From the NCBI GenBank assembly GCA_024679955.1, contig JAILCQ010000030.1, forward strand, positions 50,030-114,029: a stretch of 64,000 nt of DNA, read 5' to 3'. The notes beneath the pieces are model-generated. The model was given only the letters and a program-made list of their open reading frames with translations, was not told the origin of the DNA and did no database searches. Position 1 is the first letter of the stretch; every line of letters begins with the position of its first letter. This document shows, piece after piece, positions 1 through 64,000 of this stretch. The stretch comes from Bacillota bacterium. Its GTDB lineage: Bacteria; Bacillota; Dehalobacteriia; UBA4068. Position numbers and translations under genes: made by a program.

Positions 1-315
1 TATGCTATCCAGTTTTCGGTCGATATCTTCTTCTTTCTTTTGCAAACGTTTTTCCTGACGGACGATTTCGTTGAATTTTTCCTTATTATCCCGGTCCGCT
101 TCTGCGCGCTGCCGGTGGATTTCTTCTTTGGCTTCCAACAAAGCTTCTTTTTTTCTGGTTTCGCTTTCTTTTTTGGCTTCGATCAAAATTTTTGCCGCCG
201 CTTCTTCGGCGGATTTGATTTTGGCTTCCGCAATATTTTTGCGCATATAGTATCCGGCCACCAAGCCGATGGCTAAACACACCAAAGCCAATAATGTAAC
301 AATGACTGGATGCAT
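1..315 (-). CDS. rny: Ribonuclease Y, N-terminal part (gene runs off the left edge)
   Basis: Reverse-strand reading MHPVIVTLLALVCLAIGLVAGYYMRKNIAEAKIKSAEEAAAKILIEAKKETRKKEALLEAKEEIHRQRAEADRDNKEKFNEIVRQEKRLQKKEEDIDRKLDSI: TM anchor plus charged coiled coil typical of RNase Y; usual neighbour of recA/recX. Confidence 0.8.
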   Translation of the reverse strand, partial: MHPVIVTLLALVCLAIGLVAGYYMRKNIAEAKIKSAEEAAAKILIEAKKESETRKKEALLEAKEEIHRQRAEADRDNKEKFNEIVRQEKRLQKKEEDIDRKLDSI

Positions 316-360
316 AATTCACCTCCGTTCTCTGTTTTTTGGTTATTTTTGCTGAATGTT

Positions 361-390
361 AAAAAAATAACCGGGTTAAAAACCCGGTTC
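361..390 (-). terminator. Rho-independent terminator
   Basis: AACCGGGTT-TTT-AACCCGGTT hairpin followed by T-run on the minus strand. Confidence 0.75.
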
Positions 391-601
391 GTGAATATAG
401 ATGAATGACCCACGACACTTTTCGCCTTGGATATGCATAATATATATAGGATTTTAACTAAACGGATTATATATATCTCACTTCATCTATATATCATATC
501 AGAAATTCTGCTGAGAATCCCGAACAGTCTTTAACATATATATATTATTATTTTTCCAGACGAATGTCAAGAACTAATTATGCCGGCGCAAGGTTTGGCG
601 A

Positions 602-1321
602 TCACGCCTTCAGCGGACGGATGATACCCATAGGCGTCTGCTGCCCTTCCTGGCCCAAAGGATTGTCTTTCAAAATCCGCACCATCAAATCTTTGTCGAT
701 GGATTTATCGGAAACGCCCAAAATGACGCCGCCCAAATCGTTCACGTCGGTAATGATCACCGGCACGCCCACCGCGTCGGACACATATTTGGCGGTTTTG
801 TCTGGTTCCAAAGGCCCCAAGGTAACGCAATGGTTCAACGGTTCCACCACATAATCGGCAGGACCGTCGATGGAAGCCACCCGATAACCGGCGATTTTAT
901 AAAACCAGCCCCGGCGGCCAAACAGCTTGCCGATGGCGGAAACGAAAGCGGCGAACAAAATGCGCAGCCGTCCGCATTCCCGAACCGCCATTTCCATGGT
1001 TTCCGGAATGCTGATGCCCACGCCATGGGGGTTTTTATAAACGAATTTCACCAAAAACCGCGCCAAACGGCTGGGTTTGATGGTTTCCACCGGTATGGAC
1101 CGGCCTTGGGTGGCGGCGACGCTTTTTTCGCCGAAAAAGATGATATCCCCTTTTTCCAATAATGGCCCGGCGTATTTTTGGGCCACTTCCGCCAGGTCGT
1201 CCCCTTGCCACAGCACATGGGTGCGCAGGCAAATGCGCCGGTAGGTCACGCCGTCCACTGTAATATCCGCGTTCTTTCCTTCGTTGATTACCGCATATTC
1301 GTTAGCAAATTCCGTCGTCAC
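602..1321 (-). CDS. Coenzyme F420-0:L-glutamate ligase-like family protein
   Basis: 239 aa ORF; pattern RTHVLWQGDDLAEVAQKYAGPLLEKGDIIFFGEKSVAATQGR ... GVPVIITDVNDLGGVILGVS resembles F420 gamma-glutamyl ligase-fold proteins of Firmicutes. Confidence 0.6.
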   Translation of the reverse strand: MTTEFANEYAVINEGKNADITVDGVTYRRICLRTHVLWQGDDLAEVAQKYAGPLLEKGDIIFFGEKSVAATQGRSIPVETIKPSRLARFLVKFVYKNPHGVGISIPETMEMAVRECGRLRILFAAFVSAIGKLFGRRGWFYKIAGYRVASIDGPADYVVEPLNHCVTLGPLEPDKTAKYVSDAVGVPVIITDVNDLGGVILGVSDKSIDKDLMVRILKDNPLGQEGQQTPMGIIRPLKA

Positions 1322-1388
1322 GTTTCTTACCCTCTTTTTTTATTGGCGTACGCGTTTATTATACGCCGCCACAGCATCAAGGTCAATG

Positions 1389-1889
1389 CTAAATGTCATT
1401 TTGCAGCAGATGAAATATTTCGCTCACGGAGAACCCGCGCCGGGACAGGCGTCTGGCGATCCGTTGTATCTCTTTCGCGTATTGTTCCCGGGACAGATCC
1501 GCCGGCAATTTGTCCCGTTCCTTGGCCACAGCCCGGGCCAGGACTTCCCTTTCGGTTTGCCGGTCATAGTATTGCTCCATCGCGCTGGCGATATGCTCTT
1601 CTTTCACGCCTTTTTGCCGCAATTTTTGCCGGACGTACAAGCGTCCCCCATATTGATACTGCTGATAATGGCGGATCACCGCCGCCGCCAAGCGTTTTTC
1701 ATCCAAATAGCCCAATTCCTTGAGCCGTTCTATGGTTTCCGCGGCGTCGCTTTCACCGGCGCCTTTGGCCAGCAGCTTGGACAGCAGCTCGGCCTCGCTG
1801 TAATCCCGCATGCCCAGCAGATGCAAGGCGGCGGCATATACTTTGTCCGCCGGCAATACGCCGGCGCGGGCAGGTTTATTCCAATTCAT
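1389..1889 (-). CDS. recX: Regulatory protein RecX
   Basis: ORF immediately downstream of and overlapping rec[48 protein letters not shown] is RecX-like; internal ATG preferred as start. Confidence 0.8.
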
Positions 1890-2985
1890 CACCGGCCGCA
1901 CCGTCCTCGGTCGTGGCGCCTGCATAACCGATCTCGATCAAGGATTCGTTGCCCTCCATGGACATTTGGCGGATCTTGCTCTCGATCTCGTCGCGGATAT
2001 CCGGGTTTTGATCCAGGAAATCTTTGGCGTTTTCCCGGCCCTGACCGATCCTTTCCCCATTGTAGCTGTACCAGGCGCCGGCTTTGTTCACCAGTTTCAT
2101 CTCTACGCCGATATCGAGGATGCTGCCGGAGGTGGAAATGCCCTTGCCGTACATGATATCGAATTCCGCCTGTTTAAACGGGGGGGCCACCTTGTTTTTG
2201 ACCACTTTCACCCGGGTGCGGTTGCCCACAAAGTCATTGCCCACTTTGATGCTTTCCACCCGGCGCACGTCCATACGCACGGAGGCATAGAATTTAAGGG
2301 CCCGGCCGCCGGAAGTGGTTTCCGGATTGCCGAACATAATGCCGACTTTTTCCCGGATCTGATTGATGAAAATCAGGCAGGTATTGGATTTCCCCACCGC
2401 GCCGGTGAGCTTGCGCAGGGCCTGGGACATCAAGCGGGCCTGCAGTCCCACATGAGAATCGCCCATATCCCCTTCCAGCTCCTGCCGGGGCACCAAAGCC
2501 GCCACGCTGTCCACCACGATCACATCCAAAGCGCCGCTGCGCACCAAAGCCTCGGCAATCTCCAAAGCCTGTTCGCCGGTATCCGGTTGGGAAATCAACA
2601 ATTCGTCGATATTAACGCCCAAATTGCGGGCATATATCGGGTCCAGAGCATGTTCCGCGTCGATAAACGCGGCCGCACCGCCTCTTTTTTGCGCTTCCGC
2701 CACGATATGCAAAGACACGGTGGTTTTACCGCTGGATTCCGGCCCGAATATTTCCACTACCCGGCCCCGGGGCACGCCGCCCACGCCCAAAGCCAGATCC
2801 AAAGCCAAAGAGCCGGTAGGAATCACGCCGATATTGGTAATCGCCCGTTCTCCCAGACGCATCACCGAACCTTTGCCAAACTGCTTCTCGATCTGGGCCA
2901 AAGCCATGGATAAAGCTTCTTCCCTGTCCTGTCTCGTAGCGGGCATATTCTGCTGCCTATCCAGCTTGTTTGACTTGTCCGACAT
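1876..2985 (-). CDS. recA: Recombinase RecA
   Basis: [23 protein letters not shown] Walker [49 protein letters not shown]. Confidence 0.98.
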
Positions 2986-3000
2986 GTTTTTGCCTCCTTT

Positions 3001-3014
3001 AGAACATTTGTTCG
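3001..3014. promoter_or_regulatory. LexA (SOS) box upstream of recA
   Basis: AGAACATTTGTTCG, matching the Firmicutes CGAACN4GTTCG consensus at all but one position, about 15 bp upstream of the recA start. Confidence 0.75.
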
Positions 3015-3103
3015 CAAAACCATTATATCGCGTTTCATCCGGCGTTACAAGATATTAAACCAAGAAAATTGTTTTTTTTTCGGCGGTCTTCCGGCCTTCG
3101 CCG

Positions 3104-4831
3104 TCAACCCCGCAAAGCCTGCAGCCCTTCGTCCACCATATCCTGCACCGTGGCGGTTACCTCGTCCAAAGCCACTTCCTTCACTTCGCCGGTGGCCCGC
3201 ACTTTGATCTCCGCCATGCCGGTTTCCCGGCACTTTTTGCCGATCACCACCCGCAGCGGAAAGCCCAGCAAATCGCCGTCGTTGAACTTGACGCCGGGTC
3301 TTTCCTTGCGGTCGTCGATCACCGTTTCCACGCCCCGGTCCTGCAAATCCTGATACAGGGCCTCGGCCCGTTCCACCAGGAATTCGTCCTTATCGTTGAC
3401 GGGAACCACTTCCACCTGCCACGGAGCCACGCTCATCGGCCAGATGATGCCGTGTTCGTCATGGTTCTGTTCGATGATCGCCGCCATGGTGCGGCCCACG
3501 CCGATGCCGTAGCAGCCCATGACGATATCCTGTTCCTTGCCGTTTTCATCCAGATAACGGGCCCCCAGCTTTTCGCTGTATTTGGTATGCAATTTGAAAA
3601 TCTGGCCCACTTCTATGCCCCGGGCCGTATCCAAAGGCGCGCCGCAAACAGGGCAAGCCGCGCCTTTTTCCACCAAAGCGATATCGGCCACGGTATCGAT
3701 ACGGTAATCGTTCCGTTGCGGATTGACGTTTATCAAATGATGATCTTTTTCTCCCGCGCCGCAGGCATGGTTCACCATCAGCGGCACTTCCCGGTCGGCG
3801 ATCACCGGGATATCCCGGCTCAGGCCCACGGGGCCGCAGTAGCCCGGCTCCATGCCATGGAGGCGCACGGTTTCATCGTCGGCCAGGAACAGCTCCACGC
3901 AGCCCAAAGCATTGGTCAGCTTCACCTCGTTTACCTGCCGGTCGCCGCGGATCAGCACCGCTACCAGCTTGCCGTCGGCCATATAGCACATGGTTTTTAC
4001 CAAACGGTCCGCCGGCACGTCCAATAAAGCCGCCACCGCTTCCACGGATTTGCAATCCGGCGTATGCACTTTTTCCATTTCCGCCATGGCCTCGCCTACG
4101 CCGGTGGGGCAGGGATCCACCGCGGCGATCTCGTCGGTGGCCGCGTAATCGCATTGATGGCAGAACAAGATCTGGCTTTCGCCCACTTCCGACAGGGCCA
4201 TAAACTCATGGCTGCCGGAACCGCCGATGGCGCCGCTGTCCGCCACCACCGGGCGGCAATGCAAGCCGCAGCGATTGAACACTTTGGTGTAGGCGTCATG
4301 CATTTTTTGATAACTGATCTCCAAACCGGCTTCGTCCCGGTCAAAGGAATACAAGTCTTTCATCACAAATTCCCGGCCGCGCATCAAGCCGAAACGGGGC
4401 CGTCTTTCATCCCGGAATTTGGTTTGGATCTGATAGGGCATCATGGGCAACTGTTTATAAGAGCGCACATCGCTGCGGATATGGGCGGTGATCAGCTCTT
4501 CATGGGTGGGAGCCAAAAGGAAATCCCGGTCATGCCGGTCTTTCACCCGCCACAGCTCCTTGCCGTATACCTGCCAGCGGCCGGATTCCTGCCATAGCTC
4601 CGCCGGCTGCACCGTGGGCATAAACATTTCCTGTCCGCCCTTGGCGTCCATTTCCTCGCGAATAATCTGCATGATCTTTTTCATCACACGCCATCCCACC
4701 GGCATAAAGGAATATATCCCCATCGCCACCTTGCGGATCAATCCCGCCCGCAGCATCAATTGATGGCTGGCGATCTCCGCTTCCGCAGGCACTTCCCGCA
4801 AAGTTGCCGAATACAGTTGGCTCATTCTCAT
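3104..4831 (-). CDS. proS: Prolyl-tRNA synthetase
   Basis: MRMSQLYSATLREVPAEAEIASHQLMLRAGLIRK...LAPTHEELITAHIRSDVRSYKQLPMMPYQIQTKFRDERRPRFGLMRGREFVMKDLYSFD. Confidence 0.97.
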   Translation of the reverse strand: MRMSQLYSATLREVPAEAEIASHQLMLRAGLIRKVAMGIYSFMPVGWRVMKKIMQIIREEMDAKGGQEMFMPTVQPAELWQESGRWQVYGKELWRVKDRHDRDFLLAPTHEELITAHIRSDVRSYKQLPMMPYQIQTKFRDERRPRFGLMRGREFVMKDLYSFDRDEAGLEISYQKMHDAYTKVFNRCGLHCRPVVADSGAIGGSGSHEFMALSEVGESQILFCHQCDYAATDEIAAVDPCPTGVGEAMAEMEKVHTPDCKSVEAVAALLDVPADRLVKTMCYMADGKLVAVLIRGDRQVNEVKLTNALGCVELFLADDETVRLHGMEPGYCGPVGLSRDIPVIADREVPLMVNHACGAGEKDHHLINVNPQRNDYRIDTVADIALVEKGAACPVCGAPLDTARGIEVGQIFKLHTKYSEKLGARYLDENGKEQDIVMGCYGIGVGRTMAAIIEQNHDEHGIIWPMSVAPWQVEVVPVNDKDEFLVERAEALYQDLQDRGVETVIDDRKERPGVKFNDGDLLGFPLRVVIGKKCRETGMAEIKVRATGEVKEVALDEVTATVQDMVDEGLQALRG

Positions 4832-4885
4832 AACATGTTCCTCCGTCCGCAATATAAAAATAGAATTTATATAAAAAACAAAAAT

Positions 4886-5968
4886 TCATTCCTGCAACAG
4901 CTTGTCCACAGCCGCCAGCAAAGCCGGGGCCAATTGTTCCGTGGGATATTTGCCCACCGTTTGTCCCTTGACAAACAGCAGGCCGCAATCCTTGCCGCCG
5001 GCGATCCCCACGTCGGCGTCGGCCGCTTCGCCGGGCCCGTTGACGGCGCAGCCCATAACGGCGATGGTCAACGGCCTGGACGGACGCACCTCCGCCAAAG
5101 CCCGGCGCACCGCCAGGGCCACCCCTTCCACGTCCATCTCCGTGCGGCCGCAGGTGGGACAGGATATAAAGGAAAACCCTTGCCGGCGAATGTCCAACAG
5201 AGACAAAATCTTTTTTGCCGCCTGGACCTCCTGCAGCGGATCGCCGGTCAGGGACACGCGAATGGTATCGCCGATGCCCTGGCTCAGCAATGCGCCGACG
5301 CCCATGGCGGATTTCAGTACGCCGTCCTCGCCCAAACCGGCCTCGGTGACGCCCAGATGCAGCGGATACTCGCATTTAACGGCGATTTCCCGGTAGGCCG
5401 ACAGCATCACCGGCAAAGAGGTGGCTTTCAAAGATATTTTGATATCAAAAAACTGATTGTCTTCCAGCATTTCCACATGGCGCAGGGCGCTTTCGCACAA
5501 AGCCTGCCCCGTGCAGCCGCCGTATTTTTTTCGCAGGTCCTTTTCCAGGGAGCCGCCGTTCACCCCCACGCGAATGGGTATGCCGGCTTCCCGGGCGGCC
5601 CGGGCCACCTGGCTTACCCGTTCTTTGCCGCCGATATTGCCGGGATTGATACGCAAACCGGCGATACCGGCCCGGATGGCGGCCAAAGCCAATAGATAGT
5701 CAAAATGGATATCCGCCACCAGGGGCAAAGGAGAACGGGCCACGATTTGCGGCAAAGCCTCCGCGTCCTGCCGGCCGGCAACGGCCAAACGGCCGATCTC
5801 CGCCCCGGCTTCGGCCAAAGCGTGCAACTGATCCAGCGTGGCCTCCACATCCGCCGTGCGGGTATTGTTCATCGACTGTATGGAAATGGGATTGCCGCCG
5901 CCTACGGCCACCGGGCCCAAATGTACGACGCGGCTTTTCCTTCTGGGATAGGGTTCCCCAACCTTCAT
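4886..5968 (-). CDS. ispG: 4-hydroxy-3-methylbut-2-enyl diphosphate synthase
   Basis: NPISIQSMNNTRTADVEATLDQ..., FISCPTCGRTEMDVE, IAVMGCAVNGPGEAADADVGIAGG. Confidence 0.97.
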   Translation of the reverse strand: MKVGEPYPRRKSRVVHLGPVAVGGGNPISIQSMNNTRTADVEATLDQLHALAEAGAEIGRLAVAGRQDAEALPQIVARSPLPLVADIHFDYLLALAAIRAGIAGLRINPGNIGGKERVSQVARAAREAGIPIRVGVNGGSLEKDLRKKYGGCTGQALCESALRHVEMLEDNQFFDIKISLKATSLPVMLSAYREIAVKCEYPLHLGVTEAGLGEDGVLKSAMGVGALLSQGIGDTIRVSLTGDPLQEVQAAKKILSLLDIRRQGFSFISCPTCGRTEMDVEGVALAVRRALAEVRPSRPLTIAVMGCAVNGPGEAADADVGIAGGKDCGLLFVKGQTVGKYPTEQLAPALLAAVDKLLQE

Positions 5969-5975
5969 ATTTGCC

Positions 5976-6986
5976 TCACTCCAACAAACGAATGATATCC
6001 CGATAGGTGATCAAGGCCATCAGCCCCAGCAGCACCGCCAAACCGATAAAATTGATCAAGCCGATCTTATCGCGGTCAAAGGGCTTGCGCCGTATGCCCT
6101 CTATGGCGAAGATCAGCAACTGACATCCGTCCAAAGCGGGAAAGGGCAGCAAATTGATGATCCCTAAATTGATGCATAAATAACCGGTAAGCAGCAAGAC
6201 GTTTTGCAGCCCGCTGCTGGCCGCCTGATCCACCACGCTGACGATGCCCACCGGGCCGGCCACATCGAAAGCGATTTGCCCGGTGAACATTTGCACCAAG
6301 GCCAGGATCAGCAGCCGGGTGAATTCCACCGATTGCCGCACGCCCAAAGCTATGGCGGCGAACAGGTTTTGCCTTTCTTCCCGGGGCATAATGCCCAGTT
6401 TCCAACCGCCCGCCTCCTGATCGAAGTAGGGGGTAACCTGCAAAGTCAGCGTCTGGCCGTCTCTTTCCACCTGCACCGGCACCGTATCGTTTTTGTCCGC
6501 CCGGGCCATGGCGCCGCCGATATCGGCCCATTCTGTCACGGTTTCGCCGCCGATCGCCACGATATAATCCCCCGGCTCCAATCCGGCCTGGGCCGCGCCG
6601 CTGTTTTCGGCCACCTGCCCCACCTGATTGCCGGAGGAATAGGTGCCGATCATCATAAAGATGATGATAAACAGGAGGATGGCCATGACAAAATTCATCA
6701 AGGGGCCGGCGAAAACGATCAGCATTTTCTGCCACACCGGTTTGCGGTTGAAGGCCCGGGGGTCGTCGCTATCCTCTTCCTCCCCCACCATTTTACACCA
6801 ACCGCCCACAGGCAGCAACCGTATCGTATATTGGGTTTCTTTGCCCTGCCAGGCCGCTAATTTGGGGCCCATACCCACGCTGAAGTCGGTAACGTAAACA
6901 TTGCAGGCTTTGGCGACGATAAAATGGCCGAATTCATGGCTGACGACCAACAGGCAAAAGATCAAAATAACAAAGATTGCCGTCAA
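5976..6986 (-). CDS. rseP: RIP metalloprotease (site-2 protease)
   Basis: HEFGHFIVAKACNVYVTDFSVGMGPKL, central PDZ, NLLPFPALDGCQLL. Confidence 0.93.
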   Translation of the reverse strand: MTAIFVILIFCLLVVSHEFGHFIVAKACNVYVTDFSVGMGPKLAAWQGKETQYTIRLLPVGGWCKMVGEEEDSDDPRAFNRKPVWQKMLIVFAGPLMNFVMAILLFIIIFMMIGTYSSGNQVGQVAENSGAAQAGLEPGDYIVAIGGETVTEWADIGGAMARADKNDTVPVQVERDGQTLTLQVTPYFDQEAGGWKLGIMPREERQNLFAAIALGVRQSVEFTRLLILALVQMFTGQIAFDVAGPVGIVSVVDQAASSGLQNVLLLTGYLCINLGIINLLPFPALDGCQLLIFAIEGIRRKPFDRDKIGLINFIGLAVLLGLMALITYRDIIRLLE

Positions 6987-7004
6987 AATGGTTTTTTACC
7001 CCCT

Positions 7005-8147
7005 TTATACTTGGCGCTGCGCCCAATCGTGCCAATGGCGGATCTCTTCTAAAGTACCGGCGCTTCCGCCCGGATAGCGCTGTAAAACACCGGCCAGGCC
7101 CCGGCTGATTTCCGGGAAAGCGATTTGGCCCTGCAAAAACCGGCGCACCAACGCTTCGTTGGCGCCGTTGAAAACCACCGGTGCGCCGCCGCCGGCCTGC
7201 CCCGCCTCTATGGCCAGCCCCAGAGCGGGAAAACGGTCATGATCCACCGGGGAGAAATGCAATTCGCCCAAACGGCTGATATCCAAAGGCGCGGTCAAAC
7301 CCGCCGGCCTTTGGGGATACAACAAAGCGTATTGTATAGGCAAGCGCATATCCGCCGCTGCCATTTGCGCCTTGACGCTGCCGTCGGCAAAGACCACCAG
7401 GGAATGGACGATGCTTTGCGGATGGATCACCGGCTGGATACGGGCATAATCCACCTGAAACAAATAATGGGCCTCGATGATTTCCAGGCCTTTGTTCACC
7501 AGGGTGGCGCTGTCTACGGTGATTTTCGCGCCCATATGCCACTTGGGATGGCGCAAAGCCATTTCCGGCGTGACCTGGGCCAATTGGCTTTCGCTGTAAT
7601 GCAGGAACGGCCCGCCGCTGGCGGTGATCACCAATTGGGAAACCGCGGCGGGATCCTCGCCCTTCAGGCATTGCCACAGGGCGGAATGCTCGCTGTCCAC
7701 CGGCAAAATGGCCACGCCCCGGCGCTTTGCCGCCGCCAACACCAGGGGGCCTGCGGTGACCAAAGCCTCTTTATTGGCCAGGGCAATGGTTTTCCCCGCC
7801 TCGATGGCCGCCAAAGTCGGAGCCAAACCGGCGATCCCGGAAATGGCCGCCACCACGGTATCGCTTTCGGCAAAAGCGGCGGCTTCCTCTACGCCGGCCG
7901 CCCCCGCCGCAACGGTCACCGGCAGATCCGCTACCGCCGCCTTCAGCGGGGCGTAAGCGTTTTCATCATAGATGGCAGCCAGTTTCGGCCGCCACAGGCG
8001 GCATTGTTCCGCCAACAATTGCCAATTGCCGCCGGCCGTCAAGGCCGCCGGTCGTATCTCCTGTTTGAACTTGGCGCAAACTTCCAGGGTTTGCCGGCCT
8101 ATGGAGCCGGTGGAACCCAAAACCGTTATCGTTTTCACGCAAGCCAT
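7005..8147 (-). CDS. dxr: 1-deoxy-D-xylulose 5-phosphate reductoisomerase
   Basis: TVLGSTGSIGRQTLEV, LANKEALVTAG, PVDSEHSALWQCL, HPKWHMGAKITVDSATLVNKGLEIIEAH. Confidence 0.97.
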   Translation of the reverse strand: MACVKTITVLGSTGSIGRQTLEVCAKFKQEIRPAALTAGGNWQLLAEQCRLWRPKLAAIYDENAYAPLKAAVADLPVTVAAGAAGVEEAAAFAESDTVVAAISGIAGLAPTLAAIEAGKTIALANKEALVTAGPLVLAAAKRRGVAILPVDSEHSALWQCLKGEDPAAVSQLVITASGGPFLHYSESQLAQVTPEMALRHPKWHMGAKITVDSATLVNKGLEIIEAHYLFQVDYARIQPVIHPQSIVHSLVVFADGSVKAQMAAADMRLPIQYALLYPQRPAGLTAPLDISRLGELHFSPVDHDRFPALGLAIEAGQAGGGAPVVFNGANEALVRRFLQGQIAFPEISRGLAGVLQRYPGGSAGTLEEIRHWHDWAQRQV

Positions 8148-8233
8148 TCCTCCGCTGCTATTGCCGTTTATGATTTTGCTTTTTCTATATATAGTTGCAT
8201 CCTATAGTTGCATCGTTTGACCGGCGGAAGGGA

Positions 8234-8881
8234 TCAGGAAAGGCCAACCGAAAACCGCAGCAATACATACAGCGTCATCGAGGCCAAAAGGATGCTGTCA
8301 AAACGATCCAGCACGCCGCCATGGCCGGGGAAAATGCAGCCGCTGTCCTTTACCTTGCTCATCCGTTTGTATTTGCTTTCCAGCAAATCGCCGGCCTGGG
8401 CAAAAACAGATACCAATGCCGCCAGCAGTATCGACTCGCTAATATCTATGCCCAAAACCATCGCCCCATACACACCGGCCACGGCCACAGCCAAAAGCAG
8501 GCCGGCCACGGCGCCTTCCCAGGTTTTTTGCGGGCTGATAGAGGGGGCCATACGCCTTTTGCCGAAGCGGCGGCCGATCTCATAAGCGCCGGTATCGGTA
8601 AACCAAACGGTACACAGCAAAAACAGCGAATAGCGCCAATCCGGATAATCCAGGCGCAACAAGGCAAAAGCGATAAAACCGGCACATATATAAACGGCGG
8701 CTGCCAGCCCCAACAACCAGCGGGCGCGGCATTGACAGCGGGGCAAGACCTGCAACATTTCCATAACGGCCAAAGCGGCCAAAAGCATCACCGGCGCGGC
8801 CAGCGCCCAGCCGCCCCAATATACGGCCAAAAGCAGCAGGGGCGCGCCGATCAGCACGGTCAAAACTCTCTTTTTCTGCAT
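8234..8881 (-). CDS. cdsA: Phosphatidate cytidylyltransferase
   Basis: Multi-TM protein with SPQKTWEGAVAG and SKVKDSGCIFPGHGGVLDRFDS CDP-DG synthase signature. Confidence 0.92.
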   Translation of the reverse strand: MQKKRVLTVLIGAPLLLLAVYWGGWALAAPVMLLAALAVMEMLQVLPRCQCRARWLLGLAAAVYICAGFIAFALLRLDYPDWRYSLFLLCTVWFTDTGAYEIGRRFGKRRMAPSISPQKTWEGAVAGLLLAVAVAGVYGAMVLGIDISESILLAALVSVFAQAGDLLESKYKRMSKVKDSGCIFPGHGGVLDRFDSILLASMTLYVLLRFSVGLS

Positions 8882-8975
8882 AAATATCTCCTTGTATCGG
8901 CCAAAAACGGGCGGCCGGAAATAGGATCGCACAAAGGGGGAAGACAAACAGAGAACCGGCGCTTTCGCCCCGGCA

Positions 8976-9722
8976 TTATATTTTACCGAAACGGCGCTGC
9001 CGTTTTTGGTAAGCCAAAACAGCCGTCAGCAAATCTCTTTTGCCGAAATCCGGCCATAAAATATCGCTGAAATAAAACTCGCTGTAAGCGGCCTGCCACA
9101 ACAAAAAATTGCTCAACCGCAATTCGCCGGCGGGACGGATCAGCAGATCCGGCTGGGGCTGGCCGGCGGTGAACAAAAAACCGTCCACCGCGGCCTCGTC
9201 GATATCCTGGGGCGACAGATCCCCCCGGGCTACCGCTTCGGCCATCTGCCGCATGGCGAAGGCGATCTCCCGCCTGCCGCCGTAATTCACGGCGATATTG
9301 AGGATCATCCTGTCGTTATGGGCGGTAGCGCTTAAAGCAGCCGCCAATTCCCGCTGCACCGCAGGGGGCAAAGGCGCCGTTTCACCCAGAATATGCAGGC
9401 GGACCTGATTATCGTTCATGGTTTTGATTTCCCGCCGCAAATATTCGGCAAACAGCTTCATTAAAAAATCCACTTCATCCTGGGGACGCTGCCAGTTTTC
9501 CGTAGAAAAAGCGTATACCGTCAAAACCTTCACGCCGATCTCCCGGCAAATCTCCGTGGCCCGGCGCAAGGATTCGGCCCCGGCTTTGTGGCCCATGGTA
9601 CGGGGCAAATTGCGACGGGTGGCCCATCTGCCGTTGCCGTCCATAATGATCGCGATATGCTGCGGCAAACGTTCCGCATCCAGTTGCTGCAAAAGATCGC
9701 CGTACTCTTCGTTTCGGGACAT
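8976..9722 (-). CDS. uppS: Isoprenyl transferase (undecaprenyl diphosphate synthase)
   Basis: HIAIIMDGNGRWATRRNLPRTMGHKAGAESLR, VYAFSTENWQRP, DLLIRPAGELRLSNFLLWQAAYSEFYF. Confidence 0.96.
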   Translation of the reverse strand: MSRNEEYGDLLQQLDAERLPQHIAIIMDGNGRWATRRNLPRTMGHKAGAESLRRATEICREIGVKVLTVYAFSTENWQRPQDEVDFLMKLFAEYLRREIKTMNDNQVRLHILGETAPLPPAVQRELAAALSATAHNDRMILNIAVNYGGRREIAFAMRQMAEAVARGDLSPQDIDEAAVDGFLFTAGQPQPDLLIRPAGELRLSNFLLWQAAYSEFYFSDILWPDFGKRDLLTAVLAYQKRQRRFGKI

Positions 9723-9963
9723 ATGTCCTCCTGTTGCCATTCGTTTGCTTGTAATCCCGGCAAAGCGGCCGGACAGCCTTCTATCCCATGTCTAAGCCTG
9801 ATCCGGCTATTTGCCTATTTTAGTATTATCGCATATATTTGCCGCGCCGTCAATTTTTGCGGTAAATTATGCCGGAAAGCGCGGCTTGGAAACGGCGGGC
9901 TACAGCCTGCGGTCATGGGATACCCCTATTGCCGTTTGCCGGCGGCAAAGGATCGGGCCCACA

Positions 9964-10000
9964 GAAAAACCGGCCGCTTTGCGCAGGCAAAGCGGCCGGT
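9964..10000 (-). terminator. Rho-independent terminator downstream of ferredoxin
   Basis: ACCGGCCGCTTTGC-CTGC-GCAAAGCGGCCGGT followed by TTTTT on the minus strand. Confidence 0.8.
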
Positions 10001-10023
10001 CGATGTCTTTATGTTCCTGTTAA

Positions 10024-10188
10024 CTATTGTTCGACGATAGCGCCGGCCGGGCAAGCCTCAACACAAGCGCCGCATTCCAAACATTCGTCGCCGATCACAT
10101 AAATATCGCCTTCGCTGATCGCATCGGCGGGGCATTGTTCCGCGCAGGTGCCGCAAGCGAGACATTCTTCAGTGATTACATATGCCAT
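10024..10188 (-). CDS. 2[4Fe-4S] ferredoxin (small ORF, absent from the ORF track)
   Basis: Translates to MAYVITEECLACGTCAEQCPADAISEGDIYVIGDECLECGACVEACPAGAIVEQ: two CxxCxxCxxxCP motifs, RBS upstream, terminator downstream. Confidence 0.93.
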   Translation of the reverse strand: MAYVITEECLACGTCAEQCPADAISEGDIYVIGDECLECGACVEACPAGAIVEQ

Positions 10189-10240
10189 TCGAGTACACCT
10201 CCTTATATTAATAACTGCAACTTTAAATACAAGTTTTGTA

Positions 10241-10798
10241 CTAAACCTGCATTATTTCTTTCTCTTTATTGGCAAAAATCTCGTCCAGGCGTTTGATGAA
10301 CTTATCGGTGAGCTTTTGGGCGTCGTCCAGGCCTTTTTTCACTTCGTCCTCAGACACTTCCTTGCCCTTTTCCAGCTTTTTGATGGAATCATTGACGTCG
10401 CGGCGAATATTGCGCACCGCCACCTTGGATTCCTCGGTTTTTTTGCTGCACTGTTTGACCAGATCCCGACGGGTTTCCTCCGTCAGTTGAGGAACGGTCA
10501 AGCGGATCAGCGTGCCGTCGCTGTTGGGGGTCATGCCCAGATCCGATTTCAAAATGGCCTTTTCGATGGCGGCCACGGTGCTCTTATCCCAAGGCTGGAT
10601 CACGATCAACCGCGGTTCGGGACAAGAAATATTGGCCATCTGATTCACCGGCGTGTCGGTTCCGTAGTAGTCCACCGTCAGCTTATCCAATAAAGCCGGG
10701 GTGGCCCGTCCGGCCCGCAAAGATGCAAAATCGCTGACCAGGATGCTCTCCACTTTGCTCATTCTATGCTCGGCGTCGCTAAGAATATCTTTAATCAT
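10241..10798 (-). CDS. frr: Ribosome recycling factor
   Basis: [48 protein letters not shown]. Confidence 0.97.
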
Positions 10799-11516
10799 GG
10801 CTTTCACCTCCAAGATAAGTTCCGATATGTTCACCCGCTACCGCGCGGACAATATTGCCGGGTTCGTTGATATCGAATACCAACAGCGGGATATGATTGT
10901 CCCTGCACAGGGAAGCCGCCGTCGAATCCATCACGTTCAATTCCTTACTGAGCACATCCAGATAGGACAAAGAGTCAAAGCGGTGTGCGTTGGGATTGGT
11001 TTTGGGATCGCTGTCGTACACCCCGTCCACCTTTTTGGCCATCAGGATCACTTCGGCGCCGATTTCCGCCGCCCGCAAAGCGGCTGTGGTATCGGTGGAA
11101 AAATAGGGGTTGCCGGTTCCGGCGGCAAAAATCACCACCCGGCCTTTTTCCAAATGCCGTATGGCCCGCAAACGGATATAGGGTTCGGCGATTTGCCGCA
11201 TTTCGATGGCGGACATCACCCGGGAATCCACGCCGTTTTGTTCCAGCGCGTCCCGCAAGGCCAAGGCGTTGATGGTGGTGGCCAGCATCCCCATATAATC
11301 GGAGGTGGCCCGATCCATTCCCCTGGCGCTGCCGGCTATGCCCCGCCAAATATTGCCGCCGCCGACCACGATCGCTACCTGCACGCCGCAGGCCGCCACG
11401 CTGCCCACCTGATGGGCGATGGCTTCCAACGTTTTGCTTTCCAGGCCGAAGCTGTTCTCTCCCGCCAAGCTTTCGCCGCTGATCTTCAGGATGATTCGAT
11501 GATATTTTGGCTGCAT
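10791..11516 (-). CDS. pyrH: Uridylate kinase
   Basis: [58 protein letters not shown]. Confidence 0.97.
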
Positions 11517-11856
11517 AGGCAATCTCCGTTTCCCATTTGCGTTTTCTCTGTCAAAACGCCGTCTCCGGGGGTTGACCGCCGGATATGCGTCCATGCCCAA
11601 GCCCCCCTGCCGGCCGGGCCGCATGGGTCCGATTTTTCCGCCGGCTTTGCTTAAATCCGGCATACGCTGGCGGTTTATCAGCGGGAAAACCGCAAAACCT
11701 GCGGCTGTTCCAACATCCAATACAGTATAGCATATCACCGCCGGTTTTTTCAACTGCTATATTTATTTTTAACCAAATATTTCGAAAAAGCCGGCAGAAA
11801 ACCCCGCCGTCCGCCGCCCTTACGCTGCGCCGGAAATCCTTTTCCCATCGGCCGGA

Positions 11857-11887
11857 TAAAAAAGAGCCCGGGGGAAATCCCGGACTC
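11857..11887 (-). terminator. Rho-independent terminator downstream of tsf
   Basis: GAGTCCGGGATTTCCCCCGGGCTC followed by TTTTTT on the minus strand. Confidence 0.75.
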
Positions 11888-11935
11888 TCGCTGATCTGTC
11901 GTTATTTAGGCCTTTGCCGGCCGAAACGCCGCAAC

Positions 11936-12586
11936 TTATTTACCGGCGTTGATTTTGGCCACTTCGGCCGCCAAATCGTCCTGGCGTTTTTCAATGCCTT
12001 CGCCTACCGCAAAGCGGGCGAAACGGCGGATGGAAATGTTCTCGCCCATTTTGGCGATTTTTTCCGTCAGGTATTGGCTGACGCTTTGGTCATTGTTTTT
12101 GATATAGACCTGTTCCATCAGGCAAACTTCTTTATAGAATTTTTCAATACGTCCGTTGACGATTTTATCCAATATTTTTTCCGGTTTGCCGTCGTTGATG
12201 GCCTGGGCCCGGGCAATGGATTTTTCTCTTTCCAATACGTCGGTGGGCACGTCTTCCCGTCTGACATATTCCGGATTGGCAGCGGCGATTTGCATAGCGA
12301 TGTCGCGGCAGAATTCTTTATACTCGTCGGTTTTGGCTACGAAATCGGTTTCGCAGTTGACTTCCACCAAAACGCCGATGCGTCCGCCGCCGTGGATATA
12401 GGATTCCACGATGCCTTCGGCGGCGATCCTGCCCGCCTTTTTGGCGGCGGCGGCCAAGCCTTTTTCCCGCAGCAAATCAATGGCTTTTTCCATATTGCCG
12501 TCGGCATCGGTTAAAGCCCGTTTGCAATCCATCATTCCGGCGCCGGTTCTTTCCCGCAAATCTCTGACCATTTCCGCACTAATCAT
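11936..12586 (-). CDS. tsf: Elongation factor Ts
   Basis: [37 protein letters not shown]. Confidence 0.98.
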
Positions 12587-12617
12587 GATTATATCCTCCT
12601 ATCGTATCGTATGCCGT

Positions 12618-13388
12618 TTATGCCTCGGCGGCTTCGTCCATATCCGCTTTGGCGGCTTCTTCTTCGCTCATTTCGCCGTTGGCGGCTTCCGCTTCGGCGG
12701 CGTCCATACCCTGGCGGCCTTCGATGATTGCGTCGGCCATTTTCGACGCCAGCAGCTTGACCGCACGGATGGCGTCGTCATTGCCGGGGATCACATAATC
12801 GATCTCATCGGGGTCACAGTTGGTATCGACGATACCGACGATGGGGATATGCAGCAAACGCGCTTCCGCCACGGCAATCCTTTCTTTGCGGGGATCCACC
12901 ACAAACAAAGCGCCGGGCAATTGACGCATATCTTTGATGCCGCCCAGGAAACGATCCAATTTGACCTTTTGCGCTTTCAGCGTGGCCACTTCTTTTTTCG
13001 GCAAAGCTTCAAAAGTTCCGTCTGTTTCCATTTTTTCCAAAGAACGCAGATAGTCGATACGGCTTTGGATGGTTTTGAAATTGGTGAGCATGCCGCCCAG
13101 CCAACGTTCGTTTACATAGAACTGGCCGCAGCGTTCGGCTTCTTCCTTGATGGAATCCTGGGCCTGTTTTTTCGTTCCCACGAACAAAACGCTTTTGCCT
13201 TCGGCGGCGACGCTTTTGATGAAATTGTAAGCTTCGTCCACTTTGTGCACGGTCTTTTGCAAATCGATGATATAGATGCCGTTGCGTTCGGTAAAGATAT
13301 ATTTACCCATCTTCGGGTTCCAACGGCGGGTTTGATGCCCGAAATGCACGCCCGCTTCCAACAGTTGCTTCATAGAAATTACTGCCAT
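12618..13388 (-). CDS. rpsB: 30S ribosomal protein S2
   Basis: [41 protein letters not shown]. Confidence 0.98.
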
Positions 13389-13641
13389 TTTTTGTATACC
13401 TCCTGATTTTTTGGTTATACCCGCCAGCCTGTCCGCGGCAAGCCGCGCCGCCCACCTTTCGGCACCAATGACGGATCAAGCAGGCTGTGTGTATTCACGC
13501 GCCGGTATTACCGGCACAATAGACCAATAAACATCATATCGCAAAGCAAAGGAGAATGCAAGCACTTTCGCAGAAAAATTCGTCCGTTTTCATTTTTCCG
13601 GCGAATACGCCGGTGCGCATACGCCGTACCCTAAAAGCGTT

Positions 13642-15099
13642 TTACAGAATAAAGCGGCTCATATCCTCGTCGCAGGCGATACCCGACAGCTTGCCTTCCA
13701 CATAGGCCCGGTCGATCTCCACCTGTCCCGTTGCCGCCTCCGGCGCGTCGTACAGCAAATCCTCCAAAACCTTTTCCATCACCGTATGCAGGCGGCGGGC
13801 GCCGATATTTTCCGTATTGCAATTCACCTTATGGGCGATTTCCGCCAGGGCGTCCACGCCGTCTTCGGTGAAGCAAACCTCCACCCCGTCCACCTTCAGC
13901 AGCTCGGTATATTGCTGGATCAGCGAATGCCGGGGCTCCAGCAGGATACGCCGCAGATCCTGGCAGGTCAAGTTATCCAACTCCACCCGCAAGGGGAAGC
14001 GTCCCTGCAGCTCCGGGATCAGATCCGCCGGTTTGGTCAGATGGAAAGCGCCGGCGGCGATAAACAGCACATAATCGCTTTTCACCGGGCCGTATTTGGT
14101 CATCACCGTACAGCCTTCCACGATGGGCAAAATATCCCTTTGCACGCCGCCCCGGGAAACATCCGGGCCCTGGCCCCCTTCTCCGCCGGCGATCTTATCG
14201 ATCTCGTCCAGGAAAACGATGCCCCCCTGTTCCGCTCTTTCGATGGCTTCCTGGGTGACTTCATCGTTGTCGATCAGTTTTTCCGCTTCTTCCTGGGTGA
14301 TGATGCGCCGGGCCTCGGCAATGCTGACTTTGCGCTTTTTGGTTTTTTTCGGCATGATGCTGCCTAAAATCCCCTGCATGTCGATGCCCATTTCTTCCAT
14401 GCCCATGGCCATCTTCGGCGGTTCCTCTTCCACTTCGATCTCCACCGTTTCTTTATCCAGCGCCCCTTTGGCAAGCTGATCCCGCAGCCATACCCGCCGC
14501 CGGCGGATCTCGTCCCGTTTGGCCTTGGCGGCCTCGTCATTGGCGGCGTCCTCCGGCGAAGCGGCGCCCCTGTCCCCGAAAACCGAGGCGAAAGCCGCGC
14601 CGCCCCGGCGGTTGGGCAAAGGCTGCAGCATATCCAAAATGCGCAGCTCCGCCGCCTGTCTGGCGGCGTTTTCCACCTGAGCCACTTTTTGCGCCTTCAC
14701 CATGCGTATGGACGTTTCCACCAGATCGCGGATGATCGATTCCACGTCCCGGCCCACATAGCCCACTTCCGTAAATTTGGTGGCCTCCACCTTGATAAAA
14801 GGGGCGTTCACCAATTTTGCCAGCCGCCGGGCGATTTCGGTTTTGCCCACGCCGGTGGGGCCGATCATGATAATGTTTTTGGGCAGGATGTCTTCCTGCA
14901 AATGCAGGTCCAGGCAACGGCGGCGATAGCGGTTGCGCACCACCACCGCCACGCAGCGCTTGGCTTCCTGTTGGCCCACGATATATTTATCCAATTCGGC
15001 GACGATTTGCCGGGGCGTCAGTTCTCCCTGCTCCGGGATTTGTTTGTTACCGTTTTCATCCATAGGTTTCATTGTGAAATTGATATTCGTATCTTCCAT
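13642..15099 (-). CDS. hslU: ATP-dependent protease ATPase subunit HslU
   Basis: [61 protein letters not shown]. Confidence 0.97.
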
Positions 15100-15138
15100 C
15101 GGCTCCTCCTTTCGGCTCGCCGGCCGCAGCCTGCTCCG

Positions 15139-15864
15139 TTATAACGACGATAAATCTGCCAAAGCCGCTCCTTGGCCCTGCTGATAGCAATAAATATACG
15201 TCCAGGCGTCCGCGCCTTCCGTTTCCACCTGTGCGTAATAATAGATCTCCGGCGAAGAACCGTCCCGAAACAGACAGGCGGCCGGTACTGCGGAGACGGC
15301 TTGCTGGCCCGGGGATAAAGCTTCCGCCGTAGCCGCCAGCAGGCTGTCGGGGCTGAGCTGCAGCATTTCCATGGCCTCCTCCACCGTGACCTGGGCGTCC
15401 CGGCCCAAATCATACACATAAGAATATACACAGCCGTCCGTACCGTAGCTGGGATAGATATTGTACCAGGTCAGGGCCTGGGCGTAACCGGTGACCGGAC
15501 GCAGCGCGGTTTTCATCTCCAGCCAGCTTTCCCCGTCCTGCTGCGCCGTAAAATCGTTGTACACGGTTTGCAGCTCCTGCTCTATTCGTCCGTTGATATC
15601 CGCGATGGCCAGGCTTTTCCCTTCGATATCGAAGCGGGGGATCTGCGCCACCGTATCCCCCTGGCTTTCATCCACCGCCAGGCTGACGATATATTCCGGC
15701 AACAAATCGGTGGCCGAAGCCGGCGGCGGCGTGATATCAGAGCCGGATACGAAACCGTCTTCCGCCGGAGGGGCGGAGCAGGCGCACAGGCCAAAGCCCA
15801 ACAAAGCGGCCAGCAGCAAAACGCCGGCGGCGCTATGCTTTTTCTCTTTTATATTTTTTTTCAT
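15139..15864 (-). CDS. Hypothetical lipoprotein located between hslV and hslU
   Basis: Lipobox-containing leader (LLGFGLCACSAPP) followed by an extracytoplasmic domain; no clear family. Confidence 0.7.
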   Translation of the reverse strand: MKKNIKEKKHSAAGVLLLAALLGFGLCACSAPPAEDGFVSGSDITPPPASATDLLPEYIVSLAVDESQGDTVAQIPRFDIEGKSLAIADINGRIEQELQTVYNDFTAQQDGESWLEMKTALRPVTGYAQALTWYNIYPSYGTDGCVYSYVYDLGRDAQVTVEEAMEMLQLSPDSLLAATAEALSPGQQAVSAVPAACLFRDGSSPEIYYYAQVETEGADAWTYIYCYQQGQGAALADLSSL

Positions 15865-15872
15865 CGCTGGCA

Positions 15873-16421
15873 TCATGATTCGCTCAACTCCAAAACGGTG
15901 ATGTGATGGTTGGTATATACGCAGATATCCGCCGCGATATGCAGGGATTTTTCCGCCACTTCCCGGGCGCTCAGGTTGCTATCGCCTTGCACGAAAGCCC
16001 TGGCCGCCGCCAAAGCGTAATTGCCGCCGGAACCGATGGCGGCGATATCGTCGTCCGGTTCCACCACCTCGCCGTTGCCGGAAATGATCAGCAGTTTTTC
16101 CCGGGAAGCCACGATCAGCAAAGCCTCCAGATGGCGCAAATACTTATCGGTACGCCATTCCTTGGCCAAAGCCACCGCCGCCTTTTCCAGATTGCCCTGG
16201 CATTCTTCCAGCCGTCCTTCAAATTTTTCAAACAAAGTGAAGGCGTCGGCCACGCTGCCGGCAAAACCGGCCAGGATCTTCCCATGATGCAGGGTCCTCA
16301 CTTTTTTAGCGCCGTGTTTCATCACCGTGGATTGTCCCATGGTCACCTGGCCGTCCCCGGCGATAGCGGTGCGGCCGTCTTTGCGAATGCCGATTATGGT
16401 GGTGCCGTGCAATTCCGTCAT
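15873..16421 (-). CDS. hslV: ATP-dependent protease proteolytic subunit HslV
   Basis: [45 protein letters not shown]-terminal Thr protease. Confidence 0.97.
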
Positions 16422-16476
16422 CCTCTTACCTCCTTGCCTATACTTCTATTCTTCCACGATTCTATGCTTTCCCGGA

Positions 16477-17382
16477 TCAGGCCCGGGGATGGGTTTTGTC
16501 GTAAACCTGCTTCAGTTGCGCGCTGGTGACATGGGTATAGATCTGGGTGGTGCTTATGCTTTGATGGCCCAGCAATTCCTGGATCACCCGCAAATCCGCG
16601 CCGTTTTCCAGCAGATGGGTAGCGAAAGTATGCCGCAGGGCATGGGGGGATATTTTTTTGGCGATGGCCGCCTGCTGTACATATTTATCGACGATTTTCC
16701 GCACCCAGCGGTCGCTGAGCCGCCCGCCCCGCAGATTCAAAAACAGGGGGTCTGCCGGCGCGGCGGAAAAGCCCTTTTTCTCCCTGGCCCGGCAATACCG
16801 GTCCACCGCATAAGCGGCCTCCCCCCCCAGAGGGGCCAATCTTTCCTTTTGGCCTTTGCCCATCACCCGGATGAAACCGATACCGGGGTCGATATCGCCG
16901 CAATTCAAAGAGACCAATTCGCTGACCCGCAAGCCGGAAGCATACAGCATCTCCAAAATCGCTTTGTCCCGCAAACCGGCCAGCGTATCGTCGGGGGCGC
17001 TGAGCAAGGCCTCCACCTCTTCATAATACAAAAACCGGGGCAAACGCTTATCCTGCTTGGGATAGGCGGAACGGCGGGTGGGATTGGCCGCGGCCAAGGA
17101 CTGGCGGCACAAATAGCGGAAAAAGCTGCTGATCGCCGCCAGATCCCGGCTGACGCCGGCCCGGTGCAGCCCCCGCTCCTTCAGATCCAGCAAATAACCC
17201 CGCAGGGTCACATGATCCACCAAAGCGGCGTCGGCCTGGGCAGCATCCTCTTTCCCCTGCTCCGCCGCCACATATTCCGCAAAACGGCGCAGGCTGTAGC
17301 CATAGGCTTTGACGGTCAGCGGCGAAGCGTTCCTTTCGCATTCCAGATAGGTTAAAAATTCTTCAATAAGCGTATGCATCAT
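16477..17382 (-). CDS. xerC: Tyrosine recombinase XerC/XerD type
   Basis: ILEMLYASGLRVSELVSL, HALRHTFATHLLENGADLRVIQELLGHQSISTTQIYTH; upstream of hslVU as in Bacillota codV/xerC. Confidence 0.93.
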   Translation of the reverse strand: MMHTLIEEFLTYLECERNASPLTVKAYGYSLRRFAEYVAAEQGKEDAAQADAALVDHVTLRGYLLDLKERGLHRAGVSRDLAAISSFFRYLCRQSLAAANPTRRSAYPKQDKRLPRFLYYEEVEALLSAPDDTLAGLRDKAILEMLYASGLRVSELVSLNCGDIDPGIGFIRVMGKGQKERLAPLGGEAAYAVDRYCRAREKKGFSAAPADPLFLNLRGGRLSDRWVRKIVDKYVQQAAIAKKISPHALRHTFATHLLENGADLRVIQELLGHQSISTTQIYTHVTSAQLKQVYDKTHPRA

Positions 17383-17413
17383 AAGTTTTCCCCATCCCTG
17401 TTCCCCGCAAACA

Positions 17414-19159
17414 TCAATCTATCGCATACATGCTGTACATATGGGCGTACAATCCGCCCAAAGCCATCAGCTGTTGATGGGTGCCCTGCTCCACCACGCC
17501 CTGATCGGCAAGGACCAGGATCATCGTGGCGTTGCGGATGGTGGTCAGCCGATGGGCGATGGTAAAGGTGGTACGGCCTTTGGCCAGCTCCGTCAGGGAA
17601 TCCTGGACGATCCTCTCGCTTTCATTATCCAAAGCGCTGGTGGCCTCGTCGAAAATCAAAATTGGCGGGTTCTTGAGAAAGACCCGGGCTATGCTCAGCC
17701 GCTGTTTTTGCCCGCCGGACAAGCGCACGCCCCGCTCGCCGATATAGGTATCGTAGCCTTGGGGCAGCGCTTCGATAAATTCGTGGGCATGGGCTTTTTT
17801 GGCGGCGGCTATGATCTCCTGCCGGCCGGCCCCCGGTTTGCCGTAGGCGATGTTTTCCGCCACGGTACCGGTAAACAAATATACATCCTGCTGCACCATG
17901 CCGATATTGGCGCGCAGGGACTGCTGGGTGACGCTGCGGATATCCTGGCCGTCGATGAGGATACGGCCGCTGCTGGTCTCATAAAAGCGGGGGATCAAAT
18001 TGCACAAAGTGGTTTTGCCGCTGCCGGAGGGGCCCACCAAAGCCACTTTTTCCCCCGGCGCCACCCGCAAATGGATATCCCGCAGCACGCTGGTGCGCTC
18101 GTCGTCGGGATAAAAAAAGGACACATGGTCGAAAACCACTTCTCCCCGGACATTTTCCAGGATCTTGGCGTCCGGCGCGTCCTGGATCTCCACCGGGGCG
18201 TCCATCACCTCAAAAAAACGCTCGATGCCGGTTATGCCTTTTTGAAATTGCTCGGTGAATTCCACGATGCGCCGCACCGTGGTCAGCAGCATATTCACAT
18301 ACAGCAAATAGGCGGTGAAAGCGCCGGGGCTGATGCGCCCCTGGGTCATATAGATCGCGCCCAGGCAAACCACCAGGATATACATCATGCCGTCGAAAGC
18401 CCGCACGCTGGCATTAAGGCCGCCCATAGCCGTATAAATGCTTTTTTTCAACTGCAAAAAACGCAGATTGCCCCGGCGGAACTTTTCTTCTTCCTGGGCT
18501 TCGTTGGCAAAGGATTTGACCACCCGCACGCCCAGCAAGCTATCTTCCACCTGGGCGTTCAATTCGCCGATCTGCACCCGGGTCTTGCGCCAGCCTTGCT
18601 GCATCCTGTGATTGAAATGGCTGGCGAACAAATACATAAAGGGCAGGGCCAGGAAAATCAGGGCCGTCAAAGACAGATTCCTATGGGCCAAAATGGCGAA
18701 AGCGGCGACGCATTTGATGCCGGCGATAAAGAATTCCTCGGGACAATGATGGGCGAATTCGGTGATTTCAAACAAGTCGCCGGAAATGCGGGACATGATC
18801 TGCCCGACTTTGGTATGGCTGTAATAGGAAAATGACAGCTTTTGCAAATGGGCGAACAGATCCCGCCGCATATCCGTTTCGATTTTTGCGCCCACGCCAT
18901 GGCCGATGGAAGTCATATAATAGGCGGCCACCGCGTCTATGACCCGCAGCAGCAAATAAACGCCGCTCAGACGCAGGATCAGCGGCAAAGTCAAGGCCGC
19001 CAAATCGGCGATCCCGGTATCCGTGATATAGGATACGATCAACGGCAGCACGATCTCGCATAGCGTGGTCAAGGCTGCGCAAAACAAATCCAGCAATACC
19101 AAACCCCGGTAGGGCCGGAAATACGGCGCGAAACGTTTCAGCAATACGGAAGTTTTCAT
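17414..19159 (-). CDS. ABC exporter, TM-ATPase half-transporter (MsbA/MdlB type)
   Basis: GPSGSGKTTLCNLIPRFYE, VRLSGGQKQRLSIARVFLKNPPILIFDEATSALD; six-TM N-terminus; start overlaps the trmFO stop (ATGA). Confidence 0.93.
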   Translation of the reverse strand: MKTSVLLKRFAPYFRPYRGLVLLDLFCAALTTLCEIVLPLIVSYITDTGIADLAALTLPLILRLSGVYLLLRVIDAVAAYYMTSIGHGVGAKIETDMRRDLFAHLQKLSFSYYSHTKVGQIMSRISGDLFEITEFAHHCPEEFFIAGIKCVAAFAILAHRNLSLTALIFLALPFMYLFASHFNHRMQQGWRKTRVQIGELNAQVEDSLLGVRVVKSFANEAQEEEKFRRGNLRFLQLKKSIYTAMGGLNASVRAFDGMMYILVVCLGAIYMTQGRISPGAFTAYLLYVNMLLTTVRRIVEFTEQFQKGITGIERFFEVMDAPVEIQDAPDAKILENVRGEVVFDHVSFFYPDDERTSVLRDIHLRVAPGEKVALVGPSGSGKTTLCNLIPRFYETSSGRILIDGQDIRSVTQQSLRANIGMVQQDVYLFTGTVAENIAYGKPGAGRQEIIAAAKKAHAHEFIEALPQGYDTYIGERGVRLSGGQKQRLSIARVFLKNPPILIFDEATSALDNESERIVQDSLTELAKGRTTFTIAHRLTTIRNATMILVLADQGVVEQGTHQQLMALGGLYAHMYSMYAID

Positions 19160-20454
19160 AATTGTTCCCGAATATAGGTTTGCAGATCCTGCAGCGCCCG
19201 GTTGGCCAGAGCGGCGTTCTTCTCCTGTTTGCGCCGGAACCTTTGTTCCAGGGGCGGCAACAGGCCAAAATTTACGTTCATCGGCTGAAAAGCGCCGGTG
19301 GCGCTGGCGGTATAATGCAATAAAGCGCCCAAAGCCGTGGTCAAAGGCAGGGCGGCCGGTTCCCGGCCCCGGGCCATGGCAGCCATGGTCAAACCGGCGG
19401 CCAAACCGGAAGCGGCGGACTCCACATAGCCTTCCACGCCGCTGATTTGCCCGGCAAAAAGCAGATTCTCCCGTCCCCGCAGCCTTTGCCAGGCGTCCAA
19501 CAGCCGGGGGGAATCGATATAGGTATTCCGGTGCATGGAGCCGTAGCGCAAAAACTCCGCATTGGCCAGGCCGGGGATCAGGCGGAAGACCCGCCGCTGC
19601 TCCGGCCATTTCAGCCGGGTTTGAAAGCCAACCAGATTGAACATATCCGCGGACAGATTTTCCCGCCGCAATTGCACCACCGCATAGGCCTGGCTGCCGT
19701 CGGCCAGCGGCAGGCCCACCGGCTTCAACGGGCCGAAACGCATGGTATCCTCCCCCAAACGGGCCATGCTCTCAATAGGCATACAGCCGGAAAACAGTTT
19801 TTCCCGCTCAAAGCCGGACAAAGGATGCAATTCCGCCGCCAATAATTGACTGTAGAATTCCCGATACTGTTCCCGGGTCATGGGGCAATTCAAATAATCC
19901 GCCCCGCCGCCTTTGTCATAGCGGGAGGCAAAAAAGGCAATATCATAATCGATGCTGTCGCCGCTGACAATCGGCGCGATGGCGTCATGAAAATACAGCC
20001 GGTCGCCGCAAAGCTCCTGCAGCTGCCGGCTGAGGGCGTCCGAAGCCAAAGGCCCGGCGGCTATGATGGCTTTGCCGTCGGGGATTTGCCGGTATTCCCG
20101 GCGGATGATGCGCAAAGCCGGCAAGCGGCTGAGCTTTTTTTCAATATAAGCGGAAAAGCGGCGCCGGTCCACCGCCAAAGCGCCGCCGGCGGGCACCGCC
20201 GTCGCGTCCGCCGCCTCCATCACCAAAGAATGCAGACGGCGCATTTCCTCTTTCAGCAGGCCTACCGCATTGGATAAACCGGCGGCCCGCAGGGAATTGC
20301 TGCAAACCAGCTCGGCCAAATCGCCGCCCCGATGGGCAGGCGTCATCACCCGTGGCCGCATTTCCCACAGTTGACAGGGGATATTTCTTTTCGCCAACTG
20401 CCAGGCCGCTTCCACGCCGGCCAGGCCGCCGCCGATGATCGTGATCTGTTCCAT
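19156..20454 (-). CDS. trmFO: Methylenetetrahydrofolate--tRNA-(uracil-5-)-methyltransferase
   Basis: ITIIGGGLAGVEAAWQLAKRNIPCQLWEMRP...LAELVCSNSLRA. Confidence 0.97.
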   Translation of the reverse strand: MEQITIIGGGLAGVEAAWQLAKRNIPCQLWEMRPRVMTPAHRGGDLAELVCSNSLRAAGLSNAVGLLKEEMRRLHSLVMEAADATAVPAGGALAVDRRRFSAYIEKKLSRLPALRIIRREYRQIPDGKAIIAAGPLASDALSRQLQELCGDRLYFHDAIAPIVSGDSIDYDIAFFASRYDKGGGADYLNCPMTREQYREFYSQLLAAELHPLSGFEREKLFSGCMPIESMARLGEDTMRFGPLKPVGLPLADGSQAYAVVQLRRENLSADMFNLVGFQTRLKWPEQRRVFRLIPGLANAEFLRYGSMHRNTYIDSPRLLDAWQRLRGRENLLFAGQISGVEGYVESAASGLAAGLTMAAMARGREPAALPLTTALGALLHYTASATGAFQPMNVNFGLLPPLEQRFRRKQEKNAALANRALQDLQTYIREQL

Positions 20455-20469
20455 GACGCAACCTTTGCC

Positions 20470-22617
20470 TTATTTCTTTTTTGACGGCTTGGCCGGAGCC
20501 GCGGATTTGCTCTTTGTGGATTTGCTGCTTGCGGATCTCGTCTTTCTCTTTTGGCCGGCCCGGCTGGGACAATCCATATTGGGACAGAGTATCATTTCTT
20601 TACCGGTTTTGGTGGTTTTCGCCGTCAATTGCGTGCCGCAATGCGGACATTTTTCTTCTATGGGCATATCCCAGGCCACATAACGGCATTCCGGATAATT
20701 GGCGCAGCCGTAGAAAATGCGGCCGGAGCGGCTTTTCCGTTCCACGATATCGCCGCCGCAGGCCAAACATTTCACATTGGTGGGCACGATGATGGCTTTG
20801 GTATTGCGGCATTCCGGAAAACCGGAGCAGGCCAGAAAACGGCCGTAGCGCCCCATGCGGTAAACCATGGGTTTGCCGCATTTTTCGCAGACCTGATCCG
20901 ACACTTCCGGTTCGATGACCACTTTTTCCATTTCCTGTTCCGCATGGGCCAAGGTAACGGCGAAGGGGTCGTAGAAATCCCGTAAGATCTGCACCCAGTT
21001 GGCTTCGCCTTCTTCGATCCTGTCCAGATTGCTTTCCATGGTGGCGGTGAATTCCACATCGATGATATCGCCGAAATATTCCTTGATCAAATCCACCACC
21101 AGGAAGCCCAATTCCGTAGGATACAACTGTTTTTCTTCCCGCACCACATAATAGCGGCTTAAAATGGTATCGATGATCGGCGCATAGGTGGAGGGACGGC
21201 CGATGCCCAATTCTTCCATGGTTTTGATCAGAGAAGCTTCGGAAAAACGGGGCGGCGGCTGGGTAAAATGCTGGCTGGCGTCCAGACGTTCCAGTGGCAG
21301 AACATCCCCTTCGTTTACCGGAACCACTTTGCTCAAATCTTCCTGCTCCTGCTCTTCTTTGCCGTCGTTATACACCTGGGTATAGCCGGGGAATTTGGCA
21401 ATGCTGCCGCTGGCCTTAAACAGGCAGCCGCCGGCCGTCACCTCGATGGTGGTGACCTCGTATATGGCGTCCGCCATTTGGCTGGCCACGAAACGCTCCC
21501 AAATCAATTTATACAGTTTATACTGAGTGGCGCTCAAAAAGGGCTTGAGGGCCTGGGGCGTACGCTGCACGGAGGTGGGACGGATCGCCTCATGAGCGTC
21601 CTGCACCGTACCTTTTTTGCTGTTGTACGCCCGGGGCTTGGCCGGAAGGAATTTTTCGCCGTACCGTTCCCGCACATAGTCCCGGGCATGCTGCCGCGCT
21701 TCGTCGGAAACCCTGGTGGAGTCGGTACGCATATAGGTGATCAAACCGGTGACCACGCCGTCCACCTGTATGCCCTCATACAATTGCTGCGCCGTTTGCA
21801 TGGTCTTTTTCGCCCGCATGGACAAACGGCGGGAAGCCTCCTGCTGCATCATGCTGGTGGTAAACGGCGGCAAGGGATGACGGGTCCGGTCCTTTTTGCT
21901 GACGCTGGACACCCGATAGGTCTCGCCGGCCAAACGCCGTTTCAGCTCTTCCACCGCTTCTTCATCGGGCAGCTTGGCTTTTTTATTATCGATTTTGGCC
22001 AGTTTTACCACCAGATTGCCTTTGTCGCTTTGCAAAACGGCATAAAGGATCCAGTATTCCTGGGGCACAAAATCGTGAATCTCTTTTTCCCGGTCGCAAA
22101 TCAGGCGAACGGCCACGGATTGCACCCGGCCGGCGCTTAAGCCTTTCTTTACCTTTTTCCACAGCAGCGGGCTGATCTGATAGCCCACCAATCTATCTAA
22201 AATACGCCGGGCCTGTTGGGCCTCGACCTTGTTCATATCGATGGGTTGCGGATGCTCCACCGCGTTCTGAATGGCAGTTTTGGTGATTTCATTAAAGCGG
22301 ATGCGGCACTGTTCGTTATTGATGCGCAAATATTGCTGCAAATGCCAGGCGATGGCCTCCCCTTCCCGATCCGGGTCGGAAGCCAGCAGGATCTGATCCG
22401 CTTTTTTGGCCTCGTCCTTCAGCACTTTGATCACTTCGCCCTTGCCGCGAATGGTGATATAATGGGGCGCGAAGTCATGCTCTATATCCACGCCCATGGT
22501 GCTTTTGGGCAAATCCCGCACATGGCCGACGCAGGGACGAACCACATAACTTTTCCCCAACATGTTTTCTATGGTTTTTGCTTTGGTCGGCGATTCCACA
22601 ATAATCAAGGTTTTCAT
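20470..22617 (-). CDS. topA: DNA topoisomerase I
   Basis: KTLIIVESPTKAKTIENMLG, LASDPDREGEAIAWHL, GLITYMRTDSTRVSD, C-terminal zinc ribbons. Confidence 0.98.
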   Translation of the reverse strand: MKTLIIVESPTKAKTIENMLGKSYVVRPCVGHVRDLPKSTMGVDIEHDFAPHYITIRGKGEVIKVLKDEAKKADQILLASDPDREGEAIAWHLQQYLRINNEQCRIRFNEITKTAIQNAVEHPQPIDMNKVEAQQARRILDRLVGYQISPLLWKKVKKGLSAGRVQSVAVRLICDREKEIHDFVPQEYWILYAVLQSDKGNLVVKLAKIDNKKAKLPDEEAVEELKRRLAGETYRVSSVSKKDRTRHPLPPFTTSMMQQEASRRLSMRAKKTMQTAQQLYEGIQVDGVVTGLITYMRTDSTRVSDEARQHARDYVRERYGEKFLPAKPRAYNSKKGTVQDAHEAIRPTSVQRTPQALKPFLSATQYKLYKLIWERFVASQMADAIYEVTTIEVTAGGCLFKASGSIAKFPGYTQVYNDGKEEQEQEDLSKVVPVNEGDVLPLERLDASQHFTQPPPRFSEASLIKTMEELGIGRPSTYAPIIDTILSRYYVVREEKQLYPTELGFLVVDLIKEYFGDIIDVEFTATMESNLDRIEEGEANWVQILRDFYDPFAVTLAHAEQEMEKVVIEPEVSDQVCEKCGKPMVYRMGRYGRFLACSGFPECRNTKAIIVPTNVKCLACGGDIVERKSRSGRIFYGCANYPECRYVAWDMPIEEKCPHCGTQLTAKTTKTGKEMILCPNMDCPSRAGQKRKTRSASSKSTKSKSAAPAKPSKKK

Positions 22618-22649
22618 ACAACCGGTACTCCCATCTAACATCCTGTAAG

Positions 22650-23753
22650 TTATATTTTTTTCACGACAGCCTGATAATAATTACCGGGCAATTGGCGAAC
22701 CAGACCGCGGATCTCCATAATGGTCAGCCAAGAGGCCAGGGCCGCGGCGTCCATACCGGAAATCTGGCTCAAGCGATCGAAATGCAGCGGCAGCAGCATG
22801 GCCGTGAACAATTCTTTTTCCTGAACAGACAGGGTCTTTTCTTCTTCCCCGGCGGCTTCTGCCGCTTGCGGCTTCGGTTTTTCCGCCTCCTGGTATTCCC
22901 GCCACACATCTTCTGCGCTCAGCACGATTTTCGCCCCGTCCCGCAGCAGCCGGTTGGTGCCACGGCTGGAGGCGGAGGTAATGGGCCCGGGCACGGCAAA
23001 AACATCTTTGCCTTGCTCCAACGCATAGTCTACCGTGCGCAGGGTGCCGCTCTTCAAACCCGCCTCGATCACCACCACGCCCAAAGCCAAGGCGCTGATG
23101 ATGCGGTTGCGGCGGGGAAAATTATAGGACAAAGCCGCCGTTCCCAAGGGAAACTCGCTGATCACCGCGCCCTGTTCATAAATCTGCCGGTAGAGGGCGG
23201 CGTTTTCCCGCGGATATATCACATCCAAGCCGGAACCCAGCACGGCCACGGTGCGGCCGCCGGCTTTCAGGGCCGCCTGGTGGCAAAAGCTGTCGATGCC
23301 TCTGGCCATGCCGCTGACAATGGTATAGCCCTGATAGGCCAAATCCCTGGCCAGTATTTCCGCTACCTGCCTGCCGTATCCGCTGGCATGCCGGGAGCCG
23401 ATCAAAGCCAGGGCCGGTTCGCCGGGTTTGGGCAACCGGCCTTTATAGAACAACACGCAGGGCGGGTCTTCGATCAGCCGCAACTCCGGCGGATACTCAG
23501 CGTCCAGATAGGTCACCACAGAGACCCCGCTTTGCAGATATTCGTAGTATAGCTCCTGGGGAGAAATCGTTTGCCGGCTGCGCTGGATATCGGCAAAGGC
23601 GTCCGCGCTGATGGAAATCAATTGGGGCCAGCGCCGGTATTCCGTCCAGACGGCGGCGGCGTCGCCCTGATACAGATCCAGCAAATGGGCGAGCTTCCCC
23701 GGCGAAAGCCTGGGCAAACGGTTCAGCGCCAAAAGATAAGCCAAAGGATTCAT
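22650..23753 (-). CDS. dprA: DNA processing protein DprA
   Basis: ALIGSRHASGYGRQVAEILARDLAYQGYTIVSGMARGIDSFCHQAALKAGGRTVAVLGSGLDVIYPREN. Confidence 0.96.
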   Translation of the reverse strand: MNPLAYLLALNRLPRLSPGKLAHLLDLYQGDAAAVWTEYRRWPQLISISADAFADIQRSRQTISPQELYYEYLQSGVSVVTYLDAEYPPELRLIEDPPCVLFYKGRLPKPGEPALALIGSRHASGYGRQVAEILARDLAYQGYTIVSGMARGIDSFCHQAALKAGGRTVAVLGSGLDVIYPRENAALYRQIYEQGAVISEFPLGTAALSYNFPRRNRIISALALGVVVIEAGLKSGTLRTVDYALEQGKDVFAVPGPITSASSRGTNRLLRDGAKIVLSAEDVWREYQEAEKPKPQAAEAAGEEEKTLSVQEKELFTAMLLPLHFDRLSQISGMDAAALASWLTIMEIRGLVRQLPGNYYQAVVKKI

Positions 23754-23762
23754 AACCGCACC

Positions 23763-24923
23763 TTATTTTTTCCCGCTGAAACCGCTTTGGCTCAAAATAT
23801 TGGAATCAAAACAAAAGTTCAGCTTGCTTTGCTGGCGTTTGCGGTCGATAGCCAGTTCGATCAAGGTATCCAGCAGTTCCCCATAGGGGACGCCCGCCGG
23901 TTCAAACAAATAAAAGGACAAAGAGCCGGGTATGGTATTCAACTCATTGACATATACCCGTCCGGTTTCCCCGTTCAGCAAAAAGTCCACCCGGCACACG
24001 CCCCGGCAGTCCAAAGCGGTAAAAGCCCTGGCCGCCAGGGAACGGATCTCCTCCGCAGTCTGGTCGGGCAAGTCCGCCGGTATGCGCCGTTTTGCCCCGC
24101 TCATGCCTTTGGCGGAGGAACTGAGATATTTATCGGCAAAGGAAAGGATCTCTTCTTTGGAATAGGGTTCTTCGCACAGGGACAGCTTGATATCCCCGGG
24201 TTTGCCCAAAACCGCGCAGTTGATCTCTCGCAAGGGTTCCACCGCGTTTTCCACCAGGATGCGGCAGGCGTATTCTCCGGCGGTTTCGATGCGGGAAATC
24301 AGGGTCTCCCGGTCCCTGGCCAAGCCGATGCCCACGGAAGAGCCCAGATTGGCCGGTTTGACGATCAGAGGATAGCGCAGCTTTTCTTCCAGGATGTCGA
24401 CGATCTTCTGTTGATCTTCCTGCCATTGCTGGAAATAAAAACCGTAAAAATCCACCACGGGGATATCCGCTTCTTTCAAAACGGCTTTCATGGCGATTTT
24501 ATCCATGCCGCAGGCGGAGCCCAGAACCCCCGGCCCGGCATAGGGTATGCCGGATAGCTCCAGCAGCCCCTGCAGGCAGCCGTCTTCCACGAAGGTGCCG
24601 TGTACCACCGGCAGCATCACATCGATCCGCTGCTGCCAGATTTTTCGCCTGGCCGGGAAACGCTCAAAGAGGATCTGCTCGCCGAAGGCCGGCGAATAAC
24701 ATACTTCCCTGGCCTGCTTCAACAATGCGGGCATATCGCGGAAGTTTTCCAGTTTCATCAGGTTATCCCCGCTGTACCAACGGCCTTCTTTGGAAATATA
24801 TATGGGTACCACCTGATACTTATCCGTGTCCAAAGACAGCATGGCCTGCAGCGCGGAAATGATCGAAACCTCGTGTTCCACCGTTCTGCCGCCAAAAATC
24901 ACGCCGACTGTAATCTTTTCCAT
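23763..24923 (-). CDS. ddl: D-alanine--D-alanine ligase
   Basis: GVIFGGRTVEHEVSIISALQ, PVVHGTFVEDGCLQGLLELSGIPYAGPGVLGSACGMDKIAMK, VYVNELNTIPGSLSFYLFEPAG. Confidence 0.95.
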   Translation of the reverse strand: MEKITVGVIFGGRTVEHEVSIISALQAMLSLDTDKYQVVPIYISKEGRWYSGDNLMKLENFRDMPALLKQAREVCYSPAFGEQILFERFPARRKIWQQRIDVMLPVVHGTFVEDGCLQGLLELSGIPYAGPGVLGSACGMDKIAMKAVLKEADIPVVDFYGFYFQQWQEDQQKIVDILEEKLRYPLIVKPANLGSSVGIGLARDRETLISRIETAGEYACRILVENAVEPLREINCAVLGKPGDIKLSLCEEPYSKEEILSFADKYLSSSAKGMSGAKRRIPADLPDQTAEEIRSLAARAFTALDCRGVCRVDFLLNGETGRVYVNELNTIPGSLSFYLFEPAGVPYGELLDTLIELAIDRKRQQSKLNFCFDSNILSQSGFSGKK

Positions 24924-24950
24924 AGTGCCTCCCCTATTGCCTCTTCTGTA

Positions 24951-26552
24951 CTAATACACATCCGGTAAATCATTTTCATATAAAACAACGTCGCCTTCTT
25001 GGACGATTTGCGCCAATTTGCCATGGGCGTCCGTCAAATCGGCGGCGATATAATAGCGTTCCTGAGGGAAACCCGCCGCTTGCAGGGCCGGTTCCATGAT
25101 TTCTCCCCGTTTGTTTCCTACCAAAATAATATAATCGGCAACTTTCGTCATTTCCGCAGCGAATTGCCGGTTCAATTCTTCTTCCATTTCGCCCAATTCC
25201 ACCATACCCGGGGTGATAATGATCTTTTGTCCGCCGGCCATCGCGGCCAATACGGACAAGGCGGCCTTGGCCCCGGCCGGATTGGCGTTGTAGGCGTCGT
25301 CCAAAACCAAATATTTGCCTCTGTGTTTCAATTCCAGACGGTGGGCCACCGGCGTCAAATGCTTGACGCCCCGGGCGGCCATGGACAGAGGGACGGACAG
25401 CTGCGACGCGGCCGCGGCGGCGGCCAGGATATTGGACACATTATGCTCGCCCAGCAAGCGGCTGCGCACCGTTACCTTTTCCTCGCGGCTGCACAGGGTG
25501 AAGATACAACCATCCTGATCGTAACGGATATCCTCCGCCCAAAAATCGCAATCGCTGTTATGCAGGCTGTAGCTTACCGTGGCGCAGGGGGCCTGGGCAG
25601 CGTTGGCCAAAATCAGCGGATCGTCAAAATTCAGCACCGCCACGCCGCCGGCGGGCAGGCCGCGGATCAATTCAAATTTCGTATCCACGATCGCCTGCTG
25701 GCTGCCAAAGGTTTCCATATGCTGGGGGCCGATGGCGGTAAGTATGCCGATCTGGGGCGCAGTCAATTCCACCAGCTCTTGGATATCGCCTTTTTGCCGG
25801 GCCCCCATTTCGGCAATGAAAACCTGATGGGTGGGACGCAATTGCTCCCGCACCGTTCTGGTTATGCCCATGGGCGTATTGTAGCTGGCCGGCGTGGCCA
25901 GCGTATAGTATTTTTCGGAGGCGATGGCTTCCAAAATCTTTTTGACGCTGGTTTTGCCATAGCTGCCGGTGACGCCCACCCGCCGCAATTGGGGCATGGA
26001 GGCCAGTTTTTCCTGGGCTTCCCGATAGAAACCCCGGTTGATTTTGTTTTCCACCGGCGCCAGCAGGCCGTTGGCGCAAAAGGCCAGGACAAAAGAAAAA
26101 CGCAGGAACAAGCCGGCGGCCAGCGCCGCCAGCATGGCCATAAAACGGCCCGTCCAAGTCCCGCTGCCGGCATGCCAGGCCAGGCAGCCGATGAGCGCGG
26201 CAGGCAGCAAGGCCAGGGCGAAAGCGCCCCATCTGAGCCGCTTCACCCGGTCGGTGTTCACCAGGGGTTTGATCGTCTTTTCTTTATGGGTCAGGCCCCA
26301 GGCCAGGGAAATCACGGAGATCAGGACAAACAGGATCAAAGCCGCCGGCCGGGATATCCAGGCTGCCGCCGCCGGCAACAGAAAAGCCCAGGACGCCAAA
26401 GAGGCTTCCCGGCGGAAATTCCGTTTGTACCAACGGCGATAGCGGTCGTTGCGATAGGAATTTTGCTGCAGCATATGCAAATCATGGGGCAAACGCAGCA
26501 AAAACCATTGCGCAAACCAAAGCGCGGCGACAAAGATGGCTATATATATCAT
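24951..26552 (-). CDS. Mur ligase family protein (MurF-like) with N-terminal membrane domain
   Basis: Hydrophobic ~180 aa N-terminus, then VGVTGSYGKTSVKKILEAI, AEMGARQKGDIQELVELTAPQIGILTAIGPQHMETFGS, LDDAYNANPAGAKAAL. Confidence 0.85.
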   Translation of the reverse strand: MIYIAIFVAALWFAQWFLLRLPHDLHMLQQNSYRNDRYRRWYKRNFRREASLASWAFLLPAAAAWISRPAALILFVLISVISLAWGLTHKEKTIKPLVNTDRVKRLRWGAFALALLPAALIGCLAWHAGSGTWTGRFMAMLAALAAGLFLRFSFVLAFCANGLLAPVENKINRGFYREAQEKLASMPQLRRVGVTGSYGKTSVKKILEAIASEKYYTLATPASYNTPMGITRTVREQLRPTHQVFIAEMGARQKGDIQELVELTAPQIGILTAIGPQHMETFGSQQAIVDTKFELIRGLPAGGVAVLNFDDPLILANAAQAPCATVSYSLHNSDCDFWAEDIRYDQDGCIFTLCSREEKVTVRSRLLGEHNVSNILAAAAAASQLSVPLSMAARGVKHLTPVAHRLELKHRGKYLVLDDAYNANPAGAKAALSVLAAMAGGQKIIITPGMVELGEMEEELNRQFAAEMTKVADYIILVGNKRGEIMEPALQAAGFPQERYYIAADLTDAHGKLAQIVQEGDVVLYENDLPDVY

Positions 26553-26562
26553 ACTCGCTCCT

Positions 26563-27327
26563 CTAATCCTGATGCGTCAGAAAATAATCGATGATTCTGT
26601 AAAAGCGCTGCGGTTCGTTTAAAAAAGGATAATGCCCGGCCTGTTCAAAAACCACCAAACCGGCGTCGGCGATCTCCGCTTCCATGATCTTGGCGTCCGA
26701 CAAAGGCGTGGCCGTGTCCAAAGCCCCCCATAGCAACAAAGCGGGGACGGCGATCTGCTTGAGACAGGGACGCAGGTCCTGATTGACCACCTTGACGAAA
26801 ATCTGACGCATCACGCCCTGGGCCGCCCGATAATCCGAGGACGGGTTGGCGTTGAGCCACAAAGACAGCAGCCGCTGACGGTAGCGTCGTATGCCGGGCA
26901 GCCGGCAAATGGCTTTGGCCGCTTTATACGAATACACCCGCGCATAATAGGACAAGCCGCGGCGGGGTTTGATGCCGGCGCTGTCGCAAAGAACGATCTT
27001 TTGGCAATGGCCTGCCGCCGCCAAAACGATGGTCACCCGGCCCCCGAAGGAATGGCCGAAAACCACCGGCTGTTGCCAGCCCAAATGGTCGATAAACGCT
27101 TTCACGAAGGCGGCGTATTCGTTTACGCCCCAAACCTCCGGAGGCTCCTGGCTTTGGCCGAATCCGGGAAAATCCAGACTGCAGACCGTGCAGCTTTCCG
27201 CCAGATGCAGGCGCAAATCCTCCAGCGTATCGCTATCTACGCCCCAACCGTGCAGCAACAGAACCTGAGGCCGCCCTTGCCCGGACAGCCGGTAACGCAC
27301 CGATAAACCGGCGATTTTTTCGATCAT
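26563..27327 (-). CDS. Alpha/beta hydrolase
   Basis: VLLLHGWGVDSDTLEDL, VFGHSFGGRVTIVLAA, C-terminal FEQAGHYPFLNEPQRF. Confidence 0.88.
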   Translation of the reverse strand: MIEKIAGLSVRYRLSGQGRPQVLLLHGWGVDSDTLEDLRLHLAESCTVCSLDFPGFGQSQEPPEVWGVNEYAAFVKAFIDHLGWQQPVVFGHSFGGRVTIVLAAAGHCQKIVLCDSAGIKPRRGLSYYARVYSYKAAKAICRLPGIRRYRQRLLSLWLNANPSSDYRAAQGVMRQIFVKVVNQDLRPCLKQIAVPALLLWGALDTATPLSDAKIMEAEIADAGLVVFEQAGHYPFLNEPQRFYRIIDYFLTHQD

Positions 27328-27472
27328 AGGCTCCCTGTCCTTTTCCAATTGCAAACCTATCGCGTATCGTCGTTTCTATTTCTATATAAGTATAAGCAAT
27401 TAATATTTTTTATACCATATAAATAAGGAAAGTGCAAACACTTTTTTCCGCTTTCCCGCGGGGCGGGCAAAA

Positions 27473-27519
27473 CAAAAGAGGCCGTGCCCGGCGTCAGCGC
27501 CGATTGTTCAGCCTCTTTG
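27473..27519 (-). terminator. Terminator downstream of the SH3 protein gene
   Basis: AAAGAGGC ... GCCTCTTTTG inverted repeat, T-rich on the minus strand. Confidence 0.55.
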
Positions 27520-27588
27520 TATATTGCTAACGGTATAAACGATACGTCTTCCGACGGTTTTTCCCGGCGGAATCCATCGCTTCCGCCA

Positions 27589-28104
27589 TCAATACGGATC
27601 GCCGCAAACCCAACTGGCGGCCCATCCTTCTTTGCCGTTGCTCAGTCTCACATGATACCAAACGCCGTCGCTGGCCGTGGTTTCCCCTAAATAGGTCAAC
27701 ACCGTGCCGGCGTCAGCCGTATCGACGACGGAGGCGGATGTGGAAGCGGAAGAACGGATATTGATGGTACTGGAGGTAACTTTCACGGAAGTATTGCTAC
27801 CGGTATTGTCTCCGTTATCGCCGGTATTGGCGTCGGTGTTGGTATCGCCGCCAGACGGGGTATTGTCCACAGGCGCGGCCCCGGAGCCGCCGTTGATCAC
27901 ATAGGATTGCAAATCTTCCAATTGGGTTTGCAATTCCAGGGTTTTTTGTCCCACCAAATCGTCAACGTAACTCTGGGAAACCAAAGGATCGTTGGAACTG
28001 CCCGGCATCACCGTCACCGCGTTTACCACCTGGCCGATCACAAAACCTACGCCGCCAAACACCAAAGCCGTAACAATCAATACCGCAACGGCGCCTTTAT
28101 TCAT
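27589..28104 (-). CDS. Membrane-anchored bacterial SH3 domain protein
   Basis: N-terminal TM helix, coiled coil, low-complexity NTDANTGDNGDNTGS linker, SH3b motif INIRSSASTSASVVDTADAGTVLTYLGE...WYHVRLSNGKEGWAASWV. Confidence 0.82.
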   Translation of the reverse strand: MNKGAVAVLIVTALVFGGVGFVIGQVVNAVTVMPGSSNDPLVSQSYVDDLVGQKTLELQTQLEDLQSYVINGGSGAAPVDNTPSGGDTNTDANTGDNGDNTGSNTSVKVTSSTINIRSSASTSASVVDTADAGTVLTYLGETTASDGVWYHVRLSNGKEGWAASWVCGDPY

Positions 28105-28170
28105 CGCAAACACTCCTTTAATTCAACTTTAGACTTACTTTATATAAAATTTTAAAAATTTATGTCGGAT

Positions 28171-29223
28171 TCAACGGGTTTTCTGCGGGATCTGCTTTTC
28201 CGGCAAAACCAGCTTCTTACCGCGTAAAACGCCCAATTTCTCTCCCCCGGCAAAAATGCCAATGGTGACCAGGATCAAAATCACCACCGCCTGGGAACTG
28301 GTGAGCACCGCCATCAGCACCGCGCTCAGCCCCATCACCAGACTGATGGCATAAATCGCCAATACGGTTTGCCGGTGGCTGAGGCCCAAGGACAACAGGC
28401 TGTGATGCAAATGGCCTTTGTCCGCCTGGAATATGGGTTTATGCAGAAACATGCGGCGCAAAATGGAAAACAGCGTATCGAAAATGGGGATGCCCATAAT
28501 AATGAAGGGGATGAACAGGGACACCACCGTGGCGCCTTTGGACAAGCCCATGATGGCGATGGCTCCCAGGACAAAGCCCAGGAACAAAGAACCGCAATCC
28601 CCCATAAACGTTTTCGCCGGATGGAAATTGTAACGCAGGAAACCTGCAGCCGCGCAAACCAGGATCACCGCCGCGATAGCGGCCGGGGCATTGCCTTGGG
28701 CCAGGCAAACTGCGGCCATGCACAGGGCGGCGATGGCGGAAACGCCGGCGGACAAACCGTCCAAACCGTCGATCAGGTTGACCGCGTTGGATACGCCGGT
28801 CAGCCACAGCACGGTGACCGGAATGCCCCAAAAGCCCAGATCGATCAGGCCGCCGTTTAGAGGATTGGTGATAAACTGTACGCCGGAGCTGCCCAGGCAA
28901 AACACCAAGGAAGCGACGATTTGCCCCAACAGCTTCACCTTGGGCGAAATGCCCCGGATATCGTCCACCAAGCCGGTCAGCATCACCAGCGTGCTGGAAA
29001 CCAACAAGGCCGCCACCGGCCTGGTATAGCAGCCGGAAAGCAATACGCCCACCACAAAGCCGGCATAAATGGCCACGCCGCCCATGCGAGGCGTAGGCGT
29101 TTGATGGACTTTGCGGGCATTGGGCTGATCCACGATATGGTACTTGTGCGCCAAACGAATGGCCAGCGGGGTGACCAGCAAAGCCGTTATCAAGGCCGCA
29201 ACCATACTGAAAGCTATCTGCAT
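28171..29223 (-). CDS. Undecaprenyl-phosphate N-acetylglucosaminyl 1-phosphate transferase (TagO/WecA, GT4-like)
   Basis: KVHQTPTPRMGGVAIYAGF, AVNLIDGLDGLSAGVSAIA, FMGDCGSLFLGFVLG, KGHLHHSLLSLG. Confidence 0.9.
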   Translation of the reverse strand: MQIAFSMVAALITALLVTPLAIRLAHKYHIVDQPNARKVHQTPTPRMGGVAIYAGFVVGVLLSGCYTRPVAALLVSSTLVMLTGLVDDIRGISPKVKLLGQIVASLVFCLGSSGVQFITNPLNGGLIDLGFWGIPVTVLWLTGVSNAVNLIDGLDGLSAGVSAIAALCMAAVCLAQGNAPAAIAAVILVCAAAGFLRYNFHPAKTFMGDCGSLFLGFVLGAIAIMGLSKGATVVSLFIPFIIMGIPIFDTLFSILRRMFLHKPIFQADKGHLHHSLLSLGLSHRQTVLAIYAISLVMGLSAVLMAVLTSSQAVVILILVTIGIFAGGEKLGVLRGKKLVLPEKQIPQKTR

Positions 29224-29269
29224 ACGCCGATTACTCCCTTTGCTAAAAGCCTATGGAAAACGCCGTTTT

Positions 29270-30025
29270 TTATAAACCGGACGCTCCCATATCATATACG
29301 ATTACCCCATCGGGCAAGGCGATTTCTTCGTCGCTGATATCGTTGATACGCAAATCCTCATAAGCTACGGTATAGCGGTCGCCCAAAGAATCGGTAAAGG
29401 CCACCTGCAGCGGCATACCGTACAAAGTGCTCACCCACAATTGATCGCCCGTGCCCGTTTGCAGCACCTTGCATACCTGTCCGTTGATCTCTTCCGTATC
29501 CGTCACGGTACAGGACAGATAATCCTCCGCTTTCGGCTGATCGGGCAAATCCGGATCCGATGGAGAAAATTCCATCATAACGGCGCTGTTTCCTTCCGAC
29601 GGGGTATAAGAAATCACCGTGTTCTCGTTAAAGTCGTAATACATTTCCGAACCGGTCATACCGGCCATGGTGGAGACGCATTTCATTTGATTGTCTTTGA
29701 ACCAAACCTGTATCTCCACATTGCCATCCACATAAGGGATGGTTTGCCGGAAGTAGTAGGACTCCACTTTGGACTGGGCCGCCGTTAGATCTTCCAAGGT
29801 GGCGGCGGCGCCGTAATCGACAAAACCGCCGGTTTCCGCTTCCTCTTCCGCCGTTTGCTCTTCTTCTTCCTCCTGGACCTGGCCGCCGTCCCCGCCGATA
29901 CCGGGTTCGATGATGACCGGCTGCACTTCTCCGACGCCGTCGTCCTCCTTGGCGCAGCCGGCGCAAAACAGCAGCAACGCCCCTATGAGGAGAAATAAAA
30001 ACGGTCTGAATCTACTATGCATCAT
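29270..30025 (-). CDS. Putative lipoprotein with LolA/LppX-like fold
   Basis: Lipobox LLFCAGCAKED and LolA-like beta pattern (YYFRQTIPYVDGNVEIQVWFKDNQMKCVSTMAG). Confidence 0.6.
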   Translation of the reverse strand: MMHSRFRPFLFLLIGALLLFCAGCAKEDDGVGEVQPVIIEPGIGGDGGQVQEEEEEQTAEEEAETGGFVDYGAAATLEDLTAAQSKVESYYFRQTIPYVDGNVEIQVWFKDNQMKCVSTMAGMTGSEMYYDFNENTVISYTPSEGNSAVMMEFSPSDPDLPDQPKAEDYLSCTVTDTEEINGQVCKVLQTGTGDQLWVSTLYGMPLQVAFTDSLGDRYTVAYEDLRINDISDEEIALPDGVIVYDMGASGL

Positions 30026-30161
30026 GGCATTGCCTCTCTTTCTCTTGCTTTCAGCCTGGGAAATTCGTGCGCCATTGAAACCACATAGTTAGTGTTATTA
30101 TAACACATTTCCTGCCATTAGACAATATTCAGACGTTTTTTTCTTAAAATATGTTCCCGGC

Positions 30162-31037
30162 TTATTTCCGGCGCTGGCAGAAGAACGCGGGCATTTCCCG
30201 GAGCACGGCCGCCTCTTCCGGCCAGTCCAGCAACAAGCGCCGGGCCTCTCCCGCCAACTCCCGGGCATAGGCCATAGCGCCCTCGCAGCCCAAAAGCGTG
30301 GCGTAGGTGGTCTTGGCGTTTTTGGCGTCGCTGCCGGTGGGTTTGCCCAGCAAAGCGGCGTCGCCTTGGATATCCAAAACGTCGTCGGTGATTTGGAAGA
30401 TATAGCCCAACAAATCGCTGTAGCGTTTCAGGGTCTCGATCTGATCCTCCCTGGCCTCCGCCAGATAGGCGCCGCTGACGATGGAAGCGGAAAACAAAGC
30501 GCCGGTTTTTTGCCGGTCGATATAGCGCAGCAGATCCCGGCCGATCTCCTGCCCCGCCGCCGCCACATCCGCAGCTTGTCCCGCCACCATACCGTCGACC
30601 CCGGCCTGTCGGGCCGTCCAGGCAATGGCCTGCAACAGGGGCCGGGCCGGAGCAGGCGTCTCGGCCATAACGGCGAAAGCATGGGTCAGCAAAGCGTCCC
30701 CGGCCAATATGGCGTTGGCCTCGCCATAAACCTTATGGCAGGTGGGCCGGCCCCGCCGCCAATCGTCGTTATCCATGGCGGGCAAATCGTCATGGATCAG
30801 CGAATAGGTGTGTATCATTTCCAAAGCCGCGGCAAAAGGCAAATAGGCCGCGCCCACTTTGCCGCAGGCCTCCATCGTGGCCAGGAACAAAGCGGGACGC
30901 AATCTTTTGCCCCCGGCCAATACGCTGTGGCGCATCGCCGCGAACAGCGTCTCTTCCCGGGGGCTGGGGGCCGTCAAGATATCCTGCAACTGTTTTTCCA
31001 CCATTGCGGCGGTTTTTTGCAAATATTCGTTAATCAT
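30162..31037 (-). CDS. ispA: Polyprenyl (farnesyl/geranyl) diphosphate synthase
   Basis: GGKRLRPALFLA, YSLIHDDLPAMDNDDWRRGRPTCHKVYGEANAILAGDAL, FQITDDVLDIQGD. Confidence 0.94.
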   Translation of the reverse strand: MINEYLQKTAAMVEKQLQDILTAPSPREETLFAAMRHSVLAGGKRLRPALFLATMEACGKVGAAYLPFAAALEMIHTYSLIHDDLPAMDNDDWRRGRPTCHKVYGEANAILAGDALLTHAFAVMAETPAPARPLLQAIAWTARQAGVDGMVAGQAADVAAAGQEIGRDLLRYIDRQKTGALFSASIVSGAYLAEAREDQIETLKRYSDLLGYIFQITDDVLDIQGDAALLGKPTGSDAKNAKTTYATLLGCEGAMAYARELAGEARRLLLDWPEEAAVLREMPAFFCQRRK

Positions 31038-31221
31038 CGCGCAAAGCTTCCTCCGCCAAATCCAATCGGGCGCGGCATTGCTGGATCAAAGCCACGCCTT
31101 GCCGGTACTGCTCCAGCATTTCTTCCAAAGGCAAAGCGCCTTCCTCCATCTTGGCCACGATCTCCGACAATTCGTTCAGCAATTGTTCATAGGTCTTTTC
31201 TTTCTTCGCCGCCTTGGCCAT
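31030..31221 (-). CDS. xseB: Exodeoxyribonuclease VII small subunit
   Basis: YEQLLNELSEIVAKMEEGALPLEEMLEQYRQGVALIQQCRARLDLAEE. Confidence 0.93.
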   Translation of the reverse strand: MAKAAKKEKTYEQLLNELSEIVAKMEEGALPLEEMLEQYRQGVALIQQCRARLDLAEEALRDD

Positions 31222-32431
31222 GTTCTTCCTCCTTTTGCTCCACCAGGCATTGCAGCCGGCCTTTGGCCAGCAGCAGATGCAAACGTTGTCCCGGCTGCAC
31301 CTGAGCCGCGTCCCGGATCAAGGCCCGGTTTTCATCCTGGGCCAGGGCATAGCCTCTGGCCAAGGTGGCCAAAGGGCTGAGGCGTTCCAGGGCCCCGGCC
31401 TGGGCCGCCGCCTGCTGCCGGCATCGGGTCATATAATCCCGGGCCGAACGCCGCAAAGCCGCCTCCCGCATATCCACATCTTTGACGGCCTCAGACAAAT
31501 AGCGGGCGGGCTTGTCCCAGACGGCGGCAGCGGACAAAACCGTCAGCTGCTGCTTCCGCCGGTTGATACCATCGGCGAACAAGCGCCGCAGCCGCTGTTC
31601 CCCGGCGGCCAGCTCCCGGCGCAAAGTCTCGGCGGAAAAGACCGCCAGCTCCGCGCCTTGGCTGGGGGTAGCCGCCCGTACATCCGCCGCCGCATCCGCC
31701 AGGGTGAAATCCACCTCATGGCCTACCGCGGAAATCAGCGGCGTCTGCGCCTGGGCGATGGCCCGTACCACCGCTTCGCTGTCAAAGGCGGACAGATCCT
31801 CCGCCGAACCGCCGCCCCGGCCGCAAAGCAAGATCTCATGCCCGGCTGCGTCCGCCCGGTGGATGGCGGCGGCGATCTCCTCCGGCGCCTTGCCCCCCTG
31901 CACGGATGTGGGATACAGGGTCAGGCGTACCCCTTTGAAGCGTGCGTAGGCCACCTTGCGGATATCCGCCCAGGCCGCGCCTTCAGACGAAGTGATCACG
32001 CCGATATCCGCGGCGTAAGCGGGCAGCGGCTTTTTCCTTTCGGGGTCGAACAAGCCTTCCGCCGCCAAACGCTCTTTCAGCGCGTCCTTGGCCACATCCA
32101 AAGCGCCCCGGCCCGCCGGGAACAGGCGTTTCACATACAGTTGGCAGGAACCGTTTTTTTCATACAGGGAAACCTGTCCCCAAGCCGTGACCGACATTCC
32201 ATCCTGCGGCATAAAATCCAGCTCCGCCCTGTAGGAACGAAACATCACCGCTTTGATCCCCGCCTCCTCTTCCTGGAGAGTAAAATAGATATGGCCGGAG
32301 CTGTGGGCTTTGAAACCGGCGATCTCCCCCTGCACCAATATATCCTGAAGCAGCGTATCTTCCGCCAGGTATTCCCGCAGATAATTATTCAGTTGCGCCA
32401 CGCCGATCACCGGCAGTTTTACATCTTCCAT
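31187..32431 (-). CDS. xseA: Exodeoxyribonuclease VII large subunit
   Basis: VQGEIAGFKAHSSGHIYFTLQEEEAGIKAVMFRS, GVITSSEGAAWADI, RGGGSAEDLSAFDSEAVVRAIA. Confidence 0.96.
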   Translation of the reverse strand: MEDVKLPVIGVAQLNNYLREYLAEDTLLQDILVQGEIAGFKAHSSGHIYFTLQEEEAGIKAVMFRSYRAELDFMPQDGMSVTAWGQVSLYEKNGSCQLYVKRLFPAGRGALDVAKDALKERLAAEGLFDPERKKPLPAYAADIGVITSSEGAAWADIRKVAYARFKGVRLTLYPTSVQGGKAPEEIAAAIHRADAAGHEILLCGRGGGSAEDLSAFDSEAVVRAIAQAQTPLISAVGHEVDFTLADAAADVRAATPSQGAELAVFSAETLRRELAAGEQRLRRLFADGINRRKQQLTVLSAAAVWDKPARYLSEAVKDVDMREAALRRSARDYMTRCRQQAAAQAGALERLSPLATLARGYALAQDENRALIRDAAQVQPGQRLHLLLAKGRLQCLVEQKEEEHGQGGEERKDL

Positions 32432-32487
32432 ATTCTTTCAATTATCCCATTTTTATCTCATTATCTCCGCCGGCGGGCTTCGTCCCG

Positions 32488-33405
32488 CTAATCCAGCCGG
32501 CGCTGTCCCAAATACGCCACGCCTACGCTGTTGTCCCCGCTGTAGGCGGGGCCGGCGAAAAGCGCCTGGGGCAGCGAGGACAGATACGCCTTCACCAGCG
32601 AATTGCCGGCCACGCCCCCGGCCACCAAGGCCATATCGCAATGGTATTCCGCCAAAGCCCAAGCCAGGGCTTTCTTTAGAGAAGCGCCGATATTGACAAA
32701 AATCCCCTTGGCCAAAGCCCCGGGGGATACGCCGCTTTGCAATGCTCTTTGCGCGGCGCTTTCCGGCCCGGAAAAGGACATATCCCCGCCCCGGACCGCC
32801 GCCTTCAGGGGAAAAGCATCCTCACAGGCGTTTACCGCCAGGCTTTCCAAAGCCGGCCCCGCCGGAAACGGCAGGCCCATAGCCACGCCCAGACGGTCCA
32901 CAAATTGGCCGGGGGCCAAATCGGCGCTGCCCACGGCCTGAATGGCAAAACCCGCGTCTTGCGGTTCCACATAGAGGATCTCCCCGGTGCCGCCGGACAA
33001 ATGGGCGGCGATAAAAGGCCGACGGGGCCACATCCCCAAAGACCAGCAAGCCGCGGCCAAATGCCCCTCCTGATGGGAAACCGGCCATAACGGGCAACGG
33101 GCGGCGGCGGCAATGGTGGCGGCGGCGGCTTCTCCCGCCCGGAACACCGGCATATAGGAGCCTTCCACCGGGCGCGGCTTCACCGACACCGCCACGCCCC
33201 GGATATCCGCCCCGCCCAGGGCGGTCTTCAATTCTTCCATCAGCGGCGGCAGATTCTTGATATGCTGAAACACGGCCTCGCTTTGGCGCAGGCCGCGGCT
33301 GCGGTTTTCCACTGTCAAAAGCCGCCTCAAATCGACGATGAGGCGGCTTTGTTGCATCAAAGCTACAGAAGTCGTGTAGCAACTGGTATCCATTCCAACG
33401 ATCAT
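32488..33405 (-). CDS. TsaD/Kae1-like (peptidase M22-type) protein
   Basis: MIVGMDTSCYTTSVALMQ...SEAVFQHIKNLPPLMEEL...ALVAGGVAGNSLVKAYL; lies between nusB and xseA. Confidence 0.82.
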   Translation of the reverse strand: MIVGMDTSCYTTSVALMQQSRLIVDLRRLLTVENRSRGLRQSEAVFQHIKNLPPLMEELKTALGGADIRGVAVSVKPRPVEGSYMPVFRAGEAAAATIAAAARCPLWPVSHQEGHLAAACWSLGMWPRRPFIAAHLSGGTGEILYVEPQDAGFAIQAVGSADLAPGQFVDRLGVAMGLPFPAGPALESLAVNACEDAFPLKAAVRGGDMSFSGPESAAQRALQSGVSPGALAKGIFVNIGASLKKALAWALAEYHCDMALVAGGVAGNSLVKAYLSSLPQALFAGPAYSGDNSVGVAYLGQRRLD

Positions 33406-33911
33406 TTTTCCGGCTCACTTTCTGCGGCGGAAAATTCATGGGCATAGACATTGTCCAAAATGCCGTTGATAAAGCCGGCGCTGTCGGCGGCGGAAAACTT
33501 TTTCGCCAACTCGATGGCCTCGTTGATCACTACCGTTACCGGCGTATCGATGGGATGCAGCATTTCCCCCACTGCCAAACGCAAAATGCAGCGATCCACG
33601 CCGGCAAAGCGGGAAACCTGCCAACCGCGGGCGTATTTCGACAGCATGGCGTCCACCTGTTCCCGGTCTTTGGCGGCGTTTTCCACCAAAGCTCGGGCAA
33701 AAGCCTGATTTTCCGGGCTGAGCCCCAAATCCTCGAACCAGCCCGCCGCCTGCTCAAAGCTGCCGCCGCCGATATCCATATGAAAGGCGGCGATCAGCGC
33801 GGCCTCCCGGGCCCGCCGTCTGGGAGCGGAAGACAGGTCTTTGAAATCTTCCAGATTCATCTCCCGGAATTTTGCTTCCGGCGTTCCTTCTATTTTTTCC
33901 TCTTGCGCCAT
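33402..33911 (-). CDS. nusB: Transcription antitermination factor NusB
   Basis: RRRAREAALIAAFHMDIGG ... LRLAVGEMLHPIDTPVTVVINEAIELAKKFSAADSAGFINGILDNV. Confidence 0.94.
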   Translation of the reverse strand: MAQEEKIEGTPEAKFREMNLEDFKDLSSAPRRRAREAALIAAFHMDIGGGSFEQAAGWFEDLGLSPENQAFARALVENAAKDREQVDAMLSKYARGWQVSRFAGVDRCILRLAVGEMLHPIDTPVTVVINEAIELAKKFSAADSAGFINGILDNVYAHEFSAAESEPEK

Positions 33912-33955
33912 GGGCCCTCCCGAATTTCAGCGGCGATCGTTATGGCCGTTGATCG

Positions 33956-34171
33956 TTATTTTTTGAAAATCTGGTTTAAAGATTCGCTGATGTTCCATTT
34001 CTCGTCCAGCTTTTTGCCCAGGAAGATGCCGGCGGCGATACACAAACAAATAAACAGGGCTCTCCAAAAGCCATAGGTAATCACGCACAGGGCAAAAACC
34101 AAACCGATGCACCCGCAAACGATCGTCCATTTATGATCCCGCAAAAAGGTCAGAATCGTTTTGTCGTCCAT
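33956..34171 (-). CDS. DUF2273 family small membrane protein
   Basis: 71 aa, two TM segments, between Asp23/AmaP genes and nusB, the usual DUF2273 context. Confidence 0.75.
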   Translation of the reverse strand: MDDKTILTFLRDHKWTIVCGCIGLVFALCVITYGFWRALFICLCIAAGIFLGKKLDEKWNISESLNQIFKK

Positions 34172-34188
34172 CCGCCAACCTCCTACTC

Positions 34189-34719
34189 CTATTTATCCAC
34201 GATACTGTCCACAACCACTTTCATATCCGCCGGCACAATGCCCAGCATCGCCAGCATTTGTTCCTCTACCGTCGCTTTGGCGGCGGAGGCGGTGGCCGGT
34301 ACGACGACGCCCTGGGGCACGGACAAGAACATCTGCACGCCCAAACCCTCGTCAATGACTTTCAACCGGCTGGACACGTCGCAAACGCCGGGCACATCGG
34401 CGGCGGCGCGTTTGATCACATTTTCCACGGCGGCCAAACTCACGTTGATCACCGTGCCCTCGGAGCTTTCCACTTGCACCATTTGCGGCTTGGACTTCCG
34501 GTAAAAAACGCCGAACCAGGCGAGTATGCCCAGGATCAAAGCCAACAGCGCGATGCCCAAAAGCAGCCATCTATAATTGGCGGATAAAAAGATCTGCGTG
34601 GCGCCGGTGAAAAAGGATTCGGCGATGCGCCCGTTGGTCACGAATACCGCGATGGCCGCCGAAAGGCAAAGCAAAACCGTTCCCATAAGCGCCAACAGGA
34701 TGCGACGAAAGACATTCAT
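34189..34719 (-). CDS. amaP: Alkaline shock response membrane anchor protein AmaP
   Basis: Two N-terminal TM helices then an Asp23-like domain (VINVSLAAVENVIKRAAADVPGVCDVSSRLKVIDEG). Confidence 0.85.
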   Translation of the reverse strand: MNVFRRILLALMGTVLLCLSAAIAVFVTNGRIAESFFTGATQIFLSANYRWLLLGIALLALILGILAWFGVFYRKSKPQMVQVESSEGTVINVSLAAVENVIKRAAADVPGVCDVSSRLKVIDEGLGVQMFLSVPQGVVVPATASAAKATVEEQMLAMLGIVPADMKVVVDSIVDK

Positions 34720-34760
34720 GATCGAACAAACCTCCTTGCTTCAGCAAGCCAATCCGGCGT

Positions 34761-35162
34761 TTATTCCACCGTCGCTTCTTCTTTTACGGGGAAAGCGACG
34801 CCCTGGATATGGATATTGATGGTGCGGCAGGTAAGACCGGTCATGCTTTCCACCGCGCTTTTTACTTTTTCCTGCACGTCGCCGGCCACTTTGGTAATGG
34901 CGTAACCGTATTCCACCACGCAAAAGATGTCGATATCCGTTTCCGTGTCGCCTACTTCTACTTTTATCCCTTTGGTCAAGTTTTTCCGTCCCAGCATTTG
35001 GGCTATGCCGCCGGTGATGCCGCCGCTCATGCCCGCCACGCCGGGCACGTCGCTGGCCGCCAGGCCGGCAATGGTAGCCACCACGTCGTTGGCGATTTTG
35101 ATCGCGCCGCTGGCGCCGCCTTCCAAGGTTTTTTCCACTACTTTTTCATCGATTTCCGTCAT
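34761..35162 (-). CDS. Asp23/Gls24 family envelope stress protein
   Basis: IKIANDVVATIAGLAASDVPGVAGMSGGITGGIAQMLGRKNLTKGIKVEVGDTETDIDIFCVVEYGYAI. Confidence 0.93.
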   Translation of the reverse strand: MTEIDEKVVEKTLEGGASGAIKIANDVVATIAGLAASDVPGVAGMSGGITGGIAQMLGRKNLTKGIKVEVGDTETDIDIFCVVEYGYAITKVAGDVQEKVKSAVESMTGLTCRTINIHIQGVAFPVKEEATVE

Positions 35163-35253
35163 TTGAATAACCCCCTTTTTTGATCATGGGACAGGTGATC
35201 CCAATGCAACGGATGCAAAAACATTGTTATATACAGTTATTATAACAAACTTT

Positions 35254-35886
35254 TCACCGGTTTACAATAATTACATTTTCATAACCGATATCGCATACGC
35301 TGTCGACGATTTCGGCGATCTGCATAGCTTCTGACGCATCTATTTCGCCGCCCACGATCACAGTTGCCTGTTTTTCACCGATAATCACCACGTTTTCGCC
35401 AAAATTTTTCGCTTTCATCAGTGTTTCCGCTTTGATTTCCTGACCATAGGTTTCGATCAGCGCCACTTTGCTTTGTTCCGCCGCCGCTTTGGCTTCCGCC
35501 CCGGCCTGTTCATCCGCTGCGATTCTTGTCAGCTCCGCCAATTCCCCGGCTTTCGTTTGCTCCCGCTGCAAACGGTAGGCGGCAAACAAAGAGGCGTCCC
35601 CTTCCCTTTCGGGATCCGTTTCCTCGTTTGCCGGCGCTTGTTCCGTTCCCGCCGCCGGGCTTTGGTTTTCTTCCGCCGCCGGGCCGTCCGCCGCTTGAAC
35701 CTGAGCAAAGGCGGCGGAAATATCCGCCGCCGGCATTTCGCCGCCGATACCGCCGTCCAGGCCGCTGCCGGCCTGCTCCCATAGATACAGACCCAGGCAT
35801 AAACCGACGAACAATACCAGGACGGCTTGGGGCAAGCGCCGGTTCCCTTTGCGGACGGCGCTTTTTTTCCAAGGGATTTTTTTCAT
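35254..35886 (-). CDS. spoIIIAH: Stage III sporulation protein AH-like
   Basis: N-terminal TM; C-terminus NFGENVVIIGEKQATVIVGGEIDASEAMQIAEIVDSVCDIGYENVIIVNR; end of spoIIIA operon. Confidence 0.87.
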   Translation of the reverse strand: MKKIPWKKSAVRKGNRRLPQAVLVLFVGLCLGLYLWEQAGSGLDGGIGGEMPAADISAAFAQVQAADGPAAEENQSPAAGTEQAPANEETDPEREGDASLFAAYRLQREQTKAGELAELTRIAADEQAGAEAKAAAEQSKVALIETYGQEIKAETLMKAKNFGENVVIIGEKQATVIVGGEIDASEAMQIAEIVDSVCDIGYENVIIVNR

Positions 35887-35934
35887 TTTTGCGCTCCTTT
35901 CTATTTTCCGTTTTATCCGTTGACCAAGCCGCGC

Positions 35935-36531
35935 CTATTCCCCGCCGCCCTTGCCTTCCACAATGGCGATGCGGTTGGCAGGCAAGGCCAATAAACTGCT
36001 GACCGCCTGATACAACCTTTCTTTCACCAACGGGTCTCCCGCGCCTTCCGATACCACGATCACCCCCTGTACCGGCGGATCGTTTTCCTGCAGCAGCACC
36101 GGGCCGTCCTCGCCCTGGGAGAGAGAGGTTTTCAGGCTGCTTTCCGCTTCGCCCTGCCGTTCTTCCCGGTCATAGGCGTACACCTTTTGCGGCCCCCCGG
36201 CATAGGTAAGGATGGCCTCCACTTTGCCGGCCCCCTTCACCTGCTGCAGCAGAGCCGTCAGTTCGGCGGTAAAATCCGCTGCTCCCGCCGGGGCGGCGCC
36301 GGTTTCTTCCGCCGGCGGCCCGGCTTTCGCGGATGGGGCTTGGGAACGTTCTCCGCCGGCAAACAGCATCAGCGCCGCCCCCAAAAGGAAAACCGCCAGC
36401 AATTTGCCGAGGGTTTTCTTTTCTTTGCCGCTTAAAGCCTGCCATTTTTCTTTCAGCCAATCGCTTTTGTCCTGCGCTTCCCGGGGGCTTTGCCCCGCGC
36501 AGGGCTTATCTCTATCTTCCTCTTCCTTCAC
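35935..36531 (-). CDS. spoIIIAG: Stage III sporulation protein AG
   Basis: VEAILTYAGGPQKVYAYDREERQGEAE...VQGVIVVSEGAGDPLVKERLYQAVSSLLALPANRIAIVEGK; GTG start with GGAGG upstream preferred. Confidence 0.9.
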   Translation of the reverse strand: MKEEEDRDKPCAGQSPREAQDKSDWLKEKWQALSGKEKKTLGKLLAVFLLGAALMLFAGGERSQAPSAKAGPPAEETGAAPAGAADFTAELTALLQQVKGAGKVEAILTYAGGPQKVYAYDREERQGEAESSLKTSLSQGEDGPVLLQENDPPVQGVIVVSEGAGDPLVKERLYQAVSSLLALPANRIAIVEGKGGGE

Positions 36532-37048
36532 CGGCAGACACCTCCGATATCGTAATATTTTCTTCCGCCACGGCAAAAAAGCCGGACAATGAGGCAGACA
36601 GTTTTTGCCGGTCCAGGACGGCCCCTTCCCGGAGGAGGACGTTTACCTGCAGGCCGGTAAGGACGCCGCTTTGCGCGTCGATCTCCGGCCGGGCCCGGGC
36701 CTGCTCCACCCCTTCGTTCAGGCAAACCAACGCCTGAATCTGCCGGGACAATTGGTCCAGATATTGATCGTAAGCCTGCCCCTGCAGATATACCGCCAGC
36801 GCCTCCCCCTGCTGCCGGTAGCTGTGGGGATCCTCCCTTGCCTCCGATTGGGGCCAGGGGATATCCGGATGCTGTTTCCAGGTTTCCCACAGGGCGCTCA
36901 ACGGCTGCAGGATCACGGCGATCAGCAGCAAACCCAGGGCAAAACGGCTGAATTTGGCCAATTCCCCCGACGGCAACAACAAATCCAGGCAGGCGCTGAG
37001 CAGGAGCAAAGCGGCCACGCCCCGGACGATTTCCGCCACAGTCTCCAT
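36512..37048 (-). CDS. spoIIIAF: Stage III sporulation protein AF
   Basis: VRGVAALLLLSACLDLLLPSGELAKFSRFALGLLLIAVILQPL; operon position. Confidence 0.88.
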   Translation of the reverse strand: METVAEIVRGVAALLLLSACLDLLLPSGELAKFSRFALGLLLIAVILQPLSALWETWKQHPDIPWPQSEAREDPHSYRQQGEALAVYLQGQAYDQYLDQLSRQIQALVCLNEGVEQARARPEIDAQSGVLTGLQVNVLLREGAVLDRQKLSASLSGFFAVAEENITISEVSAGEGRGR

Positions 37049-37060
37049 GCTCCCCTCCTT

Positions 37061-38341
37061 TCAGCGCATCATCAGGCTGACATTGCCCAAAGCCACCAGC
37101 AACACGATCAAAAAAAAAGCAAACAAACCGCTGACGGCCAAAACGGCGAAGACCAAGGTCAAATATTTTCCCACACAGGTGAGGGAATCGGCCAGGATCG
37201 CGTCGCCCAAAGGCTGGGCCACCGCACCCGCCAGTTTGAACAGCCAGGATTGCAGCAGGATGCGCAAGGCCGGCAAAGCGCAAAGGACGACCAAAACCCC
37301 GGCGGCCACCACGCCCAGCCAGTTTTTCAGCATTCCCAAACCGGCCAAAACGCTGTCCAGGGTATCCGCCAAAGTACCGCCAACCACGGGAATAAAAATG
37401 CCGGCGGCGGTTTTGGCCGCTTTCACCGACAAACCGCCTACGGAAGCCGCCGCAAAACCGGATACGCCCAAAACGCCGCAAAACAGCGCCGTGCTCAGGC
37501 TGAACAAAGACATGGCCGTATCCTTCAGCAGCCCCGCCAGCTTATCCACGGATAGGCTGGGGCTGAAGCGGCTCAACAGGCTCAATATGGCGGAAAAGAA
37601 GATCAGCGGGTATACCACTTTTTGGATCAATAGCAGGTTCATGCTCAAGGCCGCCGTCAAAAGCGGATCCACCGCCGCAGCCGCCGCGCCGCCGCCCAAA
37701 GCCGCCAGCAAGGGCAGCAGCACCGGCAGCATCACGCAAACGAAATCGCCGATCCGATCCACCGTAGCGCCGGCCTGGGCCAAAGTCCGGCTGAACAGCG
37801 CCGTCACCGGAGCCAGCACCAATAAATAGGCTACAAAGGAGCCGATTTTGCCGACGCTGCCGCCCAAACTGTTTTTCAGCGCGGCCATCAGTGCGCATAG
37901 CAGGGACAAGGCGACGATTTGCCAGATGAAACGGGCCTGGGAGAACAACTCTCCCCAAAGCAATTGTCCCAAAGCGTCAAACATGCGGGAAAAGCCGCCG
38001 GAAAAATCTCCGTCTTTCAAATCCTGCCACAGCTCACTGAAGCGAAAACCGGTTTCTTCCGTGGAGAATTGATCGTCCAAATGTTCCAAAAACGAAGTCA
38101 GATCCCCGCTGTCCACCATATCCCAAATCTGCCGCTCTGCCCTGTCTCCGTCCAAAGCCTGCGGGCGCGTTCCCTCCGCCGGGCCGTCCGCGCTTTGCGC
38201 CAGGGCGGGCGGCCAAGCGCAGGCGAGACAAAGCAGCCACAGCAAAGCGGCCAGGACGCAGGCCGGCAGCAGTCCGCGCCAAGGCCTCCGGCTCCGATTT
38301 TTGCCGCCAACGGCCTCTGTTCCGGCGGCTTTTCCCGGCAT
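37061..38341 (-). CDS. spoIIIAE: Stage III sporulation protein AE
   Basis: Signal peptide, multi-TM SpoIIIAE pattern (LLCALMAALKNSLGGSVGKIGSFVAYLLVL..., AAKTAAGIFIPVVGGTLADTLDSVL). Confidence 0.93.
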   Translation of the reverse strand: MPGKAAGTEAVGGKNRSRRPWRGLLPACVLAALLWLLCLACAWPPALAQSADGPAEGTRPQALDGDRAERQIWDMVDSGDLTSFLEHLDDQFSTEETGFRFSELWQDLKDGDFSGGFSRMFDALGQLLWGELFSQARFIWQIVALSLLCALMAALKNSLGGSVGKIGSFVAYLLVLAPVTALFSRTLAQAGATVDRIGDFVCVMLPVLLPLLAALGGGAAAAAVDPLLTAALSMNLLLIQKVVYPLIFFSAILSLLSRFSPSLSVDKLAGLLKDTAMSLFSLSTALFCGVLGVSGFAAASVGGLSVKAAKTAAGIFIPVVGGTLADTLDSVLAGLGMLKNWLGVVAAGVLVVLCALPALRILLQSWLFKLAGAVAQPLGDAILADSLTCVGKYLTLVFAVLAVSGLFAFFLIVLLVALGNVSLMMR

Positions 38342-38355
38342 AGCCCATCCCCCTT

Positions 38356-38754
38356 TCAGGACAATACCTCCATCACCGATTGCACCACCCCGGCAATGAT
38401 CGGCAAAGCCAACAGCAATATGGCCGCTTTCGCCGCCAACTCGATTTTCATGGCCAGGGCGTTTTGCCCGGCGTCCCGGCACAATTGACCGGCGAATTCC
38501 CCCACATAGGCCACGCCGATGATTTTCAGCATCAGCGACAGATAATAGCTGTCCACGCCGGACAAAAGGGCGATATCGCCGAATTCCTGCAGCAAAACGC
38601 CGAAATAGGGCAAAAGCTTCAGGAACAGTACGCCGCCCGCCGCCAAAGCGGCCAAAACGCTCAAAGCCGCCAGTTTGCTGTCTTTGAGAAAAACCGTGAT
38701 CAGCGAAGAGATCACCGCCACCGCCGCCAAAGCCAGCAAAACGCTTCCTTCCAT
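38356..38754 (-). CDS. spoIIIAD: Stage III sporulation protein AD
   Basis: LIKIIGVAYVGEFAGQLCRDAGQNALAMKIELAAKAAILLLALPII pattern. Confidence 0.93.
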   Translation of the reverse strand: MEGSVLLALAAVAVISSLITVFLKDSKLAALSVLAALAAGGVLFLKLLPYFGVLLQEFGDIALLSGVDSYYLSLMLKIIGVAYVGEFAGQLCRDAGQNALAMKIELAAKAAILLLALPIIAGVVQSVMEVLS

Positions 38755-38766
38755 GGCTTTCCCCCG

Positions 38767-38967
38767 TCAATAAAGATTGAACACCGACTCCACGCCGGCA
38801 AACAGTTGCTGTATCACCGGCAATACCCGAAGCAAGCCCAGGGCCAGCCCCACCACCAGGGTCAAATAGGCGTACTCATCCCGGCCGGCTTGTTTCAGAA
38901 AGGTATGCAATATGGTCACGGCGATGGCCAAAGCCAATAAAAAAAAGATGATCGATATGTCTTCCAT
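38767..38967 (-). CDS. spoIIIAC: Stage III sporulation protein AC
   Basis: ILHTFLKQAGRDEYAYLTLVVGLALGLLRVLPVIQQLF. Confidence 0.93.
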   Translation of the reverse strand: MEDISIIFFLLALAIAVTILHTFLKQAGRDEYAYLTLVVGLALGLLRVLPVIQQLFAGVESVFNLY

Positions 38968-39012
38968 AAAAGCGCCACCTCTTTCCCGTCTTTTTTCGTT
39001 CGCGGCCACGGC

Positions 39013-39522
39013 TCACAGCAGCAGCAAAGCCGTTACCAACCCGCAGCCCCAACTGAGGCAGCGCCACACCCGGCAAAAGCTTCCGGCGTAGGCCGCGGCT
39101 TCCTGCTCCTGCCCGGCCAGGGCCAAACGGGTCAATTCCAGCATTTGCAACTGTTCCTGCCGGCCGGTCAATCCCAATTGGGGGCCCAAAGCCAAAAGGA
39201 TCTGCCTGTCCTTCTCCTGCAGGCCGCCGGGCCAATCCGCAAGACAGTCCCGCCAGATATCTCCGGCGGTGCGGCCTTGCCCCAGGGCCAAAGCCTGGGC
39301 GGCGGCGCGAAACAAGGGAGCGGCGGCGCCGGCCGCGGCCGCCGCGCCGGCCATGGCCCGGGACAATGGCAGATCCGCATAAGCGATTTGGTTGGACCAA
39401 CTGAGTAGTCCCTGCTGCAAACCGAAGAGCAGGCGGCAGCGGTATTGCAAACGGCCGGCGGCCACATGGCCCACGCCTGCCGACGCGGCCACGATCAGCG
39501 CGCCGCCCAGCAGCTTAAGCAC
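39013..39522 (-). CDS. spoIIIAB: Stage III sporulation protein AB
   Basis: MLKLLGGALIVAASAGVGHVAAGRLQYRCRLLFGLQQGLLSWSNQIAYADLPL; operon position. Confidence 0.88.
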   Translation of the reverse strand: MLKLLGGALIVAASAGVGHVAAGRLQYRCRLLFGLQQGLLSWSNQIAYADLPLSRAMAGAAAAAGAAAPLFRAAAQALALGQGRTAGDIWRDCLADWPGGLQEKDRQILLALGPQLGLTGRQEQLQMLELTRLALAGQEQEAAAYAGSFCRVWRCLSWGCGLVTALLLL

Positions 39523-40486
39523 ATTCGTTCCGGGAACGCTCCACCGGCCTCATTTCCCCGTCCAGCACCGTTTCCACCGTGCCCGGCCCCAAGCGCCGGG
39601 AAAGAAAGACAAACCGGCCGAAGGCTTTGTCCGCCAGCAATTGTCGCAAGGCGGGGCGGCGGGCCAAATCCTCTCCCGGCGCGCCGTGAGCGGTAGCGAT
39701 CACCTTGACGCCGGCATGGGCCGCTTCTGCGATGGCGGCCACATCCTCCGGCCTGCCGATCTCATCGCACAGCACCGCTTGCGGCCCCATGGAACGCAGC
39801 AGCATCATCAGGCCTTCCGCCTTGGGACAGCCGTCCAGCACATAGCTGCGGGGCCCTACCGGCAATGGGGGAACGCCCAAACGCAAAGCGGCCAGCTCCG
39901 AACGCTCGTCGACGACGCCGCAGCACAGGGCCTCTCCCATGGCGCCGGAACTGAGCAAACAGGCCATGTCCCGCAGCATGGTGGTTTTCCCCGCCCGGGG
40001 CGGCGCCACCAGCAGCGTGTGGCACAGCCGGCCTTGGGCGTCCGCCAGCAAAGGCAGCAACGGCCTGGCCAAACCGGGGATATGCCTGGCCAAACGGATA
40101 TTGACGGCGGACAGATCCTTCAAGGTCCGCACCTGCCCCTTTTCCAATACCGCCCGGCCGGTGATACCGGCCCGATGTCCGCCGGGCAAGGTGACGTAAC
40201 CCCGGCGCAATTCCTCGGCCAGAGCATAATAAGAAGAATCGGTGATCAGCAATACGCTTTTGCCGAAATCCCCGGCGCTGAAACGGCAGCCCGCCTCCGG
40301 CTCCCGGCTGAGCCCGCCCCGGCCGTTCAGCCATCCTTCCCGGGTGTGAAAACGCAGCAAAACCGGGTGCTCCGGCCGCAGGCGTATCTCTTCCAGCTCC
40401 GCTAAAAGCGCCGGCGGCAAATCGTTCAGGTATTGCCGCCAAGCCTCGGGCAAATAGGGCGTCACTTGTTTATATGTCTCATCCAT
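39515..40486 (-). CDS. spoIIIAA: Stage III sporulation protein AA (ATPase)
   Basis: LLVAPPRAGKTTMLRDMA Walker A, CCGVVDERSELAA, ISCDEIG-like AVLCDEIGRPEDVAAI. Confidence 0.95.
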   Translation of the reverse strand: MDETYKQVTPYLPEAWRQYLNDLPPALLAELEEIRLRPEHPVLLRFHTREGWLNGRGGLSREPEAGCRFSAGDFGKSVLLITDSSYYALAEELRRGYVTLPGGHRAGITGRAVLEKGQVRTLKDLSAVNIRLARHIPGLARPLLPLLADAQGRLCHTLLVAPPRAGKTTMLRDMACLLSSGAMGEALCCGVVDERSELAALRLGVPPLPVGPRSYVLDGCPKAEGLMMLLRSMGPQAVLCDEIGRPEDVAAIAEAAHAGVKVIATAHGAPGEDLARRPALRQLLADKAFGRFVFLSRRLGPGTVETVLDGEMRPVERSRNECA

Positions 40487-40648
40487 ACGATCCCCTCTTC
40501 CCTCGTTCCACTTGTCCAGCTATGTATCACAGTATATGGAAACCGCCTGCGCCGTAGAACCAAAGGGCAAAGATAAACCGGCAAAAGCAAAATAAATACA
40601 AAAAAGGAAAGCATCTGTCCATTGGTCTGCCCAAAAGCCGGGGCATAC

Positions 40649-40684
40649 AAAAAAGCCCGCGTCTTTTAAAAAGACACAGGCTTT
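40649..40684 (-). terminator. Rho-independent terminator downstream of the DUF3343 gene
   Basis: AAAGCCTGTGTCTTTTTAAAAGACGCGGGCTTTTTT on the minus strand. Confidence 0.75.
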
Positions 40685-40742
40685 CTGCATACCCCAAAAT
40701 ATTGCCGTCTTTATTCGTTTTTCCTTCCGTCCGCAGGGCAAA

Positions 40743-40991
40743 CTACAAGGTTTGGGGAATATAATCGCCGTTTTCCAACGCATACAGATGATAACCCGGC
40801 TCCGCCTCCTGCAGCAGCCCGTCCAATTGGGCCCGGTCCTGGGTTTTGAGTTTGATGGCGAAACCGCAGCCGCTGGTGATTTGCCGGGGCGTGGGCATCA
40901 ATTGCGACTGAAACATCCCCTTCAGCCGTTTTTCCATGGCGATGGCCTGATGCGTGGAGTCAAAGGTGATCACAAAACAACCGCTAGCCAT
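40743..40991 (-). CDS. DUF3343 family protein
   Basis: CFVITFDSTHQAIAMEKRLKGMFQSQLMPTPRQITSGCGFAIKLK. Confidence 0.85.
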   Translation of the reverse strand: MASGCFVITFDSTHQAIAMEKRLKGMFQSQLMPTPRQITSGCGFAIKLKTQDRAQLDGLLQEAEPGYHLYALENGDYIPQTL

Positions 40992-41006
40992 AGTCGCTCC
41001 TTATCC

Positions 41007-41591
41007 TTAAATAAAGATGCAATTGGCGGCGTTGTTCATTTTCTCCACAAACATAAACATATTGCCCACTTTGCCGATGGCCAAACGTTCGCTCAGATCA
41101 TAGAAATTCAGGCAAGCGCCGCAAGCAAAGATCTCCACACCCTGTGCTTCCAACGTGGCCAAAGTATCCAGTACCGGGCTGTCCTGGCAAGCCAGGAATA
41201 CGCCGCCGTTGACGAAAATCAGGGATTGGGGTTTGGGATTGGCTTCCGTCAAAGCATACAGATAGCTCTTCATCAGGTTTTCGCCCAATTCGTCGCTGCC
41301 TTTGCCGAAGGTCTTGGCGCTTACCACCACCACCGGCCGTTTGCTGTCTTCCCCGCCGTCACTGCCGGCATGTTTCTGCAGATGCACCACATAGACGCCG
41401 TCTTCCGTCTCGGAAGAAAAGCCCAGGCCTTTGTCTTCGGCATAAGAGCGCAAATTGTTGAAAGCCACCGCATTGTCTACCCGGACGGTCAAAATGCCTT
41501 CCGTAAAAGTGTCCAGTATCTTTTTGGATTCAATGATCGGTTTGGGACATTGCCAACCTATGGCGTTCAATTCTTTTTGTTCCATTTTCAT
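41007..41591 (-). CDS. yedF: Sulfurtransferase-like selenium metabolism protein YedF
   Basis: TusA-like NAIGWQCPKPIIESKK plus C-terminal DsrE-like FVNGGVFLACQDSPVLDTLATLEAQGVEIFACGACLNFYDL. Confidence 0.9.
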   Translation of the reverse strand: MKMEQKELNAIGWQCPKPIIESKKILDTFTEGILTVRVDNAVAFNNLRSYAEDKGLGFSSETEDGVYVVHLQKHAGSDGGEDSKRPVVVVSAKTFGKGSDELGENLMKSYLYALTEANPKPQSLIFVNGGVFLACQDSPVLDTLATLEAQGVEIFACGACLNFYDLSERLAIGKVGNMFMFVEKMNNAANCIFI

Positions 41592-41697
41592 ACCCTACCT
41601 TATCTGTAGTTTCGTTTATCTGGTTTATTCCATGGTAGTATACATTCTTTTTCCGTACACATGCATGGATACATCGGCTTCGTATTTATTATACTCA

Positions 41698-43020
41698 TTA
41701 AAATATAGAATCACAATCCTTTTTTCGTGAATATAATGTTTTTCCCTGGCTGGCTGTCAGGTTCAAGGCGCAAAAGGGGATCAGCGACCGGTCCGGCCGG
41801 GCCACATAAACCCGGCAGCGGCGCAAACGCTGCAAATCCAGGCTCAGGCCGTCCTGAAAGGCCATGGCGGAAAGGGAAAAGCCGTTTTGCACCCGTTGAT
41901 CCAGCCAGGTGGGGAAAGAGCAGCACCAGGCGCCGTCCCGGTGGCCGCTTTGCCAATTGACGGCCAGGTGGCGGCGGGAGCGGTCCATACCGCCGCAGCA
42001 GCCGCCGCTGCCTACGGAAACCACCTTTTGCCCGTCGTAAATAAAGCTGCCCTGAAAAGCGCATAACGGATGGGCGGTGGCCAAGGGGCTAAAATGTTCC
42101 CGGCGCAGCAAGCCCCGGCTTTGCGCCGTCAATTGCCGCATACATTCGTCCAGCGTGGGGCCGGCGGCCAGGCCGGGATGGCGGCCGCTGTAGCATACCG
42201 GCTGCAAATGCAGCCCGCGGATATGGGGCAGGTTTTCCAGCATCAAAAAAAAGCAGGGGCCGATCTGCTCCATGTTGACCCCGGATACCGCCGTAAAGGC
42301 CAACACCACCGGCAGCTTGGCCCGGCGGCAGGCGGCCAAGGCCGCCATTTTGATATCCAGCAGCTTTTCGCCCCGCAACGTTTGATACACTTGGTCGTCC
42401 AGGCCATCGAATTGCAGAAAAACCGCGGACAAGCCCGCCGCCGCCAAAGTTTCAGCATACCGAGCCTCCCCAGCCAGGCGTTTGCCGTTGGTATTCAACT
42501 GCACATAGGGAAAGCCTTTGTCCCGGGCCAGGGCGATGATTTGCGGCAAATCCCGGCGCAAAGTGGGCTCGCCGCCGGAAAGCTGCAGATTGTAGGGCTG
42601 CCTGCCCTGGCTGCGCTGCAGCAAAAAATCCAACATGGATGTGATTTGCGATAGATCCGGCGGCGGATCCGCCCCTTCCCCGGAGGCCGCGTAGCAATAG
42701 GGGCAATGCTGGTCGCAATCGCCGGTCAGTTCCAGCAATACGCAGCAGGCGTCCTGCAAATGGGCCTGGCAAATGCCGCAATCAAAGGGGCAGCCCCAAA
42801 GGGCAGGCCGCTCCCAGGGGCCGGCCTGCGCTTCCCCGCCCTGCCGCAGCCAGGCCAGATACCCGTCCTCGTCCTGCCAGATCAGACGGCTGAAAGCGCC
42901 GTGTTCCGGGCATATCTTTTCCAAATATACCCGATGCTCCCGGGCGACGATCTGCGCCGGCAAGCGGGTCAAACATACCGGACACAAACTGGCCGTGCGT
43001 TCCAGTATTTTTTCCCCCAT
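41698..43020 (-). CDS. Radical SAM protein, probable TrsS-type
   Basis: CPVCLTRLPAQ...CPEHG zinc-like N-terminus, GCPFDCGICQ, ELTGDCDQHCPYCYA (CxxxCxxC), NLQLSGGEPTLRRDL. Confidence 0.85.
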   Translation of the reverse strand: MGEKILERTASLCPVCLTRLPAQIVAREHRVYLEKICPEHGAFSRLIWQDEDGYLAWLRQGGEAQAGPWERPALWGCPFDCGICQAHLQDACCVLLELTGDCDQHCPYCYAASGEGADPPPDLSQITSMLDFLLQRSQGRQPYNLQLSGGEPTLRRDLPQIIALARDKGFPYVQLNTNGKRLAGEARYAETLAAAGLSAVFLQFDGLDDQVYQTLRGEKLLDIKMAALAACRRAKLPVVLAFTAVSGVNMEQIGPCFFLMLENLPHIRGLHLQPVCYSGRHPGLAAGPTLDECMRQLTAQSRGLLRREHFSPLATAHPLCAFQGSFIYDGQKVVSVGSGGCCGGMDRSRRHLAVNWQSGHRDGAWCCSFPTWLDQRVQNGFSLSAMAFQDGLSLDLQRLRRCRVYVARPDRSLIPFCALNLTASQGKTLYSRKKDCDSIF

Positions 43021-43242
43021 TTATTTTTCCTCCAAAATCATTTCCACCTCCGCCACTTTGCCCAAAGCGGTCTCTTCATCCAGATAGGGCTGGCCGCAGC
43101 GGGGGCAGCGCAACAAAAGCGTGGAAAAGGTGCTGTCCATATAGGAAACATGGGTTTTTGCCGAGCGCAAAGGCATTTGGCAAGAACAGCAAAGCAAACC
43201 GTCGCTGTTTTCTATCAAATCTTCCGTTTTTATTTCATTCAT
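43021..43242 (-). CDS. Small CxxC redox/zinc-ribbon protein (DVU_1557-like)
   Basis: MNEIKTEDLIENSDGLLCCSCQMPLRSAKTHVSYMDSTFSTLLLRCPRCGQPYLDEETALGKVAEVEMILEEK; stop abuts the radical SAM start. Confidence 0.75.
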   Translation of the reverse strand: MNEIKTEDLIENSDGLLCCSCQMPLRSAKTHVSYMDSTFSTLLLRCPRCGQPYLDEETALGKVAEVEMILEEK

Positions 43243-43473
43243 GGCATTTTCTCCCATTTTCTCCGGCGGGCCCGGCTTGCTTTGGCAACAGCGCCAAAAG
43301 CATAGACAAACCGGAAGCCGCGATCTGGCCAAGCTCCATTCCGGCTTGGCAACGGCGCATTTATTATAGCATATTTTTCCCCGGCGGCAAACGGCCCCAC
43401 GGTTGAAAAAAAGGCCTGGGCATGCTATATTTTTAGCATGACCGGCAGATTTTTTCCATAAAAGGAGGCCGTC

Positions 43474-44178
43474 ATGCATAATAAAACCTATGTTCGCGGC
43501 AAAAAGACTTTGGCCGTTTTGTCCGCTTTGCTTTTGGCGATCTATTGCTTTCTGGTTATTTGCCTGTTTTTCAGCCAAACGCCGGATACCGTAAAGGCTA
43601 TCCCTGCCTACAGCGGCGCGCCCTATGTGGAAATCAACGGCAATCGCCCCGGCTTCACCCGGGCGGATCTGACCACAAAGGCTTATGAAAGCTACAGCGA
43701 CCTGGACATACTGGGCCGCTGCGGCATGGCCAGGGCCAATCTGGGCCGGGAAACCATGCCCCGGGGCGAAAGAAGCCCCATCGGCCAAATCAAGCCTTCC
43801 GGCTGGCATACCGTCAAATATGACGGTATAGACGGCAAATATCTGTACAACCGCTGTCATCTGATCGCCTACTGTCTAAGCGGGGAAAATGCCAATGAAA
43901 AGAACCTGATCACCGGCACCCGTTATTTGAACACCCAGGGCATGCTGGCTTTTGAAAACATGGTTGCCGACTATATCACGGAAACCGGCAATCATGTGCT
44001 GTACCGGGTGACGCCGGTATTTCACGGCGTGAATTTGCTGGCCACCGGGGTGCAGATCGAAGCTCTGTCCGTAGAAGACCGGGGCGAAGGCATTTGCTTC
44101 AACGTGTTCCTGTATAATGTGCAGCCCGGCATCGTCATCGATTACCGTGACGGCGAAAGTCGGCCGGCGGAAAACTGA
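43474..44178 (+). CDS. Exported DNA/RNA non-specific endonuclease (NucA/EndA-like)
   Basis: N-terminal TM/signal, YLYNRCHLIAYCLSGENANEKNLITGTRYLNTQGMLAFENMVADYI (DRGH-like NRCH site). Confidence 0.88.
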   Translation: MHNKTYVRGKKTLAVLSALLLAIYCFLVICLFFSQTPDTVKAIPAYSGAPYVEINGNRPGFTRADLTTKAYESYSDLDILGRCGMARANLGRETMPRGERSPIGQIKPSGWHTVKYDGIDGKYLYNRCHLIAYCLSGENANEKNLITGTRYLNTQGMLAFENMVADYITETGNHVLYRVTPVFHGVNLLATGVQIEALSVEDRGEGICFNVFLYNVQPGIVIDYRDGESRPAEN

Positions 44179-44250
44179 ACCGCCGGAAAAAACCGGCAAA
44201 GAAACCCGGATAAGCAGACCGGATACGGAGCCGATCGAAAGGAGATACCC

Positions 44251-44988
44251 ATGCTTACAGAAGAGTTGATTGCTTATGCGGCGGAACAGGCAGGAGATTT
44301 GCAGCTGACCGATATGGTTTTGGGCGTCGGTTATACGGCGGTACGTTTTTCCCCGGAACATTGCGGCGTTTGCTATACCTTCCGGGAAGAATTGGGCTTT
44401 TCCTGCGGCGTATTGGATCGGGCGGGAAGCTATGCCGGCGTCCAGGCCACGGATATATTGCAATGGGCCGCCTCCAAACTGCCGGCCCGGGCCAGCGTGG
44501 GCCTGGCGGCCATCAACGCTTTGCTGAACCGGGGCTACCCCGAAGGGGAAAACATCGGCGACGCGGTTTCCTGCAGCAGCGAAGATACGGTGGGGATGAT
44601 CGGCTTTTTCTGTCCTTTGGCCGCAAAATTCAGAAACCTGGCCAAAGACTTCTATATTTTTGAAAAGCGCCCGGCTCCCGGCCCCCATATCCACGCCGCC
44701 GAAGAAATGGACGCCCTGCTGCCCCGTTGCGATATCGTGGTGCTCAGCGCCACCACCCTGGCCAATCACACCGCCGAACGCATTTTGTCCCTGTGCGGCA
44801 AGGCCAGGGAAATCATCATGGTCGGCGCTTCCACGCCCATGGCCGGGCCGGTACTGCGGCGTTATGGCGTGACCATGCTGGCCGGCACGGAGATTTGCGA
44901 CGGCGACCTGGCCATGCGCATCGTGGCCCAGGGCGGCGGCGGTATGGATCTGGGACGGGCCGGCCGCAAAACGCTGCTGCGCATCTGA
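44251..44988 (+). CDS. DUF364/DUF4213 Rossmann-like protein (putative metal chelation)
   Basis: GVQATDILQWAASKLPARASVGLAAINALLNR ... CDIVVLSATTLANHTAERIL...IIMVGASTPMAGPVLRRYGVTMLAG. Confidence 0.8.
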   Translation: MLTEELIAYAAEQAGDLQLTDMVLGVGYTAVRFSPEHCGVCYTFREELGFSCGVLDRAGSYAGVQATDILQWAASKLPARASVGLAAINALLNRGYPEGENIGDAVSCSSEDTVGMIGFFCPLAAKFRNLAKDFYIFEKRPAPGPHIHAAEEMDALLPRCDIVVLSATTLANHTAERILSLCGKAREIIMVGASTPMAGPVLRRYGVTMLAGTEICDGDLAMRIVAQGGGGMDLGRAGRKTLLRI

Positions 44989-45246
44989 GAGGGATGCGGG
45001 GGCTCCATGGCCGGGTGCAGCCTGCCGGGATAACCGGCTGCCCGGCCTGAAAAAAGAAATTTTCGCGGATAATAAAAATTTTCCGTTTTTCTCGTTTGCT
45101 TGACGGCCGCTATATGATATAATTATAGAATCGGTTATACTATCGGTTTTGCCTGGGCAAGCCATAAACGCCGTTTTTTACAGAAAATCGCCCCGCCGCC
45201 GCCGAATCACCGGCGCAAACGGCAGGGCAAAGAAGGGAGATATCCT

Positions 45247-45723
45247 ATGAAAAATCTGCTTCAACTCATTGAAAACGATAGCAAATTGACGGCTGAGCAA
45301 CTGGCGGTTATGCTGGATACCGATGTGGCGGAAGTAAAAGAATCGATTAAAGCCTTTGAGGATCAAGGCATTATTTTGGCATACAAAACCATCATCGACT
45401 GGGACAAAACCGACCGGGAATATGTCACCGCTTTGATCGAACTGAAAGTCGCCCCGCAACGGGACAAAGGCTTTGAACGGATCGCCGAAAAAATCTACAA
45501 CTATCCGGAAGTGCAAAGCGTGTATCTGATGTCCGGCAGCTATGATCTGGCCGTGATCCTGGAAGGGCATACCATGAAGGAAGTGGCCTATTTTGTCGCC
45601 AAAAAGCTGGCGCCCTTGGAATCCATCGTTTCCACAGCCACCCATTTCGTTTTGCGCAAATACAAAGACGAAGGCGTTATCTTTGACAATATTGAAATCG
45701 ACGAGAGAGGAAACTGTATATAA
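45247..45723 (+). CDS. Lrp/AsnC family transcriptional regulator
   Basis: HTH LLQLIENDSKLTAEQLAVMLDTDVAEVKESIKAFEDQGII and RAM-like C-terminus; directly abuts the aminotransferase. Confidence 0.9.
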   Translation: MKNLLQLIENDSKLTAEQLAVMLDTDVAEVKESIKAFEDQGIILAYKTIIDWDKTDREYVTALIELKVAPQRDKGFERIAEKIYNYPEVQSVYLMSGSYDLAVILEGHTMKEVAYFVAKKLAPLESIVSTATHFVLRKYKDEGVIFDNIEIDERGNCI

Positions 45724-46905
45724 ATGCTGAATTATAACGACATTCTGTCGAATAAAGTACAGAATATCAAGCCGTCCGGCATCCGAAAATTTTTCGATAT
45801 CCTGGACGACATGAAAGACGTCATTTCTCTGACCGTAGGACAGCCGGATTTCGTCACCCCCTGGCATATCCGCGAAGCCGGCATCGAAAGCCTGGAAAAA
45901 GGGAAAACCTATTACACCTCCAACAGCGGCTCCATGGAACTGCGGGAAGAGATCTCCCGCTATTTATACCGGCGCTTCAACCTGAATTACAGCGCCAAAG
46001 ACGAAATCATCGTCACCGTGGGCGGCAGCGAGGCCATCGATATCGCCATCCGCGCCCTGCTCAATCCGGGAGACGAGGTCATCATACCGGCCCCCTGCTT
46101 CGTTTGCTACGAACCCATGGTAGATTTGGCCGGCGGCAAGGCGGTGGTCGTCGCCACCCAGGAAAAGGATTGCTTTAAGCTGACCGCCGACGCTTTGCGG
46201 CAGGCCATCACCCCCAAGACCAAGCTGCTGATCCTGCCCTACCCCAACAACCCCACCGGCGCGATCATGACAACGGAAGATCTGGAAGCTCTGGCGGAAG
46301 TATTGCGGCCTACCAATATCATGGTTTTGGCCGACGAGATCTATGCGGAGCTGACCTATGGCCGCAAGCACGTTTCCATCGCCACCCTGGACGGTATGCG
46401 GGAACGCACCATCATCGCCAGCGGTTTTTCCAAGGCCTATGCCATGACCGGCTGGCGTATGGGCTACACCCTGGCCCCGCGGGAAATCTCCCAGCAAATG
46501 CTGAAGATCCATCAGTTCGCCATCATGTGCGCCCCCACCACCAGCCAACACGCGGCCATCGAGGCCATGCGGGAAGGGGACGAGGATATCGCCAATATGC
46601 GGGACGAATACAATCGCCGCCGCCGCTATATCGTCAACAGCCTCAAAGGCATCCATTTGGATTGCTTCGAGCCGGAAGGCGCGTTTTACGTGTTTCCCAA
46701 TATCGGTGGCTACGGCATGAGCAGCGAAACGTTTTGCGAACGCCTGCTCTTTGAAGAAGGCGTGGCCATCGTGCCGGGAACGGCTTTCGGCGCCTGCGGC
46801 GAAGGCTTCGCCCGTATCTCCTACGCCTACTCCGTAAGCCATATCGCTTTGGCTTTGGACAAAATCGAAAAATTCCTCACCCGGATACAAGCGGAAAAAA
46901 AATAA
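45724..46905 (+). CDS. Pyridoxal phosphate-dependent aminotransferase class I/II
   Basis: ISLTVGQPDFVTPWHIREA, PYPNNPTGAIM, ASGFSKAYAMTGWRMGYT. Confidence 0.95.
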   Translation: MLNYNDILSNKVQNIKPSGIRKFFDILDDMKDVISLTVGQPDFVTPWHIREAGIESLEKGKTYYTSNSGSMELREEISRYLYRRFNLNYSAKDEIIVTVGGSEAIDIAIRALLNPGDEVIIPAPCFVCYEPMVDLAGGKAVVVATQEKDCFKLTADALRQAITPKTKLLILPYPNNPTGAIMTTEDLEALAEVLRPTNIMVLADEIYAELTYGRKHVSIATLDGMRERTIIASGFSKAYAMTGWRMGYTLAPREISQQMLKIHQFAIMCAPTTSQHAAIEAMREGDEDIANMRDEYNRRRRYIVNSLKGIHLDCFEPEGAFYVFPNIGGYGMSSETFCERLLFEEGVAIVPGTAFGACGEGFARISYAYSVSHIALALDKIEKFLTRIQAEKK

Positions 46906-46932
46906 AACGCCGGTGAAAACGGCGCAACCCAG

Positions 46933-46958
46933 GGGACGGCCTAGGCCGTCCCTTTTTT
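46933..46958 (+). terminator. Rho-independent terminator
   Basis: GGGACGGCC-TA-GGCCGTCCC followed by TTTTTT. Confidence 0.88.
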
Positions 46959-46982
46959 CCGGCCGGAAGCGCCGGCCCGGTT

Positions 46983-48023
46983 TCATATATCATCCAAAAA
47001 CATGCGAAAGGCCGTGGGCAAAGCGTAGCTTTGCCGCATTTCCGCCAAAGCGGCCCAGGCAAACCCTTCCGCCATATGGGCGCACTGTATATGATAGCAG
47101 ACCATTTGCCAACGGATATGGGTAAACACATGTTCTTTGTGGATCTCCCGCTGCATAAGCGAAGGCTCTACGCCCCAGGACGCCGCCTGGGCCAAAGCCG
47201 CCGCCGGCGACAAAGTCCCCGCCACATTGGGCAACTGCCATAGGCCGGACAGCAAGCCTTCTCCCTCCCGTCTTTGCAGCGCCACTTTGTCCTGGCAGCG
47301 CAATAAAAACACGGTGCGTTGTTCCAGCCGTTTTTCCCGTTTGGGCAGGCGCGCCGGCAACTCCGCCACGGAGCCCCGGGCATAGGCCAGGCACAGGCCC
47401 TGCACGGGGCAAAGGGCGCATTTGGCAGATTTGGGCGTGCAAACCGTGGCCCCCAATTCCATCAGCGCCTGGGTAAAATCGCCGCAGGCCCCCGCCGGAT
47501 ATACCGCTTCCAATTCCTGCTTCACCTGCTTTTTTACCTGGGGCATATCCACCGGCCTATGGTCGTCCGTCATCCGGGCCCGCCAGCGCAATACATTGCC
47601 GTCCACCGCCGCCACCGGCAATTCAAAGCAAATCGAGGCAATGGCCCCGGCGGTATAGGGACCCACGCCGGGCAAGGCCAAAATGCCTGCGTAGGTTTGT
47701 GGAAAAACGCCGCCGTTTTCCCGGACGATTTGCCTGGCCGCCTTCTGCAGATTGCGGGCGCGGCTGTAATAGCCCAGGCCTTCCCATAGTTTCAACACCT
47801 GTTCTTCCTCTGCTTGGGCCAAAGCGAAAACCGTAGGCAGCGCCGCTAAAAAACGCCGGAAATAGGGACGTACCGCCTCCGCCCGGGTTTGCTGCAGCAT
47901 GATTTCCGATACCCAGACAGGATAGGGCTCCCGATTCTGCCGCCAGGGCAGATCCCGGGCGCATTGGCGATACCAATCCACCAATATGGACGCTGCTTTT
48001 TGATCTTTCGCATAAGATTCCAT
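46983..48023 (-). CDS. mutY: A/G-specific adenine glycosylase
   Basis: RDLPWRQNREPYPVWVSEIMLQQTRAEAV, LPGVGPYTAGAIASICFELPVAAVDGNVLR, C-X6-C-X2-C-X5-C cluster, NUDIX-like C-terminus. Confidence 0.95.
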   Translation of the reverse strand: MESYAKDQKAASILVDWYRQCARDLPWRQNREPYPVWVSEIMLQQTRAEAVRPYFRRFLAALPTVFALAQAEEEQVLKLWEGLGYYSRARNLQKAARQIVRENGGVFPQTYAGILALPGVGPYTAGAIASICFELPVAAVDGNVLRWRARMTDDHRPVDMPQVKKQVKQELEAVYPAGACGDFTQALMELGATVCTPKSAKCALCPVQGLCLAYARGSVAELPARLPKREKRLEQRTVFLLRCQDKVALQRREGEGLLSGLWQLPNVAGTLSPAAALAQAASWGVEPSLMQREIHKEHVFTHIRWQMVCYHIQCAHMAEGFAWAALAEMRQSYALPTAFRMFLDDI

Positions 48024-48193
48024 AGCCGACCTCATATTTATCGACGGTTTGCCGATCTGCCTCTTGATTCGCTGTATGGCCTCATTATATAAGACCTTTT
48101 GGAGAAAAACAAGCCGCCGCCAGATAGCGCTTGCCGCTCCGGGAACGTTTGCCTTCGTTTGCCAGTCATAGTATAATAATAAAGTCTGGAGGT

Positions 48194-49126
48194 ATGCCTA
48201 TGTACGGTACAACGCCTATCCGGCAAACGGCGGTTTTCGCCTGTGCCTTGGCGCTGGTGTGGATACTGTTATCCGCCGTATGTCCCTGCGCCTATGCCAA
48301 TATGGCGGCGCCGGCTCCGGCGGATGTCGCCTCCTCCGTCACCTTTGCCCAAAACGACAGCATTGCCGTACGGTCGGAGGTTTTGGATATTGCCGTCCAC
48401 GGCGGCAAAGCGGATATCACCGCTACCTATACCATGGAAAACATGACCGGCAAGCCGGTTTCCACGCCCGCGATGTTCCTGGCCCCCCATATGGAAGACG
48501 GCAGCGTGAGCCTGACGGTAAACGGCCAGGCAGCGGATTTTGCCGTGGAAAGCTATGCTTTGCCTTACGGCGCTGCTGTGGCTGCCAGGGATTGGCGATA
48601 CGTGGTGCTGACGGAAACTGGCGCGGCCGCCGAAGCCGGCGGGGGAACCGTGGACAGCGTCAGCTTTACCATGGATTTTCTGCCTGGGGAACGCTATGTG
48701 GTGACGGTATCCTACGCCTATCGACTGGGCGGCTACCCCGATTATGATTTCAATGTAAAAATGGGGCGCATCGAGTATTATCTGACCCCGGCGGCCCTGT
48801 GGAAGGATTTTGAAAACCTAACCGTCAATCTGTATCTGGACGAGGATATGCCGGTGCTGGCCGACAGCAATTTGCCCTTTGAAAAAGTCGCGCCACGGGT
48901 ATATCGATACGTTTCATCGACGCTGCCTGCGGAAAACCTGACCATCGTCATCGATGAAAACCGCTGGCAAACGATAGCCGGTTTTTTCCGCAGCCCCTAT
49001 CTGCCGGTGATGCTGCTGTACGCCGCGCCGTTTCTGCTGATCCTGGCGGCGGCGGTACTGACCCTGGTTCTCTTGCACCGGCGCAGAAAGCACAAATGCG
49101 GCGAGCTGCCTCCCAAAAGGCAATAA
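48194..49126 (+). CDS. Exported, C-terminally membrane-anchored hypothetical protein
   Basis: Signal peptide, beta-rich extracellular region, C-terminal TM helix followed by RRRKHK; GGAGGT RBS. Confidence 0.7.
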   Translation: MPMYGTTPIRQTAVFACALALVWILLSAVCPCAYANMAAPAPADVASSVTFAQNDSIAVRSEVLDIAVHGGKADITATYTMENMTGKPVSTPAMFLAPHMEDGSVSLTVNGQAADFAVESYALPYGAAVAARDWRYVVLTETGAAAEAGGGTVDSVSFTMDFLPGERYVVTVSYAYRLGGYPDYDFNVKMGRIEYYLTPAALWKDFENLTVNLYLDEDMPVLADSNLPFEKVAPRVYRYVSSTLPAENLTIVIDENRWQTIAGFFRSPYLPVMLLYAAPFLLILAAAVLTLVLLHRRRKHKCGELPPKRQ

Positions 49127-49220
49127 AAAACGACGCTGAGCAACGGTCAGCCGTTCCGGAAGCGATTATGCCGCTTGCCGGACAAAAAAAATAAGAATCT
49201 TTTGAACGAGGAACAAAACC

Positions 49221-49928
49221 ATGTTGAAAATCGAGCATTTGACCAAGACCTTCGGTACCAAAAAAGCGGTGGACGATTTATCCCTGCATATTCAACCGGG
49301 AGAAATTTACGGCTTTATCGGCCACAACGGCGCGGGAAAAACCACCACCCTCAAAAGCGTGGTGGGCATACTGCAGTTTGACGAAGGGAACATCACCATC
49401 AACGGCACGTCCATCCGGGAAGATCCGCTGACATGCAAAAAGCAATTTGCCTATATACCGGATTCCCCGGATCTGTACGATTTTATGAGCGGTATCAAGT
49501 ACCTGAACTTTGTGGCGGATATTTTTGCCATCCCCGCCCAAGAACGGCAGGAAAAGATCCGTACCTACGCCGGTTTGCTTGAGCTCACCGGCGATCTGGC
49601 CCAGCCGGTCTCCGCCTATTCCCACGGCATGAAGCAAAAGCTGGCCGTCATCGCCGCCTGGCTCCATTCCCCCAAGCTGATCGTGATGGACGAGCCTTTT
49701 GTCGGCCTGGACCCCAAGGCCTCGCATCTGCTCAAGCAAATGATGCGGGAACATTGCGACGGGGGCGGGGCCATCTTCTTCTCCACCCATGTGCTGGAAG
49801 TGGCGGAAAAGCTCTGCGACAAGGTGGCCATCATCAAGCAGGGCAAGCTGATCAAAGCCGGCACCATGGAGGAAGTGAAAGGCGACGACAGCCTGGAAGA
49901 AGTCTTCTTGGAACTGGAGGCGGAATAA
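49221..49928 (+). CDS. ABC transporter ATP-binding protein
   Basis: GFIGHNGAGKTTTLKSVVGIL, AYSHGMKQKLAVIAAWLHSPKLIVMDEPFVGLD. Confidence 0.95.
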   Translation: MLKIEHLTKTFGTKKAVDDLSLHIQPGEIYGFIGHNGAGKTTTLKSVVGILQFDEGNITINGTSIREDPLTCKKQFAYIPDSPDLYDFMSGIKYLNFVADIFAIPAQERQEKIRTYAGLLELTGDLAQPVSAYSHGMKQKLAVIAAWLHSPKLIVMDEPFVGLDPKASHLLKQMMREHCDGGGAIFFSTHVLEVAEKLCDKVAIIKQGKLIKAGTMEEVKGDDSLEEVFLELEAE

Positions 49929-51527
49929 ATGCTGAAGGTACTGATCAAAAAACAGCTTACGGAAGTGTTCAAAAGCTACTTCTATGACGCCAAAAACAAT
50001 AGAATGCGCTCCAAATGGGCGGTGGCCGGCTGGTTCGTTTTCTTTATCGCCATCATGGCCGGTCTTCTCGGCGGCATGTTCACCGCCCTGGCCCTGAGTA
50101 TGTGTCCTGGTCTGACCGCCGTAGGTATGGGCTGGCTGTACTTCCTGCTGATGGGCGGGATCGCCATCATCCTGGGGGCTTTCGGCAGCGTATTCAACTC
50201 CTATTCCGGCCTTTATCTGGCCAAAGACGGCGACCTGCTTCTGTCTATGCCCATCCCGGTAAAGACGGTCATCGCCGCCCGGCTGACCAACGTCTATTTG
50301 ATGGGCGCCATGTACGCCGCCACCGTGATGCTGCCGGCGTTGATCGTCTATTGGATCACGGCAGGGCCCACGGTGGCCAGGGTGATCTGCGGCATTTTGT
50401 TGTTCCTGATCGTCACCGTCATCGTTTTGCTGCTTTCCGCCATACTGGGCTGGGTGGTGGCCAAAATCAGCCTCAAGCTGAAGAATAAAAGTTTCATCAC
50501 CGTTCTGGCTTCCCTGCTGTTTATCGTCGCCTACTATGTGGTTTACTTCCGGGCCAGCGATATGGTGCAAGATATCATCCAGAATGCTGGCGCTTACGGG
50601 ACGCAAATCAAGGGCGCATCTTACGCCCTCTATCTGTTCGGCCGCACCGGCGAGGGCGATTGGATGGCCGCCGCCATTTACCTGGCCGTCACGGCGCTTT
50701 GCTTTGCCGGGGTCTGGATCGTGCTGTCCCGCAGTTTCCTGAATATCGCCACGGCCAGCGGGAAAACGGGGAAAGTACGCTACACCGAAAAGGCGGTCAA
50801 AGAAAAGACCCCCTTTGGCGCTTTGCTAAGCAAGGAATTCGCCAGATTCACCTCTAACCCGAGCTACATGCTCAATTGCGGCCTGGGCGTTTTGCTCATC
50901 CCCGCCTGCGCTGTGCTGTTTCTGATCAAAGGGCGGGAGATCGCGGAGACGCTCAACCAGGTTTTCAGCGGCATGCCGGACTGCGCAGCCGTTTTGCTCT
51001 GCGCCTCGCTGTGCCTGCTTTCCTCGATGAACAATATGGCCACGCCTTCCGTATCCCTGGAGGGCAAGAGCATCTGGATACCCCAATCCCTGCCGGTGCA
51101 GGCGAAAACGGTACTGCGGGCCAAAACCTCCGTACAAATGCTGCTTACCGCCATCCCTATGTTGCTGGCTGTGATTTGCACGGCAGCGGTTGTTCCGGCC
51201 TCCCTGCCGGTCAAGCTTTTGCTCTGCATCATGCCCCTGCTGTATTCGGTTTTTTCCGCCGTATCCGGCACGGTGGCCGGGGTGCGCATGCCGATCCTCA
51301 ACTGGACCAACGAGCTTGCGCCCATCAAGCAAAGCGGCGCGATCATGATCACCCTGTTCGGCGGTTGGCTGCTCAGCATCGCTTTGGCCGGTCTGTACCT
51401 GCTGGTGGGTTATAAAATCGGCGCGACGCTCTATCTGCTGCTGTGGTCTGCGCTGTTCGCCGTCCTCTCGCTGATCTTGCTGAAATGGCTGGATACCAAA
51501 GGCGCGGCGGCGTTCTCCGCACTGTAA
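49929..51527 (+). CDS. ABC-2 type transporter permease (large, ~12 TM)
   Basis: Hydrophobic 532 aa protein immediately downstream of the ATPase. Confidence 0.82.
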   Translation: MLKVLIKKQLTEVFKSYFYDAKNNRMRSKWAVAGWFVFFIAIMAGLLGGMFTALALSMCPGLTAVGMGWLYFLLMGGIAIILGAFGSVFNSYSGLYLAKDGDLLLSMPIPVKTVIAARLTNVYLMGAMYAATVMLPALIVYWITAGPTVARVICGILLFLIVTVIVLLLSAILGWVVAKISLKLKNKSFITVLASLLFIVAYYVVYFRASDMVQDIIQNAGAYGTQIKGASYALYLFGRTGEGDWMAAAIYLAVTALCFAGVWIVLSRSFLNIATASGKTGKVRYTEKAVKEKTPFGALLSKEFARFTSNPSYMLNCGLGVLLIPACAVLFLIKGREIAETLNQVFSGMPDCAAVLLCASLCLLSSMNNMATPSVSLEGKSIWIPQSLPVQAKTVLRAKTSVQMLLTAIPMLLAVICTAAVVPASLPVKLLLCIMPLLYSVFSAVSGTVAGVRMPILNWTNELAPIKQSGAIMITLFGGWLLSIALAGLYLLVGYKIGATLYLLLWSALFAVLSLILLKWLDTKGAAAFSAL

Positions 51528-51828
51528 AGGATCCGTCTTTTCCCTGCCCCGGCTACGGCCTGACGGCCATAGAAAAGATGAATAAACTCCCCGGCGGAAC
51601 CGTTCTGCCGGGGATTCGTTTATGGGAACCGGCTTTTTGATATATTTTTGCCGGAAGCAAAAAAAATCTTTGTATATCCGAGGTTTTCAGTGTAGAATAA
51701 ATTGTATCGAAAAAATCGGTTGAAGCCCCGGTCGGACTATTCTTGCCACGGCGGTTTTGCGTCATAGCCAACCGGGGTTTACTATCATGCGAACAGCAAG
51801 AATAACAACGAACAGCGAGGATAATACA

Positions 51829-54540
51829 GTGGCCTACTATCTGGAAAACCGGGAACAGGTGCTGCGCGAGCTTCATACCTCCGTTGAGGGGTTAAGCGCG
51901 CAGGAGGCTGCGGTCAGACTGCAGCAAAACGGGAAAAATCTACTGCAGGAAGAGGAAAAACGCTCCGTCTGGCGGAAATTTCTGGACTCCGTCACGGACC
52001 CGATGATACTGATGCTGCTGGGCGCGGCGCTGGTACAGGTGATCGTCACCATACTGGAAACCCAGGGCAATTTTACCCTGGGCTCTTTCACCGACGTCTT
52101 TGTGATCCTGGCGGTGGTGATCATCAACGCCGTCATGAGCCTGGTGCAGGAAAACAAGGCGGAGGCGGCCATGGCCGCCCTGATGCAGATGACGGCTGAA
52201 ACCTCCAAGGTGGTACGGGACGGCGCGGTGATCACCGTGAAAAGCGAAGATCTGGTGGTAGGCGATATCGTCCGTTTTGAAGCCGGCGATACCGTTCCCG
52301 CCGATTGCCGCGTGCTGGAATCCTACAGCCTAAAGGCAGAGGAAGCCGCTCTGACCGGCGAACCCCTGGCGGCGGAGAAGCTGGTCGACGTGCTGATGTG
52401 TGCCGAAGGGAAGGACGATATACCCCTGGGCGACCGGGCCAATATGCTCTACAGCGGCTCCACCGTGGTTTACGGCCGCGGCGCCGGCGTGGTCACCGCC
52501 ACCGGCATGGATACGGAAATGGGCAAGATCGCCGGCGCGCTGCGCCTGGCCGAAAAGGAGCAGACGCCGCTGCAAAAACGCATGGCCGAATTGTCCGCCT
52601 TTTTGACAAAGCTGGTCATCGGCATTTGCGTCATCGTATTCGCCGTGGGCTGCATCCAGTCCGTGGTATTGACGGATACGCCGTTTTCCTGGAATCTTTT
52701 GGGCGCCAGCGCCGTAAACAGCCTGGTAGCCGCCATTGCTCTGGCCGTGGCAGCCATACCCGAGGGGCTGCCGGCCGTGGTGACCATCGTGCTTTCCATC
52801 GGCGTGACCGATATGGCCCGGCATCAGGCCCTGATCCGCAAGCTGACCGCCGTGGAGACCCTGGGCTGCACCCAAATCATCTGCACGGATAAAACCGGCA
52901 CCCTGACCCAGAACAAAATGACGGTGGTGCAGGAATGGACGGACGATACGACTCTGATGGCCACCGCCATGGCCCTGTGCTCCGACGCCGAGCTCCACCC
53001 GGGAGAGACCTGTTCCACCGGCGAACCCACGGAGACCGCCCTGGTGGACTATGCACTGAAGACCGGCCTGCCCAAATACGAGCTCTCCGCCGCTCAACCC
53101 CGTGTGGCGGAAGCGCCCTTTGATTCCGACCGGAAAATGATGTCCACCGTACACAAGGCAAGCGCAGGCTTCATCCAATACACCAAAGGCGCTTGCGATA
53201 TGGTGCTGGAACACTGCAGCGGCTATCTGAAGGACGGGCAGATCCTCCCCTTGACCCCGGACGTTAGGGAAGAGATCCGGCAAATCAACAAGTCCTACGC
53301 GGATCAGGCTTTGCGGGTGTTGGCGGCGGCCTATCGAACCTATGATATGCTGCCGGAAGACCTGGGCCCGGACAGCCTGGAGCAATCGCTGACCCTGATC
53401 GGCCTTTACGGCATGATCGATCCCTGCCGGCCGGAGGTATATGATGCCATCGAAAAATGCCGCCTGGCCGGGATACGCCCGATCATGATCACCGGCGATC
53501 ATAAAGACACCGCCGTGGCCATCGGCAAGGATCTGGGCATCATCCGCAGCGCCGAAGAAGCGGCTTTAGGCGCAGATCTGGACCAATATACCGATGAAGA
53601 GCTGACGGAAGTGGTGGGCCGGTATTCCGTTTATGCCCGGGTGCAGCCGGAACATAAAACCCGTATCGTCAACGCCTGGCAGACCAGGGGCATGGTCACC
53701 GCCATGACCGGCGACGGCGTAAACGACGCGCCTTCCATCAAAAAAGCGGATATCGGCATCGGTATGGGCATCACCGGCACGCCGGTTACCAAAAGCGCCG
53801 CCGATATGGTGCTGGCGGATGACAATTTCGCCACCATTGTCCGGGCCATTGAGGCCGGCCGCAAGATTTATGACAATATCTGCAAGGTACTGCAATTCCA
53901 GCTTTCCACCAATCTGGCGGAGGTGCTGATCATTTTCTTCGCCTCTATCCTTAATTTTACCATTCTTACCCCGGTGCATCTGCTGTGGATCAATATGGTG
54001 ACCGATACCCTGCCCGGTCTGGCTCTGGGTATGGAAACGGCGGAGGGCGAGCTGATGAAGCGGAAGCCCCGGGCCAAGGAAGAAAGCATCTTCGCCAACG
54101 GCGCCGGCGTAAGCATGCTGTGGCAGGGCGTTTATTTGGCCGCCATCGAGATCGCCGCCTATTATATCGGCTATTATCTGGAAAAAGGCTCCTTCTCCGG
54201 CCTGGTAAACGGGATATGGTGTGAAAACGCCGTGGTCATGGTCTTCCTCACGGTCAGCTTTGCGGAAATGCTGTGCGCGCTGAATATGCGCTCCCGCAGC
54301 GGATCGATTTTCCGCCGGGAAATGCTGGCAAACATCAACTGGTGGATGGTTGGCGCTATGGTAATAACCACCGCTCTGACGCTGGCTGCCGCCTTTCTGC
54401 CGGGTTTCAAAGAACTGTTCGGCATCCACGGGACTCTCACGGCCAAAGAATTGCTGATCTCCCTGGGCCTGGCCCTTTCCACGCTGCCGGTTTTCGAAGC
54501 GGGCAAAGCCATACAGCGGGCAGGCAGAAAGCAGGAATAA
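51829..54540 (+). CDS. P-type cation-translocating ATPase (PMCA/SERCA-type, Ca2+/Mn2+)
   Basis: ICTDKTGTLTQNKMTVVQEW, AMTGDGVNDAPSIKKADIGIGMGITGT, AAIPEGLPAVVTI; GTG start (VAYYLENREQ) preceded by GAGG preferred. Confidence 0.92.
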   Translation: MAYYLENREQVLRELHTSVEGLSAQEAAVRLQQNGKNLLQEEEKRSVWRKFLDSVTDPMILMLLGAALVQVIVTILETQGNFTLGSFTDVFVILAVVIINAVMSLVQENKAEAAMAALMQMTAETSKVVRDGAVITVKSEDLVVGDIVRFEAGDTVPADCRVLESYSLKAEEAALTGEPLAAEKLVDVLMCAEGKDDIPLGDRANMLYSGSTVVYGRGAGVVTATGMDTEMGKIAGALRLAEKEQTPLQKRMAELSAFLTKLVIGICVIVFAVGCIQSVVLTDTPFSWNLLGASAVNSLVAAIALAVAAIPEGLPAVVTIVLSIGVTDMARHQALIRKLTAVETLGCTQIICTDKTGTLTQNKMTVVQEWTDDTTLMATAMALCSDAELHPGETCSTGEPTETALVDYALKTGLPKYELSAAQPRVAEAPFDSDRKMMSTVHKASAGFIQYTKGACDMVLEHCSGYLKDGQILPLTPDVREEIRQINKSYADQALRVLAAAYRTYDMLPEDLGPDSLEQSLTLIGLYGMIDPCRPEVYDAIEKCRLAGIRPIMITGDHKDTAVAIGKDLGIIRSAEEAALGADLDQYTDEELTEVVGRYSVYARVQPEHKTRIVNAWQTRGMVTAMTGDGVNDAPSIKKADIGIGMGITGTPVTKSAADMVLADDNFATIVRAIEAGRKIYDNICKVLQFQLSTNLAEVLIIFFASILNFTILTPVHLLWINMVTDTLPGLALGMETAEGELMKRKPRAKEESIFANGAGVSMLWQGVYLAAIEIAAYYIGYYLEKGSFSGLVNGIWCENAVVMVFLTVSFAEMLCALNMRSRSGSIFRREMLANINWWMVGAMVITTALTLAAAFLPGFKELFGIHGTLTAKELLISLGLALSTLPVFEAGKAIQRAGRKQE

Positions 54541-54739
54541 TGATTTTCCCGCCTGATGAAAGTGTAAGCAAGACAGAAAAAGAGCGTAGAATAGCGTGCC
54601 AAACCGTAAGGAGAGCGCCCGAAAGCCGCAATAGATAACCGACTCAAGCCCATGGGGGCGTATGGTTTGGGGCGTAGGTTTTGAACGGCAAAATAACGGT
54701 TTTTTTGATGGTTTTTTAAAGAAAGGATACAGACAGAAA

Positions 54740-55654
54740 ATGAAAAATAAGAAATGCAACATCAAGACGCTGTTGCTCATCGTCCTGGCCATTTTGGCGC
54801 TGCTGAGCGGATGCGCCCGGACCGCCACAGACGCCGGCGAAACGGACGGCGAGACTGACGCCGGGATCGATAACATTGCAAACCCCTGGACGGAAAGCGA
54901 TCAGCAGGGCGTTCTGGAAGCCACCGGTTTTTCCCTGACGGCGCCGGAAGGCGCTGCCAATATCCGATACAGCTATCTGGCCAAGAGCCAACTGGCGCAG
55001 ATGCGCTATTTGCGGAACGGCGCGGAATGGGTATACCGTATCCAGAGCACAGACAAGCTGACGGATATCTCCGGGATGGAGTTTGAATGGTTATCCCAGG
55101 AAGAAGGCGCCGTGGCCGGGAAGGAAGCGATGTATTATGCCTGGTCTGACAGGGAGCCCGACAGCCAGTACGTGGACGGCGCATCGGGCGTGCAGGTGGT
55201 AAACTGGTATGACGCCGTTTCCGGTGTGACCTATTCGCTTTCTGCTGCGGGCAACGATCTGAACGGCATGGATATGCAGGTGTTCGCCGAGGAAATCTAT
55301 GTTCCGCTTCAGGAAGACGCGGCGGGAGATGCGGATGCGGAACAGGGAGAAGAAATCGACGCCTATTTTCTGGGGGAACATATCCGAAACAATGATGGGA
55401 GCGTACTGAACATTGCCGAAAAGGAAGATGGCGCTTTTGCCGTGGACGTCAGCATATACAGATTGTGCAGTTTGGAAAACGGCGTCGGAACCTTTGCGGA
55501 TCACAAAATCACTTTCACGGTGGAGGATCCCAGCGGCAATCCGATGACCGGCGTGATTTATCGGGACAGCGGCAACAGCCTTTCGCTGCAAATCACGGAC
55601 AGCACCTGGGAGCTTCTGCCCAGCGGGGAAGTGATCGACGGATTTGAAAAATAG
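54740..55654 (+). CDS. Putative lipoprotein
   Basis: MKNKKCNIKTLLLIVLAILALLSGCARTATD lipobox; extracytoplasmic domain of unknown family. Confidence 0.72.
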   Translation: MKNKKCNIKTLLLIVLAILALLSGCARTATDAGETDGETDAGIDNIANPWTESDQQGVLEATGFSLTAPEGAANIRYSYLAKSQLAQMRYLRNGAEWVYRIQSTDKLTDISGMEFEWLSQEEGAVAGKEAMYYAWSDREPDSQYVDGASGVQVVNWYDAVSGVTYSLSAAGNDLNGMDMQVFAEEIYVPLQEDAAGDADAEQGEEIDAYFLGEHIRNNDGSVLNIAEKEDGAFAVDVSIYRLCSLENGVGTFADHKITFTVEDPSGNPMTGVIYRDSGNSLSLQITDSTWELLPSGEVIDGFEK

Positions 55655-55721
55655 CCGGCTTCCCCTGGCCTCCTTGCGCCCGATGGTTCTGCGGCAAACC
55701 CGTTTTTGCCCAAAACGCAAA

Positions 55722-55763
55722 CAAACCCCCTCTTTTGCCTGAACGGGCAAAAGAGGGGGTTTG
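55722..55763. terminator. Bidirectional terminator between convergent genes
   Basis: CAAACCCCCTCTTTTGCC-TGAACG-GGCAAAAGAGGGGGTTTG perfect inverted repeat. Confidence 0.88.
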
Positions 55764-55856
55764 TTTATAGATACGGAAGAGCGATGCGGCTGTTTGCATG
55801 GGAAGCGGCGGCCGCAAAGCCCGGAGGATACAGGCTTTGCGGGCAAAACCTGCTCT

Positions 55857-56828
55857 TTACAGCCATTTTTTCCTCTTGAAAAGGATCAGGCAGAATACCA
55901 CGATGAGGATACTGACGATGATCACAACCGGATAGCCGAGCCGGGAATCCAACTCCGGCATATAGCGGAAATTCATCCCATACCATCCGGCAATGAGCGT
56001 CAGCGGCATAAAAACCGTTGTAATGACGGTCAGCAGTGTTATGGTGCGGTTTTGTTTGACTTCCATCTGAGCATTATGCAAATCCCGAACCTGCATCGTA
56101 TGATCCCGCAGGGAAATCGCCGAGTCGTGACGCCTGGCCATGCGATTCATGAACAAATGCATATAACGCAGATTCTCCTCGCTGAAAAACCCGTTTTCAT
56201 TTTCCTCCAGCTCCTGCGTCATGTCGATGATCTGTTCATAATGAACCAGCAATTCCCGGATATCACTGCGGATTTCGTTGACGCGGGCCAAATCTCCCAT
56301 TTCCTGACAGTCCAGGATCGCGTCCTCGATCCGATCCAATTCTTCCTCGTATCGTTCCATGAGAGGGAGATCCTTGTCCACGATCTGTTCCAAAAAATCA
56401 TAGAGAAAGCGCTCCAGGCAGGGTTCCCGCCAGCGCTTGGTATGCTGGATCACGCCGATCATCTGCTCCGCCTTGCCGCTGTCGTCGATGAATACGATCC
56501 CTTTTTCATCCAGCGCGAAAGCAAAGCGGTAAACGGTCTCCCGGATATGCTCCCGATCCGGAAGCTGAAACGTTCCGGTCAGGGAATCGAAGTTTACTTC
56601 CGCCTTGGTGTTATGAATATTTTCGGCGTCCGGCTCCATCTCTATCCCCATATCGAAGCGTTCGCGTTCCGTCTTCCACTCCGGCGTTGTCAGAACCGCA
56701 ACATACTGTCGTCCCGTCTGGCTGTGCAGCTCATCCGCCGTACATGATCTCATGGTTTCTTCCAGAATATAGTAGCCCACATCGCAGCTCCTTCCAAGCG
56801 CCCGGTCAAGTGAACGCCGGCTCAGCAT
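55857..56828 (-). CDS. corA: CorA-like magnesium/divalent cation transporter
   Basis: TLLTVITTVFMPLTLIAGWYGMNFRYMPELDSRLGYPVVIIVSILIV: GMN motif and C-terminal TM pair. Confidence 0.92.
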   Translation of the reverse strand: MLSRRSLDRALGRSCDVGYYILEETMRSCTADELHSQTGRQYVAVLTTPEWKTERERFDMGIEMEPDAENIHNTKAEVNFDSLTGTFQLPDREHIRETVYRFAFALDEKGIVFIDDSGKAEQMIGVIQHTKRWREPCLERFLYDFLEQIVDKDLPLMERYEEELDRIEDAILDCQEMGDLARVNEIRSDIRELLVHYEQIIDMTQELEENENGFFSEENLRYMHLFMNRMARRHDSAISLRDHTMQVRDLHNAQMEVKQNRTITLLTVITTVFMPLTLIAGWYGMNFRYMPELDSRLGYPVVIIVSILIVVFCLILFKRKKWL

Positions 56829-56949
56829 TTACCCGTCTGAACACGGCGCAGTCTCTCCCCAACGGTCACAGACGGACATTTGATTACCCTTCCGGCAAAG
56901 ATACGGATTATTGCGCCTTTTATAGAATACTTTTGTCTATTTTACAACA

Positions 56950-59025
56950 TTAAGAAACGTTTTTCAAATTGAAAGATACACTCTTGTAATGGGTTTTCAG
57001 ATTCGCCAGCATGGAAATACGCTGCAACGCCTGGTATTTGCGGATATTCTTTGCCGGTATGCGGTTGCTGACAATCGCCATGTTTTTGGCGGTCAATACG
57101 TTTTGCCAATCCAGGATACCTTTTTCCACATATTCCGCCGCCTGTTCCATCCATTTCCGCATATCCTCGGAAAGATAGTCCAGATCCGTAGGGATGATCA
57201 CAGCCCCGTTGGCGTCCGCGCTCCGTTTCAGGGCTTCACCAATGGCCATAATGTCTTTGGTGTCCTGGTCAGTCAGTTCCTGGGTGCCGTCGATCCGCTG
57301 GATGGTCTTTTGCGCTTGTATCAGTGCGCTTTGCGGGCCGAACATATTTATATATTTCAAGATGTTCAGCGCCCGTGCCTGGTCGGAAGTGGCCGCCGCA
57401 AACTTGAAGGCCAGGTCGGCGGATTTACCCACGTCCCCCCGCTCCGCGTAGTAGTTGATCAGCCGCAACAGTACCGCGTTGCTGGTGGCGGAAAGGGCCT
57501 TGTCGTCGCTGGACAGATACCGCCAGGCCGCTTCATCGTAGCCGCCCATTTCCTGAATGCTCCTGTCCGCTGCCGCCATCTGTTCGCTGATGCTGACGCT
57601 GCCCCGCGCTTCCTTCCCGGCGGCCAAAATAGCCTCCTGTACCGCCTGCAATGCCGGGGACTTGGAAAGACTATTGGTGACGAACTGCCTTTCATTGTTG
57701 ATAGGCCCCTCCTGCGCGGATTGAACGCCTTCGTTGAAGCTCCCGGCCCGCGCCTGCTGCTGCGTATACGCCTCCACCGACGGGCTGTAGGCTCGCCGTT
57801 CCGTAAGAGGCGGCGGCGCCTCCGCCGGGGCCGTTTCCGCTGTTTCCTCCGGCTGCCGAAGGTCAATGTTACGTCTGTTCCATACCGGCTCTGTAGGTAC
57901 GTTCTCCGTGATAGACGGATTGGACGTTTGCATGGGCATATAATCGGATAATCTGGTCTGTTCCGTTTTTGGCTGCACCGGGGCGGCGCTTACCGGTTCT
58001 CCCGCCTTGACATCCGCTATAGCAGATGCTATATTATTCTCATAAGATGGCGAAGAAGCAAGAGACGTAGCAGACGTATTTCCGGGGCTTATTGCATCGG
58101 AAGCTTGCGTACCGTCATCTTTCTGTATGTACGCGCTTACAACCCAAAACTTCTCGTGTTTTGTTTCAGGAATAGCTTCTACTACATAATACGTTCCGTT
58201 GACTTTTTTAGAATATCTCAGCATGGGGGCCGGCTTATTGTCGGCCGTTCTAAATTCTGCGCTCAGATCATACTCTCCGCTTGCGTATCGTGCTATCTCG
58301 ACTTTGTCGTAGTTTTTAAGCACATACCCCACCCTTGCGATATCGTTAAAGTCTTTCATGCTCAGATCCGTTTGCCCGTTGGGCCCATGTTTGTTAATTA
58401 TATGATTTATGCCGTTGGAATTAATGGCGTTTTTATATCCAAAAAAATCTCCGCCCAGTAAACGCCCGGCATCGGATGCTTGACGCTCATCCACCTCGGA
58501 AATAGTATGCCTAGAAAACGGTTTTCGAGGATTCGCATAGTATTCTTCAACTAGTCCTTTTAGTTGAACATCTACCGCTGCTTTATAGTCTTCAATTATC
58601 CTCTGTTCCTCAGGGGTATGATGCGACGGCTTGTCATCTACAGAGGTGTCATTCTCAAATTCCCGCCGGTTCCGGGCCTCTATCCGGTTTGCGGCAATAT
58701 TTGGGGCCAATACCGTACCGCCGCCCATCATGGCGGAAATCTTCGCGCCCTCGCCCATGGCCTGACCGATGCGCTGCCGGGATTCCTGATCCCTGCCGGT
58801 GATCGCGTCCTGTAATACCCGGTCGCTGTCCAATAGCAGATTGCCCAGGCCGGTTTGGCCCTGCTGCGCCCGGCGCTCATTGGCTATGCTCACGCTTTCC
58901 TGCAAGCCTTCTTCCAGGGATTCACCGCCAACCTGTACGCCATAGGCCCGCAGCGTATTAAACAGTTTCCTTGCCGCATTCTTGGCAGCAGGCGTTGCGG
59001 CTTTCTTCCCTGCCGCCCCAAACAA
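56950..59025 (-). pseudogene. Fragment of a phage-type large polyvalent protein containing a PBECR-like nuclease domain
   Basis: No plausible start (in-frame stop just upstream of IRLFGAAGKK...); ESLEEGLQESVSIAN, HIINKHGPNGQTDLSMKDFNDIARVGYVLKNYDKVEIAR...; abrupt C-terminus LKTHYKSVSFNLKNVS. Confidence 0.55.
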
Positions 59026-59079
59026 ACGGATTTATCCGCATCGCATATGCCGGAAAACCTGCGGTCAAAGCTTCTCAGG

Positions 59080-59115
59080 CAAAAGAAAAGGCAGGTAATG
59101 CCTGCCGTTCTTTTG
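59080..59115. terminator. Long hairpin / terminator-like inverted repeat
   Basis: CAAAAGAAAAGGCAGG-TAATG-CCTGCCGTTCTTTTG. Confidence 0.55.
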
Positions 59116-59374
59116 TGGCTAAAAACTGCCATTTTAACAGAGATAACCCCATCGTTGGTTTTCGCCATTTACGAAAAAACGCATTTGATAATCAACCCTG
59201 CAGAAAGTCTTCATGGCTGTCCGGTTACTGAGAAGGCAGGCTAAAAGCATCTTCCGAAAGCTTGAAATATATGATATACTCCAAGAGCAACCTAAAGTTG
59301 CGGAAAAGCAAATTCAGGTTGGTGGAAGGTTACACAGCAAAACGGTATACTCCTGTCAAAAGGAGGATAAAAAA

Positions 59375-59905
59375 ATGAGTTTTTCTAAAAACCTGCAAGC
59401 TATTCGGAAAAAGAATCAACTATCTCAGGAAGAGTTGGCGGAACTGCTTGGCGTAAGCAGACAGGCCGTTTCAAAGTGGGAACTCGGAGAAGGGTATCCG
59501 GAAGTTGAGAAGCTTCTCATTTTATCGAAAAAGCTGAATGTATCACTTGACAGTTTAATGACAGGAAGCATACCCGGGAACGATGTTCGGGAGACAAGCC
59601 GGCCCGGTATTATCCGGATCATTTCTCCAAATGAAGGCGTCATCATGGACATAGCAAAGGTGATGCGTTCACAGGAATTCAGAGGCAGGAAAAACAGCCC
59701 CAAATATGCGCTGTTTGCATCGGAGGGAAAAGAAATGTCTTTCTGGGGCGCTCAGAATACGCTTATTGGCTGGTATCGAAATCTGGATGATATAAACACA
59801 GAAATAGAAGAAATCCAAAAAGCATTGGACGCTGGGGTTGCTTCTTATGTGTTGCAGCACAGCGTCAAGTGCAAACAAAACCTGTTCCGAACGATAGAAG
59901 AATAA
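59375..59905 (+). CDS. XRE-family helix-turn-helix regulator with C-terminal extension
   Basis: SKNLQAIRKKNQLSQEELAELLGVSRQAVSKWELGEGYPEVEKLLILSKKLNVSLDSLM; AAAGGAGGATAAAAAAATG start. Confidence 0.9.
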   Translation: MSFSKNLQAIRKKNQLSQEELAELLGVSRQAVSKWELGEGYPEVEKLLILSKKLNVSLDSLMTGSIPGNDVRETSRPGIIRIISPNEGVIMDIAKVMRSQEFRGRKNSPKYALFASEGKEMSFWGAQNTLIGWYRNLDDINTEIEEIQKALDAGVASYVLQHSVKCKQNLFRTIEE

Positions 59906-59945
59906 TCAAAACAGGTTCCCGTTTGGTCAATTGAATATCAAAAAG

Positions 59946-59991
59946 GAGAAAAAAATCCTGAGCCGGGACAAACCTGGATCAGGATTTTTCT
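59946..59991 (+). terminator. Terminator downstream of the XRE gene
   Basis: AAAAATCCTGA ... TCAGGATTTTT inverted repeat. Confidence 0.7.
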
Positions 59992-60133
59992 TAGCTAGAT
60001 AAGGAAAACAGCCAAGAATAGCGACATCCTAAACGATACAGGCTGTTTTGCCAAAAAAAGAAGGATTGCTATCTTGTTAAAATAGCAATCCTGTTATGGA
60101 TTTGATTCACTGTTTTGATAGAATTTGGCGAGA

Positions 60134-60185
60134 GGGGGTGCACCGCCTGTTCTGGGGGTGCATTTCGAACGGCAGGGGCGCGCTG
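60134..60185. repeat. Short array of ~20-bp direct repeats (GGGGGTGCA core), array A
   Basis: GGGGGTGCA at 60134 and 60154, degenerate GGGGCGCGC at 60175 (period 20-21 bp). Confidence 0.6.
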
Positions 60186-60211
60186 ACAAACTGGAAGATT
60201 TAGTGGGACCG

Positions 60212-60652
60212 TTACGAATTCTCATTTGCCAGATTCTTCCAGCCAAAGCGATAAATTGAGATCAGAATGGACACGATTGCGATACCTTCGCTCAACGCTC
60301 CACCCCATGAGCGTATGAGCAGATCATAGGTTAACGTGCAGGGAGAACCGATTAATTGAGACAGACGTTTTTTTTGCGCATTATGTGTACAATATCCGAT
60401 CGTTGTAACAGCCACAGATACAAATGGCAAAAGGCTGATCCAACCAGCCCATGTATAAACAGTCATGATCGCCAGCAACAGAAGAACGAAATATAAAGTG
60501 GTCCTGCCTTTTGCCCATTTCCAGACATTCGATTTAAGCAACAACACATTTCGAATAATATTGACAATCAGGCCGATTGCTCCGGTGTATGCGCCCATGA
60601 TAAAAAACTGTGAGCAGAAGACAATACAGCCGAGCATTTGACACAGAAACAA
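60212..60652 (-). pseudogene. YgjV-like inner membrane protein, N-terminally truncated
   Basis: QMLGCIVFCSQFFIMGAYTGAIGLIVNIIRNVLLLKSN; homologous-looking reading continues upstream as CKIALFIISYQIKSNRALFLCQM without an ATG until an in-frame TGA near 60715. Confidence 0.55.
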
Positions 60653-60734
60653 GGCACGATTTGATTTAATCTGATAAGAAATAATGAAGAGAGCTATTTT
60701 ACATCAACAAAGGATGTTTTACAACAAACAAAAC

Positions 60735-60761
60735 GCCGCTGTAGGGTTGCTCCGCAGCGGC
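60735..60761. terminator. Hairpin flanking the left side of the Mrr module
   Basis: GCCGCTG-TAGGGTTGCTCCG-CAGCGGC. Confidence 0.45.
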
Positions 60762-60871
60762 AGAAACAATAGTGGAGATAGACCACATGCTGCCTGTACA
60801 ATTAAGAATTGAAAATAAGCTCCTAAAGCTGTATTATAAAGACACACTACTGTCTGGCAGGTGAACGCGCT

Positions 60872-61858
60872 ATGGTCGAAGAAGGAAAAATGTGGGGAAT
60901 CCACACGCAGGATGATTACCTTTTCCTGCACGGTAACGTTATTGCAGTCGGCTGGAAAGAGATGGGGGATCTGTCTACCATTGCGCCAGACCGAGAATCC
61001 TTCAGGGAAAAGTATGCCGTCGCATACCCTGATTCCAAAAAGGGTAGCATTTCCACAAGCTCAGGAATGCTCTATCGCTTCGTCCATGAGATGCAGCTTG
61101 GTGATTATGTGGTGTTTCCATCAAAGACTGACCGAATGGTGAACATTGGCGTAGTCGACGGCGACTATCAGTATGTGCCCGATGCTGTTGAATACAAGCA
61201 GCAGCGCCGAGTCAAGTGGATTAAGCACCTCCCGCGCACATCATTCTCTCAAGGAGCGCTGTATGAAATAGGGTCATTCATGTCCCTCTTCACCGTAAAG
61301 AACTATGCTGATGAGTTTCTTGCGGCTCTCGACAAAGGATTCAAGAAAGAGCTTCCAGTCGAGGATGAAAGCGTTGGCGCAACTGCAGAAGAGATAGTCG
61401 AAAGCACAAAGGATTTCATTCTCAAAGAAATCAGTCGTCAGCTCAAGGGCTATGATCTTGAAGAGTTTGTGGCGGATCTGCTGCGGGCGATGGGATATAG
61501 GACGACAGTGTCTCCTCATGGCGGTGATAACGGCATCGACATCACAGCATATAAGGATGAACTACCGCCTCGAATCCTCGTTCAGGTTAAAAGTCAGGAT
61601 GGGGATATAAAGGAAACGACCATCCAATCGCTTAAGGGAGCAATGCGCGAGGGAGATTATGGGCTGTTTGTGACGCTGTCTAACTATACGAAAAACGCGA
61701 AGAAGTACCTCGAAAACACACCGATCATCCGAGGAATCAACGGAACAGAATTGGTAGAGCTTGTTTTGAAGTATTACGGGCAGCTCAGTGAAAAGTATCA
61801 GAAAATGATACCGCTAAAAATGGTTTACATACCCGTGACAAGAGAGCAAGAAGAATAA
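60872..61858 (+). CDS. Mrr-like (type IV) restriction endonuclease with N-terminal EVE/PUA-like region
   Basis: C-terminal EEFVADLLRAMGYRTTVSPHGGDNGIDITAYKDELPPRILVQVKSQ (PD-(D/E)xK Mrr core); N-terminal MWGIHTQDDYLFLHGNVIAVGWKEMGDL...GDYVVFPSKTDRMVNIGVVDGDYQYVP. Confidence 0.82.
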   Translation: MVEEGKMWGIHTQDDYLFLHGNVIAVGWKEMGDLSTIAPDRESFREKYAVAYPDSKKGSISTSSGMLYRFVHEMQLGDYVVFPSKTDRMVNIGVVDGDYQYVPDAVEYKQQRRVKWIKHLPRTSFSQGALYEIGSFMSLFTVKNYADEFLAALDKGFKKELPVEDESVGATAEEIVESTKDFILKEISRQLKGYDLEEFVADLLRAMGYRTTVSPHGGDNGIDITAYKDELPPRILVQVKSQDGDIKETTIQSLKGAMREGDYGLFVTLSNYTKNAKKYLENTPIIRGINGTELVELVLKYYGQLSEKYQKMIPLKMVYIPVTREQEE

Positions 61859-61867
61859 GGAGCCGAT

Positions 61868-62539
61868 ATGCACCCTCTTTCACGCCAATTCGCAGATTAC
61901 TGCGAGGGTCACTTTGATCTCGAACATCAAGTGAATTATCATTATCAATCGCTGCCAATTTGCCTTATAGACTGTGTCTATTCACTGCGCGCAAAATATG
62001 AGTCAATAACGCTGCCTGTCGTACAGCGTTATGCTGATGCCTATATGGGTGGTGACAGATACGCATCAGGAGACACCATTTCTGCGCTTATTGAGCGGAT
62101 CGATAGTTGCGGTGGTTCTTGTGCTTTTGCCGAGAAGGTCATAAAAAACCATCAAAAATTGGGGCGTTCTCTGACTCCAAAAGAGGAAGCAATATATCAA
62201 CTGGCCCATTATTTGAAGCTGTTACAGATAGAAACGCTGGAGGATTTCCAGCAGTTTGAGTCACCAGAACTTTTAGAGGTTGTCATTCGTGCTGTGAAAG
62301 GTATCTCCGATGCCGGGGCCAACTACTTGTTCATGCTTGCTGGCGACCCGAACAGAGTGAAGCCGGATGTCCACATCCACCATAGCATTGTTGATGCCTG
62401 TGGAAGAGATGTATCAAATGAAGAGTGCCAGGCCCTATTTACAGAAGCAGTTGAATTACTAAAGCCCAAGCACGAGGGGCTGACCGTCGCTGCGCTTGAT
62501 AATACAATCTGGCGCTTTTACTCAAAAGCAAGCATATGA
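61868..62539 (+). CDS. HhH-GPD (endonuclease III/glycosylase fold)-like protein, partner of the Mrr protein
   Basis: AVKGISDAGANYLFMLAGDPNRVKPDVHIHHSIVDACG aligns with HhH and VDTHxxR segments of the Nth/MutY fold; starts 9 bp after the Mrr stop. Confidence 0.6.
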   Translation: MHPLSRQFADYCEGHFDLEHQVNYHYQSLPICLIDCVYSLRAKYESITLPVVQRYADAYMGGDRYASGDTISALIERIDSCGGSCAFAEKVIKNHQKLGRSLTPKEEAIYQLAHYLKLLQIETLEDFQQFESPELLEVVIRAVKGISDAGANYLFMLAGDPNRVKPDVHIHHSIVDACGRDVSNEECQALFTEAVELLKPKHEGLTVAALDNTIWRFYSKASI

Positions 62540-62548
62540 AGTCTAATT

Positions 62549-62625
62549 GAACGATTTCCCCTCTGTGAGAACGATACCCCTCAAATTGAACGATACCCCT
62601 CTGTGAGAACGATTTGTCTCGGAGG
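62549..62625. repeat. Four ~19-20 bp direct repeats with GAACGAT core
   Basis: GAACGAT at 62549, 62569, 62588, 62607 separated by CCCCTC-type spacers. Confidence 0.75.
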
Positions 62626-62650
62626 GGAAGAATAGAAAGTTTACATAACA

Positions 62651-62696
62651 GCAAAACGCCGCTGCGGAAAGAGCTCCGTGGCGGCGTTGCTTTTCA
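62651..62696 (+). terminator. Hairpin/terminator downstream of the Mrr module
   Basis: GCAAAACGCCGCTGCGGA ... CTCCGTGGCGGCGTTGC then TTTT. Confidence 0.65.
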
Positions 62697-62765
62697 GTAT
62701 TTATAGTAAAAATGTTCTAAAATAGCTGGATTACGACGTTCTCAGAACATTTTCAGGCAAAAGAA

Positions 62766-62802
62766 AAAGGCAGGTAATTCTATCAAAATTACCTACCTTT
62801 TA
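62766..62802. terminator. Hairpin, left arm similar to the 59080 hairpin
   Basis: AAAAGGCAGGTAATT-CTATCA-AAATTACCTACCTTTT. Confidence 0.5.
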
Positions 62803-62837
62803 TGGAAAGGAAATCATATATGGATAGAATTAGCGCA

Positions 62838-62912
62838 GGGGGTGCAATTTCATCGTAAGGGGGTGCATTTTGCCCTAGAGGGGGGGTGCAAATTGAATCT
62901 GAGGGGGATGCA
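62838..62912. repeat. Array of ~21-bp direct repeats (GGGGGTGCA core), array B
   Basis: GGGGGTGCA at 62838, 62859, 62882 and GGGGGATGCA at 62903. Confidence 0.7.
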
Positions 62913-62992
62913 TTAAAAGAAACGTGTCACACCGACAAATTACAATTTTCCATTACGCTTGCTCTAGTTGGTAGCAGAAATTACACTTCTCG

Positions 62993-63028
62993 CATGAACG
63001 ATACTCCAGAATTGGTGTATCGTTCAAC
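62993..63028. repeat. 36-bp palindromic repeat, copy 1
   Basis: CATGAACGATACTCCAGAATTGGTGTATCGTTCAAC, identical to 63423-63458; 12/13 paired stem around a 4-nt loop. Confidence 0.85.
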
Positions 63029-63270
63029 TAAGCGGGCATAAACATCACAAAGGTGGACGTTATCCCTCTATTACGATAGCGGCACCAGCGACCTTGAATG
63101 GTGAAACAGGCACTATTGCCGTCGCCGTGCTGTTTGCCGATAAAGACCGAGTACATTCTTTGCGAGTGCTGACGCCGGACGGAAAAGAGTTTGTGCTACA
63201 AAAAAACGAAGCAGATCCCAGAATGAGCGGCGTCTCGGTAAATGCCGAGAAGACCATCTCCAATGAATCT

Positions 63271-63375
63271 GCTTCTAAATCTACAGTACCACAGTCCGAC
63301 GAATCTGTCAAGAGCAGGGCCTCGTCGTCCCTCATCGACCATATCACGGATATGGAATATCTGGCGGCGGCAGAG
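63271..63375 (+). repeat. Linker repeat, copy A
   Basis: 105 bp matching 63896-64000 at 101 positions by eye; encodes SVKSRASSSLIDHITDMEYLAAAE. Confidence 0.9.
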
Positions 63376-63422
63376 AGCGGAGACGAAGAAACGGCCGGAC
63401 GGCTGGTAGACGAAGCGGCTGA

Positions 63423-63458
63423 CATGAACGATACTCCAGAATTGGTGTATCGTTCAAC
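63423..63458. repeat. 36-bp palindromic repeat, copy 2
   Basis: Identical to 62993-63028. Confidence 0.85.
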
Positions 63459-63463
63459 AGAAA

Positions 63464-64000
63464 ATTTACTTTGGGACAATTCCGTCAGACCTTGCACAAA
63501 AAATATATGAAGAGACCGGAATAAACGTCGAAAACTATAATTGCACTTTAAGAGCGTCGGAGATTCGAAAAATACTATTAGGAAAACACGGGAATCAAGA
63601 AACCGAATCAAAGTATGGACAAAGAGCAGTTACGCCCGAAGATATACTGAATATTCCTCTCGTAATCCAAAGCCCTGATAGTATTCAACTGTCACCTAAA
63701 CTGTTCCAAGGAAAACCGGCAATTCTTTTTTCAAAGACTATTAACGGCAGGACAACTGTTGTTGCCTATGTATCAAAGCCGCACATGGATCTTACTGTTC
63801 AGACCATGTATTCAGGAGCAAAAAAAAGAAGCCTTGCCACTACGCCAAGTGAGGATAACCTCTTCTCGCAAACGTCCGAAACGTTTAGTGGTACAGCTTC
63901 TAAACCTACAATACCACAGCCCGGCGAATCTGTCAAGAGCAGGGCCTCGTCGTCCCTCATCGACCATATCACGGATATGGAATATCTGGCGGCGGCAGAG
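63464..64000 (+). pseudogene. Start-less PBECR-like nuclease cassette (runs off the right edge)
   Basis: Frame 63464+: IYFGTIPSDLAQKIYEETGINVENYNCTLRASEIRKILLGKHGNQETESKYGQRAVTPEDILNIPLVIQSPDSIQLSPKLFQGKPAILFSKTINGRTTVVAYVSKPHMDLTVQTMYSGAKKRSLAT...; in-frame TGA at 63425 closes it upstream. Confidence 0.6.
63896..64000 (+). repeat. Linker repeat, copy B (continues past the window)
   Basis: See copy A. Confidence 0.9.

Follow-up and report, generated by a model that had tools for sequence, protein, structure and literature searches.

Base excision was established as a form of antiviral immunity only in 2024, with the DNA glycosylase Brig1, which in structure is best matched by uracil-DNA glycosylases (PMC11078745). 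Another defence glycosylase, Brig3, is found with a partner, BapA, has a mixed alpha/beta fold and was compared with AAG (PMC13160076); with these glycosylases, partner genes at the same locus widen the range (PMC11078745; PMC13160076). Type IV systems include EVE-PD(D/E)XK and EVE-McrB (Bell et al., 2020; PMC7641849). Among candidate systems, the PDC-S02 class is common in rumen genomes, with 2,715 annotations (PMC13356809); the papers on PDC-S02 report counts, and a mechanism was not found in them. A search of open-licence papers found none linking an HhH-GPD domain to defense islands. Here we describe a locus in a 64,000-nucleotide stretch of DNA from a Bacillota bacterium (hereafter, the window), where a putative nuclease of the PDC-S02 class (ORF1) is followed by a protein of the HhH-GPD fold (ORF2). 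Their features are collected in Table 1.

Table 1. Features of the ORF1-ORF2 locus (positions in the window).
Feature	Position	Strand	Basis
Mobile cassette common to L002 (MAG of another species), 2,111 bp	60695..62805		Identity, flanks, GC
Sigma-70-like promoter, TTGAAA-17-TATTAT, upstream of ORF1	60809..60837	+	Consensus scan, 10/12; shuffles give such matches too
ORF1, 328 aa, PDC-S02-type modification-dependent nuclease candidate	60872..61858	+	PADLOC, Foldseek, dN/dS
Putative PUA-like reader domain of ORF1, aa 1-160	60872..61351	+	Broad alignment
Mrr-type PD-(D/E)xK nuclease domain of ORF1, aa 189-297	61436..61762	+	Mrr_cat and invariant catalytic residues
AAGGAG ribosome-binding site of ORF2, overlapping the ORF1 stop codon	61857..61862	+	Read from the sequence
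ORF2, 223 aa, HhH-GPD-fold protein, putative monofunctional DNA glycosylase	61868..62539	+	AlphaFold, Foldseek, PHROG
HhH hairpin VKGISDAGANY of ORF2, aa 143-153; OGG catalytic position without Lys	62294..62326	+	Alignments
KPD motif of ORF2, putative catalytic Asp D167	62360..62368	+	Alignments; matched to MjaOgg IIDRHIL
GAACGAT/CCCCTC repeats at the cassette 3' end	62542..62613		Recurring at further R-M or ATPase loci of this genome
Intrinsic-terminator-like hairpin 3' of ORF2, 14-bp stem	62655..62688	+	Sequence scan, folding

Both genes lie on the plus strand, separated by 9 bp, exactly as the initial annotation had placed them. Judged from the sequence, the layout resembles a single transcription unit, so that the two genes would be co-transcribed; the stretch around the terminator-like hairpin (62650-62695) folds at -28 kcal/mol (z = -5.5). 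The pair forms part of a recently moved cassette that was transferred between gut bacteria of different species as one block. The block aligns without gaps to positions 2828-4938 of L002, a rumen Ruminococcaceae MAG, at 95.4% identity, and the flanks of the two copies are unrelated on both sides. Since the L002 flanks match the window's own genome only in short, scattered pieces (68-93%), the two genomes belong to different species, and the block either moved recently or was received by both from a third source. Its GC content is 45.8%, compared to 55.4% for the window and 61.8% for the L002 flanks. Between the two copies, dN/dS is ~0.026 for ORF1 and 0.13 for ORF2, i.e., both genes are under purifying selection. 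A plasmid search found no copy of the cassette.

The 3' repeat module of the cassette (window 62542-62690) recurs in the same genome at L152 (2530-2678 and 6171-6228) and L153 (2513-2618). On contig C34 it brackets a gene pair (N6-methylase/351-aa), with 88.6% identity over 149 bp on one side, and on contig C39 it flanks a 267-aa AAA ATPase gene. The repeat family thus appears to be associated with accessory or defence cassettes and may reflect a repeat-bounded cassette mechanism; presumably, the cassette end repeats resemble IS21-type ends. Repeats of a second kind, GGGGGTGCA, occur with ~22-bp spacing at window positions 60154 and 62838-62907, on both sides of the cassette and a YgjV gene; the block common to L002 does not include these repeats, which look like transposon ends. 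Toward the contig end, repeated coding segments (63271-63375 and 63896-64000, 105 nt, 96%; 62993-63028 and 63423-63458, 36 nt, 100%) resemble an array of alternative protein ends, and the contig stops inside a repeat.

ORF1 is already known as a defence candidate: the PADLOC profile for PDC-S02 (PDLC04819) covers residues 6-324 with 456.8 bits (E = 1.1e-137), and nothing essential differs from that class. The Mrr-type nuclease domain proposed in the initial annotation for the C-terminus was recovered by Pfam Mrr_cat (E = 2.4e-25), with D223 and Q238-V-K240 invariant across the relatives, making the nuclease assignment strong. The N-terminal 160 residues gave no Pfam or PDB sequence match, whether searched as a single sequence or as a broad alignment; W28, Y99, R112 and W116 are invariant in the latter. 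An AlphaFold model of ORF1, built from only eight close sequences and of moderate confidence (pLDDT 69.6), found MspJI as its top PDB match over almost the whole chain (Foldseek, E = 1.3e-9), followed by AspBHI and, weakly, a YTH domain. ORF1 resembles MspJI and AspBHI in joining a putative reader domain to an Mrr-like nuclease, but it had no detectable sequence match in the PDB, and its N-terminal domain comes from an unnamed, probably PUA-like family of its own. The protein is best read as a predicted PUA-type reader domain joined to an Mrr nuclease, which would make it a putative type IV-like (modification-dependent) nuclease. Of the earlier description of the N-terminus as EVE/PUA-like, the moderate model favours the PUA-like part, whereas membership of the EVE family specifically is not established; what ORF1 has in common with the EVE systems is the idea of the architecture (Bell et al., 2020; PMC7641849). 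As in EVE-McrB (PMC7641849), the domain is also fused to AAA ATPases, being carried at the N-terminus of such proteins in Rhodococcus, and many larger frames begin with a match to it, as would be expected of an exchangeable specificity module.

Relatives of ORF1 have restriction-modification neighbours of their own. HsdS and HsdM lie upstream of the relative in L026 and a ResIII protein upstream of that in L028, while an N6 methylase (L027), an HsdR-like protein (L065) and, on the Butyrivibrio plasmid pCY186, M and S subunits lie downstream. PDC-S02 nucleases at 60-79% identity (L026, L027, L028, L065 and L066) are located in or adjoin type I restriction-modification operons, suggesting that, in many cases, PDC-S02 does not stand alone as a single-gene system.

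ORF2 had no match to any Pfam, NCBIfam or PADLOC family, and its only library match was PHROG 29694 (function not assigned). A single-sequence PDB search returned pentatricopeptide matches as whole-sequence scores only, with no stretch passing alone, and these were judged to be noise. The AlphaFold model is confident (pLDDT 93.8, pTM 0.90; alignment of 14 sequences), and all 50 PDB matches listed for it by Foldseek are HhH-GPD proteins, with a probability of 1.00 and TM scores of 0.52-0.62 on the query. They include hOGG1, CacOgg, Mag2, MagIII and MjaOgg, and are only 11-19% identical to ORF2. Against viral structures, the model gave only weak matches to giant-virus glycosylases. A profile of 18 diverse family members also found archaeal OGG in the PDB, marginally (E = 0.0027-0.016); in the alignment, the KPD motif falls on IIDRHIL of MjaOgg and an LD..IW motif on its C-terminus. 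The modelled fold, strongly supported in this way, is that proposed in the initial annotation, whose finer points also hold: KPDVHI corresponds to the motif of the catalytic Asp, the hairpin lysine is absent, and the sequence contains no C-terminal cluster of FeS cysteines. K165 and D167 are invariant in 18/18 family sequences, whereas the position of the OGG catalytic lysine is Ala/Gly in ORF2 and no lysine is conserved there among the 18. ORF2, if an enzyme, would therefore be of the Asp-only, monofunctional type, and glycosylase activity is likely.

ORF2 belongs to an unnamed HhH-GPD-fold family. With OGG1, OGG2, MagIII and Mag2 it has the fold in common, and with MjaOgg the catalytic Asp and LD..IW motifs, but it differs from these enzymes in the unconserved lysine, the low identity, the lack of a Pfam HhH-GPD score and an accessory, mobile distribution. 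An ordinary Nth/MutY copy was considered and rejected, since the genome has separate HhH-GPD proteins and an hhalign comparison of the family profile with clostridial Nth was not significant, which places the family far from housekeeping Nth. One ordinary, MutY-like HhH-GPD gene lies elsewhere in the window (47511-47912, minus strand; G000:C43:97540-97941), and such repair proteins are present in 19 of 21 relatives. The proposed logic of ORF2, a small glycosylase excising phage-modified bases, is that of Brig1 and Brig3/BapA, yet homology to Brig was rejected on fold, ORF2 being all-helical HhH-GPD while Brig1 is uracil-DNA-glycosylase-like and Brig3 mixed alpha/beta (PMC11078745; PMC13160076).

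Relatives of ORF2 were found at 14 clostridial or Erysipelotrichaceae-type loci, on plasmids of Bacillus, Rhodococcus, Paenarthrobacter and a Tenericutes strain, and in the jumbo phages PBS1, AR9 and Goe21, where they are annotated as 'DNA glycosylase' or 'N-glycosylase'. The phage proteins PBS1 gp306 (L019) and AR9 g110 (L025), of PHROG 29694, are of the same family as ORF2; these uracil-DNA phages encode them in the uracil-DNA glycosylase inhibitor region, the PBS1 gene being six genes from that of Ugi, and, unlike ORF2, they have no nuclease partner. Scans of viral contigs with ORF2 or divergent relatives found nothing besides the AR9 copy. The occurrence of the family in PBS1 and AR9 indicates that it is not exclusively a bacterial defence, and its presence in phages with uracil in their own DNA suggests that it does not excise uracil indiscriminately. 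In the Tenericutes plasmid record (L018, 3257-6994), the gene lies between those of the phage terminase large subunit and the portal protein, so that the record is that of a phage-plasmid or carries a prophage. In L080 (4660-5673), a family member with an extra C-terminal domain of ~110 aa adjoins a JetD/SMC (Wadjet-like) pair.

The neighbours of ORF2 relatives vary. On the upstream side they include an N6_Mtase at a distance of 17 bp (L008), a weak GIY-YIG match at 20 bp (L012) and, two genes away, a PDDEXK_4 nuclease (L010); in L006, a GIY-YIG protein and an MmeI-like methylase follow downstream. Other loci have C5 methyltransferases (L013, L082), an SNF2-HNH protein (L081) and a type ISP restriction-modification enzyme (L021); about five loci have housekeeping neighbours only. 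Among the neighbours of the 13 closer loci, PADLOC recognised models such as MTase_II, REase_II, PDC-S26, AbiEi and UzuA, and at 13 random loci REase_III, PDC-S03 and matches judged generic. Enrichment of defence neighbours was not significant (5/13 versus 2/13 random loci, P = 0.19), and with the wider family pooled it reached 9/18 loci (P = 0.05), in a small sample whose neighbour categories were assigned by hand and whose random loci came from genomes other than those of the ORF2 loci. An enrichment of ORF2 relatives near defence genes is thus suggestive, not established.

Partners were cross-checked among relatives of ORF1 at 49-79% identity and of ORF2 at 41-64%. Apart from the near-identical cassette of L002, no ORF1 relative was seen beside the 11 relatives of ORF2 whose upstream DNA was long enough (L014 and L015 being too short upstream to judge well), and ORF2 was absent beside all PDC-S02 relatives examined. 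Across 399 genomes of the phylum, near-full-length ORF1 occurred in 13 and intact ORF2 in five, and both only in the window's own genome. Conserved pairing, whose absence the initial annotation had listed among the refuting outcomes, was therefore not found beyond the window and L002; adjacency in divergent genomes was not observed, and a conserved, obligate pair is rejected. Of the modified-DNA nuclease plus glycosylase-like unit proposed there, what stands is a putative type IV-like nuclease beside an Asp-only HhH-GPD protein, moved as one block. Because the pairing is not conserved, any coupling of base excision to nuclease action is conjectural and weakly supported, and the two genes may simply be stacked.

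We favor, at about an even chance, a small, horizontally moved defence cassette in which two enzymes are stacked against modified foreign DNA. The PUA-like domain of ORF1 would read a modified base and the Mrr domain cut nearby, as in MspJI. ORF2 would most likely flip out an aberrant or phage-modified base and hydrolyse it via Asp167, without a lysine, and the abasic sites left behind could stall phage replication, as with the Brig1 and Brig3 glycosylases of unrelated fold. The genes would be co-transcribed because they share a cassette, and their products probably work side by side, without forming an obligate complex. For ORF1, we count toward such stacked defence the PDC-S02 match (457 bits), the Mrr_cat domain, the MspJI-like fold, the restriction-modification neighbours and the exchange of the N-terminal domain onto AAA ATPases; for ORF2, the HhH-GPD fold, the OGG profile match, the invariant Asp, the restriction-modification neighbours, carriage on plasmids and phages, and its rarity (5 of 399 genomes) relative to ordinary HhH-GPD repair proteins. 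The 2.1-kb co-transfer, the low dN/dS of both genes and the overlapping ribosome-binding site count for the stacked cassette as a unit. Against it we count the unconserved pairing, the non-significant enrichment, the loci with housekeeping genes only, the Nth comparison, the moderate ORF1 model and the ORF2 relatives of phages PBS1 and AR9. On balance, a defence role for the cassette is plausible.

The same operon-like layout, ribosome-binding site, joint transfer and purifying selection could also be expected of one coupled machine, the model of the initial annotation, in which ORF2 takes out the modified base and ORF1 acts on the abasic site or its surroundings by recognition or cleavage, each needing the other. 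However, the relatives of ORF1 and ORF2 live apart, so that neither family depends on the other, and we consider such a machine unlikely. At the other extreme, the two may have no function in common and be neighbours by chance within an accessory cassette bounded by repeats: its end repeats also bracket an unrelated restriction-modification pair and flank an ATPase gene in this genome, and the pairing is absent elsewhere. The overlapping ribosome-binding site, the single promoter and terminator, and joint conservation under purifying selection argue to the contrary and leave chance neighbours a doubtful explanation.

Two further alternatives concern ORF2 itself. Its closest folds are the repair enzymes OGG1, MagIII and Mag2, and several of its loci lie amid housekeeping genes, as might be expected of a mobile repair glycosylase that removes an oxidised, deaminated or alkylated base and is a bystander beside the type IV nuclease. 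Since the family is rare, patchy and found on plasmids and phages, unlike housekeeping HhH-GPD repair genes, and many of its loci hold restriction or modification genes, we treat the repair bystander as possible but somewhat doubtful. HhH-fold homologues that bind lesions without excising them are known, e.g., Mag2 of Schizosaccharomyces pombe, which has a non-catalytic role. Given that Mag2 is among the Foldseek matches, that ORF2 lacks the catalytic lysine and that the restriction or modification neighbours of its family differ from locus to locus, ORF2 could instead be a sensor that flips bases but is catalytically dead or does not excise them, or else a regulator controlling or restraining the restriction enzymes beside it. 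Invariance of the Asp in 18/18 sequences, which a dead sensor would have no need to retain, makes this quite unlikely.

In a broader reading, ORF2 would represent a widespread glycosylase family of the HhH-GPD fold that excises phage-modified (or rival-DNA) bases, adding a second structure to that of Brig as a basis of base-excision immunity; uracil-DNA jumbo phages would use it as a weapon on thymine-type DNA and, in this cassette, it would work with a PDC-S02 nuclease. Taken whole, this is rather unlikely. A mobile HhH-GPD-fold family, present on plasmids, in uracil-DNA phages and next to restriction genes that change from locus to locus, would widen a mechanism established with an enzyme of a different fold (Brig1; PMC11078745) to a major repair-glycosylase fold, and PDC-S02, a common candidate, would gain a partner with a measurable effect.
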